Of a stretch of 64,000 nucleotides of DNA, positions 1 through 64,000 are shown piece by piece. Both the position numbers and the translations under genes were made by a program. The number at the start of each line of letters is the position of its first letter. The first letter of the stretch is position 1. Under the pieces are notes generated by a model. That model was not told the origin of the DNA. It was given only the letters and a program-made list of their open reading frames with translations, and made no database searches. Origin of the DNA: Chloroflexota bacterium. GTDB lineage: Bacteria; Chloroflexota; Anaerolineae; Anaerolineales; UBA4823. Where the stretch lies: positions 3,708,202 through 3,772,201 of the forward strand of contig CP070764.1 of assembly GCA_020349245.1 (NCBI GenBank), written 5' to 3'.

Positions 1-1
1 G

Positions 2-739
2 CAGTTGTGGACGCACAACATGAACGTGGACGGCGCCGCGCCGTTCTTGATGGCGCAGGCCACGACTGGCACGCCAACCGTCTGCAGCGTGTCGGTACCA
101 ACGCTGAACGCAGCCACGCCCGGCAACGCCCAGGTGACGCTGGATTGGTCCCCAGCGAATGGCGCTACCGGCTACAACGTTTACTACGACCAGGCCGGTA
201 AAGCCCAGTTCGTAGCGAATGCTGGAAACAACACCACTTACCTTGACACAGGGCTTAGCAACGGCGTGGAATACTGTTACAAGGTCACCGCCTACGACGG
301 CACGTGTGAGACTGGTTTCAGCACCATCCTGTGTGCTATCCCCACAAGCCAGGGACAGGCGACCGACCCGGCGGGTGCCTCGACAATGGAGACAGGTATT
401 TACACCGGTAAAGGCAAAACCAAGACCTATGCACCTCTATCGGCTTTCCTCGTGGGCGACGGTGTAGTGATTCGAGTCTACGTGGTCGACGGCGTGACTG
501 GCCTGCCGCTTGCCGACGCCACGGTCGATCTGCTGATCACCGGACCCGAAAGTTTAACCCTGCTCACCGGACCAAGCGATGCTAACGGCATGGCAGAGGC
601 TACCTGGCAGACCAAGGCGCCCGGGAAGAGAAACCCCGGCACCGCGCCTGGAATCTACTCGGTTGAGGTCAAGGGTATCACAGCCGCCGGTTACCATTGG
701 GATGGTACGCCGATTAATGTTAGCTTTATATTAGAATAG
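2..739 (+). CDS. C-terminal part of a secreted or surface protein with FN3 and Ig-like domains (partial)
   Basis: The reading frame is open to the left edge, so the true start is outside the window. The visible part is about 245 residues. Residues 20-115 look like a fibronectin type III domain: a Val-Thr-Leu-Asp-Trp strand, a Gly-Tyr-Asn-Val-Tyr-Tyr strand, and a Tyr-Cys-Tyr-Lys-Val-Thr-Ala-Tyr strand. Residues about 145-244 look like a bacterial Ig-like or carboxypeptidase-regulatory-like beta-sandwich (a VxVxVVDGVTGLPLADATV strand pattern and a DANGMAEATW turn). Such domains are typical spacers or carbohydrate/protein-binding modules at the C-terminus of exported enzymes. No catalytic part, sortase signal or anchor is visible. 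The stretch is GC-richer to the eye than most of the window. The parent enzyme cannot be named. Confidence 0.75.
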   Translation, partial: QLWTHNMNVDGAAPFLMAQATTGTPTVCSVSVPTLNAATPGNAQVTLDWSPANGATGYNVYYDQAGKAQFVANAGNNTTYLDTGLSNGVEYCYKVTAYDGTCETGFSTILCAIPTSQGQATDPAGASTMETGIYTGKGKTKTYAPLSAFLVGDGVVIRVYVVDGVTGLPLADATVDLLITGPESLTLLTGPSDANGMAEATWQTKAPGKRNPGTAPGIYSVEVKGITAAGYHWDGTPINVSFILE

Positions 740-752
740 GGTTTTCACTAAG

Positions 753-790
753 GAGTGGGTGGATAACTTTATTTTATCCATCCACTCTTT
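753..790 (+). terminator. Rho-independent terminator after the FN3 gene
   Basis: A 14-bp stem pairs 753-766 with 774-787 (one G-T wobble) around a 7-nt loop and ends in a short T run. It starts 13 bases after the stop codon at 739. This separates the upstream gene from the leuS leader. Confidence 0.85.
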
Positions 791-920
791 GATCATAGGT
801 AAGGTAATACTGGTGTTCCTTAACTGTTTGATCACAAATGGCTAAGATTATCGAAAAGGTAACCAGCTTGCGGCGTATTTTCCCAAAATTTTAGGGAAGG
901 CTGTGGTTAAGGACAGATCC

Positions 921-950
921 TTCTGGGTCCACTTAAACTGGTGGTACAAT
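921..950 (+). promoter_or_regulatory. Probable promoter of the T-box/leuS1 transcript
   Basis: TACAAT at 945-950 is preceded by TGG, giving an extended -10 element. The best -35 match, around 921-926, is weak. Transcription would start near 957, just ahead of the first leader hairpin. Confidence 0.5.
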
Positions 951-959
951 TGCAGTTCA

Positions 960-1293
960 GAGCGGAATATCCCGCTTACACAGTTTAAAATCACAATAAG
1001 TGAAACTGCAGGAGTAGTAAACCATCCTACAGCGAGCTGGGAGAGAATGGTGTGAGCCCAGCATGTTGCCCCTGGAGCAGCTCATCGGTTGAACTCGCCT
1101 GCTCTGCCGCTTTCAGGCAGATTCCATTGGTAAAAGTAGATCTTGATTCCTCGATCGAGGATAGCCAGTGGCGGTTATCGCCCGATATCGCGACCCGAGC
1201 GGCTTTTTCGATGATTATCTATTACATGGAAAAGGCAAGCAGGGTGGTACCACGGAGAATACCCTTCGCCCCTGATCAGCGAAGGGTTTTTTT
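960..1293 (+). promoter_or_regulatory. T-box riboswitch, leucine-specific, with terminator
   Basis: The element controls transcription of leuS1 by sensing uncharged tRNA-Leu. The T-box sequence AGGGTGGTACCACGG lies at 1241-1255. An intrinsic terminator follows: stem 1261-1269 with 1279-1287, then a T run to 1293. Stem I can be traced. Its base pairs GCAGG 1008-1012 with CCTGC 1098-1102, and an AGTA motif follows at 1013-1016. An AACC/GGTT helix sits above (1020-1023 with 1087-1090), and a distal stem pairs 1036-1041 with 1057-1062 around the conserved GGTGTGAG part. The specifier loop GAACTCG (1091-1097) places the specifier triplet CTC at 1094-1096. CTC is a leucine codon read by tRNA-Leu with anticodon GAG, which agrees with the downstream leuS. 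T-boxes are known in Chloroflexota as well as Firmicutes. Confidence 0.94.
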
Positions 1294-1362
1294 GATCATG
1301 ATGAATATGTAGGAATTACTGCGAAATTATAAATTTTTAATCTTGAAAACTGGAGGTGAAAG

Positions 1363-1446
1363 ATGGGAACGTTTCGGATCAATAAGAATTGTGAGTATAA
1401 ATCCTCCCTTCTCGCGCGCCTCCTTTGCCTCGTACTTCAAGGATAG
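1363..1446 (+). CDS. Leucine-rich leader peptide upstream of leuS1 (27 aa)
   Basis: This is a short ORF between the T-box terminator and leuS1. ATG at 1363 is preceded by the strong Shine-Dalgarno GGAGGTGA (1352-1359); the stop TAG is at 1444-1446. The peptide has six leucines in residues 16-25, arranged as Leu-Leu-Ala-Arg-Leu-Leu-Cys-Leu-Val-Leu. Their codons are CTT, CTC, CTC, CTT, CTC, CTT, all read by tRNA-Leu(GAG), the isoacceptor implied by the T-box specifier. Bases 1424-1433, inside codons 21-24, are perfectly complementary to 1486-1495, which contains the leuS1 ribosome-binding site. The most likely role is cis regulation: a ribosome stalled on leucine codons would keep 1424-1433 single-stranded and free the leuS1 start. 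That is inference. The ORF, codons and complementarity are seen directly. Confidence 0.7.
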   Translation: MGTFRINKNCEYKSSLLARLLCLVLQG

Positions 1447-1495
1447 AGCCCGATGCAAGTTAACCAATTATCCCTGCAGTTAATAACGAGGCAAA
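1424..1495 (+). promoter_or_regulatory. Hairpin that can hide the leuS1 ribosome-binding site
   Basis: TTTGCCTCGT (1424-1433) and ACGAGGCAAA (1486-1495) form a perfect 10-bp helix. The 3' strand holds GAGG at 1488-1491, the only plausible Shine-Dalgarno for the leuS1 ATG at 1500 (8-nt spacing). A smaller helix, TTAAC 1460-1464 with GTTAA 1479-1483, lies in the loop. The 5' strand lies inside the leader ORF, so translation of the leader can decide whether the helix forms. Confidence 0.7.
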
Positions 1496-1499
1496 TAAA

Positions 1500-3947
1500 A
1501 TGTCTGATTCATATGTCCCCACGAATTTCGAAGCAAACTGGCGAGAGGAATGGCAGGCCTCTGGCCTGTACCGCGCTGTTGAAAACCAAGATAATCCCAA
1601 GTTTTATTGTTTAGATTTTTTTCCCTACCCATCGGGCGAAGGACTGCATGTAGGACATTGTAGGAACTATATCCCCACTGACGTCCTCTCTCGCTACATG
1701 CGAATGCGGGGGTATAACGTATCGCACCCCATGGGTTGGGATTCATTTGGTGAACCTACGGAGCAATACGCGGAGACTCACGGTGTCCATCCAAGGGAGA
1801 TCACCAATCGGAGTACAGCAAATTTCCGTTACCAAATGGATTTAATTGGGACAAGTTACGACTGGACCCGGGAGATCGATTCGTCGCAACCCGAATTCTA
1901 TCGGTGGACCCAATGGTTTTTCCTGAGACTCTATAAAAAAGGGCTGGCGTACCGGGATACAAGCTGGCAGTGGTGGTGCCCGATCTGCCAGACCACGCTT
2001 TCAAGTCATGAGTCCGTTGGTGGGAAGTGCTGGCGGAATCACTCAGGCATTATTCGGCGAGAGATCCCCGCCTGGTATTTTCGCATTACGGATTACGCAG
2101 ATTCCCTCCTGGAGGGATTGGACGGCCTCGATTGGCCGGAGAAAGTCAAGACCTTACAGCGCAACTGGATAGGTCGTTCTGACGGCTGCGAAATCATCTT
2201 TACTACTGAGGTCGGTGAGCCAATTCCTGTCTTCACGACCCGTCCGGAGACTGTATTTGGGACGACATTTATCGTCCTGGCACCAGAACATCGCCTTGTT
2301 GAAGCCTTGGTGGGTGACGCGTCCCGAACTCAGATCAGCAACTACCGCGAGCAAGCTGTGCAGATGAGTGAAATCGATCGCTTGGCAAGGGATCGTCAAA
2401 AAACAGGCGTGTTCTCTGGCAGCTACGCGATCAATCCTTTAAATCAACAGCCTCTACCAGTCTGGATTGCAGATTATGTGCTGCCCACATACGGCACCGG
2501 TGCAGTTATGGGTGTTCCGGCTCATGATGAAAGGGATTTTGAGTTCGCCCGTAAGTATGACCTGCCGATACACGTAGTAATTTCTCCGCCGGACTTCTCT
2601 GGCGCAAATTCCCTGCAAGAAGCATATCTTGAATCTGGCAAGATGATCAATTCTGGACCTTTTGATGGTCTGCAAAGTGAGCTGGCTGCTGAGCAGATAT
2701 TAAAATTCATCGAAAATAATCACTGGGGTTATAGAGCTGTGAGCTACCATTTGCGCGATTGGTTGATCAGCCGCCAGCGTTATTGGGGTACACCTATTCC
2801 CATCATCCATTGCGAACAATGTGGAGAAGTTCCGGTTCCGGAGGGAGAGCTGCCCGTGCTGCTACCGGACCTGAGTGAATTCAAGCCAGACGGAAGTGGT
2901 CGTTCCCCGCTTGCCCGGGTCCCCGAGTTTGTCAACACCACTTGTCCCAAATGTGGAGGTCCCGCCCAACGAGAAACGGATACCATGGGTGGTTTTGCCT
3001 GTTCATCATGGTATTTTTTGCGGTTCACCAGCCCAGATTATGAATATGGACCATTTAACCCTCAATCGATGGAATATTGGATGCCAGTTGACCTGTACGT
3101 GGGAGGAATAGAGCATGCGGTCATGCATTTGATGTATGCACGCTTCTGGACCCAATTTTTGGCTGATGAAGGTTTGCTGCCCTTTAGAGAACCTTTCACC
3201 AGATTGCTGAATCAGGGTCAGATGATGGGGACGGATGGTTTCAGGATGTCAAAATCGCGGGGCAATGTGATCACCCCGAACGACGTTGTCGAACGATATG
3301 GTGCAGACACCTTGCGGGTTTATTCGCTCTTCATGGCCCCCTTTGATCAAGACGTCAACTGGAGTGATGAAGGAATAAAAGGCGCCCGCCGTTTCCTGGC
3401 CCGCATCTGGCAGCTTTACGCAGAAACGTATCAGGAAAGCGCCTCGGCTGGGGTCAAAGATGGCCAATTGGAACATGAGCTGCATAAAATCATTGAGAGA
3501 GTCAGCACTCGCATCGAACAGTTCCGTTTTAACACAATGATCTCTGCCCTGATGGAGTTTGTAAACCTGTTGTCAGATCGCTACCAAAACGGAAATTGGC
3601 AAACCTCAACTTACCACGACTCCTTGGAAACGCTGCTCGTGCTATTAGCTCCTGCAGCTCCATTTATCAGTGAAGAAATATGGTGTCGAAGTGGACATGA
3701 ATTCAGTGTTCACCACCAGAGTTGGCCTGATTGGGATTCCGAGCTGGCTCGGGAAGAGATGGTCAAGATCCCCGTGCAGGTCAACGGAAAAGTACGAGAT
3801 GTAGTTGAAGTGCCTGTGGATGCACGCCAGGAAATTATTGAGGAAGCTGTATTTGATTTGGAGAAGATCCAGCAGCACGTTGCTGGCAGCAAGGTCGAGC
3901 GGGTGATTTATCTCCCGGGTAAAATCATGAATATTGTCACCGGGTGA
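1500..3947 (+). CDS. leuS: Leucyl-tRNA synthetase, T-box-controlled paralog
   Basis: Class Ia synthetase that attaches leucine to tRNA-Leu in the cytoplasm; 815 residues, close to the usual bacterial length. The HIGH motif reads HVGH at residues 50-53 and the KMSKS motif reads RMSKS near 583. The CP1 editing domain is intact: TTRPET, then GTGAVMGVPAHDERD, which removes mischarged amino acids. Zinc-type Cys pairs occur near CPIC and CEQC/CPKC, and a C-terminal tRNA-binding end reads QVNGKVRD. An odd point is the leucine/adenylate-pocket stretch (residues 79-91), which reads GWDSFGEPTEQYA where most LeuRS, including the second copy here, have a form of GxDAFGLPAEN. The start ATG at 1500 is set by GAGG at 1488. 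The gene heads an apparent operon with the methyltransferase fusion and second leuS. Confidence 0.95.
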   Translation: MSDSYVPTNFEANWREEWQASGLYRAVENQDNPKFYCLDFFPYPSGEGLHVGHCRNYIPTDVLSRYMRMRGYNVSHPMGWDSFGEPTEQYAETHGVHPREITNRSTANFRYQMDLIGTSYDWTREIDSSQPEFYRWTQWFFLRLYKKGLAYRDTSWQWWCPICQTTLSSHESVGGKCWRNHSGIIRREIPAWYFRITDYADSLLEGLDGLDWPEKVKTLQRNWIGRSDGCEIIFTTEVGEPIPVFTTRPETVFGTTFIVLAPEHRLVEALVGDASRTQISNYREQAVQMSEIDRLARDRQKTGVFSGSYAINPLNQQPLPVWIADYVLPTYGTGAVMGVPAHDERDFEFARKYDLPIHVVISPPDFSGANSLQEAYLESGKMINSGPFDGLQSELAAEQILKFIENNHWGYRAVSYHLRDWLISRQRYWGTPIPIIHCEQCGEVPVPEGELPVLLPDLSEFKPDGSGRSPLARVPEFVNTTCPKCGGPAQRETDTMGGFACSSWYFLRFTSPDYEYGPFNPQSMEYWMPVDLYVGGIEHAVMHLMYARFWTQFLADEGLLPFREPFTRLLNQGQMMGTDGFRMSKSRGNVITPNDVVERYGADTLRVYSLFMAPFDQDVNWSDEGIKGARRFLARIWQLYAETYQESASAGVKDGQLEHELHKIIERVSTRIEQFRFNTMISALMEFVNLLSDRYQNGNWQTSTYHDSLETLLVLLAPAAPFISEEIWCRSGHEFSVHHQSWPDWDSELAREEMVKIPVQVNGKVRDVVEVPVDARQEIIEEAVFDLEKIQQHVAGSKVERVIYLPGKIMNIVTG

Positions 3948-4020
3948 TAAGTAAATTAACCTGCGAAAATACCAATGCTAAAAACTTGGGTTTGCATAAT
4001 AAATCTAGTTTGGAGAAAAG

Positions 4021-5589
4021 ATGGCAATCGTTTTAGCGTCAGCATGGCAGCCTCGCGGAGAGTTTAAACGTTTCTTTCAACACTTGCCGCTTCTCAAAAA
4101 AGCGTATCGTGGAATAGCTATCACTTTGCCGCCTGATACAGAAACCGGATTGATCGAGTCGCTGAACGTGCATCCGGAAATAAAAGCGGTGGCTACATCA
4201 GATTGGTCTCATGGGCGTGCAGATGCTCTGAGACTCGCTCTTGATTTCAGCGGGTCCCACGTCCATTATGTTGATTTCGATCGCCTGATTCGCTGGATTG
4301 AGACCAGGAGGGAGGAATGGGATAATATCCTGCTGGAGATTGTTAAACACGATTGCCTCGTAATTGGTCGTTCTGCCCACTCGTACCAGACTCATCCCCG
4401 GGCATTAATTCAAACAGAAGCGATCAGCAATCTGGTGATCTCGTATCTGGTAGGTCATTCTCTCGATGTATCTGCTGGTTCCAAAAGTTTCTCTAGAAGA
4501 GCATGTGCATATATTGTGGCAAATTGTATGCCAGGTAACGCTCTCGGTACGGATGCTGAATGGCCAGTGATCATAAAACGCGGCGGGTTTGAAATTAATT
4601 CGATCCTAGTGGATGGCCTGGACTGGGAATCTGCGGATAGATTCCAGGATACCGCTGCGGACAAGAATAGCCAGGAGCATCTAGCAGAAATTTATGATGA
4701 AGACCCGGAAAACTGGTCCAAACGCGTGGATGTTGCCCGGGAGATCGTCCAGGTTGGTTTTGAAGCGATGCATAGAGAATTGCCTTCTTTATATAGATTT
4801 GAGGAATACGATTTGCAGGAAGAGCAGATAGATAATGGGAGCCGTTTTCATTTTGAAGAAGTCTTTGATGTGCAGGACTATCTGTATTTCTACCTTGATT
4901 CCCTTACCCCAGAACGAACACAGGCAGAAGTGGCGGGTCTGGTGCGTGAACTATCCCTCGATTCACCCAGGGATATACTCGATCTGGCATGCGGGTTCGG
5001 CAGACATGCCATTGCCCTGGCTGCGCGGGGACATCGGGTAACAGGCGTGGATAAATATGAGCGATTTTTGGAAATTGCCAGGCAAGAAGCTCATGAACGC
5101 AATTTACCTGCGGAATTTATCCAGGATGATATGCGCAGCATTCAATTCGAGCAGAAGTTTGATCATGTCCTGCTACTTTTCAGTTCTTTTGGGTATTTCG
5201 TGGACGAGGAAAATCAACTGGTTCTGAAGAATATAGCCCGCGCACTGAAACCGGGTGGCTCGGTGGTGATCGAAATTCCGAACCGCGATAGTTTAATAAT
5301 TAACTTCCAACCGATTGTGATCACGGAAAAGGGCCAGGATCTGATGATCGACAGGTGCAGGTTTGATCACTTCACCAGCCGCTGGTACAACCGGCGAATC
5401 GTGATTCGCGAAGGTATTCGCAAGGATAAGCCTTTTTTTATCCGGGTTTATAATTCCGGGGAAATAAAGCAATTGATCAGTTCAGCTGGAATGCAGTTAG
5501 TGAATATCTACGCGGGATACGAGGCAGAACCGCTCTCCGAAAGTTCCACAAGAATGGTTATAATCGCCAGAAAACCAATTGATGAGTGA
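4021..5589 (+). CDS. Glycosyltransferase-like / SAM-dependent methyltransferase fusion
   Basis: 522 residues in two parts. The N-terminal part (about 1-240) resembles a nucleotide-sugar transferase (GT-A) fold: an opening beta strand IVLASA, a conserved HGRADALRLAL helix, and YVDFDR, similar to a metal-binding acidic motif. The C-terminal part (about 290-440) is a class I methyltransferase, with motif I LDLACGFGRHA near residue 320, a following GVDK acidic turn, and a late GGSVVIEIPN strand. TGGAGAAAAG directly ahead of the ATG is a good ribosome-binding site. The gene lies between two leuS genes, 73 bases after the first and 51 before the second, so it is probably co-transcribed with them. 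The substrate is unknown. A link to tRNA or to translation is suggested only by position. Confidence 0.8.
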   Translation: MAIVLASAWQPRGEFKRFFQHLPLLKKAYRGIAITLPPDTETGLIESLNVHPEIKAVATSDWSHGRADALRLALDFSGSHVHYVDFDRLIRWIETRREEWDNILLEIVKHDCLVIGRSAHSYQTHPRALIQTEAISNLVISYLVGHSLDVSAGSKSFSRRACAYIVANCMPGNALGTDAEWPVIIKRGGFEINSILVDGLDWESADRFQDTAADKNSQEHLAEIYDEDPENWSKRVDVAREIVQVGFEAMHRELPSLYRFEEYDLQEEQIDNGSRFHFEEVFDVQDYLYFYLDSLTPERTQAEVAGLVRELSLDSPRDILDLACGFGRHAIALAARGHRVTGVDKYERFLEIARQEAHERNLPAEFIQDDMRSIQFEQKFDHVLLLFSSFGYFVDEENQLVLKNIARALKPGGSVVIEIPNRDSLIINFQPIVITEKGQDLMIDRCRFDHFTSRWYNRRIVIREGIRKDKPFFIRVYNSGEIKQLISSAGMQLVNIYAGYEAEPLSESSTRMVIIARKPIDE

Positions 5590-5640
5590 TGGTCAAAAAG
5601 AATTATTAATTCAATTTAACAGATGTATGTGGAGAAAAGC

Positions 5641-8433
5641 ATGCCAGATCACATTGAATACAATCCTGGGGAAATCGAACCAAAATGGCAGGCTCGCTGG
5701 GAAGAAGATGGTCTCTATGATGCAGATATCGACCGTTCGAAACCAAAATATTATGCCCTAACCATGCTTCCCTACCCGTCTGGAGACCTGCATATCGGTC
5801 ATTGGTATGCAATGACTCCCTCCGATGCCCGGGCACGATATAAGCGGATGCAGGGGTACAATGTTGTGTTCCCGATGGGATTTGATGCCTTTGGTCTACC
5901 CGCGGAAAATGCAGCAATCAACCGGAATATCCACCCGAAAGAGTGGACGTATGCCAATATCGTGCGCATGCGTGGTCAGCTGCGTTCCATGGGAGCGATG
6001 TATGATTGGCGCCGGGAAGCTATCTCTTCCGATCCGAAATATTACCGTTGGTCACAATGGTACTTTACCCAGCTTTATAAGAATAATTTAGCGTACCGCA
6101 AGATGTCCCCGGTGGATTGGTGTCCAAACTGCAACACGACCCTGGCGCGCGAGCAGGTATGGGGAGAAGATCGTCATTGTGAGCGCTGTGGGACCCCGGT
6201 AATCAAGAAAGACCTGGAGCAGTGGTTCTTCCGCACGACAAACTACGCTGAGGAATTATTAGATTTCTCCAACATTGATTGGCCAGAGCGCGTGGTAACC
6301 CTGCAAACTAATTGGATCGGTCGCAGTGAAGGCGCGGAGGTACATTTCGCCGTGGACTCGGCGAACCTGACACAGGACGAAGCACGAATCACAGTCTTCA
6401 CCACCCGTCCCGATACGCTCTGGGGTGCGACTTTCATGGTCTTGGCACCGGAGCATCCCCTGGTGGCAAAAATCACCGCCCCAGAACAGAAAACGGATGT
6501 GGATGAATACGTCCGCCAAGCTGTACGCCAGACAGATATCCAGCGTGAATCTGCAGAGAAAGAAAAGAGTGGGGTTTTCACTGGCGGTTACGCGATCAAT
6601 CCAGTCAACGGCAAGCGGATTCCAATCTGGATAGCGGATTACGTTTTAATGACCTATGGTACTGGAGCGATCATGGCAGTTCCTGCTCATGACGAAAGAG
6701 ATTTCGAATTTGCTTTGAAGTTTGGCTTGCCGATCCTGCCGGTGATCGAACATCCAGACGGATCAGCGAAATCTTTTGCCCCCAGTGGCACCACCAAACC
6801 TGGCTTTGAGCAGGAATTGAATGAAACAGGTATACCTTTCGATAAAAATGAGACAGGTTTATACATTACCTTGACCAGGGATAAAATCAAAAGATATCTT
6901 GAGATAACTTCAAAATACCTGGAAGATAACGCCTGGAATGAAGTGGTTGGGAGCGGATGGTTTTTTGTTTTCACCGATGGTGTTGTGGCTTGGGATTCGT
7001 TGGAAAGCGAACAAATCATTCTTGAGCGCTGCAAAGGTTTAGAGCCGTCTGTGGTGAAATACCGGACGCTCATGGAAATGTTATGGGGAGTCGAATTCTA
7101 TCGTGATGTTTTGTATCATCATGAGTATGGCACCATGATCCATTCTGGTGAATTCAGCGGAGTGCCAGGTGAAGAAGCGGTGGGAAAAGTAAATGTGTGG
7201 TTGGAGGATAAGGAGTTCGGAAAAGCGGCCGTCAACTATCGATTACGAGATTGGCTGATCTCCCGCCAGCGGTATTGGGGCGCTCCCATTCCGATCATTT
7301 ACTGTCCGGAGCACGGGACAGTGCCAGTTCCGGATGACGAGTTGCCAGTTTTGCTCCCTGATGATGTAGAATGGCTGCCGACCGGGGAGAGTCCCTTGAA
7401 ATTGCATCCCACCTGGAGATATACAACCTGCCCGGTATGTGGCAACCCAGCAGAACGGGAAACGGATACCATGGATACATTCATGTGTTCTTCCTGGTAC
7501 CACCTGCGTTACTTGAGCCCGGATTATGATCAAGGGATGTTCGATCCTGAGGAATACGATTATTGGATGCCGGTGGATACATATACTGGTGGGATTGAAC
7601 ATGCAACCATGCATTTGATTTACACCCGGTTTTTCCACAAAGCTGGACGGGATATGGGGATCATGAAGGGACCCGAGCCAATGCTGAAGCTGCGCAATCA
7701 AGGGATTATCCTCGGCGAGGATTCGGAGAAGATGTCAAAAAGCCGGGGGAATGTGGTTGCTCCTGACGAATTGGTTGCCCAGTACGGCGCAGATACTGTG
7801 CGTGCCTACCTCATGTTTTTTGCCCGTTGGGATCTTGGGGGACCTTGGAACAGCAGCGGTATTGAAGGCACTGTCCGCTGGTTGAAGCGCATTTGGACAC
7901 TGGTAACAGAACCAGGAGAACCCGGGTCACCCGATCCAGAGACGAGTCGTGCTTTACGCCGAAAGGTCCATCAAACACTGCGCCAGGTTACTCATGACTT
8001 CGAGACATTTGAATTCAACACCATCGTATCCGCCTTGATGGAGCTGCTCAACGAGATGTACAAGGCTCGCGAAAAAGGTGCCTCCGGATCAGCTGCTTGG
8101 CTCGAAGCCCAGGATATCTATCTGCGTATGCTGGCTCCGGTAGCTCCCCATGCTGCGGAAGAGATGTGGGGTTATCTGGGAAAACCATACTCGGTCCACA
8201 CGCAACCTTGGCCAGAAGTGGATGAGTCTGCCGCTGCGGAAGAGCAGGTCACACTCGTAATTCAGGTGAACGGCAAGGTGCGCGATAGAATTCTCGTACC
8301 TATCGACATCGATGCAGATGAGGCAAAAAATCTGGCCCTTAGTTCGGAAGCAGTGACCAAGTATCTGGAGGGGAAAACTCCCAGGAAAGTGGTTCTGGTA
8401 CCAGGTAAATTGGTCAATATCGTCGTGGGATAA
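5641..8433 (+). CDS. leuS: Leucyl-tRNA synthetase, second paralog with a ~120-aa insertion
   Basis: A second complete class Ia leucyl-tRNA synthetase, 930 residues from the ATG at 5641, which has GGAG at 5632-5635. An upstream ATG at 5623 is in frame but has no ribosome-binding site. HIGH is at residues 51-54, the canonical pocket FDAFGLPAEN near 81-90, and KMSKS at 697-701. The editing domain (TTRPDT, GTGAIMAVPAHDERD) and the zinc Cys pairs are present, so it should be active. It carries an extra segment of about 120 residues (roughly 374-497, bases 6760-7130) between the editing domain and the return to the catalytic core; leuS1 lacks it. No T-box precedes it directly, but it may be read from the leuS1 transcript. 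Its pocket is the more ordinary one and may be the housekeeping copy; this is a guess. Confidence 0.95.
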   Translation: MPDHIEYNPGEIEPKWQARWEEDGLYDADIDRSKPKYYALTMLPYPSGDLHIGHWYAMTPSDARARYKRMQGYNVVFPMGFDAFGLPAENAAINRNIHPKEWTYANIVRMRGQLRSMGAMYDWRREAISSDPKYYRWSQWYFTQLYKNNLAYRKMSPVDWCPNCNTTLAREQVWGEDRHCERCGTPVIKKDLEQWFFRTTNYAEELLDFSNIDWPERVVTLQTNWIGRSEGAEVHFAVDSANLTQDEARITVFTTRPDTLWGATFMVLAPEHPLVAKITAPEQKTDVDEYVRQAVRQTDIQRESAEKEKSGVFTGGYAINPVNGKRIPIWIADYVLMTYGTGAIMAVPAHDERDFEFALKFGLPILPVIEHPDGSAKSFAPSGTTKPGFEQELNETGIPFDKNETGLYITLTRDKIKRYLEITSKYLEDNAWNEVVGSGWFFVFTDGVVAWDSLESEQIILERCKGLEPSVVKYRTLMEMLWGVEFYRDVLYHHEYGTMIHSGEFSGVPGEEAVGKVNVWLEDKEFGKAAVNYRLRDWLISRQRYWGAPIPIIYCPEHGTVPVPDDELPVLLPDDVEWLPTGESPLKLHPTWRYTTCPVCGNPAERETDTMDTFMCSSWYHLRYLSPDYDQGMFDPEEYDYWMPVDTYTGGIEHATMHLIYTRFFHKAGRDMGIMKGPEPMLKLRNQGIILGEDSEKMSKSRGNVVAPDELVAQYGADTVRAYLMFFARWDLGGPWNSSGIEGTVRWLKRIWTLVTEPGEPGSPDPETSRALRRKVHQTLRQVTHDFETFEFNTIVSALMELLNEMYKAREKGASGSAAWLEAQDIYLRMLAPVAPHAAEEMWGYLGKPYSVHTQPWPEVDESAAAEEQVTLVIQVNGKVRDRILVPIDIDADEAKNLALSSEAVTKYLEGKTPRKVVLVPGKLVNIVVG

Positions 8434-8440
8434 TACATTC

Positions 8441-8480
8441 AAAACTGCGTTGTACTGAGCAAGTGCAGCGCAGTTTTCAT
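8441..8480 (+). terminator. Terminator of the leuS locus
   Basis: A 16-bp stem, 8441-8456 with 8462-8477, has only two G-T wobbles and a 5-nt loop. Its 3' arm ends in TTTT. It starts 8 bases after the second leuS stop codon. Because of the A-rich 5' arm it could work in both directions. Confidence 0.85.
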
Positions 8481-8933
8481 GATTAACGGGGCAGGAGACG
8501 GGTATTTCCCCCTGTCACATAACAGAGATTTGATTCGCGTATTGCGAAAGAGAAATAAACGGGAATTAGATAATATTCGGATTGTCTGACAATTCCGGGG
8601 GAGATTCGTCAGTTTATTCTCCTCGAAAACTTTACCAAGTTTATGGTTGCTCAGAACCATGAATAGTGACAAATTCTAATAATGAGGCGCAGGAAAGCAG
8701 TTTAGTCATTCCTCTTGCTGTTATTTATGGATCGGCCAAATTATTGGCATAGTCTGAATGTCTGAATCAATTGGGATCGTTCATTACGAATGGAATCCGA
8801 GCTGAAAAATCATCGATATGGCTGAATCTTGCTCGAGCAGTTATTCGAAATCTGGTTATTTACTGTAAAATATGTAAGAAGTATCGATAATATCGTTGTC
8901 CGAACTGTGGCGATCTGAGACTGGAGCAGGCTA
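8481..8933. other. Intergenic region without a recognised gene
   Basis: About 450 bases lie between the leuS terminator and the cyclase regulator. No convincing ORF or RNA gene was seen. An imperfect inverted repeat lies at about 8578-8597. A possible -10 (TAAAAT, 8866-8871) lacks a good -35. A small inverted repeat CGAT-AAT-ATCG lies near 8885-8895, ahead of the GTG start at 8934. Confidence 0.5.
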
Positions 8934-11723
8934 GTGAACAATAAACCCAGCGGAACCGTCACATTCCTCTTCTCAGACATCGAAGCCAGCACACAGAAGT
9001 GGGAGAAGGATGCTGACCAGATGCAGATAGCATTTGCCCGACAGGAGGAAATTTTTCGATTATCGATGCGCACGCAGGGGGGATACGTTTATAAAATGAT
9101 TGGCGATGCTTTCCAGGTGGCTTTCGATACCGCGCTGCAGGGGATAAGTGCTGCACGAACTGCCCAGATTGAACTTCAAAGCGAATTCTGGGGTGATCTT
9201 GGCGAAGTCCGTGTGCGTATGGCACTGCACACAGGGGTTGTCGAGGAACGTGAGAATGACTATGTTGGACCGGTGTTGAATCGAGTGGCAAGATTACTTA
9301 ATGCCGGGCATGGGGGACAGGTTCTCATCTCTCAAACGACTTATGAGCTGGTGCGGGATATTCTGCCGGAAGAAATGAGCTTACGCTACCTGGGAGAATA
9401 CCGGTTAAAAGACCTTTCCCGCCCTGAGAAGGTCTACCAATTAATTAGCTCAGACCTGGAATGTGATTTCCCACCTTTAAATTCATTAGATGTTTATCCC
9501 CACAATTTACCTCTGCAGCTGACCAGTTTCATCGGACGGGAAAGGGAGATAATTGAGGTCAAGAACCTTTTTAATGCAACCCGCTTGGTAACTTTACTCG
9601 GTCCCGGCGGGGCTGGAAAAACCAGGTTAGCTTTACAGCTGGCGGCAGACTTGGTTGAAAATTTTAAACATGGAGTCTGGTTTGTTGAACTTGCTAGTGT
9701 GAACGATCCTGGACTCATTCCACAAGCTGTTGCGGGGACTTTATCTCTGCGAGATGAGACCCAAAGACCCTTGGTCGAGTCAATTGGAGATTTTGTCAAA
9801 GAAAAGGAAATGCTGTTGATCCTCGACAATTGTGAGCATCTTGTAGATAGCTGTGCAAGGTTGTCCGAAGGACTTTTGCAAATAAGTCCGGGATTGAAAA
9901 TCCTTGCCACCTCCCGAGAAGCTTTACGGATCGGTGGGGAGCACACCTTTGGGGTTCTATCTTTAAATACCCCGGATCCTCAGGTCGTAATTCCGATTGA
10001 TTCCTTATCGCAATATGATGCAGTACGCTTATTTGTCGATCGAACTATTGCGGTTTACCCGCAATTCAAGGTAAATAATGAAAATGCACCTGCAGTAGCC
10101 GAGATTTGTTATCGACTTGATGGCATTCCCTTGGCGATTGAACTGGCAGCTGCCCGTGTGGGTGTCCTGTCTATCGATATGCTTCTGGAAAGATTGGATG
10201 ACCGGTTTCGATTACTCTCCAAAGGGAACCGGACTGTGCTTCCGCGTCACCAAACTCTAGCCGCAGTGATAGATTGGAGCTATGAATTGCTCTCGAGGGA
10301 TGAGCGGAGGTTATTCGAACGATTGGGAATTTTTGTTGGCGGGTGGACACTGGAGGCAGCTGAAGCAATTTGCTGCACTGAAGGGATTGAAAAATGTGAA
10401 ATCCTGGCTCTGTTAACCAGCCTGGTTGAGAAATCACTGGTTCAAATTGACCATTCCTCAATAGAAACCCGCTACCGTATGCTGGAGACAGTCCATGAGT
10501 ACGCGATCAATAAAGCAAGCGTGTCAACTGAGCTGGATCAATTAAAAAAGAGTTTTGTCGGATATTACTTAGAATTGGCAGAAAAGGTGGAACAAAAAGC
10601 CCATCGCGAGTCAGATACCACGCTTCCCAGAAAGCTGGCACTTGACTTGGAGAATTTTCGAACCGCCCTGACTTGGTCTTTTGCAGGCAAAATCACATAT
10701 GGCGATTCCGGGCTACGGACTGTAGGTGCGCTATGGATCATTTGGTGGACATTGGGATATCTCAATGAAGGCCGCTATTGGTTGGAACGGGCATTAAATG
10801 AATTCCCTCAAAAAGGCGAGCCAAGGGCAAAAGTGTTAACCAATGCGGGGTGCATCGCCTGGCAGCAGGGAGATTATCAAATCGCTGAGCAGTATACCTT
10901 GGAAAGTATTGCCATCTACCGCGAGAATCATCTCGGCAATCGTTGGGGGCTGGCAAATGCGATCCATATACATGGTCATATCGCCTTCGATCAAAAAGAT
11001 TATTCCCGGGCGAGAAAATTCTTTGAAGAATGTCTGCAAATATTCCGGGAGCTCCAGGATTCAGTTTACATCTGCCTGCTGGTGAGTGATATCGGGAACA
11101 TTGATTATCATGAAGGCTACTATATTGCCGCAAAACAGAAATATGAGGAATGTCTGTCAATCTCTCGGGAGCGAGCGGATCAAAATCAGATCGCAGTCAA
11201 CTTATTGCGCTTAGGGAATATTTATCGATTGGAAAAGGATTATCAGGGAGCTGGGGTCCTTTACGAAGAGAGTCTCCAAATACTGCAGAAAATGCAATCG
11301 AATCTTGAGTTAGCTGGAAATTTACACCGGCTTGGTTTCGTTGCCCAATCCCGAGGGGAGTACCAGAAAGCAGCTTCGCTATTTTCTGAGAGCCTCACAA
11401 TGCAAAAGGAAATGGGGAATAAACAGGGTATCGCAGAGTGCCTGGCAGGATTGGCTGGTCTGGCGATCGCGATTGGTGATTTCGAGAAAGGTGTGCAGCT
11501 TTTTGCGGCGACCGAAAATTTCCTGAATAAATTTGGTGCACCGTTAGGCCCAGCAGACTGTGCGGAGTGGGACAGGGATTTATCAACCGCTCGCAGAAAG
11601 CTTGATTCCGAGCATTTTTCCCGGCTTTGGCAACAAGGTTCAAATTATTCTCTGGAAATAGCAGTCGCTGAGGCAAACAGCATCCTTACCTTGGTCCAAA
11701 AATCTCCGAATAAATCCGTTTAA
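8934..11723 (+). CDS. Class III cyclase / NB-ARC ATPase / TPR regulator
   Basis: 929 residues. Residues 1-175 are a class III adenylate/guanylate cyclase domain: FSDIE and GDAFQVAF carry the two metal-binding aspartates, and DYVGPVLNRVAR the Asn and Arg of the active site. Residues about 200-500 are an NB-ARC/STAND ATPase with Walker A GPGGAGKT (about 224) and Walker B LLILDNCEHL (about 293). Residues about 620-900 are tetratricopeptide repeats (spaced tyrosine-rich helices such as YxxAKQKYEECL). The order cyclase-NB-ARC-TPR is known in Actinobacteria and Chloroflexota as a signalling protein; no C-terminal LuxR helix-turn-helix is visible. The GTG start has GGAG at 8922-8925. It stands alone in its transcription unit. 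The ligand and output are unknown. Confidence 0.88.
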   Translation: MNNKPSGTVTFLFSDIEASTQKWEKDADQMQIAFARQEEIFRLSMRTQGGYVYKMIGDAFQVAFDTALQGISAARTAQIELQSEFWGDLGEVRVRMALHTGVVEERENDYVGPVLNRVARLLNAGHGGQVLISQTTYELVRDILPEEMSLRYLGEYRLKDLSRPEKVYQLISSDLECDFPPLNSLDVYPHNLPLQLTSFIGREREIIEVKNLFNATRLVTLLGPGGAGKTRLALQLAADLVENFKHGVWFVELASVNDPGLIPQAVAGTLSLRDETQRPLVESIGDFVKEKEMLLILDNCEHLVDSCARLSEGLLQISPGLKILATSREALRIGGEHTFGVLSLNTPDPQVVIPIDSLSQYDAVRLFVDRTIAVYPQFKVNNENAPAVAEICYRLDGIPLAIELAAARVGVLSIDMLLERLDDRFRLLSKGNRTVLPRHQTLAAVIDWSYELLSRDERRLFERLGIFVGGWTLEAAEAICCTEGIEKCEILALLTSLVEKSLVQIDHSSIETRYRMLETVHEYAINKASVSTELDQLKKSFVGYYLELAEKVEQKAHRESDTTLPRKLALDLENFRTALTWSFAGKITYGDSGLRTVGALWIIWWTLGYLNEGRYWLERALNEFPQKGEPRAKVLTNAGCIAWQQGDYQIAEQYTLESIAIYRENHLGNRWGLANAIHIHGHIAFDQKDYSRARKFFEECLQIFRELQDSVYICLLVSDIGNIDYHEGYYIAAKQKYEECLSISRERADQNQIAVNLLRLGNIYRLEKDYQGAGVLYEESLQILQKMQSNLELAGNLHRLGFVAQSRGEYQKAASLFSESLTMQKEMGNKQGIAECLAGLAGLAIAIGDFEKGVQLFAATENFLNKFGAPLGPADCAEWDRDLSTARRKLDSEHFSRLWQQGSNYSLEIAVAEANSILTLVQKSPNKSV

Positions 11724-11994
11724 CTGACAACAAAATTGAGTTAACCGTAACTATTCCAGTATCAAGAGTCTGGTCTCTTTAGTAGCTCACTTTGAATGAT
11801 AAATCAAGAAGAAAGATTTCCCAAAGACTCACCACAAAGAAAAAACCAGCGATTGTGAGCATATCGAGGCTGCTATAAATTGGCGAGAATTTTCGGCAAT
11901 GTGATTATTCTGAAAGGAACTTGCCCAATATATGTTGTGGAAAAAAATTCTCGGTATTTATTTTTGGCAATGTTTAAATTAGAATTTGGGAGCT

Positions 11995-12639
11995 ATGGAT
12001 AGACTACTCATATTCGATTTTGATGGTGTACTGGCCGATTCTCTTGCGCCCATGTTGAGTTATGCTGCCCAGGTTTGCTCAGAGCTGGGGTATCCTTGTC
12101 ATCCAACGAAGCAAGACCTGGAAGTTCTGGAGAAGATGGAGTTCGCCGAATACGGTCGGCAGTTAGGTATTCCAGAGCATCTAATAGCGGAGTTTGTGGC
12201 TCGAAATTTTAAACTCTTTGCAAATCGGATTGAACCTTTAAACATAACACCGGAGATTAAGTCTGTGATTGAGCAGCTCTCCCAGGCCAATACTTTGACA
12301 ATCATTACCGGCAACAGCTGCTCTGTAGTAGAGAAATTCCTAGAGAATCATGGGATCAAAGATAAATTCCGTAAAGTTCTGGCTGCGGAGGATGAAGGCA
12401 ACCGGGTTGAAAAAATTCACAAAATAGTTCTATTCCAGGGTGGGTCAATTTCTGAAGGATTTCTGATCGGAGACGCTGTCAGCGATATACGATCAGCAAG
12501 GAATGCAGGTGTTAAAAGCATCGCAGTTAGTTGGGGACACCAGAGTAAAGTGAAGCTATTGACAGAAACTCCGGATTTCTTGATTGATCGACCCGAAGAG
12601 CTGCTTACCCTATTTTCCGACGAGCTTCCTGGCAAGTAA
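11995..12639 (+). CDS. HAD-superfamily hydrolase, phosphoglycolate-phosphatase type
   Basis: 214 residues from the ATG at 11995. HAD motif I is DFDGVLADS (nucleophile Asp8, acid Asp10), motif II is the Thr of ITGN near residue 105, and motif IV is GDAVSDIRSA near 158. A helical cap lies between motifs I and II. The protein should hydrolyse a small phosphate ester such as a sugar phosphate or phosphoglycolate; the substrate cannot be read from sequence. The purine run GGGAG (11988-11992) is only two bases from the ATG and TAGAAT lies at 11980-11985, so the transcript may have almost no leader. A TTG at 11986 is the alternative start. Confidence 0.82.
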   Translation: MDRLLIFDFDGVLADSLAPMLSYAAQVCSELGYPCHPTKQDLEVLEKMEFAEYGRQLGIPEHLIAEFVARNFKLFANRIEPLNITPEIKSVIEQLSQANTLTIITGNSCSVVEKFLENHGIKDKFRKVLAAEDEGNRVEKIHKIVLFQGGSISEGFLIGDAVSDIRSARNAGVKSIAVSWGHQSKVKLLTETPDFLIDRPEELLTLFSDELPGK

Positions 12640-12756
12640 TCGCCAGTTGTAGGAATGGGATTCTAATAAACGGATGTTGTTTGCAACCAAAGAATTGAGT
12701 CGAGTAGACTAGGTTTAAGAAATTTACTCATCAGTTCTCCGCTGGACCATCTTAAT

Positions 12757-12772
12757 GAGATTCATCAATCTC
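12757..12772. repeat. Small inverted repeat after the HAD gene
   Basis: GAGATT 12757-12762 pairs with AATCTC 12767-12772 around a 4-nt loop, followed by TTGAGTTT. It may be a weak terminator or a protein site in the 231-base gap before the creatininase-like gene. Confidence 0.35.
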
Positions 12773-12870
12773 TTGAGTTTCATGGGGGTGCCACTTAATG
12801 TACAGAAAATTGCTAAATCGGGAGACATTTTTTAAACCCAGCTGAAAATATCAGAAGAAATGGAGGATCC

Positions 12871-13554
12871 ATGCGTTTTGAAGAGTTAAATTGGTTCGAT
12901 ATAGAAAAATATCTGGAAGTTGATGATCGCTTGATTTTTGTTCTGGGTGCTTGTGAACAACATGGCTATCTGAGCTTGGCAACGGATACTTTGATACCAC
13001 AGGCGCTGGGTGACGCGGCTAGCCAGAAGACCGGGGTACCGCTGGCACCGCCGCTCAATTTTGGCGCTTCACCTTATTTTTCAGCTTACCCGGGTACGTT
13101 GAGCCTGCGTTTAGCGACCCTGCTTGATGTTGCTGAAGATATGTTAATGTCTGTTTATGGAAGCGGATTCCGACGTGTCCTGGTGCTTAATGGACATGGC
13201 GGTAATGATGGTGTACGCAGCCGAATTTATGAAGTGGTGAATCACCTGCCAGGGATGAGAATCGCCTGGTATGCCTGGTGGCAATCCCAGAGCGTGACCC
13301 ATCTCGCCGAATTGCACAATTTGAAACCATCTCATGCCAACTGGCTGGAAGCATTTCCATTTACTAAGGTTGCTGATCTTCCTGAAGGTGAAAAAATCCC
13401 CCCCAAAGTAGATGGTTTGCTATCTGCAGGGGAAGTAAAGCAGATTTATGGGGATGGTTCGTTTGGGGGTGCCTATCAGGTTGATTCCGCAATCATGGAC
13501 CAGATTTTCAAAACTGCCCTAGAGGATGTCCTGCAGCTGTTAAAATTTGAATGA
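12871..13554 (+). CDS. Creatininase-family metal-dependent amidohydrolase
   Basis: 227 residues of the creatininase / creatinine amidohydrolase fold. The putative metal ligands are visible: Glu29 and His31 in GACEQHG, Asp39 in ATDT, and a His near 109 in LNGHGGN. A second conserved block, PSHANWLEAFP, follows near residue 150. Family members hydrolyse cyclic amides (creatinine) or act in cofactor pathways (for example MftE, FAPy-lyase-like ArfB). No pathway genes are adjacent, so the substrate is open. GGAGG ends six bases before the ATG. The gene is flanked by non-coding DNA on both sides and is probably monocistronic. Confidence 0.85.
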   Translation: MRFEELNWFDIEKYLEVDDRLIFVLGACEQHGYLSLATDTLIPQALGDAASQKTGVPLAPPLNFGASPYFSAYPGTLSLRLATLLDVAEDMLMSVYGSGFRRVLVLNGHGGNDGVRSRIYEVVNHLPGMRIAWYAWWQSQSVTHLAELHNLKPSHANWLEAFPFTKVADLPEGEKIPPKVDGLLSAGEVKQIYGDGSFGGAYQVDSAIMDQIFKTALEDVLQLLKFE

Positions 13555-13744
13555 GAATTCTGACGATGAGCTGGCAATGGATTGTCATCCTGTCAGGTAC
13601 TTCGGGCAGAATATAAAAATAGAGTCGTTGTATAGAGCAGAATCTGCTGTTTTGATCAAAGGTAATTGTCATGAAATTTTGGGATTAATATCCGCACAAA
13701 GATCGAGGTGAACTATCGAAAATAGCCAATCTGTTTCGATCATT

Positions 13745-14704
13745 GTGCCTTGCTACAATGAAGAAAATACAATTCGCCTGCTCCTGACTTCCATTTATCA
13801 GCAAACCTACCCCCGGCAGAAGATGGAAGTCATAATCGCGGACGGACTTTCTTCTGATCGAACCCGCCAAGAAATCTCGAAATTCCAAGAAGCCAATCCA
13901 GATTTCAATTTGAAGGTTGTCGATAATCCTAAACGGAGCATCCCTGCCGGCTTAAATATTGCATTGGCTGCTGCAGAAGGTGATATTGTCGTTCGCCTTG
14001 ACGCTCATTCAATCCCTGACGGTAATTATGTTGAACGCTGCGTCGCTGCACTCCAGGCTGAATTGGGAGACAATGTTGGCGGTATGTGGCAGATTCGCGC
14101 GGGTGGAGAATCTTGGCAGGCACGCGGGATAGCGAAAGCAGCTGCCCACCCACTCGGTGTCGGCGATGCTCGTTACCGGGTAGGTGGATCTGCTCAGGAG
14201 GTTGATACGGTTCCTTTCGGTGCTTATCGGCGCTCATTGGTTGAGAAAATCGGCAATTATAATGAAAACCTGCTGACGAACGAAGATTATGAATTCAACA
14301 CCCGAATTCGACTTTCCGGAGGGCGAATCTGGTTCGACCCTGGGATTAAATCTCAGTATCTCGCCCGCAGCGATTTCCGCAGTCTGGCTAGTCAGTACTG
14401 GCGCTATGGATACTGGAAAGCAAGGATGTTAAAACTGTTTCCAGGTACTTTTCGCTGGCGGCAGCTGGCGGGATTATTCGTGATATCATTTCCGATCTTA
14501 GCCATTCTGGGTATTTGGTTCTGGTGGGTTCACTGGTTGCTTGTCCTCGAAATCCTTGTTTACCTGACTGCAATTACGCTTGTGGGTCTGCAACTGGCGA
14601 TTAAACACCGGGATGTGGCCTTGCTATGGGGAGTGCCACTGGCAATCGCGATCATGCACTTCTCTTGGGGTTCTGCATTTATTTGGAGTATGATTAGAAG
14701 CTGA
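13745..14704 (+). CDS. Family 2 glycosyltransferase, start probably further upstream
   Basis: GT2 enzyme that transfers a sugar from a nucleotide sugar to a surface glycan. Visible motifs are VPCYNEENTI at the N-terminus, VRLDAHSIP (the DxD-like metal site, near residue 87), an acceptor-side EDYEFNTRIR, and two or three hydrophobic helices after residue 230. The first usual start codon, GTG 13745, would remove the first beta strand (Val-Ser-Ile-Ile). The frame is open upstream to a stop at 13709-13711 and holds no ATG, GTG or TTG. A Shine-Dalgarno-like GAGGTGA at 13705-13711 would suit ATC at 13715. The gene opens a polysaccharide cluster; the next gene starts one base after its stop. Confidence 0.85.
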   Translation: MPCYNEENTIRLLLTSIYQQTYPRQKMEVIIADGLSSDRTRQEISKFQEANPDFNLKVVDNPKRSIPAGLNIALAAAEGDIVVRLDAHSIPDGNYVERCVAALQAELGDNVGGMWQIRAGGESWQARGIAKAAAHPLGVGDARYRVGGSAQEVDTVPFGAYRRSLVEKIGNYNENLLTNEDYEFNTRIRLSGGRIWFDPGIKSQYLARSDFRSLASQYWRYGYWKARMLKLFPGTFRWRQLAGLFVISFPILAILGIWFWWVHWLLVLEILVYLTAITLVGLQLAIKHRDVALLWGVPLAIAIMHFSWGSAFIWSMIRS

Positions 14705-14705
14705 T

Positions 14706-16142
14706 ATGAGCGTTCCAAACCGGGTACAAAAATCAAAAAGGTGGCGTCTTCATACCCGTGAGAGGCGGACGATCCTCGTCTTCGGAGATTTCCTCATGGC
14801 GGTGATCGCCTTGCTTGTCGCGCTCTATTTCTGGGCAATGGGGGAAATATTTCTGGATTTCTCCATTGAATTCCTGCTTGAGAGACCACCTGCTTGGTAC
14901 TACCTGCTACCCTTCTTCTGGATTATCCTCCTGGCGGAGCTTTATGATATCCACCGAGCAGGAAACTGGGGGGATACCGTTCGAGGAGTGGCAATGGCAA
15001 CCCTGATCGGTTTGGGTTTTTATCTACTGCTGTTCTTCTACTTCACCGACCCGCCGAGTTCTTTGCTCCCCCGGCGAGGTGTGGCAGGATTTTTCGTGGC
15101 AGCTCCAATCTTCACCTTGATATGGCGCTTCCTATATATTCGCATATTTACTGCCCCAGCTTTTATGCGGCGGGTCCTGCTGGTTGGGGGTGGCAAAGCT
15201 GGACAAACTTTGCTGCGGGTGATCGACAATCTCTGGCCGCCACCATTCTTCCTAGTGGGAATCATCGATGATGATCCGCAAAAAATCGGCACTGAAATCC
15301 AAACACACAAAGTCATAGGGGGTAGCGATAAACTCCTGGAGATCGTCGAACAGGAGACTGTTTCCGATATCATCGTTGCAATATCGGGTGAGATGCAGGG
15401 AAGTACTTTTCAAAACCTGCTGGACGCTCAAGAAGCAGGGATAGAGATCTCCCGGATGCCGGTCGTTTATGAAGAACTCTTAGGTCGGGTTCCCATCCGA
15501 TTGTTGGAGACAGATTGGATATTGCGATCCTTTGTCGATCAAAGCAGAGCCAGTGAATTTTACGAATTAGGAAAAAGAATCCTTGATATTTTCGGCGGTT
15601 TCATTGGTGTTATTTTCTTGCTGGTCACCTTTCCATTCATCAGCATCGGCATCCTGCTGGACAGTGGGCGTCCAGTATTTTACAGCCAGACCAGAGCAGG
15701 GCGAGGAGCTATCGGATACAGGATTCTGAAATTTCGCACGATGCACCAGGATGCTGAGCCTGATGGTGTTCCACAATGGGCGACTGAGGACGATGAACGT
15801 GCAACCAGATTCGGGAGAATCCTGCGCAGGACCCACCTGGATGAACTTCCCCAATTCATTAATGTTTTACGTGGCGAGATGAGTCTGGTTGGACCGCGCG
15901 CAGAAAGACCAGAATTGGTTGAATTGTTTCAACAGCATGTACCTTTTTATCGGGCGAGATTACTGGTCAAACCAGGTATGACAGGTTGGGCCCAGGTTAA
16001 TTTCGGCTATGCTTCAACCATTGATGAAACAGTCGTCAAACTTGAATTCGACTTATATTACATTAAACACCGCAGTGTGCTGACGGATTTCGTCATCCTG
16101 CTCCGCACACCCTTCACCGTCCTAGGATTGCGCGGCCAATGA
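14706..16142 (+). CDS. Polyprenyl-phosphate sugar-1-phosphate transferase (WbaP/exopolysaccharide type)
   Basis: 478 residues. The N-terminal part has about four membrane segments (residues 25-150), then a cytosolic Rossmann-like CoA-binding region with GGGKAGQTLLRV. The C-terminal third (about 285-478) is the bacterial sugar transferase domain: a membrane helix FGGFIGVIFLLVTFP, then KFRTM, THLDELPQFINVLRGEMSLVGPRAE and KPGMTGWAQVN. It loads the first sugar phosphate onto undecaprenyl phosphate, starting a repeat unit of capsule or exopolysaccharide. The start is one base after the GT2 stop, and its stop overlaps the next gene by four bases (ATGA), so translation is likely coupled. Confidence 0.93.
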   Translation: MSVPNRVQKSKRWRLHTRERRTILVFGDFLMAVIALLVALYFWAMGEIFLDFSIEFLLERPPAWYYLLPFFWIILLAELYDIHRAGNWGDTVRGVAMATLIGLGFYLLLFFYFTDPPSSLLPRRGVAGFFVAAPIFTLIWRFLYIRIFTAPAFMRRVLLVGGGKAGQTLLRVIDNLWPPPFFLVGIIDDDPQKIGTEIQTHKVIGGSDKLLEIVEQETVSDIIVAISGEMQGSTFQNLLDAQEAGIEISRMPVVYEELLGRVPIRLLETDWILRSFVDQSRASEFYELGKRILDIFGGFIGVIFLLVTFPFISIGILLDSGRPVFYSQTRAGRGAIGYRILKFRTMHQDAEPDGVPQWATEDDERATRFGRILRRTHLDELPQFINVLRGEMSLVGPRAERPELVELFQQHVPFYRARLLVKPGMTGWAQVNFGYASTIDETVVKLEFDLYYIKHRSVLTDFVILLRTPFTVLGLRGQ

Positions 16143-18025
16143 GATCGCTTTTCCGTTCTCCCAATCGACTGCTATTCATCGGCGACATGATCCTGATTAT
16201 CGCCAGTGTTTTCGGCAGCTTTGCCCTCAGGCTCGACTTGGGACCTTTATACGTTTATTATTTGCCGCAAGCGATCACGATGATCGTAGTCGCCCTCCTG
16301 GTTAAACCATTAATCTACTACTCATTCGGGCTCTACAGTCGAGTCTGGGCTTATGCCAGTATCCGCGAGTTGAAGATAATTACCGCCGCGGTCTCAATTG
16401 CCTCGGCGATTGTGGCTCTCATTATTCTCCTCTTGACCTTCCTGCAGTATTACCGGGGTTTCCCCCGCAGTGTGCTGGCGATTGATTGGTTATTGTCCCT
16501 ATTTGCAGTGGGCGGATTACGTTTCGCAATGCGATTACTTGCGGAGAGCCGGTCTGGACCCGTCAAGATAGACGGTCAATCCAAGCGGATACTTATTGTT
16601 GGTGCTGGTGATGCTGGAGCACTGGTTGTCCGAGAAATGCAGAAAAATCCCCAGCTCAATCTAATGCCCATGTGCTTCGTGGATGATGATGAAAGCAAAC
16701 TGAAGCAGCGCATCCACGATGTTCCTGTTGAAGGTACTTTAGAGGACCTTGGTCGCATTGTTGACAACTGGTATATCCAGGAAGTGATCATTGCCATCCC
16801 CAGTGCCCCAGGGGCAGTCGTGCGTAAGGTAATCGAGATTTGTCGGGGAAAAGATGTACCTTTCAGAACGATGCCAGGAATTTATGAATTGATAGGAGGA
16901 AAGGTCAATGTTGGTCGCTTGCGGGAGGTGGATATCACTGACCTGCTGCGGAGAGCACCGGTTAAAATCGACACGACCTTGATCGGATCGAATCTCAGTG
17001 GGAAGCGGGTCTTGATCACCGGTGCAGGCGGTTCTATTGGACGCGAACTCTGCCGTCAAATCTCTCGCTGGGGACCTGAATCACTAATTCTCTTGGGACA
17101 CGGAGAAAACACGATCTTCGAAACGCTGGTTGAGCTTGAAGAGAATTTCCCCTCCCTGCCCCTGCACCCAATTGTTGCGGATATTCGTAATTTAGATCGC
17201 TTAGCCAATGTTTTCGATCACTTCCAACCGCATTTAGTTTTCCATGCTGCTGCCCATAAACATGTTCCCTTGATGGAAATTAATGTTGAAGAGGCGGTTT
17301 CAAACAATGTCATCGGTACGCGAAATGTCGTGGAGGCGGTTCTAAACGCTGGTGTGGATCGCCTGGTGATGATTTCGACAGATAAGGCTATTCGCCCATC
17401 AAGTGTGATGGGGGCAACAAAACGAATGGCGGAAATGCTCGTTTTGGAGGCTGCCCTCCGTACAGGAAAACCATACTCTGTCGTCAGGTTCGGTAATGTG
17501 CTCGGCAGCCGAGGTAGTGTGATCCCGCTGTTTAAACGCCAGATCTCAAATGGTGGTCCAGTCACCGTGACACATCCAGACATGGAACGCTATTTCATGA
17601 CGATCCCGGAAGCAGTGCACCTTGTTCTGCAGGCAGCTGCCATGGGTCAGGGCGGTGAGATTTTTGTCTTGCGCATGGGTGAGCAAGTCAAGATCTTGCA
17701 GCTGGCAGATGACTTGATCCGCCTCTCCGGATTGGAACCTGAGAAAGATATCGAAATTGTATTCACAGGGATCCGCCCCGGTGACAAATTAAGCGAAGAA
17801 CTTTGGGGTCAATGGGCGCAAATTGAAGCAACCTCCCATGAAGATATTGTGCAGCTTGTCGATGAAGAGCGCTTGAGTGGGCAGGTGTTGAACAATGCGG
17901 TCAATGAGCTGGCGTACTTAGCGGATGAAGGTGATGTGGATGCGATTATCCGCCTGCTGGATGAAACCATTCCTGGTGCAGCGGTACGGAGTGTTCCCCC
18001 GCCAGACTTAACAGCCGTATTTTAA
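16139..18025 (+). CDS. CapD/FlaA1-like UDP-GlcNAc 4,6-dehydratase, membrane form
   Basis: 628 residues. Four membrane segments lie in residues 1-110. A first nucleotide-binding domain has GAGDAGALVV near residue 154. A second, catalytic short-chain dehydrogenase domain has ITGAGGSIGRELC near 295, the STDKA motif near 412, and MGATKRMAE near 424. This layout matches the long NDP-sugar 4,6-dehydratases (PglF, WbpM, CapD) that make keto-sugar precursors for surface glycans. In these enzymes the usual catalytic Tyr is replaced by Met in MGxxK, as seen here. The ATG overlaps the previous stop codon. It is the last clear polysaccharide gene of the unit. Confidence 0.92.
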   Translation: MRSLFRSPNRLLFIGDMILIIASVFGSFALRLDLGPLYVYYLPQAITMIVVALLVKPLIYYSFGLYSRVWAYASIRELKIITAAVSIASAIVALIILLLTFLQYYRGFPRSVLAIDWLLSLFAVGGLRFAMRLLAESRSGPVKIDGQSKRILIVGAGDAGALVVREMQKNPQLNLMPMCFVDDDESKLKQRIHDVPVEGTLEDLGRIVDNWYIQEVIIAIPSAPGAVVRKVIEICRGKDVPFRTMPGIYELIGGKVNVGRLREVDITDLLRRAPVKIDTTLIGSNLSGKRVLITGAGGSIGRELCRQISRWGPESLILLGHGENTIFETLVELEENFPSLPLHPIVADIRNLDRLANVFDHFQPHLVFHAAAHKHVPLMEINVEEAVSNNVIGTRNVVEAVLNAGVDRLVMISTDKAIRPSSVMGATKRMAEMLVLEAALRTGKPYSVVRFGNVLGSRGSVIPLFKRQISNGGPVTVTHPDMERYFMTIPEAVHLVLQAAAMGQGGEIFVLRMGEQVKILQLADDLIRLSGLEPEKDIEIVFTGIRPGDKLSEELWGQWAQIEATSHEDIVQLVDEERLSGQVLNNAVNELAYLADEGDVDAIIRLLDETIPGAAVRSVPPPDLTAVF

Positions 18026-18102
18026 TGGCAAACTTGGGTCCGACTGCATTCGCTCGTCTAAGCATACCCCAAATAGCCAATCTCTAAACTCGAATCACTT
18101 TT

Positions 18103-19134
18103 ATGACGCTCCTAACGATTGACGGATGGAATGATTTTCTTTCGAATTTCCCAGACGCGCATTTACTGCAGACAGGAGCGTGGGGGGAATTAAAAACTGG
18201 ATTTGGATGGAAACCAGTAAGGATGCGAGTTGATTCTGGGGATGAGACCTGGGGAGCACAAATCCTTTTTCACAGGCTTCCCCTGGGATTGTCCTTCGCA
18301 TATATTCCCAAAGGTCCTTTGAAGGCACCTAAAAGAAATAGCGCAGAATCAACCAAACCAGGTAATCAGTTCTGGAACGAAGTTGACCGGATGTGTAGAA
18401 AACAACGGGCAGTATTTTTAAAAATCGAACCGGACGATCATTTTGGGGTTATCCCGGAAAGTTTTCGAACCAGCCCGCATCATATTCAACCACGGAGAAC
18501 GATCACCGTGGATTTGTATGGTGAGGAAGATGAAATCTTAGCCCGCATGAAGCAGAAGACTCGCTACAACATTCGCTTAGCCACGCGAAAAGGTGTTTCA
18601 GTGCGCTCAAGTATGGATATTGAAATTTTTTACCGGCTGATGCAGACGACTGGAGAAAGGGATGGATTTGGGATCCACAACTTTAGGTATTACCAAAAAG
18701 CATACCAGTTATTCAATCCGACTGGTAATTGTGAAATGCTCTTAGCGGAGTTCGAAGGTGAACCCATTGCCGCCTTGATGATATTTCGCGCAGGACGACG
18801 ATCCTGGTATTTGTACGGTGCATCTGCGGCAGTGCACCGGGAAAAAATGCCTGCCTACCTGTTGCAGTGGGAAGGCATGAAATGGGCTCGCGACCAGGGG
18901 TGTGTTGAGTATGATCTGTGGGGAATACCCGATTTCGATCATGAGGTCCTGGAAGCCGAATTTGACCAGCGCAGTAATGGTCTGTGGGGCGTTTACCGAT
19001 TTAAACGGGGATTTGGTGGAACGATCCAGCGTTCCTCAGGAACCTTTGACCGGGTGTATCAACCGCTTCTCTATCTGCTGTATCTTCGCTGGGTAAGTAG
19101 AGGGGGGGAGTTAGGCGACCAGGCGGGTCTGTGA
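18103..19134 (+). CDS. FemAB-family peptidoglycan aminoacyltransferase, copy 1
   Basis: 343 residues with the double-GNAT FemAB fold. Typical blocks are FSNFPDAHLLQTGAWGELK at the start, MKQKTRYNIRLATRKGV near 148, and the late WGIPDFD and GLWGVYRFKRGFGG. Known FemAB proteins (FemX, MurM, FemA) add amino acids from aminoacyl-tRNA to the third residue of lipid II to build interpeptide bridges. No Shine-Dalgarno is visible. The start agrees with the paralog that follows 9 bases later. Together the pair suggests a bridge of at least two steps. The amino acid is not predictable. Confidence 0.88.
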   Translation: MTLLTIDGWNDFLSNFPDAHLLQTGAWGELKTGFGWKPVRMRVDSGDETWGAQILFHRLPLGLSFAYIPKGPLKAPKRNSAESTKPGNQFWNEVDRMCRKQRAVFLKIEPDDHFGVIPESFRTSPHHIQPRRTITVDLYGEEDEILARMKQKTRYNIRLATRKGVSVRSSMDIEIFYRLMQTTGERDGFGIHNFRYYQKAYQLFNPTGNCEMLLAEFEGEPIAALMIFRAGRRSWYLYGASAAVHREKMPAYLLQWEGMKWARDQGCVEYDLWGIPDFDHEVLEAEFDQRSNGLWGVYRFKRGFGGTIQRSSGTFDRVYQPLLYLLYLRWVSRGGELGDQAGL

Positions 19135-19143
19135 TTTTTTAAA

Positions 19144-20256
19144 ATGTCTGAAGATTATTTTGCAGATTGGAATGAATTGATTTCCAAACTCCCGGGACGG
19201 CATATCTTGCAGACCAAGGAATGGGGAAATGCGAAAATCGCTAATAGATGGAATCCAATTCAACGGGTTTGGCGTCATCCAGATGGGAGTCTTGCAGCAG
19301 CTGCGCAGATTTTAATCCGTTCGATATCGTTTAGCGGTTTGAAACTTCCGATGCGAATAATGTATATCCCCCGCGGTCCATTGATCGACGACTGGTGCGA
19401 TTCGCAGCTCAGGCGACGAGTTCTGGATGACTTGTACTTGCTGGGTAAAGAACATCGGGCGGTCTTCATCAAGATCGATCCGGAAATTGAGTTTGGTCGG
19501 GGAGTTCCTGGCTCTAAGGGGCAAATCGACAACCCGCAAACCGATCTCCTCGTGGAAGAATTGAGGGCATCAGGATGGGTGCCCTCACCAGAACAGATCC
19601 AGTTTAAGAACACCGTAACGCTAGATTTAAAGGGAGAGCCAGAACAGCTCCTGGCTAACATGAAACAAAAAACTCGCTATAACATCCGTCTGGCGGAACG
19701 CCGAGGTGTCACAATCAAATCAGCGGGTGCGGATGATCTCGATCTCCTTTACCAAATGTACGCTGAGACATCATTACGGGACAACTTCACCATCCGTAAT
19801 CAGGCCTACTATCTGTCCCTATGGAAGAATTTTATCGATTGTGGGATGGCAGAGCCATTAATTGCTGAGGTGGACGGAGAACCTGTCGCGGCAGTGATAA
19901 TCTTCAGGTTTGCAGGGAGATCCTGGTACATGTTCGGCATGTCCAGCACGTCTCACCGAGAAAAAATGCCCAATTATCTCCTGCAGTGGCATGCGATCTT
20001 GAGCGCGAAAGAGTCCGGGTGTCTTGAATATGATCTCTGGGGTGCCCCAGATGAATTCTTGGAAAGCAGTGAATTGTGGGGAGTTTACCGCTTCAAAGAG
20101 GGTTTGGGAGGCCAGGTGGTCCGCTACATTGGTGCCTGGGATTTGCCAATCAATAAATTGTTCTACCGCGTATACATGCAGATGATGCCGCGCTTGCTTG
20201 CGCAGATGCGGCGACGTGGATTGGTTCAAACCAAAGATGCTATCCAAGCTGGTTAA
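19144..20256 (+). CDS. FemAB-family peptidoglycan aminoacyltransferase, copy 2
   Basis: 370 residues, clearly homologous to the gene before it. It shares LQTKEWG near the start, an almost identical block MKQKTRYNIRLAERRGV near residue 172, SHREKMPNYLLQWHAI, and WGVYRFKEGLGGQVVRY. It has about 25 extra residues before the block. It should act on lipid II in the cytoplasm or at the inner membrane face. The gap from copy 1 is 9 bases, with no clear Shine-Dalgarno, so translation is probably coupled. Tandem duplication followed by divergence fits the sequence. Confidence 0.9.
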   Translation: MSEDYFADWNELISKLPGRHILQTKEWGNAKIANRWNPIQRVWRHPDGSLAAAAQILIRSISFSGLKLPMRIMYIPRGPLIDDWCDSQLRRRVLDDLYLLGKEHRAVFIKIDPEIEFGRGVPGSKGQIDNPQTDLLVEELRASGWVPSPEQIQFKNTVTLDLKGEPEQLLANMKQKTRYNIRLAERRGVTIKSAGADDLDLLYQMYAETSLRDNFTIRNQAYYLSLWKNFIDCGMAEPLIAEVDGEPVAAVIIFRFAGRSWYMFGMSSTSHREKMPNYLLQWHAILSAKESGCLEYDLWGAPDEFLESSELWGVYRFKEGLGGQVVRYIGAWDLPINKLFYRVYMQMMPRLLAQMRRRGLVQTKDAIQAG

Positions 20257-20277
20257 CCGGGAAAATGAGGTGAGAGT

Positions 20278-21243
20278 ATGTTACCCAGAATCCGTTTTGC
20301 TTACCTCCCAACACCTGTCGAGCCACTGCCGAGATTGACAACGGCTCTGCAAGGTCCCCAATTATGGGTAAAGCGGGATGACCAGACTGGTCTCGCTTTT
20401 GGTGGGAATAAAACCAGAAAACTGGAATATCTCCTCGCGGATGCAAGAAAATCAGGGGCTGAGGCCTTAATTACTGCGGGAGCAGTGCAATCCAACCATT
20501 GCCGGCAAACTGCAGCAGCAGCTTGTCGGTTTGGTTTTACCTGCACCCTTGTTTTGGCTGGTGAAAAACCGGCACACATTTCTGGGAATTATTTCCTCGA
20601 TCGGTTTCTCGGTGCCGAGTTGGTTTGGGTAGAGAAGTCCCAGCGCGAAATTGCACTGAAAGAGGCTTTCAAAAGCGCAAGGGAAGATGGGAAACAGCCC
20701 TACCTGATCCCTTATGGTGGATCGAATGCAATTGGTGCGGCCGCGTACAGTTTCGCAGTGCAGGAACTACTGGATCAAAAATCTGATTTGGATTGGATCA
20801 TATTCCCATCTTCATCGGGAGGCACGCAAGCCGGTCTCCTGGTAGGTGCAGAGAAGTATGGTTTTCAGGGAAGAATCTTAGGTATCAGCGTGGACAATTC
20901 GGCTGCTATGTTGCAGTCAAGCGTGTCAGCCCTGGCTGGAGAAACTGCAATGCTTCTGGGTGTAAAGCGCGAATTTTCTACTGAGGAAGTTAAAGTGAAC
21001 GATGAATATCTGGGCGCCGGTTATGGCGAGATGGGCGATCCAGAAATGGAAGCATTGAAATTATTTGCATTATATGAGGGCTTAATTCTTGATCCAGTTT
21101 ACACAGGTCGTGCAGCCGCAGGATTAATTGATTTGATCCGCAGGGGTTTTTTCACTGCGGACCAAAAAGTTCTATTCTGGCACACTGGCGGCACTCCGGC
21201 ATTGTTTGCCGATCCGTACTTGGATATGCTCTCTGCAAGATGA
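20278..21243 (+). CDS. PLP-dependent D-cysteine desulfhydrase / ACC-deaminase-like enzyme
   Basis: 321 residues of the fold type II PLP family. The PLP lysine is Lys45 in FGGNKTRKLEYLL. AGAVQSNHCRQTAAAA is the substrate and phosphate region, and FPSSSGGTQAGLL the second phosphate loop. FWHTGGTPALF near the end is typical. Family members release sulfide and ammonia from D-cysteine or deaminate 1-aminocyclopropane-1-carboxylate; D-cysteine desulfhydrase is the better match by eye. The ribosome-binding site GAGGTGAG lies just before the ATG. It may follow the FemAB genes on the same transcript, with a 21-base gap. It faces the minus-strand sortase-like gene with only 3 bases between stop codons. 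Confidence 0.85.
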   Translation: MLPRIRFAYLPTPVEPLPRLTTALQGPQLWVKRDDQTGLAFGGNKTRKLEYLLADARKSGAEALITAGAVQSNHCRQTAAAACRFGFTCTLVLAGEKPAHISGNYFLDRFLGAELVWVEKSQREIALKEAFKSAREDGKQPYLIPYGGSNAIGAAAYSFAVQELLDQKSDLDWIIFPSSSGGTQAGLLVGAEKYGFQGRILGISVDNSAAMLQSSVSALAGETAMLLGVKREFSTEEVKVNDEYLGAGYGEMGDPEMEALKLFALYEGLILDPVYTGRAAAGLIDLIRRGFFTADQKVLFWHTGGTPALFADPYLDMLSAR

Positions 21244-21246
21244 TGT

Positions 21247-21996
21247 TTATCCTACTGGTTCAGCAACAATAAATCTCAATCCCCAGGTTTCGATGCCTTC
21301 CCTTGCCAAACAGGTTTGGAAGGTCAAATGATGTTCTCCCTGGTAATATTGGTTGAAAACCTGGTAGGTTGTTAGCCTTTCACCAGTGGCCAAGTCGACA
21401 TATTGGCTCCAATTGCTACCCGGGGTTACTTTCTGGTAATCACGGATCATTGATATCTGATAACGATCAAAGCTGCCATCACCATTAACAACCAGAACCT
21501 GGAGGCCTTTTTTCAGGTCGAAAAATTCCATCCCGGACAAGTAGTTGTGAGCGAGAAAGCCGATTACATTGTAGCGAGCTGCCAGTTGAAATTGGGTCAC
21601 TGTCTCTGGCGCAGCAGACACAAAACCTGTGTTACCGCTCGGTTGCTGGACAACCGGCAGGGCGAAAAACCCAGGTACGTAAACTCCGCGAATGGTATTA
21701 GTTTGACCATTTTCGATATTTGCCACAAATTTATTCAGTGAAGGAAATTGTCCCCGTGAAAACCAAGAATCTGTTGTTGGAGGCGAGCGGTGGATGACAC
21801 TGATCAGGCTGGCACCATCGCTGCCTGTCGCTGGGAGCAATGAGTTGGTTGAATATTGTCCAGTGTTTGAGGAGGGAGGTGCCTCCATGCCAGCTAGAGG
21901 CGATAGCGAGAAGGCAAAGAAAAAACAAAGGATTGAAGCAAATAAGACCAGCTTGCGGCTTGACGATAAGAATGATTTTTGTAGATACAGACTCAT
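21247..21996 (-). CDS. Sortase-like exported protein
   Basis: 249 residues. A signal peptide or membrane anchor covers residues 14-36, followed by a Ser/Pro-rich linker. The C-terminal 110 residues fit a sortase: His150 in FLAHNYLSG, Cys229 in LTFQTC, and Arg241 in WGLRFIVAEP, in the order and spacing of the sortase triad. Sortases cut a C-terminal sorting signal and join surface proteins to the wall or to one another. No LPxTG substrate was seen nearby. The last residues sit at the protein's end, so no C-terminal membrane helix exists. Start ATG at 21996. A diverged or non-canonical sortase class is likely. Confidence 0.75.
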   Translation of the reverse strand: MSLYLQKSFLSSSRKLVLFASILCFFFAFSLSPLAGMEAPPSSNTGQYSTNSLLPATGSDGASLISVIHRSPPTTDSWFSRGQFPSLNKFVANIENGQTNTIRGVYVPGFFALPVVQQPSGNTGFVSAAPETVTQFQLAARYNVIGFLAHNYLSGMEFFDLKKGLQVLVVNGDGSFDRYQISMIRDYQKVTPGSNWSQYVDLATGERLTTYQVFNQYYQGEHHLTFQTCLAREGIETWGLRFIVAEPVG

Positions 21997-22114
21997 AGTC
22001 CACCAACTCCAATACCTGCCGGTTAGAATCCAGTAATAAAGTTGTTATTTTTATACAATACAACTGTCCGGATTCAGCTATTGGAATTGTAAGTTTATGT
22101 GAATTTTATGCGGA

Positions 22115-23878
22115 TTAAGCAGAATTATTTGCAATTAATCCTGTTAATTCATAAACGTGGATCAATTGCTTTTTCCCCTTGACACTTAATGGCGCGATGG
22201 GCTGTACGATAATCGCCGTACGAACCAATTCATATGTCTGTGTGCTGATAAGAATTTGACCCGGCGCTGCATTTTCTTGTAAGCGTTTTGCCAGGTTTAC
22301 ACTATCACCGATAGCAGTATATTCCAGGCGTTTTTCAGTCCCCACCAATCCTAAAACGGCTTCCCCCGTGTGGATACCAATCCCGAAATCCAACCAGAAC
22401 TCAGAGGAGAAATCAGCCTTGATCCTGTTTATTGCTTTGCGTATTTCAAGTGCAGCACGGACAGCTTTCAAGGGATGTTGGGTTTGGGGTATCGGTGCAT
22501 TGAAGAAAGCCAGGATAGCATCACCCATGAACTTATCAATGGTCCCTTCTTCCTTTAAAAGCGCTTCGGTAGCTGCACCAAGATACCGGTTTAAAACTGA
22601 GACCAAGGTTTCCGGTTCGCAACGTTCGCTGAGGCTGGTATAACCGCGAATATCCGCGAAGAGAGTAGTGATATTTGTACGAGTTCCGCCTAAATTCAAT
22701 TCGTCCGGGTTCAATTGGTTGATTACAACCGGGGAAACCATACGTTCGAATAAACGCCGTTGGGCTTCCAAACGGCGAGTTTCGGTAATCTCCTCCATAA
22801 CGATTGCTGCACCGAATACGGTTCCATTGGCATCTTTTAGTGGAGAAAAATTGAAGCGAAAATTTCGCACGCCATTCTCAGAAGACTGCAGGTCAAACTG
22901 CAGTCCCTTGATTTGCTGGTTGAACCTGTGGACACGGTCCAAGTATTGCGGGATATTGACCTGTTTAAATAAAGGTACTTGGTCCACTTTTTTACCCAGC
23001 AGGCTTTTCCACGGCTCTCCAAGAATCTCTTCAGCTACCTTGTTCGTCAGGGTGATTGTTTGGTCTAAGTCGGTGGTAATTACACCACTGATGATAGAGG
23101 CAAAGACATCATCCATTAAATTCTTCAGCCCGGTCACTTCTGCCAGCGTCTGCTGAACGGATTCAAACAAACGAGCGTTCTCAATGGCTACGGCAGCTTG
23201 ATTGGCGAATGCTGCCAGGAGATTTTTTTCAGTCTCGGTGAATAAACCTTCACGGAGCCGGTTATCTGCATACATTACCCCGATCAACGAATCCTTAAGT
23301 ATCAGGGGAACGCACAAGATTGAACGAAGGTTTTGGGAAATGATGCTTTCCTGATCGACAAAACGGGGATCCTGTTGAGCATTGGTGGTTAGGATTGGCT
23401 GGCCATCAGCTAGGACCTGGTTGACAACAGTTCGGCTTAGCGTGGTATCCGATGTATCCAAAGACTCTTGCTCCCAATTACGGGCGATGTGAATGGTCAG
23501 ATCGCCCTGGGAGTCTTTTAACATGAGGAATCCTCGTTCAGCACCTGTCAGCCGGACAATGGTATCCATGACGATTCGCAACACGTCGTCCAGCTGTAAG
23601 GATGAATTTACTATCCGGCTGATATTGGCCAGCTCGAGATGGCTATCCCGTTCGTCAATTTTTTTTTCTACCTGGGTGCTCAGGTATGATAGTGAGCTAG
23701 AAAGGGAGGCTAGGTCTTCCAAGACCTGTTCAAAATCTGAAGGGTCTGCATGGAGAAGCACAGCATGTATTTGGTCAGCGAGACGGCTTAATTGGAATAT
23801 TTGATTATCAAGCGATGAGTTTGCTGAATTGGTGGAGGAGGGAACCATCGAATTCTCGCTGTGTTTAGGTTCGGTCAA
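22115..23878 (-). CDS. GAF-PAS-class III nucleotide cyclase
   Basis: 587 residues. A coiled N-terminus is followed by a GAF domain (about 85-235), a PAS-like domain (about 255-375), and a class III cyclase domain (about 400-585). The cyclase has LFADIRGYT and MGDAILAFF (metal aspartates), GIHTGEAV, and AIGDSVNLAKRL with the active-site Asn and Arg. It should make cAMP or cGMP in response to a signal bound by GAF or PAS. The protein is soluble. The open frame begins with TTG at 23878, overlapping the stop of the TgpA-like gene by 14 bases; the first ATG is at 23848. Overlap suggests one operon with that gene. Confidence 0.88.
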   Translation of the reverse strand: MTEPKHSENSMVPSSTNSANSSLDNQIFQLSRLADQIHAVLLHADPSDFEQVLEDLASLSSSLSYLSTQVEKKIDERDSHLELANISRIVNSSLQLDDVLRIVMDTIVRLTGAERGFLMLKDSQGDLTIHIARNWEQESLDTSDTTLSRTVVNQVLADGQPILTTNAQQDPRFVDQESIISQNLRSILCVPLILKDSLIGVMYADNRLREGLFTETEKNLLAAFANQAAVAIENARLFESVQQTLAEVTGLKNLMDDVFASIISGVITTDLDQTITLTNKVAEEILGEPWKSLLGKKVDQVPLFKQVNIPQYLDRVHRFNQQIKGLQFDLQSSENGVRNFRFNFSPLKDANGTVFGAAIVMEEITETRRLEAQRRLFERMVSPVVINQLNPDELNLGGTRTNITTLFADIRGYTSLSERCEPETLVSVLNRYLGAATEALLKEEGTIDKFMGDAILAFFNAPIPQTQHPLKAVRAALEIRKAINRIKADFSSEFWLDFGIGIHTGEAVLGLVGTEKRLEYTAIGDSVNLAKRLQENAAPGQILISTQTYELVRTAIIVQPIAPLSVKGKKQLIHVYELTGLIANNSA

Positions 23879-26303
23879 TAGAAGACCTGATTCGTCGTGG
23901 ATCTTGGAAGGGAGCGAGAAAACGCTGCAGCTTGGCTAGGAAGGATAGCTTGCGGATCTCTTTGCCGGCTTGCTGAGCTTCTTTATCTTCAGGAGATTGA
24001 TGACCGTAAATGGCGTTCTGATAGGGGATGATCACGGATTGGACTGGCTTTTCTGCAACCGGAAGAAGTTCGACGAGGTCGGATCCGCGTTCGGAGGGTG
24101 TATCCGCTACCTGCGGAGCATGCCCCAGACGATTAAGGGCCCGATTGAGCTCTAAATAAGCCTTACCTAACCTTGAGAGATTGGATAACTTAGCCCAGCG
24201 GGTTATGAATCTCGGCGATTTTATACCAGCACGCTGCAGTCCTGACTCCACCTGAACTGCGATGGGCGGTGACCCTCGTTTCATCCGTACCTGACGGATG
24301 ATCACGGTGATTGAGATCGCGAAAATGAAAATCAAGGCCACATATATGGGTGTTGGATCTACGGGTAATCCCCCAAGGGATACATTTTGGGATGAATCAT
24401 TCTGTGCGGATAGCTCGTCCCTGCGGCGTTGGGCACGATCCTGTAGCTCCTGTTGGAGAGCGTCGTTGGTTGTTGAGCTTGTTGTCTCTGTCAGTAAGCC
24501 GATCGGTCGAATAATTGGTTGTTGGGATACGGTTGGCTCAAACTCCACCCAGCCGATATTTGGAAAATATACCTCTGGCCATGCATGCGCATCGCGATGG
24601 CGGACAGTGAAGATGTCAGTCATCGCTTCGATCCCCTGGGGTACGTTGACACTACCCGGACCCAAGGTGGGGATATCTGCTATTCCCCCGATCGTCGATT
24701 GTTCACCCTCAGCATAACCAACCGCCAGACGAGCTGGTATTCCCAAGGAACGCAGCATAATAATTTCAGCGGTAGCATAATAATTACAAAAGGCTTCCTT
24801 GTGGTCAAAGAGGATCCAATCAATAGGTTCCTGTCCGGGTGGCGGGCTGGGAACTGTATCACTATATTTCAAGCTTGTGCGCAGGAAATCAGTCACTGCT
24901 TGAGCGATGTCGTACGGATTGTCATAATTTGTTGCGATTGTCTCGGCAAGTTCGAGGGTACGTGGGGTGATCGATTCTGGCAGTTGCAAATAACGGGAGC
25001 TCACCCAGGAAGGGTACTCGCTACCAGCCTCACGCAATTCGGTTTGAGTCGCTGCGGTTAATGAAGCTTCAACTCGATAAGTATCTCCGCTAAGTAAGAT
25101 TGGGCTCGCTTTCAAATGGCTGAGATCAACAGAGCCATCTGAATTTACTGCATATATTGCATCAGCTGGTCGGCTGACCCATATGGGTTGTGAAGGGGTA
25201 TGCAGGTTCTGGATGGGGAAACGTGTGGTGATTGTAAAGGTGGTATTTGACCTGTTTTCGTATTCAGGCAAGTTAAGATTGAATTCATCTGGAGAAATGA
25301 ACTGGGTCACCGGGAGGGTACCAGTCCATGCACCATCGTAAGTATCATACACCCGGGATCGCCAGTAATAGCGTACGTTTGAGGACGTACGCACGGGTGC
25401 CTCCACATCCATTATCACTGTATCGCTGAGCGGGTTGCCTCTACCCAAGGGTAGCATTTCCCCGTAGAAATCTGTTACCACACCGACAGAGGCTTGCAGT
25501 GAATAAAAAACATTGCTTAACCGGTTGCGAACATCCAACCAAGGTCTGGTTGCATTGAGCCAGGCTTGTTCTGCTTGGGGTACTGCAGAAGCTATCGCCG
25601 GGACAGTCCAGGCGAATAATACGACGATGACCGTGGTGATCAACCCCAGGCGGAGGGAATCCAGTCCAACATAGGGAGGCAGATACGTCCCATTCGACCT
25701 CCATTGATCCTGGAGTTTTACAAAATGCATTCTTGCAACAAGCAGCAAAGCTAAGAAAATGTATCCTGCCAAGAACCAGGTCCGTATTGGCAGGAAAGAG
25801 TCATAAGCTTGGATGGCAATCATGGCCAAGCCTGGAGGAATGATTGCCCGCCATGGGTTTCCATTACGAATAAGTATATAGCCAGCATAAGCACTCAACG
25901 TCCAGAAAAGAATTGCCATGAGGAAGTTGAAGAACAAATTATCAGTTACTGGCTTCTGTTGGAATATCTGATCGAGGATGATCAGCATCCGGTTTCCCAT
26001 GCTGATCATTCTTTCTGGCCAGAGCACCCCTTCGCCCAAGGTCAAACCCAATTGCCAGACAACAACAAAACCTCCATATACAAAGGCGAAGAACCGTACC
26101 CATCCTGGTGAGAAAGTACTTTTCCCTAATGCCAATCCAGCAACTACACCCAGGAGGGCAACCGTTTGCACCAAGTTTAATTCATCTGTCCATTTGGTTG
26201 CATTTAGGCGGGTCGCGGCGATATAGATCGCCGCAATCAGGAGTAATACCGCAGGCCAATCCCACCATCGTTTAGCCTTTGAATCATTGCCAGGAAAGTC
26301 CAT
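23865..26303 (-). CDS. TgpA-like membrane transglutaminase-family protein
   Basis: 812 residues. About six membrane segments lie in the first 260 residues, an extracytoplasmic core follows, and one membrane segment sits near 670. The transglutaminase core has the triad: Cys near 504 in EAFCNYYA, His near 571 in DAHAWPEVYF, and Asp/Glu near 586 in WVEFEPT. This is the DUF3488/TgpA layout, often next to a MoxR ATPase and a DUF58 gene, neither of which is present here. The C-terminal 130 residues look cytoplasmic. Role: cell-wall-associated protein cross-linking or proteolysis, uncertain. The ATG at 26303 starts the unit that ends with the cyclase. Confidence 0.87.
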   Translation of the reverse strand: MDFPGNDSKAKRWWDWPAVLLLIAAIYIAATRLNATKWTDELNLVQTVALLGVVAGLALGKSTFSPGWVRFFAFVYGGFVVVWQLGLTLGEGVLWPERMISMGNRMLIILDQIFQQKPVTDNLFFNFLMAILFWTLSAYAGYILIRNGNPWRAIIPPGLAMIAIQAYDSFLPIRTWFLAGYIFLALLLVARMHFVKLQDQWRSNGTYLPPYVGLDSLRLGLITTVIVVLFAWTVPAIASAVPQAEQAWLNATRPWLDVRNRLSNVFYSLQASVGVVTDFYGEMLPLGRGNPLSDTVIMDVEAPVRTSSNVRYYWRSRVYDTYDGAWTGTLPVTQFISPDEFNLNLPEYENRSNTTFTITTRFPIQNLHTPSQPIWVSRPADAIYAVNSDGSVDLSHLKASPILLSGDTYRVEASLTAATQTELREAGSEYPSWVSSRYLQLPESITPRTLELAETIATNYDNPYDIAQAVTDFLRTSLKYSDTVPSPPPGQEPIDWILFDHKEAFCNYYATAEIIMLRSLGIPARLAVGYAEGEQSTIGGIADIPTLGPGSVNVPQGIEAMTDIFTVRHRDAHAWPEVYFPNIGWVEFEPTVSQQPIIRPIGLLTETTSSTTNDALQQELQDRAQRRRDELSAQNDSSQNVSLGGLPVDPTPIYVALIFIFAISITVIIRQVRMKRGSPPIAVQVESGLQRAGIKSPRFITRWAKLSNLSRLGKAYLELNRALNRLGHAPQVADTPSERGSDLVELLPVAEKPVQSVIIPYQNAIYGHQSPEDKEAQQAGKEIRKLSFLAKLQRFLAPFQDPRRIRSSIDRT

Positions 26304-26504
26304 TATTTACACCGATAATCTAGAAGCCAGATTGGAACAATGATTTGGATACATCAAGTGTACTACGCTGCTCGGAATTTGGTTCAGAAACGCAATGGTT
26401 AGAAATATTATATCAGCCAGATGGTGTTGCCGGATTGCCGTCACCAACCTCTAAGCAGATGCTAATTGTGATGGTCAATCCTGCCCGTTGATGAAAAACC
26501 CGAT
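26304..26504. other. Intergenic spacer upstream of the TgpA-like gene
   Basis: Two hundred bases lie between the start of the TgpA-like gene and the terminator of the transaldolase-like gene. No ORF or RNA was recognised. It should hold the promoter for the minus-strand unit, but no clear -35/-10 pair was seen. Confidence 0.4.
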
Positions 26505-26544
26505 AAAAAAAGGTAGAACCTGCCTCCAGGTTCTACCTTTTTTT
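26505..26544 (-). terminator. Terminator of the transaldolase-like gene
   Basis: A perfect 12-bp stem, 26511-26522 with 26527-26538, has a 4-nt loop and is flanked by an A run (26505-26510) and a T run (26539-26545). It can act on both strands. On the minus strand it ends the transaldolase-like unit, 65 bases after its stop. Confidence 0.9.
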
Positions 26545-26609
26545 ATTTTTATTGATCGGCAGACAGGATTTGATCCCTTACCGGTCAGTTGAATTTTCTA
26601 TGAGGGCAG

Positions 26610-27827
26610 CTAGCCGCTGACTTCCCTGACTTTATTACCGGTGACAATCGCCAAACGTTCACCGACATACTTTTCGAGTCCGATGGAAGCCTTGGAGAAC
26701 GTCTCAGCGGTAGCAATGGTGGCTGGGTGGTCGTTGAACTGATCGATTTCCATGCCATTCTCATCCCAGGATTGCAGAACATAAGGGATTTTACTCATCT
26801 TCTCCATGACCTCATATGGTACATCATCATACAGGATTTCTTCCTCAAAGGTTAAATCCTCACAATTCTGGAAAAGGGGTTCGAGAACATATGGAGGCAT
26901 AGTGTAAACAATATCCCCAGCGATCTTTTCAACGTCCCAGAAGTGGTTTTTTCCGCCAACGAGTGGTCCATAGCGCATAGAACAAGCCAGCATTTTGCTG
27001 GGAAGTGCATTTTCTTTCAACAGGTGGAATGCCTTACGAAAGATATATATACCCAGCCAGTGTTTGTCCGCCCAGGTCAACTGGATACCCCGCCTTTTCG
27101 CTTGCTCATCAAGAACTGGATGCTCAGTTAAACGACCGATCATCATGGTGATTACTGCCCGCCATTTATCCATCGATACACCATTCTCATTGGCAATTTC
27201 CACACCGTCAGCAGCCGCCTGGGCGACAGCCCAAATTTGCGGCAGGGTGAAGCAGGTGGTTACGTTTGTGGGTATCGCCATAGAGGTCAATGTACGAACG
27301 ACCTCGACACCCTGAGTGCTGGCGGGTACCTTGATCATCAAGTTTGGAGCAATGGCGCGGATCTCCTGAGCTGTTTCAACCATCTTGTCGACATCCGTCA
27401 ACAGCCGGGGATCAAGCTGGCCGGAGATGTAACCAAAGCGACCATTAGAAGCTTCCCATATGGGCAGCATCATTTCTGCACCGCGGCGAATCACTTCCTT
27501 GTAAGTGAGCCAGAAATATTCACTCAATTCAAGACCCGGATTGGAGCTGATCAGATCGTCAATCCATTCGTTCCAAAAATCCGGATCGTTATTGACCGCG
27601 GTCAGTGAAAGCGGAGGATTCGTGGTACATCCGCGAACCAGACTCCTGGCGGGATCGTCAACCACATAGATGCGGCTTAATTGTTCTTCCAAAGAGGATT
27701 TTTTCTCTTCAGGGGCAGAAGCGACCATATCCCTGACCCAAGATTCGAATACGAGTGGCGATGAATCCCACCAGATCTCAAGATCAGGATTCACCTGGCA
27801 TAAGCGTTCAAGTACACTTTCATTCAT
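26610..27827 (-). CDS. Transaldolase-like protein (atypical, 405 aa)
   Basis: The transaldolase signatures are present in order: RGCTTNPPLSL (strand 1), GYISGQLDPR, the Schiff-base lysine near residue 164 in LMIKVPAST, and TTCFTLPQIWA. The N-terminal 90 residues and C-terminal 120 residues go beyond the usual 215-320-residue enzyme. Canonical transaldolase moves a dihydroxyacetone unit in the pentose phosphate pathway. Here the length and the upstream GntR gene suggest use in a specific sugar or sugar-acid route. The gap to the GntR gene is 76 bases on the same strand. The ATG at 27827 has a nearby GGAGG. Whether it is a true transaldolase or an aldolase relative cannot be settled. Confidence 0.8.
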   Translation of the reverse strand: MNESVLERLCQVNPDLEIWWDSSPLVFESWVRDMVASAPEEKKSSLEEQLSRIYVVDDPARSLVRGCTTNPPLSLTAVNNDPDFWNEWIDDLISSNPGLELSEYFWLTYKEVIRRGAEMMLPIWEASNGRFGYISGQLDPRLLTDVDKMVETAQEIRAIAPNLMIKVPASTQGVEVVRTLTSMAIPTNVTTCFTLPQIWAVAQAAADGVEIANENGVSMDKWRAVITMMIGRLTEHPVLDEQAKRRGIQLTWADKHWLGIYIFRKAFHLLKENALPSKMLACSMRYGPLVGGKNHFWDVEKIAGDIVYTMPPYVLEPLFQNCEDLTFEEEILYDDVPYEVMEKMSKIPYVLQSWDENGMEIDQFNDHPATIATAETFSKASIGLEKYVGERLAIVTGNKVREVSG

Positions 27828-27903
27828 CGATTTGCCTCCATATATAGTGAGTAACTTTGTTTTAGATTTTGATAGTTCATTAATGATTTGTAATGGGTAA
27901 TAT

Positions 27904-28641
27904 TCAGCGATTTAGGGTCACGGTTAAGGAGTACATATCACCCCTGTTATAGCAGTAGGTGAACTCTACTGGTGTACCGTCTTCTGCATACACAGTTCTT
28001 TCTTTATATAGAATTGGTGATCCTGGTTGGATTCGCATTAATTTCGCAAGTTCTTGATCGGCTAATCGCGCCTCGAGTTTCTGGACCGCCCTTTTTACTG
28101 GATACCCGGTTTTTTGAAATTCTTCCCACAGGTGCTGAATATCAATATCTTGAATTTCTGCTTGGGTCAGCATCGAAAACAAGTGGTGGGGTATATAAGC
28201 GTCGTGTAATGTTACCAGGACATCGTCCGCCTGTCGGAGGGTCTTTAGGTGGATAACTAAGCCGTCCGCTTCGAGTAGCAATGCATCGGCGATCTTCGGT
28301 GTGGCTTTGATCACTTCAAACTGGAGAATGAGCGCTTTGGCCTGGATCCCCTGCAAGGTGGAGTTTTCAAAAAAATTTGTCAGGCGACTGTGGTCTCTTT
28401 CGATGTGGGGCAGGGTGACAAAAGTACCCACGCCATGTCGTCGATAAAGAAAGCCTCCTTCGATCAGCTCAGAGGTTGCTTGGCGGACAGTCATCCTGCT
28501 CACTCCAAATTGGGCTGCCAGCTCATCTTCAGACGGCAATTTTTGTCCGCGCATCAACTTTCCCGAATCGATCTGCTCCCGCAGCGATTCTCGGATTTTT
28601 ACGTACAGCGGAATGCCTTCCGTAGTGGATATATCAACCAT
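27904..28641 (-). CDS. GntR/HutC-family transcription regulator
   Basis: 245 residues from the ATG at 28641, with GGAG 11 bases upstream. An in-frame GTG at 28653 would add four residues. The N-terminus is a winged helix of the GntR type: PLYVKIRESLREQI, then KLPSEDELAAQFGVSRMTVRQA and a wing RRHGVGTFV. The C-terminal 150 residues match a UTRA effector domain (HutC subfamily) ending in VEFTYCYNRGDMY. These repressors release DNA when they bind a sugar, amino sugar or related effector. The target is probably its own promoter and the transaldolase-like gene. An 18-bp inverted repeat just upstream is a likely operator. Confidence 0.9.
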   Translation of the reverse strand: MVDISTTEGIPLYVKIRESLREQIDSGKLMRGQKLPSEDELAAQFGVSRMTVRQATSELIEGGFLYRRHGVGTFVTLPHIERDHSRLTNFFENSTLQGIQAKALILQFEVIKATPKIADALLLEADGLVIHLKTLRQADDVLVTLHDAYIPHHLFSMLTQAEIQDIDIQHLWEEFQKTGYPVKRAVQKLEARLADQELAKLMRIQPGSPILYKERTVYAEDGTPVEFTYCYNRGDMYSLTVTLNR

Positions 28642-28675
28642 AGAATGAGTCACTCCAAAGAAAATATCCCAGGGG

Positions 28676-28699
28676 TATCTAGACGTATAGATATCTATA
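28676..28699. promoter_or_regulatory. Likely GntR operator: overlapping palindromes
   Basis: An 18-bp near-perfect inverted repeat (28676-28693, TATCTA-N6-TAGATA) overlaps a 14-bp perfect palindrome (28686-28699, TATAGATATCTATA). The site lies 35 bases upstream of the GntR start. It contains TCTAGAC, similar to the TCTAGA core of sites used by NagR/HutC-type regulators. Confidence 0.6.
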
Positions 28700-28895
28700 T
28701 TATATGTTGATTTTGTGAATCAGTGAAGAGGATTGATGAGCTACTTTATGAAAAGTATCACGATGTGATTTATTTATGGTAAAATTTGCCCCATTGCCAG
28801 CATTGCTGTGTGATACACGCGAGAATTTCAATTTGAGGTGAACATCTTCGAGGAGAATTTTGCAAATTAATTCTCCTGACGAGTGAGGAGCGCCT

Positions 28896-29252
28896 ATGCT
28901 AAATGATTGGATTTTCATTGGAGTTTTTCTTGTCTTGGCTCCGATTTTTCCTGCAATTGCCCTACTGATACCAAGATTCATTGCCCCCCGAAAACCAAAT
29001 CCCTTAAAAACTGAGACTTATGAATGTGGCATTGAAACTTATGGGGACACTTGGGTTCAATTCAAGGCTCAGTATTACATTTTTGCCCTTGTCTTTCTAA
29101 TTTTTGATATTGAAGTCGTGTTTTTATATCCCTGGGCAGTGGCTTTTGAGCAGCTTCCCATGTTCGCGGTTCTTGAAGGTGTGCTGTTCATCTTGATCTT
29201 GGTTGCTGGGTTGTTTTACACCTGGCGTAAAGGTGTCTTGGAATGGGTTTAA
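28896..29252 (+). CDS. nuoA: NADH-quinone oxidoreductase subunit A
   Basis: 118 residues with three membrane helices, the small NuoA subunit at the base of the complex I membrane arm. The loop between helices 1 and 2 holds the conserved YECGIE (Cys at the quinone-entry loop), and helix 2 carries the acidic FDIEVVF. The ATG at 28896 follows the ribosome-binding site GAGGAGCG. A strong terminator comes 20 bases after the stop, so nuoA seems to be its own transcription unit, unlike the usual nuoABCD start of the operon. NuoB, C and D are not in the window. Confidence 0.95.
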   Translation: MLNDWIFIGVFLVLAPIFPAIALLIPRFIAPRKPNPLKTETYECGIETYGDTWVQFKAQYYIFALVFLIFDIEVVFLYPWAVAFEQLPMFAVLEGVLFILILVAGLFYTWRKGVLEWV

Positions 29253-29272
29253 GGGGTAAAAGATCGGAAAAT

Positions 29273-29307
29273 AAAAAGGCTGAAGGAAAAAATCCCTCAG
29301 CCTTTTT
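29273..29307 (+). terminator. Terminator between nuoA and nuoH
   Basis: An 11-bp perfect stem, 29273-29283 with 29297-29307, whose 5' arm starts with AAAAA and whose 3' arm ends with TTTTT. It can act in both directions. It isolates nuoA from the nuoH operon. Confidence 0.88.
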
Positions 29308-29352
29308 GTGCGGATTAATTGCGGTTGAATTTCTTCCACTTGGAGAATTGGC

Positions 29353-30564
29353 ATGAGCGATCCTATTAATTCTATTGCAGAATGGCTGCGGTCGATAATG
29401 TCTGGATGGGGATTATCAGAAGGTTTGATCACCGTGATCCTGGCAGTGGTTGGAGTCGTGATCTTGGCGACAACGGTGCTGGTGATTGATATCCTGTTGG
29501 TCTGGATCGAAAGAAAAATGGTTGCCAGGTTTCAGGATCGCTTGGGACCCAACCGGGTGGGTCCATTTGGGATTATTCAACCTATTGCAGATGTAATCAA
29601 ATTGTTAATCAAGGAAGATATCTTACCGAACGGTGCGGATAAGTTCATCTTCAATCTTGCGCCAATTTTCGCGCTGGCATCTGTTCTATTATTGTGGGCT
29701 GTTGTTCCTTTTGCACCAACAGTTATCGGTGCGGATATCAATGTTGCCGTCCTGTATGTAGTCGGCATTGGTGCAGTGGGGACCTTGGGCATCATCATGG
29801 CTGGTTGGGCCTCCAATAATAAATATGCTTTGCTGGGGGCTTTCCGGACAGTAGCCCAGATGATCGCGTATGAAGTTCCCATGGTTATTGCCCTGCTAGT
29901 GCCCGTTCTGCTCGCCCGTTCAATGGGAATGCAGTCGATTGTCAATGCACAGAGTCCCTGGTACATACTCGTCGTCCCGCTAGCCGCAGTGATTTTATTC
30001 ATTTCTTCCATCGCGGAGCTGGGCAGGACACCTTTTGATATCAGTGAGGCAGAATCAGAGATTGTTGCTGGATTTCACATTGAATACACCGGGATGAAAT
30101 TCGGATTGTTTTATGCGGGTGAACTGCTGCATGCCTTGACCGTATCCGCCTTGATCTCAACCCTGTTTTTAGGTGGATGGCGAGGTCCGTTTGTTGATCA
30201 GTTGCCGATACTTGGGCCAGTTTACCTGTTCATTAAAGCTTTCCTTGTCTATTATCTAATCATGTGGGTACGCTATTCATTCCCGCGAGTTCGAATCGAC
30301 CAGATGCTGGGTTTCAATTGGAAATTCTTGACGCCTCTCGCATTGTTACTGCTTATCGTTGTTGCCATCTTGGATAAACTACTGGTTGGTACCTCTCAGG
30401 TGGTGTACGTCTTGGTGATGTTGGCAGCCAATTTAGCCATTGTTTGGGCCACTGTCCTCATCCTGCGTAGATATGCCCGTTTTGAGCGGAAGCGCATTGG
30501 GGAGGAAAGACCAGTCGCGGTTTCCCCGACCACTGAAAGAAACGAATTTGTGGGACAGGAGTGA
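29353..30564 (+). CDS. nuoH: NADH-quinone oxidoreductase subunit H
   Basis: 403 residues, about 60-70 longer than many NuoH proteins. Typical blocks: ERKMVARFQDRLGPNRVGPFG near residue 55, the quinone-chamber loop AELGRTPFDISEAESEIVAGFHIEYTGMKF near 220, and late RYSFPRVRIDQML. NuoH joins the membrane arm to the peripheral arm and forms part of the quinone tunnel. The extra length is at the N-terminus and at a charged C-terminal tail after residue 370. It opens the nuoHJKLMMN run; the next start is two bases after its stop. Confidence 0.95.
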   Translation: MSDPINSIAEWLRSIMSGWGLSEGLITVILAVVGVVILATTVLVIDILLVWIERKMVARFQDRLGPNRVGPFGIIQPIADVIKLLIKEDILPNGADKFIFNLAPIFALASVLLLWAVVPFAPTVIGADINVAVLYVVGIGAVGTLGIIMAGWASNNKYALLGAFRTVAQMIAYEVPMVIALLVPVLLARSMGMQSIVNAQSPWYILVVPLAAVILFISSIAELGRTPFDISEAESEIVAGFHIEYTGMKFGLFYAGELLHALTVSALISTLFLGGWRGPFVDQLPILGPVYLFIKAFLVYYLIMWVRYSFPRVRIDQMLGFNWKFLTPLALLLLIVVAILDKLLVGTSQVVYVLVMLAANLAIVWATVLILRRYARFERKRIGEERPVAVSPTTERNEFVGQE

Positions 30565-30565
30565 G

Positions 30566-31081
30566 ATGATGACGGTTTTGCAAGTGATTTTCTTAATTAC
30601 TGCGGTCGTGACGCTTGGGGCAGCTGTAATGGTCGTCACCGCTCGAAATCTGATCCACTCTGCCCTTTGGTTGATTCTCTCCTTATTTGGGGTTGCGGTG
30701 ATGTATGGATTGCTGAATGCTACTTTCTTTACAGTGATCCAGGTGGTGATATATATCGGGGCGATCGCAATATTGATGATATTTGCCATCATGTTGACCC
30801 GCCGGGTGATTCAAGATCCTGGGAGTAGCGTTAATAGAGGCTGGTGGTTAGCAGGGTTGATGTCACTGGTTCTGTTCACAGCCTTGGTATGGATGTTCAG
30901 CACCTGGACTGGATTTCATACAACACTGCCTGAAATGCCCGCCGGTATTGACCCGATTGAATTATTAGGGACTGCTCTGGTATCTCCAAGTGGATATGTC
31001 ATTCCCTTTGAAATCGCTTCAGTGTTACTCGTAGCTGCATTAATTGGCGCGGTAGTGGTGGCCTGGGAGAGAAAATCATGA
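30566..31081 (+). CDS. nuoJ: NADH-quinone oxidoreductase subunit J
   Basis: 171 residues with five membrane helices. It contains the NuoJ block RNLIHSALWLILSLFGVAVMYGLL and the pi-bulge helix VIYIGAIAILMIFAIML. The start is ATG 30566; the ribosome-binding site CAGGAG lies at 30556-30561, inside the end of nuoH. A longer open frame upstream overlaps nuoH and is not used. NuoI, which usually lies between H and J, is missing. The stop overlaps the nuoK start by four bases. Confidence 0.94.
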   Translation: MMTVLQVIFLITAVVTLGAAVMVVTARNLIHSALWLILSLFGVAVMYGLLNATFFTVIQVVIYIGAIAILMIFAIMLTRRVIQDPGSSVNRGWWLAGLMSLVLFTALVWMFSTWTGFHTTLPEMPAGIDPIELLGTALVSPSGYVIPFEIASVLLVAALIGAVVVAWERKS

Positions 31082-31386
31082 TCTCATTATCCTATTTTCT
31101 AGTTTTTTCCGCGGCTTTATTCTGTATCGGATTGTATGGGGTGTTAGCACGCAAGAATGCGATCGCGATTCTTATGGGAATCGAATTGATGTTGAATGCT
31201 GTGATAATCAACCTTATCGCCTTTTGGCGTTTTCGCGGCCCTGAGATGATCGCCGGTCAGGCTTTTGGGATCATTGTTTTTGCTGTTGCTGCGGCAGAGG
31301 TAGCCGTGGGTCTAGCTTTATTCATTGCCATATATCGCCGTCGAAACACGATCGCTGCTGACGAGATCGATCTTTTGAAATGGTGA
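31078..31386 (+). CDS. nuoK: NADH-quinone oxidoreductase subunit K
   Basis: 102 residues with three membrane helices, normal for NuoK. The two conserved proton-path glutamates are in GIELMLNAVIINL (helix 2) and AAAEVAVGLAL (helix 3). NuoK carries protons in the central water channel of the membrane arm. Its ATG overlaps the nuoJ stop (ATGA). Confidence 0.96.
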   Translation: MISLSYFLVFSAALFCIGLYGVLARKNAIAILMGIELMLNAVIINLIAFWRFRGPEMIAGQAFGIIVFAVAAAEVAVGLALFIAIYRRRNTIAADEIDLLKW

Positions 31387-31399
31387 TAGGAGGAATTTA

Positions 31400-33571
31400 A
31401 TGGAATCATCGACACTTGTATGGCTGTTGCCTGCTCCTCCATTAGTTGCATTTTTCATAATCATGTTGTTGACCAATCGCAGCAAGGGATTGAGTCACTT
31501 TCTTGGGGTTGGTGCAGCATTTCTTTCATTTGTTGGCAGCATGGCCATCGTTGTTTTGGCTCTTCAATCTGGGCACCTTGGGGAAGAGCCATTTACATCA
31601 GTCCTCAATTGGATTCCAACCGCAGACACATGGTTCCAGATCGGCGTCTGGGTAGATCCGCTAACGGTGGGGACGCTGTTCTTTGTGGCAATCACGATTT
31701 TGATGATCTTCATTTACAGTATTGGGTACCACAACTATGGACAGCCAAAGGGTGATCATGATGCACCTGGCCTGCCACCTCATGGAGCGACTGTCGAGGA
31801 TGAGCATGGACATAAACACAGGGTGCCTTCCATCGAACCGATGTATTCACGGTTTTTTGCATTTATATCTCTGTTTGCGTTTGGGATGTATGTCCTGGTG
31901 GTCTCCAATAACCTGCTGACCCTCTTTGTCGGCTGGGAGATCATGGGTTTATGCTCGTATCTGCTGATCGGATTTTGGTATGCCAAACCCTCGGCCAGGG
32001 CAGCGGCAATAAAGGCATTTTTGACTACCCGGGTCGGTGATGTGATTATGCTCCTCGGTCTGGCTTATTTGTACTCGTTGGCAGGCAGTTTAAGCTACGA
32101 TGTGATCTTCTCGGAGGAGACACTCCACCTTCTGACCTCAACCAGTGCCCCCGTTTTAGGGGTTTCTGCCGCAGTGCTGATTGGCCTCTTCCTGTTCATT
32201 GGTACGATTGGAAAATCCGCTCAGTGGCCATTGCATGTCTGGTTACCAGATGCCATGGAAGGTCCCACCCCGGTTTCGGCGATGATCCATGCAGCCACAA
32301 TGGTCTCAGCTGGTGTCTACCTGGTAGTCAGAGTTTTCCCGATCATCTCAGCGGGTATGGTCCATGGCGAGCCTACCGTGACGATGAATTTAATGGCTTT
32401 CATCGGTGCTTTCACTGGGCTCTTTGCTGCCACGATCGCGGTTGCCCAAAATGATATCAAACGGGTCCTGGCCTATTCAACCATATCGCAGCTGGGTTAC
32501 ATGATTGCCGCAATCGGTATCGGGGCATACGTTGCCGCAGCTTTTCACCTCTTTACCCACGCTTTCTTCAAAGCATTGTTGTTCTTGGGTTCTGGTTCAG
32601 TGATCCACGGCGTAGAGCATGGTGTGCTCCATACCGGCGAGGAGGTCGACCCCCAGAATATGTTCAACATGGGCGGGTTACGAAAGAAAATGCCGATCAC
32701 ATTCTGGACTTTTTTGATCGGTGGTTTTGCCCTATCAGGTTTCCCCTTTATCACTGCAGGATTCTGGTCCAAGGACGAAATCCTGGCTGATGCTTTTGCC
32801 CATTCGAGCTGGGCGGTGCTGATCGTCTTGGCATTGGCAGCCTTATTAACTGCCTTCTACACGATGCGCCAGATCACGCTTACCTTCCTGGGAAAATCAC
32901 GCACGGAGTCAGCCGAGCATGCGGTAGAGTCAAAGTGGACCATGACATTCCCCTTGGTCTTTCTGGCTGCGTTTGCAATCATCGCTGGCTGGCCAGGTAT
33001 CCCCGGTGATTTCCCAATTATCGGTGGGTTTATCCCAAATTTCATCCATGAATTTATCGGGGAGACTTTAGCTGAACATCCTGAGACGATTACATTCAAT
33101 TGGATTCCTTTGTTGATTTCCTTGGCGGTTTCCCTGGGTGGATTATTCCTGGGCTGGCTCGTGTACAAGGATGTCCCGGCAGGTGCACCCGATCCTCTCG
33201 AGAAGCCTCTTGGTCCAATCTATCGTCTGTTGAAAAACAAGTATTACTTTGATGAGCTCTACGACTTGATTTTTGTGCGGCCTGCGTATTGGATGTCGCG
33301 TACCTTCACCTACCTTTGGCTTGATAGAAAGATCATCGATGGTGTCCTTCATACGGTATCCCGGGTGTCATTCTCTTTGGGCGGTTTATTGCGGAACTAT
33401 ATTGACAAACCGATCGTGAACGGCTTTGGTGATTTTGTTGGTGAAAGCGTGAAACGTCTCGGTAAATCGGCACGGTTTATCCAGACCGGTCGGATACAGC
33501 AATACATGGTAATGGCATTGATCATTGCTTTTGGCACACTGTTTTATTACCTGTTTATTTTGTCGCAGTAA
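31400..33571 (+). CDS. nuoL: NADH-quinone oxidoreductase subunit L
   Basis: 723 residues, the distal Mrp-type antiporter subunit. Conserved proton residues: the TM5 Glu in GWEIMGLCSYLLIGFW, the TM7 Lys in GKSAQWPLHVWLPDAMEGPTPVSA, and the TM8 His/Lys region. A long C-terminal lateral helix follows a charged loop near residue 600. An insertion of about 40 residues rich in His, Asp, Glu and Gly lies near residues 112-145, in the loop before YSRFFAF; it would face solvent. AGGAGG at 31388-31393 is its ribosome-binding site. Length is above the E. coli subunit (613). Confidence 0.96.
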   Translation: MESSTLVWLLPAPPLVAFFIIMLLTNRSKGLSHFLGVGAAFLSFVGSMAIVVLALQSGHLGEEPFTSVLNWIPTADTWFQIGVWVDPLTVGTLFFVAITILMIFIYSIGYHNYGQPKGDHDAPGLPPHGATVEDEHGHKHRVPSIEPMYSRFFAFISLFAFGMYVLVVSNNLLTLFVGWEIMGLCSYLLIGFWYAKPSARAAAIKAFLTTRVGDVIMLLGLAYLYSLAGSLSYDVIFSEETLHLLTSTSAPVLGVSAAVLIGLFLFIGTIGKSAQWPLHVWLPDAMEGPTPVSAMIHAATMVSAGVYLVVRVFPIISAGMVHGEPTVTMNLMAFIGAFTGLFAATIAVAQNDIKRVLAYSTISQLGYMIAAIGIGAYVAAAFHLFTHAFFKALLFLGSGSVIHGVEHGVLHTGEEVDPQNMFNMGGLRKKMPITFWTFLIGGFALSGFPFITAGFWSKDEILADAFAHSSWAVLIVLALAALLTAFYTMRQITLTFLGKSRTESAEHAVESKWTMTFPLVFLAAFAIIAGWPGIPGDFPIIGGFIPNFIHEFIGETLAEHPETITFNWIPLLISLAVSLGGLFLGWLVYKDVPAGAPDPLEKPLGPIYRLLKNKYYFDELYDLIFVRPAYWMSRTFTYLWLDRKIIDGVLHTVSRVSFSLGGLLRNYIDKPIVNGFGDFVGESVKRLGKSARFIQTGRIQQYMVMALIIAFGTLFYYLFILSQ

Positions 33572-33635
33572 AGATTTGTTTGACTGGACGTAACTATATG
33601 GAAATTAATCCAAATCAAGGATGCAGGAGCTAAGA

Positions 33636-35192
33636 ATGGAATTCATCTTGAATTATCTGCTCAGCTTGATCCTTTTTACCCCAGCGGCAGTTGCTATCTT
33701 GGTCCTTCTTTTGCCACGAGGAGAGGTGAAACTGCAGCGATGGGTAGCCTTCTTGGGAAGCCTAATTCCCTTGGCATTATCTCTCGTCCTGTGGTTTAAC
33801 TTCAAACCCGATCAGCCAGGGTTTCAATTCGAGGAGATGTACGTGTGGTATGCGCCGATCAATTCCTCATTCCACCTGGGGGTGGATGGGATCTCGTTGG
33901 TCATGGTAGTTCTCACCACACTACTCACTCCACTTGCTATTCTGGCATCCTACAGCATAAAGGAACGCGTCAAGGTGTATATGTTTTTCTTCTTGATGCT
34001 GGAAATGGGGATGCTGGGAGTTTTCCTCTCATTGGACCTGCTGATCTTCTTCGTTTTCTGGGAGCTCGGACTGGTTCCAATGTATTTCCTGATCAATCAA
34101 TGGGGAAGTGAGAAAGGAGAGCGGGAAATCTGGGGGCGAAAAATCAAAGCACGTACTTATGCTTCCTTCAAATTCATGATTTACACGATGGCAGGATCTT
34201 TGGGTTTGCTGCTGGCGATCCAGCTAATTGGCGTCGTGGCAGGCACATTTGATATGCCGGTTTTGTTCGAGCGTATGGGGAGTGTAGAGGGAACATTAAT
34301 GGGGTTTCCTGTCAGCACGGTGAAAACCGTGGCATTCTGGGCGTTCGTTGTAGCCTTCGCGATCAAGGTGCCGGTCTGGCCATTCCATACCTGGTTGCCC
34401 GATGCTCACACGGAGGCACCAACTGCAGGTTCCATGATTCTGGCAGGTGTTTTGCTGAAACTGGGAGCCTACGGTTTTCTACGATTGGTCCTGCCGCTCT
34501 ATCCAGATGAATCGAAGTATTTCGCCGCAGCTCTTGCCTTCCTGGCGACCATGGCGATCATTTTTGGGGCACTGGCTTCTTATGGTCAAAATGATTTCAA
34601 GCGGTTGGTGGCATATTCTTCTGTCAACCATATGGGTTTTGTGATCTTGGGTGTTGCTGCTGCCGCATTTGCGATAAATTCTGAAAATGCAACCATAGCC
34701 CTGAATGGAGCGGTGTTGCAAATGTTTAACCACGGTCTGTCTGCGGCCGGGATGTTTTTCCTCGTGGGTGTGATATATGAGCGCACACATACCCGCGATC
34801 TCAATGAATACGGGGGCTTATTCCCCCTAGTCCCTGTATATGGAGGCATCCTGATCTTTACTTCGATGGCTTCCCTGGGATTACCGGGATTGGGTGGCTT
34901 CATATCCGAATTTCTGGTGGTGCGAGGCGCATGGCCGATCTTCACCCTGTTCACAATTTTGAGCATGATTGGGCTTTTCTTCACCGGCGCCTACATTCTT
35001 AAGGGGATCAAGCAAGTTTTACATGGACCATTAAATGAGCGGTGGAAGGGACACATCAGTGAGATAAATGTCCGTGAAGCATTTGTCATCACCCCGTTGA
35101 TGGTGCTTATGCTGCTGATCGGTATCTGGCCGGCGATGCTGCTGGATGTGATTAACCGGGCTGTGATGATGTTCTATTCGCTCTATTCATGA
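33636..35192 (+). CDS. nuoM: NADH-quinone oxidoreductase subunit M, canonical copy
   Basis: 518 residues from the ATG at 33636, set by CAGGAG at 33624-33629; an in-frame ATG at 33621 is too early. All proton-path residues of an antiporter-like subunit are visible: Glu in FWELGLVPMYFL (TM5), Lys in AIKVPVWPFHTWLPDAHTEAPT (TM7), Lys in GVLLKLGAYG (TM8), and Glu in GFISEFLVV (TM12). A short charged loop, WGSEKGEREIWGRK, follows TM5. It is the first of two NuoM genes in tandem. Confidence 0.95.
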   Translation: MEFILNYLLSLILFTPAAVAILVLLLPRGEVKLQRWVAFLGSLIPLALSLVLWFNFKPDQPGFQFEEMYVWYAPINSSFHLGVDGISLVMVVLTTLLTPLAILASYSIKERVKVYMFFFLMLEMGMLGVFLSLDLLIFFVFWELGLVPMYFLINQWGSEKGEREIWGRKIKARTYASFKFMIYTMAGSLGLLLAIQLIGVVAGTFDMPVLFERMGSVEGTLMGFPVSTVKTVAFWAFVVAFAIKVPVWPFHTWLPDAHTEAPTAGSMILAGVLLKLGAYGFLRLVLPLYPDESKYFAAALAFLATMAIIFGALASYGQNDFKRLVAYSSVNHMGFVILGVAAAAFAINSENATIALNGAVLQMFNHGLSAAGMFFLVGVIYERTHTRDLNEYGGLFPLVPVYGGILIFTSMASLGLPGLGGFISEFLVVRGAWPIFTLFTILSMIGLFFTGAYILKGIKQVLHGPLNERWKGHISEINVREAFVITPLMVLMLLIGIWPAMLLDVINRAVMMFYSLYS

Positions 35193-35201
35193 TTGAGGTG
35201 A

Positions 35202-36677
35202 ATGATGGCATTCCCATTTCTTAGTGTAATCATTTTTACCCCTATCATCACCGGTGTTTTTCTCTTGTTAATTCCCGGTGAAAGGAAAACAGAAATCCGG
35301 ATGACTGCCCTGGCAGCATCCCTGATCGCCTTGGCACTATCGACCTGGGTTTATTTCTCATACGATCCAGCCGTAGCTGGATACCAGTTCATTGAGAAAT
35401 ATGATTGGTTCCCAACTTTAGGCATCTCATACTATGTCGGTGTAGATGGGATGAGTGCTCCTTTGCTGATCTTGACTGGTATTGTCATGTTCACCGGTGT
35501 TTTGATCTCCTGGGGCATCGATGACAGGCCGCGAGAATTTTTCGCATTTCTATTCATCCTTGCATCAGGCGTTTTTGGGGTTTTTGCTTCTCTGGATTTA
35601 TTTGGATTGATTTTCTTTTACGAAATCGCTGTATTTCCGATGTACCTGCTGATCGCCATCTGGGGTTGGAAGGTCACCCGGGAGTACGCGGCGATGAAGT
35701 TGACTTTGTACCTATTCATCGGATCGGTCATCGCACTGGTTGGAATATTGGCGATGTATTTCTCCTCCGGCTTAAGCACGTTTAACATGCTCACCTTGGA
35801 GACTGCCAATTTTTCGCCAGAGTTTCAAAGGTTCTGGTTCCCATTTGTGTTCTTTGGTTTTGCAGTCCTAGGTGGTATATTCCCCTTCCATAACTGGAGT
35901 CCGGATGGCCACGTAGCTGCACCAACGGCGGTTTCGATGTTCCACGCGGGTGTGCTGATGAAGCTGGGCGCGTTTGCTGCCTTGCGGGTAGGGATTATGC
36001 TGCTTCCGGAGGGCGCTCGCTTCCATCTGCCCTGGATCATTGTCCTTACCTTAATCAATGTCGTCTACGGTGCATTCATCGCCATGGTTCAATCCGATTT
36101 CAAATATGTTATCGGCTTCTCATCCGTATCCCATATGGGTCTGGTGTTGATGGGATTTGCCACCCTGAATGCCGATGGCATGTTGGGGGCAGGTGTGCAA
36201 ATGTTTTCGCATGGCATTATGACAGCATTATTCTTCGCAGTCGTCGGCGTGATATACGATCGAGCCCATACCAGGGAGGTGCCTAAATTGGGCGGCTTCG
36301 CGGCGTTAATGCCAATCGTTGCTGGGGCGTTTATTGTCGGTGGTCTGGTTTCGATGGGTATGCCTGGATTCTCCGGGTTTGTCGCAGAATTCCCCATATT
36401 TATGGGTTTGTGGCGTTACCAGCCCTGGATCGCTATTATTGCCTCAATTTCGATCGTTATCACGGCTTCCTATATTATCCGCATCATCGGCCGGGTATTT
36501 TTCGGAAAAATGCCAGAGGAGTTTGTCGGACATTTTGGTGATGCCACAGTCTTGGATAAAGTTGCCTTGGTTCTTTTAAGTGCGATTCTGATCGTGGTTG
36601 GTGTTTATCCAACGATCATGGTGACGATGGTTGAATCCGGCGTTGAGAACATATTGCGCCTGTTGGGAGGTGCTTAG
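35202..36677 (+). CDS. nuoM: Second NuoM-like subunit, TM7 lysine missing
   Basis: 491 residues, homologous to the NuoM before it. It keeps the TM5 Glu (FYEIAVFPMYLL), the TM8 Lys (GVLMKLGAFA) and the TM12 Glu (GFVAEFPIF). In the TM7 block, however, it reads VLGGIFPFHNWSPDGHVAAPT, with Gly-Gly-Ile where the first copy has Lys-Val-Pro, so the conserved middle lysine of the proton channel is absent. GAGGTGA precedes two adjacent ATG codons (35202, 35205). Duplicate-NuoM complex I variants are known (the so-called 2M type). Whether this copy pumps is open. The stop lies directly before the nuoN GTG. Confidence 0.93.
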   Translation: MMAFPFLSVIIFTPIITGVFLLLIPGERKTEIRMTALAASLIALALSTWVYFSYDPAVAGYQFIEKYDWFPTLGISYYVGVDGMSAPLLILTGIVMFTGVLISWGIDDRPREFFAFLFILASGVFGVFASLDLFGLIFFYEIAVFPMYLLIAIWGWKVTREYAAMKLTLYLFIGSVIALVGILAMYFSSGLSTFNMLTLETANFSPEFQRFWFPFVFFGFAVLGGIFPFHNWSPDGHVAAPTAVSMFHAGVLMKLGAFAALRVGIMLLPEGARFHLPWIIVLTLINVVYGAFIAMVQSDFKYVIGFSSVSHMGLVLMGFATLNADGMLGAGVQMFSHGIMTALFFAVVGVIYDRAHTREVPKLGGFAALMPIVAGAFIVGGLVSMGMPGFSGFVAEFPIFMGLWRYQPWIAIIASISIVITASYIIRIIGRVFFGKMPEEFVGHFGDATVLDKVALVLLSAILIVVGVYPTIMVTMVESGVENILRLLGGA

Positions 36678-38135
36678 GTGTTCAGTAGCATTGATAGCAA
36701 CATGGTTCGTGCGATACTGCCAGAAATTGGTCTTGTGGTTCTTGGCCTGGTCGTATTGGTTTACGATTTAGCTGCCCGTCAGGAAGCAAAACGTGGATTA
36801 GGTTGGTTAACCGCTGGTGGAATCGCGGTGATTTTTATTTTGACTCTGCTATTCTCTCGACCTATCGAGCAATCCATGTCCCTTTGGGGTGGAATGCTTC
36901 GCCATGATTGGTTGAGCTTTTCCTTTACCTTGCTTTTCCTGTTTGGTGCTGCAGCTACCAGTCTTTTTGCCATGGAAATAAAAGATCTTGGTCAGCGAGG
37001 GGAGTTTTACCTGTTGTTGCTCGTCTCAACCATGGGCATGATGTTGATGGCCTCCTCAGCGAACCTGGTCATGCTGTTCTTGGCTGTAGAGACGACCTCC
37101 ATCCCGCTTTATATCCTGGCAGGGTTTTATAAGCTAGATAATAAATCCACCGAATCCGGGTTTAAATACTTCCTGTTTGGGGCGATGACTTCTGCGGTCA
37201 TGCTGTATGGTTTTAGCCTGATCTTTGGTTTCACAGGGACAACCGATATCTACGAAATCACCAAGTTGGTTAATACGGGTCAATTTTCCTTACCACTTGC
37301 TATCGGAACCCTCATCCTCGTAATGGTTGGATTTGGATTCAAGGTTTCTGTGGTCCCGTTTCACTTTTGGGCACCCGATGTGTACGAGGGCGCCCCGACC
37401 CCGGTAGCAGGTTTTCTATCTACAGCTTCCAAGGCAGCGGGTTTTGCGGTCTTGATGAGAGTGCTCCTGACAGTGTATGCAGACCCGGAGATCATCCCGT
37501 ATTGGGTGATTGTTGTGGCTGCCTTGTCAGTCTTCTCGATGACGTTGGGTAATGCCTTGGCAATCCCTCAGAAGAACATCAAACGATTGTTGGCTTATTC
37601 ATCGATCGCCCATGCTGGCTACGCTTTAATTGGCATTGCCTCACTGTCGGCGTTAGGTATTGCTTCCGTGGTGTTGTACCTGGTAGTGTACGTGATTACG
37701 AACTTAACTGCCTTTGGTGTAGTGGCAGCTTTCTGGCGGGTTTCTGGTTCCGATGAGATTGCAGATTACGCTGCCTTGAGCCGACGCTCTCCCACCCTGG
37801 CAATTATTTTCCTGGTAGCTCTACTTTCTCTTGCAGGTATGCCGCCCCTCGGGGGCTTTGTTGCCAAATTCTTTGTGTTCGCTGCTGCGGTAAACGCGGG
37901 GTTGATTTGGTTGGCGATCATCGGAGTTTTGAATGCTATTGTGGGTCTCTACTACTACCTAGTAGTGTTAAAGGTTGTTTATCTTTTCCGCTCCGAGGAG
38001 GAGGATCAGCCAATTCCCCTGACACGTCCCTATGTATTAGCCCTTGCAGTCCTGACAATCAGTATTATTCTTCTGGGTACGTTATTTGGCCCCTGGGCAG
38101 AATGGTCATCGAGAGCTGCTGCGGCATTATTTTAA
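36678..38135 (+). CDS. nuoN: NADH-quinone oxidoreductase subunit N
   Basis: 485 residues with about fourteen membrane helices. NuoN markers: the TM5 Glu in FLAVETTSIPLYILAGF, the TM7 Lys in GFKVSVVPFHFWAPDVYEGAPTPVAGF, and the TM8 block STASKAAGFAVLMRV. GTG at 36678 follows the nuoM' stop with no gap; GGGAGG at 36665-36670 is the ribosome-binding site. It is the last nuo gene; a weak hairpin with a T run follows. Confidence 0.95.
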   Translation: MFSSIDSNMVRAILPEIGLVVLGLVVLVYDLAARQEAKRGLGWLTAGGIAVIFILTLLFSRPIEQSMSLWGGMLRHDWLSFSFTLLFLFGAAATSLFAMEIKDLGQRGEFYLLLLVSTMGMMLMASSANLVMLFLAVETTSIPLYILAGFYKLDNKSTESGFKYFLFGAMTSAVMLYGFSLIFGFTGTTDIYEITKLVNTGQFSLPLAIGTLILVMVGFGFKVSVVPFHFWAPDVYEGAPTPVAGFLSTASKAAGFAVLMRVLLTVYADPEIIPYWVIVVAALSVFSMTLGNALAIPQKNIKRLLAYSSIAHAGYALIGIASLSALGIASVVLYLVVYVITNLTAFGVVAAFWRVSGSDEIADYAALSRRSPTLAIIFLVALLSLAGMPPLGGFVAKFFVFAAAVNAGLIWLAIIGVLNAIVGLYYYLVVLKVVYLFRSEEEDQPIPLTRPYVLALAVLTISIILLGTLFGPWAEWSSRAAAALF

Positions 38136-38182
38136 TGAATTTACCTGGTTACCTCATTATGGTCGCGAATCTGGCATGTTCT

Positions 38183-38211
38183 GACAAAAAAAACTTTATT
38201 TGTCCTTTTTT
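38183..38211 (+). terminator. Weak terminator after nuoN
   Basis: GACAAA 38183-38188 pairs with TTTGTC 38199-38204 and is followed by CTTTTTTT. The stem is short, so read-through into the atp genes is possible. Confidence 0.5.
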
Positions 38212-38216
38212 GCACA

Positions 38217-38246
38217 TTGACGAGTGTAATCCCCATATGATAGAAT
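38217..38246 (+). promoter_or_regulatory. Promoter of the atpIBEF unit
   Basis: TTGACG (38217-38222), an 18-base spacer, and TAGAAT (38241-38246). Transcription should start at about 38253, three bases ahead of the atpI ATG at 38256, so the atpI message would have almost no leader. Confidence 0.7.
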
Positions 38247-38255
38247 CGGCGCGCC

Positions 38256-38570
38256 ATGAGCCAAACAGGTAGTTCGCCCGATAAGAAATCGGCTCTGCGC
38301 AAGCTCAACCTGACATTGGCAGCTGTTACTGGTCAAGTAGGTTGCCTGACAGTAATCATAATCTTAGTAGCATTTCTCGCTGGACGATGGTTGGACAGTC
38401 GATTTGAAAGCGACGCGCTGTTCACTGTCATACTCATGGTGGCAAGCGTACCTGTAACTTTGGTGGTCATGTTTTGGGTGGTGAGATCGGTCACCTCCCG
38501 CTTTGCGAAGCCATCCGCACAAAATTCTTTGGAAGATGAGGAGGGCAGAGATAGTGGAAAAACCCCGTAG
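38256..38570 (+). CDS. atpI: ATP synthase-associated AtpI/AtpZ-like membrane protein
   Basis: 104 residues with two membrane helices (about 28-50 and 58-82), a charged N-terminus and an acidic C-terminal tail. Size, topology and place ahead of atpB fit the AtpI/AtpZ (AtpQ-like) group, which helps c-ring assembly or carries magnesium or calcium. No Shine-Dalgarno is present; the promoter sits right at the start codon. The 3' end overlaps the beginning of atpB. Confidence 0.78.
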   Translation: MSQTGSSPDKKSALRKLNLTLAAVTGQVGCLTVIIILVAFLAGRWLDSRFESDALFTVILMVASVPVTLVVMFWVVRSVTSRFAKPSAQNSLEDEEGRDSGKTP

Positions 38571-39549
38571 GAAATGGCGATACGGTATTAACCGTTGGAT
38601 AATCCTAGGTCTGGTCATTTTAAACGTTATTGCTGTTAGGTTTTATGCCCCGGTTCTGCCGCACATTCAGCTGCCGGCAGAAAATGTATCCACAACGCCG
38701 TTGTTTGGAAATTTTTATCTTACGAATACATTGATAGCCACCCTGATCGCAGATGTGATCCTGGTCTTGATTGCCTTTGCAGTGTCTCGTGCAGCTCGCA
38801 GCGGAGACCTGATTCCAAGAGGTATCCCTGGTGCAATTGAGGCAATTCTGGAGGTTATCAATAACCTCACAGAATCGACCGCAGGCAAGTGGGCGAAGAA
38901 TATATTCCCATTTTTTGCCACGATCACCATGCTTGTTCTGGTTGTGAACTGGATGGAACTGATCCCGGGGGTGGACAGTATTGGAAGAATTGAACACGCC
39001 GAACACGAGGGACACCCTGTTGAGCAAGTAATACCTGGCGTATACACAATTCTGCCATCACCACCTGCGGTAGAAGGGGAGGAGCACCATGAAGAGGGCT
39101 TCGCTCTGGTTCCCTTTGTAAGGGTTGCTTCCACCGACTTGAACTTTACCGTCGCACTGGCATTGATTTCTGTCTTGATGACACAAGTGATGGGTGTCCG
39201 TGCGCTAGGTGCGAGCTATTTCACCAAGTTTATCAACGTTGGTGGTATCTTCAAGCGACCAATCTTCGGAGTGATCGATTTCTTTGTCGGTCTCTTAGAG
39301 CTTTTGTCGGAAATTTCAAAACTGCTGTCGTTCTCCTTCCGTTTATTTGGAAATATATTTGCAGGTTCAGTACTCTTGTTTGTTATAGGTACACTAATTC
39401 CGGTTTTTGTACAATCCCTCTTCTTGGGATTGGAGTTTTTTGTGGGTCTTATTCAGGCGGTGGTATTTGGCATGCTGACTATGGTATTCATGGCTCAGGC
39501 AACACAAGGTCATGGCGAACACCATGAAGATGAACAAGCCCACGCTTAA
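38554..39549 (+). CDS. atpB: ATP synthase F0 subunit a
   Basis: 331 residues from GTG 38554, chosen because GAGGAGGG (38538-38545) sits eight bases ahead. An in-frame ATG at 38536 lacks one. The essential Arg is in ELLSEISKLLSFSFRLFGNIFAGS. A hydrophilic insert of about 50 residues rich in His and Glu (near residues 148-185) lies between two membrane helices, and the C-terminus is also His/Glu-rich. Subunit a passes protons to the c-ring. The gene overlaps atpI by 17 bases. Confidence 0.93.
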   Translation: MEKPRRKWRYGINRWIILGLVILNVIAVRFYAPVLPHIQLPAENVSTTPLFGNFYLTNTLIATLIADVILVLIAFAVSRAARSGDLIPRGIPGAIEAILEVINNLTESTAGKWAKNIFPFFATITMLVLVVNWMELIPGVDSIGRIEHAEHEGHPVEQVIPGVYTILPSPPAVEGEEHHEEGFALVPFVRVASTDLNFTVALALISVLMTQVMGVRALGASYFTKFINVGGIFKRPIFGVIDFFVGLLELLSEISKLLSFSFRLFGNIFAGSVLLFVIGTLIPVFVQSLFLGLEFFVGLIQAVVFGMLTMVFMAQATQGHGEHHEDEQAHA

Positions 39550-39629
39550 TCCGTTTTTTCCTGGGTAATTAATACCCGGTTGTAATCAATTATCTTGTAA
39601 ATTTATAATATGGAGGTAAACAAAATCGC

Positions 39630-39857
39630 ATGGAAGTCGCAGCCGCAAAACTAATTGGAGCTGGTTTGGCAATGGTTGGAACAATCGGTGCAGGTGTCGG
39701 AATTGGTATGCTGGTGAACGGGGCAGTACAAGGTATCGCCCGTAATCCAGACGCCAGTGGTGATGTTCAGACCAATATGATCTTGGGCATTGCCTTCACA
39801 GAAGCAGTAGCCATTTACTGTCTGGTTGTTGCCCTCCTGATCCTGTTCGTAGGATAA
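39630..39857 (+). CDS. atpE: ATP synthase F0 subunit c
   Basis: 75 residues forming a two-helix hairpin with the RNPD turn. The ion-binding acid is Glu58 in FTEAVAIY. The residue after the Glu is Ala, not the Ser/Thr seen in Na+ types, and helix 1 has no matching Gln, so a proton-type ring is likely. GGAGG at 39612-39616 is 13 bases from the ATG, rather far. A hairpin between atpB and atpE (about 39571-39588, GGGTA/TACCC) may stabilise this part of the message. Confidence 0.95.
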   Translation: MEVAAAKLIGAGLAMVGTIGAGVGIGMLVNGAVQGIARNPDASGDVQTNMILGIAFTEAVAIYCLVVALLILFVG

Positions 39858-39949
39858 TCCTGAGGTGCTTGGGAGGAAGGAAATCAAGCAGGTACCTGCC
39901 TCTCAATGCTAAAGAAAGAGTAATGATTAACTAAGAAAGGAGCACCCCA

Positions 39950-40687
39950 GTGGAAGGATTAGGACTTAATCTAGGATATTTATTTGTTCAGATATTCAAT
40001 TTTTTGATCATCTTCGTCGTGCTGCGCGCTTGGGTTTACAAACCCATCCTCGAATTGCTGGAGAGACGTAGGACAGCGATCGCAGAGGGCCTTGAAGATG
40101 CTCGTATTGCCGCTGAAGCCCGGCAAAACGCGGAGGAAGAAGCTAAACGTGTGATCTCGGAAGCACAAGCCAAGGCAAGCCAACTTCTGCGTGAAGCGAA
40201 TGAACGCGCTGAAGCCCAAGGAAAAGAAGTCCTTGTAGAAGCAGAAGCTGACGCGGCCAAAAAGCGAGAAGAGGCATTCGCTGAGATTGAAAGCGAACGC
40301 GAACGCATTCTTGGGGAGTTGCGTGGCCAGGTTGGCGCTCTAGCCATTGCAGCAGCTCAAAAGCTGATCAACGCTTCGCTGGATGAACAGCGCCAGCGCG
40401 TCTTGATTGATGAATTCTTCTCTGGTGTTAAATCCGGTCGGGTTGTTGTCTTGGAAGGTGAGCAGGTAAGTGGTGCCTCTGCCGAGGTTACTAGTGCACT
40501 ACCGCTCACTTCAGAAGAGAAAGACGCAGTAAAACAGGAGGTTCTCTCTAAGGTTGGAGACCAAGCAACTGTAACCTTCCGGGTAAACCCTGCAATTCTT
40601 GGAGGATTGATCGTCCGGGTTGGCGATAAAGTGTTGGATGGTTCCGTCAGTGGGCAGCTGGAATCAATGCGACAGAGCCTCTACTAG
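39950..40687 (+). CDS. atpF: ATP synthase subunit b fused to the C-terminal domain of subunit delta
   Basis: 245 residues. Residues 5-30 are the b membrane helix and 35-150 an Ala/Glu/Arg-rich coiled coil, as in subunit b (about 160 residues in most bacteria). Residues 165-245 match the C-terminal end of subunit delta/OSCP: VTSALPLTSEEKDAVKQEV, then NPAILGGLIVRVGDKVLDGSV and a closing LESMRQSLY. The helical N-terminal domain of delta, which binds the alpha subunits, is not visible. GTG at 39950 has GGAG at 39939-39942. No atpH, A, G, D or C follows; a hairpin and murE come next. Confidence 0.9.
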   Translation: MEGLGLNLGYLFVQIFNFLIIFVVLRAWVYKPILELLERRRTAIAEGLEDARIAAEARQNAEEEAKRVISEAQAKASQLLREANERAEAQGKEVLVEAEADAAKKREEAFAEIESERERILGELRGQVGALAIAAAQKLINASLDEQRQRVLIDEFFSGVKSGRVVVLEGEQVSGASAEVTSALPLTSEEKDAVKQEVLSKVGDQATVTFRVNPAILGGLIVRVGDKVLDGSVSGQLESMRQSLY

Positions 40688-40739
40688 AATTTATAATTCT
40701 TTGGTTGTGATTTAAGACTTAACGTTAATTTTGTGATCT

Positions 40740-40769
40740 TACGCCCAGGGTTCTGCCTTGGGCGTATTT
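40740..40769 (+). terminator. Terminator of the atp unit, directly before murE
   Basis: An 11-bp stem, 40740-40750 with 40756-40766 (one G-T wobble), 5-nt loop, then TTT. It ends ten bases before the murE ATG at 40777, where a ribosome-binding site would be expected, so it may also affect murE translation. Confidence 0.7.
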
Positions 40770-40776
40770 GCTAAAT

Positions 40777-42360
40777 ATGAATAAATCCAGCTTGCAGGCA
40801 TTGATAAATAGTTTTCCGCAAACCTTTCAGGGAAGTTTTCCAGATACTGATATCAGTGGAATTGCCCTCGATTCTCGTCAGGTAAATCCTGGAGATATCT
40901 TTTTCGCGCTGGAGGGTGGAAATCAAGATGGGCATCAGTTTATTCCAGAAGCAATTGCGAAGGGAGCCGCAGCTGTCGTGGGAACAAAGCCATACGCGGT
41001 GAAGCCGATTCCTTATCTCCGGGTTGAAGATGGACGGCTTGCCCTGGCTCAACTATCTGCGGCTTTTTTTGATTTCCCCGGCCGGGAGTTGAACGTGATC
41101 GGTGTCACAGGGACGGATGGGAAAACTACCACAGCCAACCTGATATACCAGATTCTGGTTTCTGCTGGATACAAGGCGGGGATGATCTCCACAGTCAATG
41201 CGCTGATTGGTGATCAAGTCTTGGATACTGGTTTCCATGTTACTACCCCAGAAGCACCTGACGTGCAGAGATATCTTGCGCAGATGGTTGAAGCCGGGAT
41301 CAGTCATGTAGTTCTTGAAGCGACCTCACATGGCTTGGAACAGCAGCGGGTGGCTTCCTGTGAATTCGATGTGGCTGTGGTCACGAATATTACCCATGAA
41401 CATCTTGATTTCCATGGATCCTTCGAAGATTATCGATTGGCGAAATCGCGTTTGTTCAGGGAATTGTCATTAACTCCAGCGAAGAAAATGGGAAATCCTA
41501 GCTTGGCGGTTTTAAATATGGATGATGATTCCTTTGAATATCTTTTTGATGTCGTGGAAAATCTCCCTGCACCTGTTAGCAAGGTGACTTATGGTGTAAG
41601 CCCAGGCGCAGATTACCACGCATTAAATGTCACCTCACATTCAAGTGGACTGAAATTTTCTTTCCAAGCGGAAAATATTCAATCTGAAATTAGAAGTGAT
41701 CTTTTGGGGGCTTATAATGTATCGAATTGTCTCGCGGCAATCGCAGCCACCCATGCAGGTTTTGAGGTCGATGAGGAATATTTACGGCTTGGAATTGCTA
41801 AGATGCAAAAAATACCAGGCCGGATGGAGATAATCGATTTTGGGCAGGATTTCCTGGCGATCGTCGATTTTGCACACACGCCGAATGCATTGGAACGGGC
41901 CTTGCAAACTGCTCGGGAGCTGACCGAAGGACGGGTAATTGCCGTTTTCGGCTCGGCAGGTCTGCGCGATAAATTCAAAAGACGAATGATGGCCGAATCT
42001 GCTGCCCAATTGGCAGATGTCTCCATCCTCACCGCGGAAGATCCACGTATTGAATCGTTGGACGAAATCTTGGCCGAGATGGCTGCAGGCGCTCAATCCC
42101 AGGGAGGGCAGGAAGGGAAATCATTCTGGCGGGTTCCAGACCGTGGAGAGGCGATCCGTTTCGCGGTTCAAATGGCAAAACCCGGAGATCTTGTCATCTC
42201 TTGTGGAAAGGGGCATGAACAATCGATGTGCTTTGGAGAGATAGAATTCCCCTGGGATGACCGTACCGCAATGCGGGCAGCACTCGCCGAGCTGCTTGGT
42301 GTTCCAGGTCCACAAATGCCATTTTTACCCACTAAAGATGAGAGTTTCTCTGGGGACTGA
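40777..42360 (+). CDS. murE: UDP-N-acetylmuramyl-tripeptide synthetase (MurE)
   Basis: 527 residues from ATG 40777; the frame also opens at TTG 40768. It adds the third amino acid to UDP-MurNAc-L-Ala-D-Glu in the cytoplasm. N-terminal domain: DSRQVNPGDIFFAL. ATP site: GVTGTDGKTTT (residues 109-119; Asp where Asn is common). Then TSHGLEQQRV and HEHLDFHG. The C-terminal specificity motif reads EDPRIES instead of the DNPR of diaminopimelate enzymes. With two FemAB genes in the window, a lysine- or ornithine-type wall with a bridge is possible (Chloroflexus is known to use ornithine), but the motif does not decide. No Shine-Dalgarno is visible. Confidence 0.93.
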   Translation: MNKSSLQALINSFPQTFQGSFPDTDISGIALDSRQVNPGDIFFALEGGNQDGHQFIPEAIAKGAAAVVGTKPYAVKPIPYLRVEDGRLALAQLSAAFFDFPGRELNVIGVTGTDGKTTTANLIYQILVSAGYKAGMISTVNALIGDQVLDTGFHVTTPEAPDVQRYLAQMVEAGISHVVLEATSHGLEQQRVASCEFDVAVVTNITHEHLDFHGSFEDYRLAKSRLFRELSLTPAKKMGNPSLAVLNMDDDSFEYLFDVVENLPAPVSKVTYGVSPGADYHALNVTSHSSGLKFSFQAENIQSEIRSDLLGAYNVSNCLAAIAATHAGFEVDEEYLRLGIAKMQKIPGRMEIIDFGQDFLAIVDFAHTPNALERALQTARELTEGRVIAVFGSAGLRDKFKRRMMAESAAQLADVSILTAEDPRIESLDEILAEMAAGAQSQGGQEGKSFWRVPDRGEAIRFAVQMAKPGDLVISCGKGHEQSMCFGEIEFPWDDRTAMRAALAELLGVPGPQMPFLPTKDESFSGD

Positions 42361-42419
42361 TTGTAATAAACTAATTTGATTTGCAGAAAATTTTGTACTG
42401 TCAATAAAGGAGATTCCAC

Positions 42420-45092
42420 ATGAGGTCAATACTGCGTTTTATCCGTATGATTCTTCGTTTCCTGCTAGTCTGGTTCGTAGATACAATCTCGCTGCTGATA
42501 ACTTCTTGGGTAATTTCAGGGGTCAATCTACTTCCAGAACAAGGATTCCCAGTATTCGTAGTCGCTACTGCGGCAGCTTTAATGCTAAGCATTGTGAATT
42601 TACTGATCCGGCCATTGATCCTGTTGCTGGCAGTTCCACTGGGTTGGGTGTTTATATTTTTAGCTGGTTTCATCATGAATGGTATCGTTTTATTAATCAC
42701 CTCTGCCTTGCTACCTGGACTTGAGGTTTCTGGATTGTGGGCAGCATTTCTTGGTGGTCTTTTCCTCTCTTTTGTAAATACAGTCCTCATCACACTATTG
42801 GATATTGACGATAGTGAATCATTTTACGCAAACCTGGTTAAACGACAGGCAGCCAAACAATCGGAACTGAAGGAAGGTGAGAATACCCGCGGGGTGGTTA
42901 TGCTAGAAATTGATGGATTGAGTTACTGGCATATTAAAAAAGCGGTGGAAGACGGCTTCATGCCCACGATAAAAAAGTTAATGGACGAACAGGGCTTTCA
43001 AATCTCACGCGTGGATTGCGGTTTACCGGCGACGACCCCCGCTTGCCAGGCAGGTATTCTGCAAGGGAACAATACCGGAATACCTGCATTTCGCTGGTTG
43101 GACAAAGAGAGCAACCGTCTGTTAGCGGGAGGCCAGGCTGCCGCCGAAATAGAACCGGAGCTATCGTCTGGAAAGGGTTTACTCGAAGGGGGATCAAGTA
43201 TTGGTAACATGTTTAGTGGGGATGCAACGAAATCAATACTCACATTTTCAAAGATTCGGGCAGAAACACCAGAAGATAAGAAGAAACGAGCCCAGGATAT
43301 GTATTTGCTGATGCGTAATCCGTACTTCTTCAGGCGTGTAGTGGTTCTGTTCTTTGCAGATATGGCTCAGGAGGTGTGGCAGGGGTGGCAGCAGCGACGC
43401 AAGGATGTCCAACCGAGGTTAAATCGTTTACATAATGGTGATCCGCTACTGCGTGCAGCAACAAATATCTTCTTGCGTGATGTGGGTGCGTACCTAACCA
43501 TTCTGGATATTATCCGGGGTGTACCGGCAATTTATACATTATTTGCCGGGTACGATGAAGTGGCCCACCACTCCGGTCCTTGGACTAATGATGCAATGCT
43601 TACACTTCAACAATTCGATCGCACAATTGCTCAGATCTTGATGGCGGCTGAACGAGACGCTCCAAGACCTTATGAATTCATACTGCTTTCTGACCATGGT
43701 CAGTCTTTTGGAGCAACGTTTGAGCAACGCTATGAGATCGGTATACTGGATTTCATTAAGGAACAGCTTCCGCATGGTACCTCAGCAGTAAGCACTGGTG
43801 GAGGTGACGATGGCACAATCGGGGTTTCTGCATTGATGGCAGAACTGGAGAATCTGGAAGACAATCGGCTGGCAGGAGCGGTTGGTCGTTCAGTGCTTCA
43901 ACAAACGAGGAAATCCATGAAGAACAACCTCGAGCAGCAACCAGGCGCCAAAGAGGTTGATCCTGCCAAAGTTACCCTGTGTTATTCAGGCAACTTGGCT
44001 CAGGTATATTTTGACCTTTTTCCCAGAAAAGTAACCCTGAACGAGCTTAATGCAGCCTATCCAGGAATGGTGGATACTCTTGTTCAGCATGAGGGCATCG
44101 GGATCGTTGTTGCCTATGAGGATGACCTCGAAGCAGTTGCTTTTGGTAAAAATGGCGCCCGCAATTTACACACCGGAGACGTGGTTGGCGAAGATCCCCT
44201 GGAACCCTTCGGAGATGTGGAATTGCGCGCATGGCAACTGCGCCGGATCGCAGATTTCTCAAATGCAGGCGATCTCATTTTGAACAGCACTTTATATCCC
44301 GATGGGACGGTTGCTGCACTGGAAGAGTTGATCGGTAGTCACGGTGGATTAGGCGGTGAACAGACCGATGCATTTATCTTCCATCCAGCGGACATGGAGA
44401 TCCCCGAAACTCGCAATTCACAGGAGGTCATGTCGATATTAAAATCCCGTGTTGGCTTGCCAGGGCCGACACCTCTTCCAGACCTTCCGGCAGAAATTGA
44501 GGCCGAGCCCTGGGAATTTGCTGTTCTCGCTAAAGGCCTAAGCCAGGTTAGAAAGTGGTTGGGTTATGCCTTTGAAGCGATAAAACTGAATAAAGATACC
44601 TATGGGCAGATCGCCCGCGACATTTATATGACAGGTCCAGCCTTATTAATCGCCTTCCTGGGGCAGGTTCTCCAATCTGTCAATGATCAAAAGCAATTCG
44701 TTATCCTCGACATCTTTCTCCGCTTTGGAATCTGGTTTATCGCGGTGCTATTTATTCAATTTGCTGCCAGATTGCTGCGTGGCAAAGCCAGATACAGCGA
44801 AACTTTACGCGTCGCAGGATTTGCGCAAAGCGCCTTTATCCTGGAGGTTCTTGGTTTTCTACCGGTAATCGGTCCTTTAGGGAGATTCATGGCTTTGTTG
44901 CTTAATTTCTTCGGAGTTTGGATCGGCGCATCCGCTGCTCACCAATTAAAGGGGTGGCGGACGTTCATCTTGCCGATTATTTATGTTCTAACCCTGGTTA
45001 TCGCAGTGTTCTTCCTGTTTGCAGTTATCGAGGGATCTGCGTTGACAGTTGGAGGTTTATTGCAAGATTTCGGAATCGCATCTGGGCAATAA
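42420..45092 (+). CDS. Holin-like membrane domain fused to alkaline-phosphatase-superfamily phosphodiesterase
   Basis: 890 residues. Residues 1-130 hold four membrane helices of the 'phage holin 4' / YvlD-like family (SWVISGVNLLP, LIRPLILLLAVPLGW). Residues about 155-690 are an alkaline-phosphatase-superfamily hydrolase, with metal Asp in MLEIDGLSYWH, nucleophile Thr in ATTPACQ near 203, AGYDEVAHHSGPW and LLSDHGQSFG for the second metal site. Residues 735-885 give about four more helices. The catalytic domain would sit at the membrane and cleave a phosphodiester or nucleotide. 'Holin-like' here refers to the fold, not to lysis. GGAG precedes the ATG. It is a single-gene unit 59 bases after murE. 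Confidence 0.87.
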   Translation: MRSILRFIRMILRFLLVWFVDTISLLITSWVISGVNLLPEQGFPVFVVATAAALMLSIVNLLIRPLILLLAVPLGWVFIFLAGFIMNGIVLLITSALLPGLEVSGLWAAFLGGLFLSFVNTVLITLLDIDDSESFYANLVKRQAAKQSELKEGENTRGVVMLEIDGLSYWHIKKAVEDGFMPTIKKLMDEQGFQISRVDCGLPATTPACQAGILQGNNTGIPAFRWLDKESNRLLAGGQAAAEIEPELSSGKGLLEGGSSIGNMFSGDATKSILTFSKIRAETPEDKKKRAQDMYLLMRNPYFFRRVVVLFFADMAQEVWQGWQQRRKDVQPRLNRLHNGDPLLRAATNIFLRDVGAYLTILDIIRGVPAIYTLFAGYDEVAHHSGPWTNDAMLTLQQFDRTIAQILMAAERDAPRPYEFILLSDHGQSFGATFEQRYEIGILDFIKEQLPHGTSAVSTGGGDDGTIGVSALMAELENLEDNRLAGAVGRSVLQQTRKSMKNNLEQQPGAKEVDPAKVTLCYSGNLAQVYFDLFPRKVTLNELNAAYPGMVDTLVQHEGIGIVVAYEDDLEAVAFGKNGARNLHTGDVVGEDPLEPFGDVELRAWQLRRIADFSNAGDLILNSTLYPDGTVAALEELIGSHGGLGGEQTDAFIFHPADMEIPETRNSQEVMSILKSRVGLPGPTPLPDLPAEIEAEPWEFAVLAKGLSQVRKWLGYAFEAIKLNKDTYGQIARDIYMTGPALLIAFLGQVLQSVNDQKQFVILDIFLRFGIWFIAVLFIQFAARLLRGKARYSETLRVAGFAQSAFILEVLGFLPVIGPLGRFMALLLNFFGVWIGASAAHQLKGWRTFILPIIYVLTLVIAVFFLFAVIEGSALTVGGLLQDFGIASGQ

Positions 45093-45236
45093 TCGAAAAA
45101 GGGATCCGCAATCTGCAGGAAAATCACAGACCAATTATGCTGCATGCATGGCAGTGAATATAGGCTCACAAAACTTTCACGGCTATAGAAAGTGATATAA
45201 CGTGCTTGATTAAGGAATTGAAGGATTGATTACACT

Positions 45237-46571
45237 ATGAAGATGACAGTGCGCGGCATTATCTTCTTCGGGATATACATATTCTTGATTACGTTACCCC
45301 TGGATACAGCCCTGCTTTCCAATCCCGCCCGGGCTGCAAAACCTTTTATCGTGGAATTTGCAGTTGGCGCTGGTTTTATCGGATTTTCCTTAATGGCCTT
45401 GGAATTTGCGTTGATATCCCGGATTGAAGCTGCAGCGCAGCCGTTTGGCGAAGATTCTCTGCAGCTATTTCACAACATTATGGGTGTGGTTGCCCTTGGA
45501 TTAATTCTGCTCCACCCGATAATTCTGGTATTTAGCGGATATCCAGCGAACTGCTGGTTGAATCCTTTCGCTGACTGCGGCAATCTCGCCACACGAACAG
45601 CCTCTTTATCTCTGATTGCTCTGATCTTACTGGTTGGAACTTCGCTTTGGCGTAAGAATCTGCGGATTCCATACGAAGCTTGGCAGGTTATGCATGGCTT
45701 CTTGGCAATTTTTGTTTTGATCGCAGCGCTGTTTCATATATTTATCTTGGGGAGGTATACCTCCACAGACTTGATGAAGGTGATGTGGTTAATTTACGCT
45801 GTCCTGGTTGTGGGGTTAATCCTTTGGTATAAAATTCTGTCGCCGATACTGAATTGGAATAAGAAGTGGCAGGTTCATGAGAACCGAGCAGAGCGAGGAG
45901 ATGCACATACCTTGGTTCTCGAGCCTGTGGGCCATGATGGATTTTCTTTTGAACCAGGACAATACGCTTGGATCAAAAAAGGAAAAACACCATTTGGCGT
46001 GGGACAACATCCCATATCCTTCTCCTCCAGCGGTGATGTACCCCCGGGGGGCCAGGTTTCCTTTACCATCAAGAAATTAGGCGACTGGTCGCAGGAGCAA
46101 GTTCCCGAGATTAAACCGGGGGATTATATGTGGATAGATGGACCGCATGGCGTGCTATCCTCCGACCGTGAACAAGGTATGGGATACATCCTGATCGCGG
46201 GAGGGATCGGGATCACGCCATTGTATTCTATGTGTCAAACAATGGCTGAAAGAGGGGATGTGCGTCCAGTGGTTCTTTTTTATGGTGGCAACCAATGGGA
46301 GAGTTTGACTTTCCGAGAGGAATTAGAGCAGCTCTCCAGTAAGATGGATTTAAGAATTGTATTTGTTCTTTCGCAACCTCCTGAGGATTGGAAAGGGGAG
46401 CGGGGTTTCATTAATCGGGAGATCCTTGAGAGACATTTGCCCGAGCAGTATAAACGGTTTGTTTATTTCATATGCGGTCCAAGCCCGCTGATGGATGCCA
46501 TGGAAGAGGCACTCCCAAATTTGGGGGTGCCTGCTGAGAAAGTATTTTCCGAAAGGTTTGGAATGGTATAA
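45237..46571 (+). CDS. Ferric-reductase-like transmembrane flavoprotein oxidoreductase
   Basis: 444 residues. Six membrane helices in residues 5-205 with His residues in LFHNIMG, LLHPII, VMHGFLA and LFHIFI, matching the two-heme ferric reductase / NADPH-oxidase-like domain. Then a flavin domain with FEPGQYAWI and the FAD-binding HPISFSSSG near 260, and a nucleotide domain with LIAGGIGITPLYS near 320 and FICGPSPLMDAM. It should pass electrons from NAD(P)H through FAD and heme across the membrane to an unknown acceptor, such as ferric iron or oxygen. A 30-residue membrane peptide follows 15 bases after its stop. Confidence 0.9.
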   Translation: MKMTVRGIIFFGIYIFLITLPLDTALLSNPARAAKPFIVEFAVGAGFIGFSLMALEFALISRIEAAAQPFGEDSLQLFHNIMGVVALGLILLHPIILVFSGYPANCWLNPFADCGNLATRTASLSLIALILLVGTSLWRKNLRIPYEAWQVMHGFLAIFVLIAALFHIFILGRYTSTDLMKVMWLIYAVLVVGLILWYKILSPILNWNKKWQVHENRAERGDAHTLVLEPVGHDGFSFEPGQYAWIKKGKTPFGVGQHPISFSSSGDVPPGGQVSFTIKKLGDWSQEQVPEIKPGDYMWIDGPHGVLSSDREQGMGYILIAGGIGITPLYSMCQTMAERGDVRPVVLFYGGNQWESLTFREELEQLSSKMDLRIVFVLSQPPEDWKGERGFINREILERHLPEQYKRFVYFICGPSPLMDAMEEALPNLGVPAEKVFSERFGMV

Positions 46572-46586
46572 GCGGAGATTAGAAAA

Positions 46587-46679
46587 ATGCACCACGTAAT
46601 AGTCAAACGTTTTGCGATCCTGCTGACGATTTTACTACTTGTCAACATTATTCTATTTGCGATTGTCGCTTCGCCGTAA
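46587..46679 (+). CDS. 30-residue single-helix membrane peptide
   Basis: A short ORF starting 15 bases after the oxidoreductase stop: ATG 46587, stop TAA 46677-46679. GGAG at 46574-46577 gives a nine-base spacing. The peptide starts Met-His-His and then has a positive Lys-Arg, followed by a single hydrophobic helix of about 20 residues (Phe-Ala-Ile-Leu-Leu and onward) and a short Ala-Ser-Pro tail. Topology (positive inside) and position suggest a small accessory subunit of the flavocytochrome, comparable to small subunits of cytochrome complexes. This role is inference. Chance cannot be excluded for so short an ORF. Confidence 0.6.
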   Translation: MHHVIVKRFAILLTILLLVNIILFAIVASP

Positions 46680-46728
46680 AATTTGATAGCTAAGCAGTCT
46701 CCAGTCTGAAATTGATCAGTTGAATAGA

Positions 46729-46758
46729 CTTTAGCAAAAGAAATTAATTGCGCTAAAG
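46729..46758. repeat. Inverted repeat between convergent genes
   Basis: CTTTAGC 46729-46735 pairs with GCTAAAG 46752-46758. It lies between the plus-strand oxidoreductase unit and the minus-strand permease stop at 46857. A weak terminator is possible; no T run follows on either strand. Confidence 0.35.
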
Positions 46759-46856
46759 CAAATTCATTTAACGAGAGTAAGGCTATCGGCTTCTCTAGAG
46801 ATATTCTTTTCGATTGGAATATTAATGAAGTCGGGAAATTGGCCGGGTATATCCCA

Positions 46857-48641
46857 TTAAGGGTAAAAAGGCCAAATGATGGGGAGGAAAATCATCGATA
46901 CAACGAAAAGGGCAACAGTCAGCAATATCCCGACGCGTGTATAGTCGGAAAATCGGTACCCTCCGGGACCAAACACGAGTACATTGGCTTTGTGTCCTAC
47001 GGGTGAGAGGAAGCTGGTAGCCGCTCCGATAACGACAGCCATGGTGAAAGTCAGATGGTTAACACCTAATCCCAAAGCAGTGTCAACTGCAATCGGGACA
47101 ATCAGAACGACAGCGGCCGCATTTGACATAGGTTGAGTGATCAATGCTGAAAGGAGATAAATCCCGGCTAACAAACCGATCGGTCCGTAATCGCCAAGTA
47201 AACCCAGCATCGTGTCAGCCAAGTATTGCGCGGTGCCGGTGTTTTCCATCGCGATTCCCAGTGAGAGCATCCCACCAACTAGGAATACTGTCCGCCAATC
47301 GATGCTCTCATAAGCTTCCTCCATTGTTAGGCAGCCGGTAAGCACCATTGATACCGAACCAATCAACATCGAAACCGCGATACCGAAGTCGGTAAAGATC
47401 GCCAGGAGGATTACCATCAGCATGATCCCAGCTGCCAGTGGGGCTCTATTGCGGCGGTTACGTTGCAACTCGACGGGTTCGAGGACCAGAAATTCATTCC
47501 CTTTCTGCAATGCTCGTACCCGGCTGGGTGGACCTTGGAGGAGCAGTGAGTCGCCAAAACGAAGCTCGACATCCCGCAGATGTTCGGTGATGACATCTCC
47601 CTGTCGCCAGATCGCCAGAGCGGTGAGACCGAAGCTATCCCGAAAATTTACCTGGTTCAATGTTCTACCGACGATCGTCGATCGGGGAGCTAGCGTGGCT
47701 TCGAATATGTAAGATTGATCGGTACCCAGGTCGGAGAACTGAAAATCGTGCCCTGCTTGAATATTAAATTTTAGCTGACTGGATGCATCGATCAGGCTTT
47801 GGGCAGCCCCCTCCAATATCAGGTGATCGTCTTCCTGGATCACAAAATCACGGTGCAGTCCAATCAATGGTTTTCCATCGCGAATGATAGACAACACGGT
47901 CAAATCATAATCTGACCCGAGACCAGATTCGTACAGATTTTTTCCTTTTAATGGGCTTTCCGTGGATATCTGAACATCGCTAATGTATTCTCGCAACTGC
48001 GAGGAAGCTAATGGATCGGCAGCCGTCTCTCTTACTGGCAACAGGAAACGTCCAATCACCACCATATACACAATTCCCGTACCGAGGACAAGTATTCCCA
48101 TCGGGGTGATCTCGAAAAACCCAAAGCTGGGCAGATCCTTGGCCACCAAAATACCCTGTGCCAAGATATTAGCCGGAGTACCGATCAGGGTCATTTTACC
48201 GCCGAGGAGTGATGAGAAGGCGAGGGGGATGAGCAGCTTGGATACCGGGATATTGGTCTTCTTAGAAATCCCGATCACTGCCGGCATCAGTACCGCGACT
48301 GCTCCAACGTTGTTCATGAAGGCGGACATGATCCCACAGGTGATCATTATCACGGCAATTAACCGTGGTTCACTTGCTCCAGCCAAATGCAGGATCAGCG
48401 ATCCCAGCTTGTCTGCAACACCGGTTTTGAATAATCCACCCGAGACGATGTAAACAGCCCAGATGGTGATGACCGCTGAGTTGGCAAATCCAAGAAAAAC
48501 ATCGTCCTTATTCACCAAACCGGTGATTGAGACTGCCAGAAGGACCAATAAGGCTACGAGATCGACGCGCAACCGCTCGGTGGCAAAAAGAACGATTGCT
48601 GCCAGGATGATGCCGAGGGTGAGAGCGATTTCAGTTGTCAC
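46857..48641 (-). CDS. SLC13/DASS-type permease with two TrkA_C domains
   Basis: 594 residues. About eleven membrane helices are split by a soluble middle region (about 205-390) with two TrkA_C/RCK_C-like repeats (SPLKGKNLYESGLGSDYDLTV and STIVGRTLNQVNFRDSFGLTA patterns). The transport halves carry LLGGKMTLIGTPANILAQ and TQPMSNAAAVVLIVPIA, the paired hairpin motifs of divalent anion:sodium symporters, followed by FLSPVGHKANVLVFGPGGYRFSDYTRVG. The likely substrate is sulfate or a dicarboxylate; the family does not fix which. The start codon is GTG at 48641. It is divergent from the ABC exporter genes. Confidence 0.88.
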   Translation of the reverse strand: MTTEIALTLGIILAAIVLFATERLRVDLVALLVLLAVSITGLVNKDDVFLGFANSAVITIWAVYIVSGGLFKTGVADKLGSLILHLAGASEPRLIAVIMITCGIMSAFMNNVGAVAVLMPAVIGISKKTNIPVSKLLIPLAFSSLLGGKMTLIGTPANILAQGILVAKDLPSFGFFEITPMGILVLGTGIVYMVVIGRFLLPVRETAADPLASSQLREYISDVQISTESPLKGKNLYESGLGSDYDLTVLSIIRDGKPLIGLHRDFVIQEDDHLILEGAAQSLIDASSQLKFNIQAGHDFQFSDLGTDQSYIFEATLAPRSTIVGRTLNQVNFRDSFGLTALAIWRQGDVITEHLRDVELRFGDSLLLQGPPSRVRALQKGNEFLVLEPVELQRNRRNRAPLAAGIMLMVILLAIFTDFGIAVSMLIGSVSMVLTGCLTMEEAYESIDWRTVFLVGGMLSLGIAMENTGTAQYLADTMLGLLGDYGPIGLLAGIYLLSALITQPMSNAAAVVLIVPIAVDTALGLGVNHLTFTMAVVIGAATSFLSPVGHKANVLVFGPGGYRFSDYTRVGILLTVALFVVSMIFLPIIWPFYP

Positions 48642-49074
48642 AGCGTAGCAATAATCATTTGGGTAGATTGAATGGAAGTAATATCGCCTCTGAGTTTAAA
48701 ATATTCCCGGTAGAGGCTGTTCTCAGAATTGCCCAATTATAACCCATGAAATTAATTGAATTGGATACCAATTGACTGGTTTCAGGCAAACATTGACTGA
48801 ATGCTACTCAATAGTAATTGTATTCTTATCAAGAATATGCGAACTTTGTAGCCGAGGTGAAAAAAGCGAATCCGGAAAATAAATTAATCAATTGATTTCT
48901 GTTTTGAACCTAGGAGGTAGTAAGTTTTTATGCTGGTATGATTCAAAAGTGTTTGATGGAAATTATGGGAGGGATAAATTTATGGTATCCTCTCCCATTG
49001 TGTTTGGAAACGGGTTGGCTAACTTATTAGCGAATTTACTCCGAGAACCTCCGGGACAGGTTAGAATCTAGTTA
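48642..49074. other. Divergent intergenic region with strong hairpin
   Basis: 433 bases between the permease and ABC exporter starts. A strong hairpin pairs 48965-48976 with 48986-48998 (12 bp, one bulged T at 48991, 9-nt loop). It is followed by GCTAA/TTAGC (49018-49022 with 49027-49031) and AACCT/AGGTT near 49046-49062. A possible extended -10 (TGGTATGAT, 48934-48942) lies upstream, and TAGAAT at 49062-49067 is seven bases before the ABC start codon. No ORF is credible. The hairpins may form a regulatory leader of the exporter. Confidence 0.55.
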
Positions 49075-50844
49075 ATGGCTACAACATCTTTATCTGCAGA
49101 ATTTACCCTTCCTGATGAATATACATATAACAGGAGTGGAACTTATCGCTGGTTGATATCACATATCCTGCGTTATTGGCCGCTCAGTCTTACATTGCTC
49201 GGAGGGGCAATTGCTAATGCAGCATTAGCAGCAGTCGTTCCGATCCTCGTTGGTCAAGCATTTGAGGTGGTTTTGGCCTCTGAAAATGATACGAAGACGC
49301 TGTTGACGATAGCAATGACTATAGCAGCAACGCAGATTTTTCGTGGTGTTCTCCAATTCGGTCGTAATTTCAGCGCTGAATTATTTGGTCAAAAATTAGA
49401 AAAAGACATACGCGAGGAGCTCTATACCAGCCTGCTTGGGAAGAGTATGACATTCCACAGCCTGCAGCCGGTTGGGGATATCATGGCACGGGCAACAAAC
49501 GATGTGCGGGAGATTAACTTGATGTTTAACCCAGGTATCAACCTGGTTGTCGGTTCTGCAATTTTCATGTTCATGCCGCTTATCTTTGCTCCCAGGTACG
49601 ATCCCTATCTGGCAATCACACCTGCACTGTATATCGTTGCGTATATCATCGCAATTCGCCAATATTTGCGTGAATTAGCACCCGTGACTGCAGAGGTGCG
49701 AAAATCTTTTGGAGACCTGAACTCCAGACTGGCAGAAGCGATCGATGGTATTGAAACTGTAAAAGGTCTATCACAGGAGAGAAGCGAGGTCCACCGTTTC
49801 TGGACAAATGCCAAGCGATACCGGGATGGTGTTATCCACCAGGGTGATATTGAGGCACGCTTTCTACCACTGCTGTTATTGGCTATTGCAAATGCAGGCG
49901 GACTGCTCCATGCTTTGATCCTTTATTCCCGAGGCATTCTGGTAATCGGAGATGTAATCGCTTATTTTGGATTACTGCAGTTGCTTGGTTTTCCGACATT
50001 CGTCTCACTATTTGCCTATTCACAAGTTTCACTTGGAGTGGCCGGGGCGAAGCGGATCCTCGAATTAATTAACCGTGAGAATGATCTTGATCAAAACATC
50101 AGTGGTTATAAGCGTCCAATGAGGGGTGAGATTGAGTTTAAGGATGTTTCCTATGCCTACGGCCGCGATGAACCAGCTCTTGAAAATATCTCATTTTGCG
50201 TAGAGCCTGGTCAAACAGTTGCGATTGTTGGACAGACAGGCACCGGGAAAACAACCCTGGTGAAATTGATCAACCGCACGTATGATGTCAGTGCAGGTCA
50301 GATCCTGGTTGATGGCGTGGATGTGCGTGATTGGAATTTAGAGAGTCTGCGGAGAAGGATTTCAATTATTGAGCAGGATATCTTCTTGTTTTCGAGAACC
50401 ATCTCTGCCAATATTAACTTCGGACTCCAAGAAGCATCCCCAGAATTAAGTTTGCAGGCTGCCATGGCCGCCCAAGCGGATGAATTTATCAAAGATTTTC
50501 CTGAAGGATACGATACGATAATCGGTGAGCGAGGGGTTACCTTATCTGGAGGTCAGCGCCAACGCTTGGCTTTAGCCAGAGCATTCCTAACGGATCCACG
50601 GATTCTCATCCTGGATGACTCGACCAGCGCGATTGACAGCGAAACCGAGGATAATATTCAAAGGGCAATTTATGCGGCTGCTCAGGGAAGAACAACATTT
50701 ATTATCACCCATCGTCTGTCCCAGATCCGCTGGGCGGATTTGATCCTGGTTTTGCGTCAAGGGCGACTGGTTGCAGCGGGTTCTCATGAAGATCTTATGG
50801 ATACATCAGAGGCATATCGGCGTATCTTTTTAGAGCGAGGTTGA
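49075..50844 (+). CDS. ABC exporter half-transporter, degenerate ATPase site partner
   Basis: 589 residues: six membrane helices (about 30-320) and a nucleotide-binding domain. Walker A is GQTGTGKTT near 387, signature LSGGQRQRLALARA near 489, and Walker B ILILDDSTSAID near 510, where Asp replaces the catalytic Glu. The signature is canonical. With the next gene it forms an asymmetric heterodimer like TM287/288 or BmrCD: this subunit's Walker B and the partner's altered signature make the inactive site. Such exporters move drugs, lipids or peptides outward. The start has no Shine-Dalgarno. Confidence 0.93.
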   Translation: MATTSLSAEFTLPDEYTYNRSGTYRWLISHILRYWPLSLTLLGGAIANAALAAVVPILVGQAFEVVLASENDTKTLLTIAMTIAATQIFRGVLQFGRNFSAELFGQKLEKDIREELYTSLLGKSMTFHSLQPVGDIMARATNDVREINLMFNPGINLVVGSAIFMFMPLIFAPRYDPYLAITPALYIVAYIIAIRQYLRELAPVTAEVRKSFGDLNSRLAEAIDGIETVKGLSQERSEVHRFWTNAKRYRDGVIHQGDIEARFLPLLLLAIANAGGLLHALILYSRGILVIGDVIAYFGLLQLLGFPTFVSLFAYSQVSLGVAGAKRILELINRENDLDQNISGYKRPMRGEIEFKDVSYAYGRDEPALENISFCVEPGQTVAIVGQTGTGKTTLVKLINRTYDVSAGQILVDGVDVRDWNLESLRRRISIIEQDIFLFSRTISANINFGLQEASPELSLQAAMAAQADEFIKDFPEGYDTIIGERGVTLSGGQRQRLALARAFLTDPRILILDDSTSAIDSETEDNIQRAIYAAAQGRTTFIITHRLSQIRWADLILVLRQGRLVAAGSHEDLMDTSEAYRRIFLERG

Positions 50845-50847
50845 GTT

Positions 50848-52665
50848 GTGAGTTTTTTTGCTGGCCTGGATACTGAGGCATACGATCGTCAATATACGGA
50901 TCGCGAGCTCATGAGACGGATGGCAACTTATTTCCGGCCGCACACCCGAGCAGTGGTGATCATCGTTATATTACTTCTGATCATATCTCTCGCCGGAGCT
51001 GTTACACCGATCATTGTATCCCGTGGGGTTGATCTCCTAGGAACCTCAATATCTTGGGGAAGCATCGCCGTGCTGTGTGGTGCGATATTATTGGCTGGCG
51101 TGATCTATTGGGCAGCAAATTGGGGAAGGCGAAGATTAACAATTCGGATCATCGGCGATGTCATTCTGCAAATCCGGGCGGATGCTTTCCAAGCTTCCAT
51201 GGATCATGATCTTTCTTTTTACGATGAATTCTCTTCTGGAAAAGTTGTATCCCGCATCACTTCCGATACCCAGGAATTTGGTCAAACTGTCACCCTGGTC
51301 ACGGATTTATTCTCCCAAATCATCGAAGTGGTTATCCTGGGTATTGTCCTAATCAGTATCGATCTCCGGCTCACCTTGGTCCTTTTCAGCCTCCTGCCTG
51401 TAATCTTTTTGGTTGTGTTGGGCTTTCGGCGGTTGGCGAGGATCGTCACCCGCAGAGGGATGCGAGCAATGGCGAATGTGAATGCTGCGATCAAGGAAAC
51501 GGTCAGCGGTATCGCGGTTGCAAAAAATTTTCGCCAGGAAAACAATATCTTTGTTGAGTTTGATGAAGCCAATCGTCAATCCTACAAGGTGAATGTCCAG
51601 CGTGGCATGGTGCTGGCGATGGTATTCCCCGTGCTGAATGCCTTGGGTGGGGTTGGTACTGCTCTCCTGGTTTACGTGGGAGGATTGAGCGTGTTTCAAG
51701 GCTTGGTGACGATTGGTGTTTGGTACTTATTTTTGCAAAGTTTGGATTACTTCTTCTTTCCAGTGCTGAACCTTTCGGCGTTCTGGGCACAGGTACAGGC
51801 AGGTTTGTCAGCCGCAGAGAGAGCATTTGGTCTGATTGATGCGGAGTCCAAGGTTGTGCAGGTAAACTCCCAAATTGCACCCCGACTGCGTGGAGAGGTC
51901 CGTTTTGAGAACTTGACCTTTCAGTATAATGACACCAGCAAGCCGGTTTTAAAGGATTTTAACTTGCATATCCTCCCTGGTGAAAATATCGCTCTGGTTG
52001 GTCATACCGGCGCAGGAAAATCTTCGATAGCCAAACTGATTGCTCGTTTTTATGAATTCCAAGATGGTCAATTGTTAATTGACAATATGGACATTCGCAA
52101 TTTCGATTTATCCAGCTTTCGCAATCAACTCGGCATTGTATCTCAATCACCATTTTTATTTTCTGGGACAATCGAGGAAAATATTTGTTATGCATGTTCC
52201 AGTGTAAACCTGGACACAATTGAAAACTTGGCCCTGCGTATCGGTGATGGGGAATGGCTGGAGAGTCTACCTGGTGGATTGAATACACAGGTCGGGGAAC
52301 GCGGGACTCTTTTGTCGATGGGCCAGCGACAGATTGTATCGCTATTGCGAGTACTAGCGCAGCAGCCCGCGATCTTCATATTAGATGAAGCAACTGCCAG
52401 CATTGATCCATTCACTGAATGGCAAATCCAACAGGCATTAGGCATGATCCTGAGTGGGACTACCAGTATTTTGATCGCTCATCGCCTATCGACGGTTAAA
52501 GCCGCCGATCGGATTATCGTGCTCCAAGATGGTCAAATTATCGAAGAGGGAGATCATAACAACCTTTTACGCCGGGGGGGCCATTATGCCTCACTCTACA
52601 ACACATATTTTCGCCACCAGAGCCTGGAATATATCGAGCAATCCCGAAAATTTTCCCTCCAGTGA
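50848..52665 (+). CDS. ABC exporter half-transporter, catalytic partner
   Basis: 605 residues with the same domain order. Walker A is GHTGAGKSS near 385, Walker B IFILDEATASID near 509 with the catalytic Glu, and the signature LSMGQRQIVSLLRV near 488, altered from LSGGQ. Together with the canonical signature of the first subunit this makes the one hydrolytic site. GTG at 50848 comes three bases after the previous stop, with GCGAGG as ribosome-binding site. The following DUF4032-like gene starts eight bases after its stop, so three genes probably form one unit. Confidence 0.93.
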   Translation: MSFFAGLDTEAYDRQYTDRELMRRMATYFRPHTRAVVIIVILLLIISLAGAVTPIIVSRGVDLLGTSISWGSIAVLCGAILLAGVIYWAANWGRRRLTIRIIGDVILQIRADAFQASMDHDLSFYDEFSSGKVVSRITSDTQEFGQTVTLVTDLFSQIIEVVILGIVLISIDLRLTLVLFSLLPVIFLVVLGFRRLARIVTRRGMRAMANVNAAIKETVSGIAVAKNFRQENNIFVEFDEANRQSYKVNVQRGMVLAMVFPVLNALGGVGTALLVYVGGLSVFQGLVTIGVWYLFLQSLDYFFFPVLNLSAFWAQVQAGLSAAERAFGLIDAESKVVQVNSQIAPRLRGEVRFENLTFQYNDTSKPVLKDFNLHILPGENIALVGHTGAGKSSIAKLIARFYEFQDGQLLIDNMDIRNFDLSSFRNQLGIVSQSPFLFSGTIEENICYACSSVNLDTIENLALRIGDGEWLESLPGGLNTQVGERGTLLSMGQRQIVSLLRVLAQQPAIFILDEATASIDPFTEWQIQQALGMILSGTTSILIAHRLSTVKAADRIIVLQDGQIIEEGDHNNLLRRGGHYASLYNTYFRHQSLEYIEQSRKFSLQ

Positions 52666-52672
52666 GTTAGCC

Positions 52673-53866
52673 GTGAATCTTCCCCAGATGGTCGAGCTCA
52701 ATTTGCGACCCAGCCACCCTGCATTCCATGATTTACCTTGGGATTACCCAATAAGTGATTGGCATCTTTATTGCCCATATCTGGAGGATGTGCCCCGGGG
52801 TCTATCCCGGCATCCAGTTATTTTTATTAACTATCAGGGTGGAATTTACGCACTCAAGGAAATGCCGCCTGAGGTTGCAGAACACGAATTCAATCTTCTC
52901 GTGGCTATTGAGGAGAAACGTTTACCCGCTGTCCAGGTTGTTGGCCATGCGATCGCGAATATCGAGACAGGCAAGCGAAGCATATTGATCACCCGCTTTC
53001 TTGACCGATCACTGCCTTATCGCTCACTGTTCATGCGCAGCACTCTTCTCCGCTACCGTGATCACTTGCTGGATGCCATGGCGGGACTCATGGTTCAGCT
53101 TCATCTAGGCGGGATCTACTGGGGGGATTGTTCGCTATCCAATACACTCTTCCGCCGAGACGCTGGGGCATTACAGGCATATCTGGTGGATGCAGAAACA
53201 GCTGAAGTCTATCCTGAAGTTGTCCCTCCTACCATGCGGTTTCATGATTTGCAGATAATGGAGGAGAACGTGGATGGGGACTTAGCAGACCTGGGTTCCG
53301 CCAATCTCCTGATGGATGGTATCCCCATCGATGATACAGGAGCATCAATCAGCATACGTTACCAGAAACTGTGGGAAGAGATTACTCAACAAATTATTAT
53401 CAGCCCGAATGAAAAATTCCGCATTCAGGAACGAATCCAGGTCATAAATTCCTTAGGGTATTCTATTGGTGAAGTACTCTTGGAATCAGTTGATAGCGGG
53501 GACGAAATCAGGTTTCAGGTCTTGGTGACTGATCGGAATTTCCACCATGATCAGTTACTGGGTTTAACGGGAATTGATGCAGAAGAGATGCAAGCTCGTA
53601 TGATCATGAATGAGATTCAAGAGCTTAAAGCAACTCTTTCCCATACCCAGAACCGCAGCTTACCACTGAGTATTGCTGCCTATCATTGGCTAAAGGAGGT
53701 TTACCTGCCAGCTTTGGAGCGCATCACTCCAAAGATCTTCGAGAAGGGTGATCCTGTAGAGCTATATTGCCAGATTTTAGAACACAAGTGGTATCTTTCC
53801 GAGCGTGCTGGTCATGATGTTGGTCACCAAACAGCGATTGAAGATTTCCTTCGCCTGGGTCACTAA
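52673..53866 (+). CDS. DUF4032-like protein with kinase-like N-terminal part
   Basis: 398 residues from GTG 52673; ATG 52688 is an alternative. The longer open frame overlaps the ABC gene and is not favoured. Residues about 35-200 look like a protein-kinase-like or LPS-kinase-like fold: YALKEMP (a beta-3 Lys), HLGGIYWGDCSLSNTLFR (a catalytic-loop form with Asp and Asn), and YLVDAETAEVY (a DFG-like Asp). The remainder, residues about 200-398, would be the DUF4032 part. DUF4032 is mostly known from Actinobacteria and has no proven function. It may phosphorylate a small molecule. Linkage to the exporter suggests a related job. Confidence 0.75.
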   Translation: MNLPQMVELNLRPSHPAFHDLPWDYPISDWHLYCPYLEDVPRGLSRHPVIFINYQGGIYALKEMPPEVAEHEFNLLVAIEEKRLPAVQVVGHAIANIETGKRSILITRFLDRSLPYRSLFMRSTLLRYRDHLLDAMAGLMVQLHLGGIYWGDCSLSNTLFRRDAGALQAYLVDAETAEVYPEVVPPTMRFHDLQIMEENVDGDLADLGSANLLMDGIPIDDTGASISIRYQKLWEEITQQIIISPNEKFRIQERIQVINSLGYSIGEVLLESVDSGDEIRFQVLVTDRNFHHDQLLGLTGIDAEEMQARMIMNEIQELKATLSHTQNRSLPLSIAAYHWLKEVYLPALERITPKIFEKGDPVELYCQILEHKWYLSERAGHDVGHQTAIEDFLRLGH

Positions 53867-53919
53867 AGGTGAATTTCAACAGTTTACCTTACACTTAGGT
53901 TAGCATTGGCCTTTTTTTC

Positions 53920-53948
53920 TTGCACTTACCATTTTGCTGCAATACAAT
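53920..53948 (+). promoter_or_regulatory. Promoter of the histidine kinase, leaderless
   Basis: TTGCAC (53920-53925), 17-base spacer, TACAAT (53943-53948). Transcription would begin within one or two bases of the ATG at 53955; no Shine-Dalgarno is present. Confidence 0.7.
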
Positions 53949-53954
53949 CCAGAT

Positions 53955-56900
53955 ATGTCGAACGTGCATAGTGTGGTGGCTACGCGTCAGCAGCTTCATT
54001 GGGGGGAGAGAGTTAACCTTGTAATCATCCTGGTCTTCCAGGTTTTGGCAATTATTTTCCTGGTCAGTACCCCCATTCTCACGAAAGAATGGATACTATC
54101 TAATCCTGAGGTCACCCAAGATGAGGTGTGGCTGTATTCTTTTCTTCCTTACAGCCTGGGTGTGGTGTTCTTGATCAGCAGTATTTGGGTCTTTAACCAG
54201 AGGAGATCCGATTTTATTGGGCAGATCTATTCCTTATTTGCAGCAGCTGCAGCTACAAGTTTGTTTTGTATATTTGAAATCCATACCACACAACGCTTGA
54301 TTGCAATTTGGGTGGTTTCTACTGCTCTTGCTTGTGGCGCGCTGCTAAATTTATCCTTGATTTTTCCTGAGCGTTCAAAATTTTATCTAAATATTCCCAG
54401 CTCGCGTTATACGGGATATCTTCCAGCAATTGTGCTGATGATACTCGCACTATTCTTTAATTTGGCTTCAGGTTATACCAATGGCTTCGCCACCGTCTGG
54501 GTCTTAGAAGGTGTTTTTGCTGGTCTTTCATTATTATTTTTTATCGGGTCGACGTTCGTCCATCGGATAAGCTCAACATCCTTGATTGTCAAGGAACAAG
54601 CACGACTGGTCCTCTGGGGATCAGCAATAGCCTTTACTCCGGTTGTGATTTGGATAATCCTGAGGTTGAGTGGAGTGCAATTTCAGCGACCGATTTTATT
54701 TTTCGCTACTCTAGTTGCATTTCCGGCATTTCTGACTTACGCCATCCTTCGCTATCGGATGTTTGGTCGTGATTCAGTGCTCAGAAGGGGAATTATCTAT
54801 GGAGGGTTGCTGGTTTTCGTCGCAGGTAGCTATGCTTTGTTTGTAAGTGGACTCAGCTTGTTTGTTATTGGGTTATCGAACATCAATCAACCGATCTTGG
54901 TGGGGATGGTAGTTTTCCTGATAGCCATGCTGCTCAACCCCGTTCGAGTGAGTCTCCAAAAACGAGTAGATGCGGCATTTTTCAGAGGTCAAGAAATTTA
55001 TCAGGAGAATTTGCAGTCCTTCAGCCATAAATTAACCCGCATGACTGATCGTGAAAGCATTCTTCTCCTATTAAAGGGGTCCTGTGAAAGTTCACTCTCT
55101 CCATCCCGGACTTATATTTATACAATGGATGAATCCCTAGGATACTATGCCCCTACTCCTGATGAAAATGGTATGCAATCGAGCGATATAAGGTTTGGAA
55201 GGAGCAGTGCCCTTGTCGACTTGCTCGTTGCCCGAAATTGTGCGCTTTTTATCAGCAATGAAAGCAAATTACCGGATAATCTGCTGGTTGATCAAGCCCG
55301 TATAGCTGTGCTGCAAGCCGAGCTGTTTGTTCCTATTCTTGGTCAAGCCGGGATGGTAGGATGGATAGCATTAGGTGATCGTCAATCCGGAGAGCCGTAT
55401 GCAAAGGAGGATATCCGCTATCTTGAATCACTTTGTGATCAAGCTGCTGTAGCTTTGGAGCGATCCCAGGTGGTATCCGCATTAGAAAAACGCATCCACG
55501 AGATGGATACGATCACCAAAGTAGCAGAGGTGATCAACCAAAAACTAAATTTCAATGAATTATTGGAATTGTTTTATAAGGAGACCAGGCAGCTCATCCC
55601 AACTGTGGATTTTCGTATTACGATCAGTGATGGATCCGGTGAGAAGTTTAACCACGTTTTTTTTGTAGCAAATAACCAGCGCCTGCCAAATCATGAAGGT
55701 TCAATTTATCGGGTCGATCATAGCCTTGAAGCTGAAGTAATTCGGCACCAGTATTCGATCGTGACAGTGGATTACGTAAATGAATGTAAGAGGCGGAAAA
55801 TTACCCCGCATACAAACGAAATTAGAGCATGGATGAGTGTTCCTCTCAAGGCTGGCAAGGAGGTTATTGGGGCAGTCAGTTTAGGCAGCCGTGATCCAGA
55901 GATAATCTATTCGCCTGAACAGGTCAATTTACTTCAGGCTATTGCAGACCTGGTAGCGGGAGCGTTTATCAAGCTCAGGCTACTTGAAGAATCACAAAAA
56001 CAAGCCCATCAGATGGCAACACTAATCGACCTGACCCGCAGCTTAACTTCAACGCTTGATATTGAACCTCTGTTGAATCGAATAATGGAAAGCGCGGTGG
56101 AGATTTTGGATTGCGAAGCTGGCAGCTTGTTGCTCATAGACGATCAGACCGGAGAATCTGTTTTTAAAGTGGTGATTGGAACGGTTGGTCCAGATTTGCA
56201 GGGTAAAAGACTGCCACCGGGAGTAGGCCTGGTTGGAAAGGCAGTAAGAATAAAACGGGCAATAATCGAAAATAATGTCCAGGAGAGTGATGATTGGTAC
56301 AACGCAGATGAAACAACGGGATTCTCAACCAAAGATCTTCTGGTGGTGCCCTTACTTGTAAAGGGAGATGTGATCGGTGTTCTCGAAATTCTGAACAAGA
56401 AGGATAGCTCACCATTCAATCATGAAGACCTAGAGCTGTTGACTGCTTTTGCGGGTCAGGTTGCTGTGGCAATCGAGAATGCACGCCTGTATACACAAAC
56501 CGATCAGGCTCTTGCAGCTCGAGTCGATGAGCTATCCATGATGCAGCGCATCGATCGAGAGCTCAACTCGAATTTAGATTTTGAACGAATTGTGTCAATT
56601 ACACTGCACTCCGCCATGCGTTATTCCAAAGCGGCTGCAGGCATGATTGGTTCTATTCACTCAGATGGGATATATGTTATAGCTTCCGAGGGTTACCCCG
56701 CCGAAAGTCATAATTATGATAAAGGATCGCGAAGAATTACCTTACTTGAATATAAAAAATTGCTCAGCGAAGTTCGAGATCGGCCCTTGAAGTTAATCCC
56801 TGAAGCACAAGTAATTGAAGGTCAAGAATCCAATACCGTGCTTATCCATCCTGTGGATGAGGGTCTGCGTGCAGGACTAGGTTTCTTACCTGGAGCAAAA

Positions 56901-57800
56901 TGTCAATACCTATTCCCAATTCGACGGGAGTCGGAAATTATCGGCGTTCTTATCCTGGAAAACACCAGCGGTACCGGATTTGAACAAGATATTGTGGAAT
57001 TCCTGTCACGATTGAGTGATCATGCCGCAATTGCTATTTCCAATGCCCAGCTTTATGAGGAATTGCAGGCAGCAAACCGTGCTAAGAGTGAGTTCGTCTC
57101 TGCCGCTGCCCACGAATTGAAGAATCCATTAACTTCGATTAAAGGATACAGTGATTTGTTAGTAGCAGGTGCTGTTGGTCCTGTCAGTGAAAAACAGGCT
57201 GATTTTCTTGCCACGATCCGATCGAATGCTGAACGGATGAAAACGCTGGTGTCTGATCTGCAGGATATCTCACGGATCGAAGCTGGACAAATGCAGCTGC
57301 AGTTCCAGGGCGAATCGCTGGAAGCGATCATTAGTGAAGTTAGTAATTCGTTGATTAACCAGATTGAAGCCAAAGATCAACAACTCGAGATCAATTTGGC
57401 TGAAGATTTACCAGCTATATGGTGCGATAATACCCGCCTCGTCCAAGTTTTAACGAACTTGGTCAGCAATGCACATAAATATTCACCAAAGGGGGGCAAG
57501 ATCATCATTCAAGCAGATCGATATCCGGTTCCCGCAGGTAAAGCTAATAAAGTCGAGCTGGTCCACATTTGCGTGGTTGATAATGGCATAGGTATAAGCG
57601 CTGAAGACCAGGCAAGAGTCTTTCAGCAATTCTTCAGATCTGAAGATAAAATCGTGAGGGAGACAGCCGGGACGGGACTTGGTCTCAGTATCACGAAAAA
57701 ATTAGTTGAAATGCAGGGGGGCAAGCTCTGGTTTGAAAGTACCCTGGGCCTGGGGACGACATTTCATTTCACGATCCAGGCAGATGGTTCGCATAATTGA
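53955..57800 (+). CDS. Multi-GAF membrane histidine kinase
   Basis: 1281 residues from ATG 53955; a TTG at 53934 lies in the promoter. About seven to nine membrane helices fill residues 20-330. Four GAF-like domains follow (about 360-500, 520-670, 690-850 and 860-1030). The kinase core has the HisKA helix with the phosphorylated His in AAAHELKNPLTSIKGYSDLL, then HATPase boxes NLVSNAHKYSPKGG, DNGIGI and GTGLGLSI. The protein senses a membrane or soluble ligand and phosphorylates a response regulator. No regulator is adjacent on the same strand. The LuxR-type regulator at 62137 is the nearest full candidate. Confidence 0.93.
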   Translation: MSNVHSVVATRQQLHWGERVNLVIILVFQVLAIIFLVSTPILTKEWILSNPEVTQDEVWLYSFLPYSLGVVFLISSIWVFNQRRSDFIGQIYSLFAAAAATSLFCIFEIHTTQRLIAIWVVSTALACGALLNLSLIFPERSKFYLNIPSSRYTGYLPAIVLMILALFFNLASGYTNGFATVWVLEGVFAGLSLLFFIGSTFVHRISSTSLIVKEQARLVLWGSAIAFTPVVIWIILRLSGVQFQRPILFFATLVAFPAFLTYAILRYRMFGRDSVLRRGIIYGGLLVFVAGSYALFVSGLSLFVIGLSNINQPILVGMVVFLIAMLLNPVRVSLQKRVDAAFFRGQEIYQENLQSFSHKLTRMTDRESILLLLKGSCESSLSPSRTYIYTMDESLGYYAPTPDENGMQSSDIRFGRSSALVDLLVARNCALFISNESKLPDNLLVDQARIAVLQAELFVPILGQAGMVGWIALGDRQSGEPYAKEDIRYLESLCDQAAVALERSQVVSALEKRIHEMDTITKVAEVINQKLNFNELLELFYKETRQLIPTVDFRITISDGSGEKFNHVFFVANNQRLPNHEGSIYRVDHSLEAEVIRHQYSIVTVDYVNECKRRKITPHTNEIRAWMSVPLKAGKEVIGAVSLGSRDPEIIYSPEQVNLLQAIADLVAGAFIKLRLLEESQKQAHQMATLIDLTRSLTSTLDIEPLLNRIMESAVEILDCEAGSLLLIDDQTGESVFKVVIGTVGPDLQGKRLPPGVGLVGKAVRIKRAIIENNVQESDDWYNADETTGFSTKDLLVVPLLVKGDVIGVLEILNKKDSSPFNHEDLELLTAFAGQVAVAIENARLYTQTDQALAARVDELSMMQRIDRELNSNLDFERIVSITLHSAMRYSKAAAGMIGSIHSDGIYVIASEGYPAESHNYDKGSRRITLLEYKKLLSEVRDRPLKLIPEAQVIEGQESNTVLIHPVDEGLRAGLGFLPGAKCQYLFPIRRESEIIGVLILENTSGTGFEQDIVEFLSRLSDHAAIAISNAQLYEELQAANRAKSEFVSAAAHELKNPLTSIKGYSDLLVAGAVGPVSEKQADFLATIRSNAERMKTLVSDLQDISRIEAGQMQLQFQGESLEAIISEVSNSLINQIEAKDQQLEINLAEDLPAIWCDNTRLVQVLTNLVSNAHKYSPKGGKIIIQADRYPVPAGKANKVELVHICVVDNGIGISAEDQARVFQQFFRSEDKIVRETAGTGLGLSITKKLVEMQGGKLWFESTLGLGTTFHFTIQADGSHN

Positions 57801-57858
57801 TTGTTCACCTGGGACTTGAGAACACCTTCTAAACCCAGGAATTTCCCCCTTATGAGTT

Positions 57859-58368
57859 TCAATTGTCGGTATTGTCAATTTCGTTGCGAGCTCCGCGACC
57901 TGGGGAGCGGATGACTCGATTGAATTCGTTATTATCGAGCCACAATATCGAACAATTCACACAGTTATCAACTACAAGGTTGCCAGGACCACCATAAAAA
58001 TGGGTTGACATACTGTGCCCACATCGCGGACACTTGATTCGGCGATTGAGCTCCTGCAAATTGACCGGTGGTGGTTGGATAGTTGGTTTTGTTGATTTTG
58101 CTCGCATGTTATCGATAACGAATAAGAAAACTTCCTGGTCAATCAGTATTCCTCGACAACTCAGGCAGTATCTCGTTTGTACGCTGTCAATATATCCATA
58201 AACCAGAGGGATATTACAAACCGGGCAGCCAGTCTCGCTCTCTTCATCGAGGATCCGAATGCCATCTTCGTTCTTATCGGGGAAATAGGTTGAAAAACAA
58301 TACTCGCATTTGAATTGTTGTTTGTTGAGTAGTAAACTCATCGGAGCGCCACAATTCATGCAATTCAT
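57859..58368 (-). CDS. Protein with three CX2C zinc ribbons
   Basis: 169 residues with twelve cysteines in six CX2C pairs: Cys3/6 with 21/24, Cys48/51 with 68/71, and Cys113/116 with 136/139. Each group of four fits a zinc ribbon. The second and third look like the zf-TFIIB type (CPVC...RYCLSCRGILID and CPRC...VDNCVNCSILWLDNNEF). It probably binds RNA, DNA or protein; no function is known. AGGAG precedes the ATG at 58368. It faces the histidine kinase gene tail-to-tail. Confidence 0.8.
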   Translation of the reverse strand: MNCMNCGAPMSLLLNKQQFKCEYCFSTYFPDKNEDGIRILDEESETGCPVCNIPLVYGYIDSVQTRYCLSCRGILIDQEVFLFVIDNMRAKSTKPTIQPPPVNLQELNRRIKCPRCGHSMSTHFYGGPGNLVVDNCVNCSILWLDNNEFNRVIRSPGRGARNEIDNTDN

Positions 58369-58496
58369 TAGTTTCTCCTGAAGGTGCAGTTTAATCGATA
58401 TTATTCCATTCGCTTATATCGCCAAAACAACTGATCAAAATTGTTTGCGATAGATATCTGACTTCTCTGGAGTAACCCAGCTAAAAAGATAGCCGG

Positions 58497-58886
58497 TCAA
58501 GAAAATACCAAATCAGCAGTATACTGATCACCTTCATATATCCAGCCTTCTATCACCTGGCCATCAACAATACGGTAGTGGTTGACTCGCCGCCAAGTCT
58601 TTACCTGGTTCTGATAAGCAGTGGATATTTCCATGATCAATATCAGACTTCCTTCACCCTGGACTACCGATACCACGACAGGTTTAAAATTACCGTTAGT
58701 TAATTGAAATTGATTTTCCCAGAAATCTAGGACACTGGATTTCCCTATGTAATCCCCGGATAATCTATTTTTACCCGGACAGTGAAGGACGACATTATCA
58801 GCTAAGAGCTTAGCAACTGGTTCAAAGTCGTATCGGTTGAGCGCTTCAATCAATTGATTGATGGCTTCACGATCAAGATATACCAT
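58497..58886 (-). CDS. SnoaL-like / NTF2-fold protein
   Basis: 129 residues. The start INQLIEALNRYDFEPVAKLLADNVVLHCPGKN and later KSSVLDFWENQF, YRIVDGQVIEGWIY match the cone-shaped NTF2-like fold (SnoaL, ketosteroid isomerase group). Members are isomerases, cyclases or ligand binders; no active-site set is clear. GAGGTTGGA lies before the ATG at 58886. It stands alone, 128 bases upstream of the zinc-ribbon gene on the same strand. Confidence 0.8.
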   Translation of the reverse strand: MVYLDREAINQLIEALNRYDFEPVAKLLADNVVLHCPGKNRLSGDYIGKSSVLDFWENQFQLTNGNFKPVVVSVVQGEGSLILIMEISTAYQNQVKTWRRVNHYRIVDGQVIEGWIYEGDQYTADLVFS

Positions 58887-58944
58887 TCCAACCTCATTTC
58901 ATAAATGATTGCGAAGATAGATACCGATTGAGTGTGCACCCATT

Positions 58945-58962
58945 GTAAAACAGATATTTTAC
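58945..58962. repeat. Perfect inverted repeat in a divergent gap
   Basis: GTAAAA-N6-TTTTAC at 58945-58962. It lies between the SnoaL-like gene and the small ORF at 58996 and has the form of a dimeric regulator site. Confidence 0.4.
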
Positions 58963-58995
58963 CCGGGAAGTGAATATTCTAACTGTTGGGAGACG

Positions 58996-59250
58996 ATGAG
59001 ATTTCATGATCCGGATTATGTACACGTTGGTAAGGTTATTCTCGCTCCAGGTGATCGAAAGGAATGTTTAATGAGGGATCTGGTATCAATCACTCAAATC
59101 CTGTATAAGTTTAATTCCAATGGAGGACAGTTTCGCGCAATGGTTTTATTGATTGCTGGTGATCTGCGCATGGAAAAATCCGTAGATAAAAAGCTTAATC
59201 TTAACAAGCTCGATTTGATTGAGGGTGCAAAAATCTGTGACGCAAGGTGA
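58996..59250 (+). CDS. Small hypothetical protein (84 aa), doubtful
   Basis: An 84-residue open frame beginning ATG 58996, with GGGAG at 58987-58991. It has no recognised domain, signal or repeat. Composition is ordinary, with a basic C-terminal third. No plus-strand neighbour lies nearby and the reverse strand is non-coding here. It could be a real small gene or a chance ORF. Confidence 0.3.
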   Translation: MRFHDPDYVHVGKVILAPGDRKECLMRDLVSITQILYKFNSNGGQFRAMVLLIAGDLRMEKSVDKKLNLNKLDLIEGAKICDAR

Positions 59251-59341
59251 TAAAAAACTGACTTCTTGGTATCGATCAAAAGGGGAGGAGTGAACAAATG
59301 TTCCGTAAAAATAGCCGGAAATTTTCGCTATAGAAATTCGA

Positions 59342-59926
59342 TCAGGGCGAGATTTTTCGACGTGCCTGTTGAGATTGGTCGATAATCTTGTGGAGATGTT
59401 CCAGATGATCATCGTCATGCATGAGACCATAAAGGAACCGTGAGACCGCATTCATTGACTCGGCACCTGGCCTTGATTGGTATTGATTATCCAGGTGAGG
59501 CTGGTCAGGCCACATCTCGAGGCTGGCGAGGCGGAGGCGAAGACTTTCTGATAAACGGTCACGACACTGTTTGATTGTGCGCACAGATTGCCAAGGGATT
59601 TCATGGCGCGAGCGACCGTGATATTTTACGCCGCGGGCAAGCTCGGCTGCGATAGCTGCGGCTTCCTCAGAGGATGCAGTTACATGGACAATCAAATGAC
59701 CTAATGTCCAAGCCAAGGTAACATCATCTGGATTCTCTGCAAAAGGATCATCAGCAAAAGGATCATCTGGTACAAAGACAACGTCAGCATCTGTACAACT
59801 CTCAATCATCCGGTGCTGTGTTTCTACCATTTCAGTGGTTAAGTTGTACAAATCAGTTTTTTGAAGATCTTTGGCCAGCTCGTTAAGAGTCATTTGTTTT
59901 GTGTGTACCGGAGTGAAATCAAGCAT
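59342..59926 (-). CDS. DinB-like four-helix protein
   Basis: 194 residues, apparently of the DinB/YfiT superfamily. The expected metal histidines occur in LGHLIVHV (near residue 76) and in the C-terminal HDDDHLEHLHKI (near 178). A short acidic direct repeat, DPFAD/DPFAE, lies near residue 57. Such proteins act as thiol-dependent transferases or have unknown roles. GGAGG precedes the ATG at 59926. The gene starts 12 bases after the Ntn-hydrolase stop and is probably its operon partner. Confidence 0.75.
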   Translation of the reverse strand: MLDFTPVHTKQMTLNELAKDLQKTDLYNLTTEMVETQHRMIESCTDADVVFVPDDPFADDPFAENPDDVTLAWTLGHLIVHVTASSEEAAAIAAELARGVKYHGRSRHEIPWQSVRTIKQCRDRLSESLRLRLASLEMWPDQPHLDNQYQSRPGAESMNAVSRFLYGLMHDDDHLEHLHKIIDQSQQARRKISP

Positions 59927-59938
59927 TGATCCTCCACA

Positions 59939-61063
59939 TCACGGGATGAGTTGGAAAGGGTGGGGTTGATCATAGTTTCTATCCATCACTATTTGTATTT
60001 TACCCTCTCCCATGTCATAGAGAATTGACCATTGGGTATTTTGTTGGGATACCTCGGACAATAAGTCCATTGCCTGGGCGCGATTTATTCTTCCCTGATC
60101 TTTTGTTAGCTGTTCAGAGATAGCATCGTACCGTGTGCATAGTCCCTCGGTCTTGTCAGCGGAATTAACGAGAAAATTGGTTGCAAGGTGCCATTGATTT
60201 TCGCTCACTATGAGCTGCAGCTCACCATGGATGAACTCCACGAGGATTGAATCCCCCGAAGAATCAGCCACGAGGTAATGGAGTGCAGGTCCCCCCTCAA
60301 AAATGATGTTGAAGTGCTTGAATATACTGATAGCTTCCGCGACATTTGCAGCATGATCGAGGATTTCCCGCATGATTTCCAATGAACCGATATCCTCCCG
60401 GGACGGATCGTATTCCTGCTCAGCAGATGGAACTGCAGCCATGCCAATGGCAACTCCGGTTTCATTCATGCCGTCAAATGGCCACATCGGTGCACTTAGT
60501 AAAGGTTGCCTTTGGTCTAATGGCAAATCAGTAAGCGAGTTAAAGTCAGCTGGATCAAATCCCAAATATGCGATATCTACCATCGATACAGATGCATATC
60601 CCTCCGGAGGATCTGTGAACAGTAATAATGCGGGGCTATACTCCCAATCAAAGTTTCGACCGAAATAAAGAGTCTTGCGATCTGCGATAGCCGCGAACAG
60701 CGAACACGCCCAATCAGCTGGCATTCCCCACCTGACCTGCGAAGCGTGCCAAAGTCTTGTGTCTTGATCAACCGCAAGTTCGTCCAAAAGTTCATACGAG
60801 CCCGCATAGACCATCGTGTAGAGGGGGTAATCATCAACTTTCCGGAGACTCACCAGCGTTTTTATTTGGTCATCAGATAATCCTGGGGTACTTGTAATTG
60901 AGGCTATTACAGGCGGTGGACTTGAAAAATAGGGGATAGGGGTTATGTTGTGCGTACCTTCAGAGCGATTAAATTGATTTTCTAGGGAGCAGCCAACTCC
61001 TCCAGCAAGCACCACCAATAAAAAAAGTGATCTAAAAACCATTCTCTCCCAATTAGGGTTCAT
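59939..61063 (-). CDS. Exported linear-amide C-N hydrolase (choloylglycine-hydrolase / Ntn type)
   Basis: 374 residues. A signal peptide at 8-25 ends in AGGVGC, a possible lipoprotein site. The core resembles the choloylglycine hydrolase / acyl-transferase Ntn group: a Cys near 117 in ADWACSLFAA, the conserved GRNFDWE about 15 residues later, and FDGMNETGVAIGMAAVP. These enzymes cleave amide bonds in bile acids, N-acyl lactones or penicillins. Here the catalytic Cys is internal, so cleavage of the precursor would be needed to expose it. CGGAG precedes the ATG at 61063. Confidence 0.8.
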   Translation of the reverse strand: MNPNWERMVFRSLFLLVVLAGGVGCSLENQFNRSEGTHNITPIPYFSSPPPVIASITSTPGLSDDQIKTLVSLRKVDDYPLYTMVYAGSYELLDELAVDQDTRLWHASQVRWGMPADWACSLFAAIADRKTLYFGRNFDWEYSPALLLFTDPPEGYASVSMVDIAYLGFDPADFNSLTDLPLDQRQPLLSAPMWPFDGMNETGVAIGMAAVPSAEQEYDPSREDIGSLEIMREILDHAANVAEAISIFKHFNIIFEGGPALHYLVADSSGDSILVEFIHGELQLIVSENQWHLATNFLVNSADKTEGLCTRYDAISEQLTKDQGRINRAQAMDLLSEVSQQNTQWSILYDMGEGKIQIVMDRNYDQPHPFQLIP

Positions 61064-61502
61064 TTTTTACTCCGAAAATCTCATTCCACCAGAATTTTGA
61101 TTGAGGTTGGTGATGCATTGAATTACTGATCGGAGGAACAGTTGCGATCTGGATTCCTGACTGGAGGAGCAATCAATCTCTAGGACAGTTATCCTCGTCA
61201 TTTGATTGTTACTTGCTCAACGGGATCGTTCATAGCGATTGAATTAATTGCCTGAATGAACGCTCCTGGATGGCTTTTCAGTCTGGTTGACCCTGCCTAT
61301 AATGATATGAAATTTACCCAATAACGGATAATGGAAATTACTGCATCGATTTTGAACTAACAATAAGGTTTTGCGACCTTAATAGTTGAGTATCACTGAT
61401 CCGGGTCCACCGCCCAATTTTTCCTGCTGAAATAAATGAAGTGAACGTCCAAGATCTGGATTTTGATGCAGCTGAATAATTATAAATTCGAATCTTGGTT
61501 GA
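61064..61502. other. Intergenic region with an orphan plus-strand promoter
   Basis: 439 bases without a convincing gene. TTTTCA (61275-61280), 17-base spacer, and a perfect TATAAT (61298-61303) form a good plus-strand promoter, but no plus-strand gene follows. A two-part hairpin lies downstream at 61355-61387 (AACTA/TAGTT enclosing AAGGT/ACCTT). A small or antisense RNA towards the receiver gene is possible. Confidence 0.45.
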
Positions 61503-61904
61503 TTATTTGAGGGGAAGATGCTCTTGTGTTGAAGTATTTTTTTGTTCGATTTTTCGTTCACAAGCGTTAAGCGTAGATATGAGACTGTGGGGGGAGTCAA
61601 GTTTGTTTATGAATAAGTCTACTCCAGCAGTTTTTGCTTGTTTCCTGATGTCTGGATTTCCACTCATTATGACAATAATCAAATCCGGATGTGTTGATTG
61701 CAGGGATTCGAGCAGGTCGTTTGATAGTGTATTACCGAGAGACCAATCGAGCAGGAGAACATTGGGATTTTGGTTATGAAGCTCTTTTTCAAGTTCATCA
61801 GGATCTTTTGCCATGCCGGTGACATTCCAACCCGGGTGCTTGCTAAGCAGAATTTTGAGAGCATTACGGACTTTTTTCTGGCGATCGGCGATGAATATGT
61901 TCAT
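61503..61904 (-). CDS. Single-domain response regulator receiver
   Basis: 133 residues: one receiver domain with phospho-acceptor Asp53 in VLLLDWSLG, Ser of VIMSGN, and Lys in LFINKLDS. The acidic pocket has only one clear Asp (IADRQ) where most receivers have two. No output domain; the last 20 residues are polar. It lies downstream of the LuxR-type regulator on the same strand, with 232 bases and a hairpin between them. Likely a phosphate shuttle or sink, or a protein-binding switch. Confidence 0.83.
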   Translation of the reverse strand: MNIFIADRQKKVRNALKILLSKHPGWNVTGMAKDPDELEKELHNQNPNVLLLDWSLGNTLSNDLLESLQSTHPDLIIVIMSGNPDIRKQAKTAGVDLFINKLDSPHSLISTLNACERKIEQKNTSTQEHLPLK

Positions 61905-61973
61905 GTTATTCTGAATGGATGTGAGGATTCATGACCTGGGTTCCCAATAGCCATAAATTTTGGAAACTTATAA

Positions 61974-62003
61974 GAGCCAGTGGAACCCCAGAACCACCGG
62001 CTC
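61974..62003 (-). terminator. Hairpin after the LuxR-type regulator
   Basis: Ten-base arms, 61974-61983 with 61994-62003, have one A-C mismatch and a 10-nt loop. On the minus strand a moderately T-rich stretch follows. It may end the regulator transcript. Confidence 0.45.
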
Positions 62004-62136
62004 TCATAAAAAGGAAGTGATTACAGTTCATTAAGAGACTATCTAACTAACCCATCGTCATCAGGATAAACGAATTATTCCCTCAGCGCATCGGTCAACT
62101 GGGGAATTTTTATATGATTCACATGTATGATTTTTT

Positions 62137-62778
62137 TTATAAGTGGTCCAGGTTTTTCCGAACTGCCATGACGATAGCTTCAGCCCTGTTTACCACCCCC
62201 AATTTTTGAAGAATGTGGCTTACGTGAGTGGTTACCGTGGCGCGGCTGATTGATAACCGTTCTGCAATATCAGGATTGGTAAGTCCTTCGACCATTAACA
62301 TCAGTACTTCCCTTTCCCTGCGTGTTAAATTATTTCCAGGCTCCTCATCCTGGTTGCTTGCCAGAAGATCCTGGGTGATCTCCGGAGAAACAGTACTGCG
62401 CCCAAAGTGTGCAGAGCGAATCGCGGCTGCTAAATCGTCTCCTTTTACCTTTTTTAATAGGTAACTGATCGCGCCTGCCTGGAATGCTTCTTGGACCAAA
62501 TCTTTGTCTTGAAAGCTGGTCAGGGCGATAACCTGGGTAGCCGGATTTTCTTCTCGGATAAGGCGGGTAGCTTCCGTACCACCCATATTCGGCATGATCA
62601 AGTCCATCAGGACAACATCCGGGTGCAGCTCCTTACAAAGCTCTATAGCCTCTGTACCATCTCCGGCTTCCCCGATAAGTGATATATCCGGAAAAGTCCT
62701 GAAATATGCCGCTAGGCCGCGGCGCACCATATCATGGTCGTCTACGACAACAACCCGGATTGTTTCCTCATGAGCCAT
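62137..62778 (-). CDS. NarL/LuxR-family response regulator
   Basis: 213 residues. Receiver domain with acidic pocket Asp13/Asp14 in VVDDHD, phospho-Asp59 in VLMDLIMP, Thr in ALTSF, and Lys in YLLKKVKG. A LuxR-type helix-turn-helix follows: LTRREREVLMLMVEGLTNPDIAERLSISRATVTTHVSHIL. It should bind DNA as a dimer when phosphorylated. AAGGA precedes the ATG at 62778. No kinase is adjacent on the strand; the GAF-rich kinase 4.3 kb away is one candidate partner. Confidence 0.93.
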   Translation of the reverse strand: MAHEETIRVVVVDDHDMVRRGLAAYFRTFPDISLIGEAGDGTEAIELCKELHPDVVLMDLIMPNMGGTEATRLIREENPATQVIALTSFQDKDLVQEAFQAGAISYLLKKVKGDDLAAAIRSAHFGRSTVSPEITQDLLASNQDEEPGNNLTRREREVLMLMVEGLTNPDIAERLSISRATVTTHVSHILQKLGVVNRAEAIVMAVRKNLDHL

Positions 62779-62984
62779 GTATTAGGATCCTTGCGATGAA
62801 TCATACCAGGGACTCAATTATTTTTATCCTCTCGTTTATTAAATGAAGAAAACCTATCAAATGAGTTGCTCGAGAAAGATGACCTCCCCTGATGATGTTC
62901 GGTTGCCCCAATTTACTATGGTGATGGGAATCTAATGGTTTACGGAAGATCATCCAAACCTCTTTCACCAGCCTCGATCATCAA

Positions 62985-63959
62985 TTAATCATATTTTGCG
63001 AGGCGGCGCAGATTCCCATGGGCTTCAAGGCCTGTATGGCGACCAGTATCGAAAAAAATCACTTCTCCTGAAATTTTTGCCAAACGAACTTCCACCGTCG
63101 AGGAGAGCGTTTCGTTTATCCGCTTTCCCATTTCCAACTCATCGGGTCCAAGTAGAACCCCTCCCTCGGGTCGTGAAGCGTTCATCTGCAATTTATAGCG
63201 TTTATCTGAAATAATCCATTCAATATGATCCTGAAAAATGTCAAGCTTCTCGATGAACGCACCGGTGTATGTCGCAAAACGATAGAGTTGACCTTGATAC
63301 CACAATCCGCAGATAAATCCTCTGAAGGAACTCCGCAGCCAGGGAATGATCGCTGTTGAAGCTGTCAGACTCACACCGGGTTCTTGGAAGTGGTTGGATT
63401 GGAACCAGATATATGCCTCTGGAAACGCTGCCCCCCAGTCCTTTTCGCTATAACCCCTTCCACCAGTAAAGTCGATGGCAACATCATTGATCTTCAGCTT
63501 CCCTGAGATAGTGTGATCAAGGCTTCCCACCCCATGATACGTTTCCATTCGAGGGACCCAGGCATACCAGCCCATGATCCCAGGTGAGAACAGGGATACC
63601 GGCCAGGGTGTTGTGTTGTGGAATTTCAACTCTCCCTGCAATACGCCGAGCTGGTCGTCTATGTCGAGATATATATGCTCTTTCGTGAATCTATTACCAG
63701 CGATATGTACCTCAAAATGTCTTTTTTCGGCAGTAAATGAGCTCGAGGGGAACTTCCAGTAAACTGACTCACCAGTTGAACCGTTCAGAAGTTGGATGAA
63801 AGCGTGATTGTCGGCTCCAAGGATAATACCTGGGATGATGGCATATTTTGACCGTTGATCCTGGCTGAGGATTTTGTAATACCAACCTTCAAAGAACGGA
63901 GGTTTTTTGCCAAACCCATGATATTTATCCGGGTCAAGAAAATTTTTAAAAATACCCAT
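62985..63959 (-). CDS. Tocopherol-cyclase-like protein
   Basis: 324 residues, by eye of the tocopherol cyclase family. Family blocks: FFEGWYYKIL near 22, YAIIPGIILG near 38, the central HTISGKLKINDVAIDFTGGRGYSEKDWG near 150, and IWFQSNHF near 185. Plant VTE1 closes the chroman ring of vitamin E; bacterial relatives exist in non-photosynthetic species with no known product. No signal peptide or membrane helix is visible. The last 25 bases of the gap to the right edge hold no ORF of note. The gene seems monocistronic. Confidence 0.85.
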   Translation of the reverse strand: MGIFKNFLDPDKYHGFGKKPPFFEGWYYKILSQDQRSKYAIIPGIILGADNHAFIQLLNGSTGESVYWKFPSSSFTAEKRHFEVHIAGNRFTKEHIYLDIDDQLGVLQGELKFHNTTPWPVSLFSPGIMGWYAWVPRMETYHGVGSLDHTISGKLKINDVAIDFTGGRGYSEKDWGAAFPEAYIWFQSNHFQEPGVSLTASTAIIPWLRSSFRGFICGLWYQGQLYRFATYTGAFIEKLDIFQDHIEWIISDKRYKLQMNASRPEGGVLLGPDELEMGKRINETLSSTVEVRLAKISGEVIFFDTGRHTGLEAHGNLRRLAKYD

Positions 63960-64000
63960 ATTTGATTCCTTAAAAACGAGCTATCAGGTAGCAATTTCGC

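Follow-up and report, generated by a model that had tools for sequence, protein, structure and literature searches.

In translational attenuation of the erm/cat type, two stem-loops cover the ribosome-binding site (RBS) of a leader and that of the gene behind it, and a stalled ribosome frees the Shine-Dalgarno (SD) sequence of the gene. In the rtpA operon, a terminating ribosome on the leader masks the RtpA SD. This Bacillus subtilis operon has two controls, a Trp T-box and, after it, the translation of a leader peptide, RtpLP, which contains three Trp codons and whose complete translation prevents translation of RtpA (PMC2311275). The same control is attributed to Chen and Yanofsky (2003, 2004) in passages of PMC4027176 and PMC11255114. 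In actinobacteria, the LEU element upstream of leuA carries a run of Leu codons that pairs with the SD, and in Streptomyces, mutations in the Leu codons of this element were reported to be without effect on regulation (PMC1262725).

The locus described here lies upstream of the leucyl-tRNA synthetase gene leuS1 in the window, by which we mean the whole 64,000-nucleotide stretch of Chloroflexota DNA that was analyzed. As in the rtpA operon (anti-TRAP, yczA), a T-box that would act on transcription stands before a leader peptide that would act on translation and whose codons specify the same amino acid, and both gates appear to read the same tRNA, a prediction from sequence data in the case of leuS1. 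As in the LEU element, an upstream open reading frame (ORF) has a run of Leu codons that base-pairs with the regulated gene's SD; the LEU element, however, forms a pseudoknot, has no T-box, and precedes leuA, whereas the window has a T-box and the gene is leuS. By analogy, the Streptomyces result may serve as a caution for the leuS1 leader. The two stem-loops over the leader RBS and the gene RBS recall erm/cat attenuation, but the signal there is an antibiotic, and the signal proposed for the leuS1 leader is charged tRNA.

The original prediction, dual control of leuS1, is supported at the sequence level as regards the leader, the T-box, the codon bias, and the helix. Its novelty was overstated, as it held that no described system combines a T-box and a leader peptide in series on one isoacceptor, and rtpA is a precedent (PMC2311275). 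What is new is that the leuS1 tandem concerns leucine and a synthetase gene in a different lineage, compared with tryptophan and a regulator gene in Bacillus. Literature searches on leuS T-boxes in Chloroflexi and on leader peptides in Anaerolineae turned up no account of the tandem. The T-box and leader-peptide tandem recurs beyond one Bacillus subtilis Trp operon, in dozens of genomes.

The T-box and the leader ORF before leuS1

The features of the locus are as follows.

994-1276, plus strand: leucine T-box leader, from stem I to the antiterminator/terminator region (RF00230 match)
1094-1096, plus strand: T-box specifier codon CTC (in GAACTC), read directly
1242-1255, plus strand: T-box sequence GGGTGGTACCACGG, in which TGGT can pair with the ACCA end of the tRNA
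1261-1293, plus strand: intrinsic terminator of the T-box, a 9-bp stem and a T run (fold -20.7 kcal/mol, z -2.1)
1352-1358, plus strand: leader SD GGAGGTG, 5' arm of stem-loop 1, paired with 1417-1423 in the minimum free energy (MFE) fold
1363-1446, plus strand: leader peptide ORF of 27 codons with six CTY (CTC or CTT) Leu codons, read directly and kept in relatives
1408-1423, plus strand: near-invariant core CTTCTCGCGCGCCTCC (Leu Leu Ala Arg Leu), from an alignment of 26 leaders
1424-1433, plus strand: 5' arm of stem-loop 2, inside the Leu codon run of the leader, covarying with 1486-1495
1486-1495, plus strand: 3' arm of stem-loop 2, containing the leuS1 SD GAGG (1488-1491), from covariation, the MFE fold, and the swap test
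1500-3947, plus strand: leuS1, leucyl-tRNA synthetase (TIGR00396, 974.5 bits, cut-off 548)

The T-box came from a permissive Rfam search, in which it matched the full length of RF00230 (1-219/219, E 1e-7) at 41.4 bits, short of the gathering score (93); at gathering scores, Rfam gave no match in the window. The T-box is real despite a score below the curated one. RF00230 also matches at E 1e-6 to 3e-9 in the loci of six relatives, and the specifier, T-box sequence, terminator, and gene identity are those of the Leu T-box of leuS, making this an ordinary Leu T-box, though below the gathering cut-off. A Vg1 ribozyme match returned by the permissive search was dismissed as chance. The proposed specifier CTC was verified in the window, and AACTC stands at the corresponding place in 26/26 related loci; the codon (Leu) agrees with the amino acid of the regulated gene, whose product has Pfam editing, catalytic, and anticodon domains. 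The terminator stem has its arms at 1261-1269 and 1279-1287 and is similar in relatives. The tRNA-Leu set of this genome comprises GAG, CAG, TAG, and CAA, and its tRNA-Leu(GAG) has discriminator A.

Between the T-box terminator and leuS1, the predicted 27-codon ORF with a strong RBS was confirmed to the base. Its translation in the window, read directly, is MGTFRINKNCEYKSSLLARLLCLVLQG; the GGAGG of its SD occupies 1352-1356, and its stop codon (1444-1446) is followed 53 nt further downstream by the leuS1 start. Direct reading also bore out the claim of six Leu codons in ten positions (codons 16, 17, 20, 21, 23, and 25), every one of them CTC or CTT. The probability that any one set of ten consecutive codons has at least six Leu is 1.5e-4, and that of six of six being CTY is 2.5e-4 under the Leu usage of the window (25% CTY). 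The leader had no Rfam family match at the thresholds used. It has the features of an attenuator-type leader, namely, a short ORF with a start, an SD, and a run of regulatory codons.

Conservation, reading frame, and codon choice of the leader

Spacers of any kind commonly contain short ORFs, and the leader might be a chance ORF between the T-box and leuS. Conservation in five families, codon bias, and covariation all speak against this, and we give it practically no weight; the conservation across families refutes it. The comparison of leaders shows that the ORF is conserved and not a product of chance, and it is much stronger evidence than the probabilities calculated for the window.

Close LeuS1 homologs were obtained by whole-genome searches, and a scan of the genome collection with LeuS1 returned distant relatives only, at most 50% identical. 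By pattern search, the same core sequence was found in two genomes of the same genus (G001 and G003) and in one of a different family (G055), where it lies ~160 nt upstream of leuS, and a related form was found in two genomes of a third family (G251 and G289); in each of these five, the leader core lies between a T-box and leuS. The 400 genomes of the order were searched with a sequence-only model made from seven leaders (R1), which brought up further leaders, and with a second model made from 26 leaders (R2). The latter found the leader in 32/400 genomes at E 5e-5 or better, a count in which 26 of the 32 carriers are the training set, entries from related genomes lack independence, and several genomes are fragmented. 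The carriers belong to families f1, f6, f8, f9, and f12, out of 15 sampled. All of the held-out carriers (6/6; G073, G144, G156, G162, G271, and G281) keep the leader frame open and are preceded by a GAACTC-containing T-box, and 3' of the leader in these six loci is the start of LeuS or of a Lys-rich N-terminal LeuS extension. Among the closely examined loci, a T-box with specifier CTC precedes the leader in 26/26. Outside the order, no convincing leader was found among 396 class and 301 phylum genomes, where matches were partial and weak; model matches above E ~1e-3 are mostly chance and usually in coding sequence.

Loss of the leader in close relatives, which bears directly on dual control, was looked for, and the ORF and its Leu run were found to be kept. 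In the two closest congeners, the leader core is kept 100%, with the adjacent spacer down to 77%. Because many relatives have a T-box directly before leuS and no leader, the leader forms a second layer of patchy distribution. Relatives with and without it form a natural set for testing what is gained by adding a translational check on the same isoacceptor, and the leader itself represents a conserved small-ORF family that is easily missed by annotation.

The distance from the ATG to the core is 42, 45, 48, or 51 nt, in frame in 26/26 leaders, and in-frame insertions in the g50, g60, and g65 genomes split the core into CLLA...ARLL with the ORF unbroken. The loci with split-core leaders are L229, L230, L231, L232, L281, and L282.

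Theory ties the choice of regulatory codons to the isoacceptors that lose their charge first (PMC1183508). Across the leaders, 123 of 149 Leu codons are CTC or CTT. With the core set aside, the CTY codons that the small ORF was predicted to keep in relatives still show a strong bias: 51/76 (67%) are CTY versus 37/205 (18%) in the adjacent leuS genes, counted over their first 150 codons (Fisher P 2e-14), and outside the genus the count is 33/57 (P 1e-8), both P values being optimistic because of relatedness among genomes. Within the core, the wobble bases are nearly fixed, the first codon being CTT in most leaders and the second CTC in nearly all, and for this reason part of the CTY bias could be RNA-structural, not codon sensing.

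The near fixation of the core wobble positions also fits a different explanation, in which the leader functions chiefly as RNA and is recognized by a protein (possibly LeuS) or a trans RNA, its peptide and Leu codons are incidental, and its core is antisense to the region where leader translation starts and, in part of the lineages, to the SD of leuS. The leader SD region does bind the core better (mean -18.2 kcal/mol) than sequences in which the SD was kept and the rest shuffled (-15.5) or than leuS RBSs (-11.5), and a protein was favored for the actinobacterial LEU element by the authors of PMC1262725. We nevertheless consider this explanation improbable, as the ATG-to-core distance changes by multiples of three only, the ORF stays open through the core-splitting insertions, the CTY bias is strong outside the core, and a Leu T-box precedes the leader in every carrier tested.

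The same codon bias would be unexpected for a pure peptide effect, that is, for arrest by a nascent (C/S)LLARL motif that stalls the ribosome on a signal other than charged Leu-tRNA. Such arrest is quite improbable in our view: CLLARL is common to several families, and CLLA...ARLL survives insertions, but other residues (Val, Thr, Pro, His, and Leu) occur at the Ala and Arg positions, the g102 genomes have SLRALL or SVRAPL, and the context is always leucine.

Pairing over the two ribosome-binding sites

The perfect pairing of 1424-1433 with 1486-1495 over the leuS1 SD, as predicted, was confirmed base by base, TTTGCCTCGT being the exact reverse complement of ACGAGGCAAA. A perfect helix of at least 10 bp between the leader ORF and the downstream spacer arises in 0.3% of shuffles. 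The MFE fold of 1347-1512 consists of two abutting stem-loops, 1352-1358/1417-1423 and 1424-1433/1486-1495 (z -2.47, 0/200 shuffles), which in this model would sequester the SDs of both the leader and leuS1. The 3' part of the core is the 3' arm of stem-loop 1.

In an ungapped alignment of eight loci with arms placed by hand, the leuS1 SD helix has compensatory changes at 6/12 pairs, a count that shuffles reach in 1/500, so the compensatory changes anticipated among relatives are indeed present. In the same alignment, 79% of cells are paired versus 28-47% in slid controls; placing arms by eye favors structure on percent paired and less so on compensatory changes. Paired segments include, for example, GCCTCGT/ACGAGGC (window), GTCTCCTGA/TCAGGAGAC (G055), and GCCTC-T-ATCTCA/TGAGAT-T-GAGGC (G002). 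Over 25 loci and without hand placement, leaders bind the SD of their own locus better than that of another (swap test, P 0.0145), with strong binding in the genus and in G055, G015, and G199 and weak binding in many others. The helix is clear in the genus and G055 and strong in G015 and G199 (both outside the covariation count); G251 and G289 have part of it, and many of the remaining leader carriers have a weak helix or none. The regulatory Leu codons thus overlap a conserved helix with compensatory changes that is clear in part of the family only.

Stem-loop 1 is predicted in nearly all carriers, where the core is complementary to the leader SD. Covariation was looked for in this helix, and none was seen (swap P 0.76), because both of its arms are nearly fixed.

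There is no terminator-like site between the leader and leuS1, which points to a second gate of the translational type and makes a transcriptional one unlikely. Translational control might also work by occlusion as in rtpLP, with finishing ribosomes covering the leuS SD and an upstream stall relieving this, so that the SD helix would be unneeded. The leader overlaps the leuS start in G055, G199, and G251 and ends 4 nt before it in G194 and G287, as such occlusion would have it. The stop lies too far upstream of leuS for this, however, at ~50 nt in the genus that includes the window and at up to 169 nt elsewhere, and we rate occlusion as very improbable. In the window, with 53 nt from the stop to the leuS1 start, an rtpA-type leader stop close to the SD is absent, and the likely switch for leuS1 is the SD-sequestering helix with its compensatory changes, unlike the leader stop beside the SD in rtpA.

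We consider it likely that translational control by ribosome stalling is stacked on the transcriptional T-box and that both read Leu-CTY, so that two leucine sensors would act in series on leuS1. At the first gate, uncharged tRNA-Leu would pair with the specifier CTC and block termination at 1261-1293. At the second, the final Leu codons of the leader would pair with the leuS1 SD in the full-length mRNA and keep it sequestered. We infer that, when CTY-reading Leu-tRNA is scarce, a ribosome would stall in the CTT/CTC run (1408-1437) and cover the 5' arm (1424-1433), freeing the leuS1 SD. The opposite response would follow when Leu-tRNA is plentiful, as the ribosome would finish at 1444-1446 and depart, and the helix would re-form. 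The second helix (1352-1358/1417-1423) would hide the leader's own SD between rounds, and a single isoacceptor may be what both gates sense. In the genus, the modeled pairing of the leuS SD falls from 0.76 to 0.56 with a ribosome over the Leu run.

It is possible, and we offer this tentatively, that one near-invariant codon block has three roles throughout the order, serving as codons for tRNA-Leu(GAG), which the T-box before it would read as well, as antisense to the leader RBS, and, with the next codons, in sequestration of the leuS RBS. If this were true, a stalled ribosome would free both sites, reloading the leader while opening leuS, and the result would be a self-reinforcing gate stacked on the T-box.

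Gene neighborhood of the leader

A gene with a methyltransferase domain (4021-5589) sits between leuS1 and a second, different leuS in the window, leuS2 (5623-8433), which is 46-50% identical to leuS1 in matched segments. The short gaps suggest that these three genes (1500-8433) are one operon behind the T-box and leader. In G015 (L151), the order is leader, methyltransferase-domain gene, and leuS, and this gene resembles the methyltransferase-domain gene that separates the two leuS genes of the window.

The nearest T-box in G219 (L154) and G162 (L230) is >1 kb upstream, and the leader is directly before leuS; because the leader adjoins leuS while the T-box is this far off, the leader goes with leuS and not with the T-box. 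In G219, the end of an aminotransferase-like gene lies between the T-box and the leader, and likewise in L011, L012, and L015. Many relatives (L014, L013, L016, L145, and L151) have a tRNA gene pair just before the Leu T-box, unlike the window, where a tRNA is absent from this place.

In two congeners, G002 (L133) and G004 (L142/L287), the leuS1 frame has collapsed, with a jump towards the C terminus after ~45 residues; the T-box and leader of G002 and G004 are intact. G004 has masked stretches near the collapsed leuS1, and assembly effects are possible there. In several f12 genomes (L154, L157, and L229), LeuS has a long, histone H1-like N-terminal extension, rich in Lys, Ala, and Pro, before the catalytic domain.

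Follow-up and report, generated by a model that had tools for sequence, protein, structure and literature searches.

A second NuoM without the TM7 lysine in a Chloroflexota complex I appears to belong to a conserved subfamily

The window (the whole stretch of 64,000 nucleotides that was analysed) carries a cluster of complex I genes in the order nuoA-H-J-K-L-M1-M2-N:

28896..29252, + strand: nuoA
29353..30564, + strand: nuoH
30566..31081, + strand: nuoJ (start codon uncertain)
31078..31386, + strand: nuoK
31400..33571, + strand: nuoL, with a long lateral-helix stretch (79 residues versus 49 in E. coli)
33636..35192, + strand: nuoM1, the Lys-bearing NuoM of the same operon (alternative ORF start at 33621)
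35202..36677, + strand: nuoM2, a NuoM-type subunit without the TM7 lysine (453.8 bits against TIGR01972 NDH_I_M, where the curated cut-off for NuoM membership is 263.8; orthologues with 60-93% identity stand in the same gene order)
36678..38135, + strand: nuoN, adjoining nuoM2; terminal lysine retained

The genes for nuoB, fused nuoCD and nuoI lie approximately 70 kb past the end of the window (genome ~3841.5-3844.7 kb). No nuoE, nuoF or nuoG is present in the nuo cluster of the window or in the nuoB-nuoCD-nuoI stretch. A complete 14-gene complex I is encoded elsewhere in the same genome (799-816 kb). Judged by gene content and order, the window complex corresponds to the 2M complex I of Chloroflexi: the nuo operon has two adjacent nuoM genes (33636-35192 and 35202-36677), nuoB, fused nuoCD and nuoI are located apart from nuoLM1M2N, and the lateral helix of NuoL is lengthened. 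These features bear out the preliminary description, which had assigned M2 to a 2M-type complex as its second NuoM. Such complexes are already known. Those of Chloroflexi were described by Chadwick et al. 2018, as far as the passages citing that work in PMC7117926 go, and one is encoded by Cagg_1620-1631 of Chloroflexus aggregans (PMC8004040). They have in common with the window complex the order L-M1-M2-N, the separate nuoB, fused nuoCD and nuoI, the long NuoL lateral helix and the lack of nuoEFG in the clusters read; no difference appeared in the features tested. A hydrogenase subunit of the HycC type is not indicated, as the operon holds no hydrogenase genes and the neighbours of M2 are nuo genes. 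In other 2M complexes of Chloroflexota and Nitrospirota the NuoL stretch measures 75 to 79 residues. Helix length was nonetheless rejected as a diagnostic of the 2M type, because 76 to 81 residues are also reached in three complexes whose single NuoM bears the lysine (one of them in the same genome, at ~804-806 kb).

The nuoM2 reading frame is intact and encodes 491 amino acids. Alignments with E. coli NuoM, and with a survey set of 215 distinct NuoM-type sequences (88 Lys-less and 127 Lys-bearing), place its key residues as follows:

35622..35624, + strand: E141, the TM5 glutamate (E. coli E144), retained
35868..35870, + strand: L223 (codon CTA), equivalent of the TM7 lysine K234 of E. coli NuoM
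35943..35945, + strand: H248, a gained TM8 histidine at the position of E. coli NuoM L259, aligned with NuoL H254 (hhalign); candidate substitute, found in 84 of 88 Lys-less versus 0 of 127 Lys-bearing sequences
35961..35963, + strand: K254, the TM8 lysine (E. coli K265), retained
36132..36134, + strand: H311 (E. coli H322), retained
36210..36212, + strand: H337 (E. coli H348), retained
36387..36389, + strand: E396, the TM12 glutamate (E. coli E407), retained

Also, H241 and H248 of E. coli NuoM correspond to H230 and H237 of M2. The protein thus keeps the TM5 and TM12 glutamates and the TM8 lysine, as had been stated in the preliminary description, together with the two axis histidines. The TM7 lysine of the ion pair is missing, again in agreement with that description: its usual place is directly before the block GGIFPFHNW (FAIKVPVWPFHTW in canonical NuoM, FAVLGGIFPFHNW in M2). 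The lysine is retained in M1 of the same operon and in the NuoM of the second complex I of this genome (~800 kb). A frameshift or an error of sequencing or assembly is ruled out, since three genomes of the same genus show the same substitution (M2 at 91-93% identity) and dN/dS of M2 is ~0.02, equal to that of M1 (dS is close to saturation), which indicates strong purifying selection on M2. An AlphaFold2 model, for which only the four antiporter-like proteins of the window were used as input, reached a pLDDT of 56 (mostly 47-68 in TM7 and TM8), and no distances were drawn from it.

The survey shows that this loss is widespread. The TM7 position in the 88 Lys-less sequences is taken by leucine (66), isoleucine (20) or threonine (2), while the other path residues are nearly invariant: E144, H322 and E407 occur in 88/88, H348 in 87/88 and K265 in 86/88. 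M2 orthologues in the same gene order all have leucine, except for a family within the same class that has threonine, and their TM7 block hardly varies (GFAxLGGI(F/W)PFHNWSPDGH). In Nitrospirota, where the M2 set was gathered from N. moscoviensis (located by a 16S probe search), 18 of 18 sequences have isoleucine and retain the other path residues. The TM7 lysine is therefore missing from every second NuoM examined in 2M complexes of Chloroflexota and Nitrospirota. The preliminary description had named such a finding as refuting, and its suggestion that the loss is special to M2 of the source genome fails for these groups.

The Lys-less type is not restricted to 2M complexes. Ten Chloroflexota genomes from nine families encode a complex with a single, Lys-less NuoM, its gene lying between nuoL and nuoN. 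Where these operons could be read throughout, A, B, C, D, H, I, J, K, L, M and N are complete, and E, F and G are absent. In all ten complexes the NuoL lateral-helix stretch measures 51 residues, too few to span a fourth module. As the Lys-less protein can be the only NuoM of a complex, loss of the lysine is not tied to being the 'second' NuoM. Some of the genomes with a Lys-less single NuoM have a further NuoM-type gene elsewhere. One Actinomycetota genome also carries a Lys-less single NuoM, which suggests transfer between phyla. This gene adjoins nuoL and nuoN, in the unusual order L-M-N-J-K followed by another L-type ORF. A scan of viral contigs gave no relative, and none turned up in 397 Pseudomonadota genomes at E <= 1e-150, a threshold so strict that this is weak negative evidence.

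To place these proteins, we built a NuoM tree with columns 234, 259 and 265 removed (a rapid reconstruction with a single support measure). All Lys-less NuoMs (M2 of Nitrospira, M2 of Chloroflexota and the single-NuoM type) form one clade with an SH-aLRT of 100 and a branch length of 0.51. Lys-bearing NuoMs from single-NuoM complexes of Chloroflexota stand closest to them, and the M1 proteins of Chloroflexota and Nitrospira occupy separate positions. The Nitrospira branch is long (1.24) and hence calls for caution; the shared signature residues are concordant with the clade. Tree and residues together give good support to the view that the Lys-less NuoM is a distinct monophyletic subfamily, old and fixed, in three bacterial phyla. 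M2 shows its marks, namely a residue other than lysine at 234, the TM8 histidine (for which a rare alternative exists in the subfamily) and a place in the one clade. If the clade is right, M2 would have a single origin, and its pairing with different M1 proteins would have arisen more than once.

Which other changes accompany the loss was read from a table of the ionisable columns in the NuoM alignments. No lysine or arginine is gained in or near TM7, and a compensating lysine one or two turns away, for which the preliminary description had proposed to look, is rejected. Within the TM7-TM8 core just one ionisable residue is consistently gained, the histidine at position 259 (E. coli numbering), in the core column that best separates the two groups; the Lys-bearing sequences have leucine here in 127 of 127 cases. 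The four Lys-less sequences without this histidine have a glutamate two residues before the TM8 lysine, or threonine at the TM7 position. NuoL H254, against which hhalign sets H248 of M2, is located in helix VIII next to the TM5 glutamate, as a member of the charged-residue chain that follows the membrane arm (the central axis; PMC4938563), and belongs to the NuoL input path (PMC13324432). The tryptophan beside the TM5 glutamate in Lys-bearing NuoM is replaced by tyrosine. Gain of His259 and loss of the lysine fall on one branch, which points to a remodelled site without proving compensation by the histidine. The M2 site looks like one remodelled around the lost lysine, and M2 itself more like a naturally rewired pump subunit than like a broken copy.

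Two further sets of changes were seen. A TM4 glutamate (position 124, E. coli numbering) occurs in 112 of the 127 Lys-bearing and in 0 of the 88 Lys-less sequences, and 88/88 Lys-less sequences lack both charged residues, those at 250 and 313, as if the change had been charge-balanced. Two M2 lineages of the same class (L126:4618-6561; L136:4907-6412, also L055) have in addition lost the TM8 lysine 265 (HGGVLKAT, HAGVLKNV), with a lysine one residue earlier; this is perhaps a further remodelling step, or decay.

Compared with canonical NuoM/ND4, M2 has the same family fold, TM5 glutamate, TM8 lysine, both histidines and TM12 glutamate, whereas the canonical proteins have the TM7 lysine, Leu259, tryptophan beside the TM5 glutamate, mostly the TM4 glutamate, and arginine or lysine at 313. 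A natural precedent is Leu208 of HycC from E. coli formate hydrogenlyase (PMC5061711). This protein likewise has leucine at the K234 position, within a very similar block (GFGLLAGIIPLHGW), and retains the TM5 glutamate and TM8 lysine; differently from M2, it is a hydrogenase subunit with phenylalanine instead of histidine at 259 and asparagine at 322. As HycC lacks the lysine without having the histidine, two or more separate losses within the wider family are probable.

We consider it fairly probable that M2 is a conserved, working proton-translocating module of the Lys-less subfamily, next to NuoN, in which the TM5 glutamate is controlled without a TM7 lysine. In the scheme that follows, the spatial order, what H248 does, the route of the protons and pumping by M2 are what we infer. 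The TM7 lysine would have been replaced long ago by leucine, isoleucine or threonine, and the surrounding site rebuilt. Protons would enter from the N side via K301, H237 and H248 to the TM8 lysine K254, and from there pass H311 and H337 to the TM12 glutamate E396. E141 in TM5 would sense the state of the neighbouring subunit, and its control could be taken over from the TM5 Glu-TM7 Lys pair by the NuoL-type H248, by the terminal lysine of the adjacent NuoN (the K395 equivalent), or by both. The four Lys-less sequences and HycC, which do without the histidine, count against H248 as the substitute. Concerning NuoN, its gene adjoins that of M2 in every 2M locus whose read stretch includes nuoN, and its terminal lysine is kept in 43 of 43 NuoN sequences. 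The gene order L-M-N mirrors the subunit order in known complex I structures, so M2 probably abuts NuoN, and the terminal lysine would then face the TM5 glutamate of M2.

A less likely reading, to which we nevertheless give some weight, makes M2 a non-pumping spacer or coupling module: a lateral relay of charge or protons between NuoN and M1 that releases no proton, so that 2M complexes would gain no fifth one. Mutagenesis has shown the TM5 Glu-TM7 Lys pair to be essential for catalysis in the canonical NuoM of E. coli and Paracoccus complex I (PMC9802314), and the loss of the TM8 lysine in the two M2 lineages above would fit as well. However, essentiality in canonical NuoM need not transfer to the Lys-less type, the TM8 lysine, both histidines and the TM12 glutamate are retained in 86 to 88 of the 88 sequences, and the same type also serves as sole NuoM in complete complexes. 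These last two observations bear equally on the earlier proposal of an altered or absent proton path in 'this copy': the path must indeed differ from that of textbook NuoM, but neither its absence nor its peculiarity to this copy is supported.

It might also be argued that the TM8 histidine, being of the NuoL/MrpA kind, marks a change of the transported ion from H+ to, for instance, Na+, and is no compensation for the lysine. H254, with which M2 aligns, is among the helix VIII residues that NuoL and MrpA share and NuoM, NuoN and MrpD do not, and these have been studied as possible positions of ion specificity (PMC4938563). The NuoL/MrpA pattern also includes the adjacent T257, M258 and V259, though, which have no match in the HAGVLMK of M2, and we regard a change of ion as improbable. 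Finally, a decaying or lineage-specific damaged copy in the source organism would explain the loss of a residue thought essential, yet it can be dismissed as next to impossible: the loss is fixed across a clade that spans phyla, dN/dS is as low as for M1, and conservation refutes lineage-specific decay.

Returning to M2 as a working module, the finding matters because NuoM of model complexes I no longer works once the TM7 lysine is mutated, and because the TM5 Glu-TM7 Lys pair is, in several mechanisms, the switch by which each antiporter-like subunit opens. A natural and strictly conserved subfamily without the lysine, which in some species provides the sole NuoM, makes the need for this switch directly testable. 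A fifth proton per cycle for 2M complex I is a hypothesis in the literature, and the present data bear on this question as well as on which NuoM was added. A broader proposal, which we put forward tentatively and rate at somewhat below even, is that a widespread class of complex I, including the 11-subunit single-NuoM forms, transduces energy through a NuoM that does without the Glu-Lys pair and uses the TM8 histidine and/or the terminal lysine of NuoN. The module beside NuoN could then dispense with the ion-pair switch, which is regarded as shared by all antiporter-like subunits. The 2M complexes would have arisen by insertion of an ordinary Lys-bearing M1 between the Lys-less type and NuoL, with M1 as the extra subunit. 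The literature searched has no mention of a fixed NuoM subfamily without the lysine, of its role as sole NuoM or of its TM8 histidine; Chadwick et al. 2018 and its supplement fall outside that coverage, which leaves priority unproven.

The 2M complex of Nitrospira (N. moscoviensis CI_1, PMC6606698) shares with the window complex an M2 of the same Lys-less clade (isoleucine in TM7, histidine in TM8) next to nuoN, and a long NuoL lateral helix. It differs in the presence of nuoG and in an M1 from another branch. This Nitrospira M1 keeps the TM7 lysine; His348 in TM11 is replaced by leucine, and, in the alignment, two residues of TM8 are deleted just before the lysine (AVVLAGLKL), which makes M1 the departing copy in TM8 and TM11 there.
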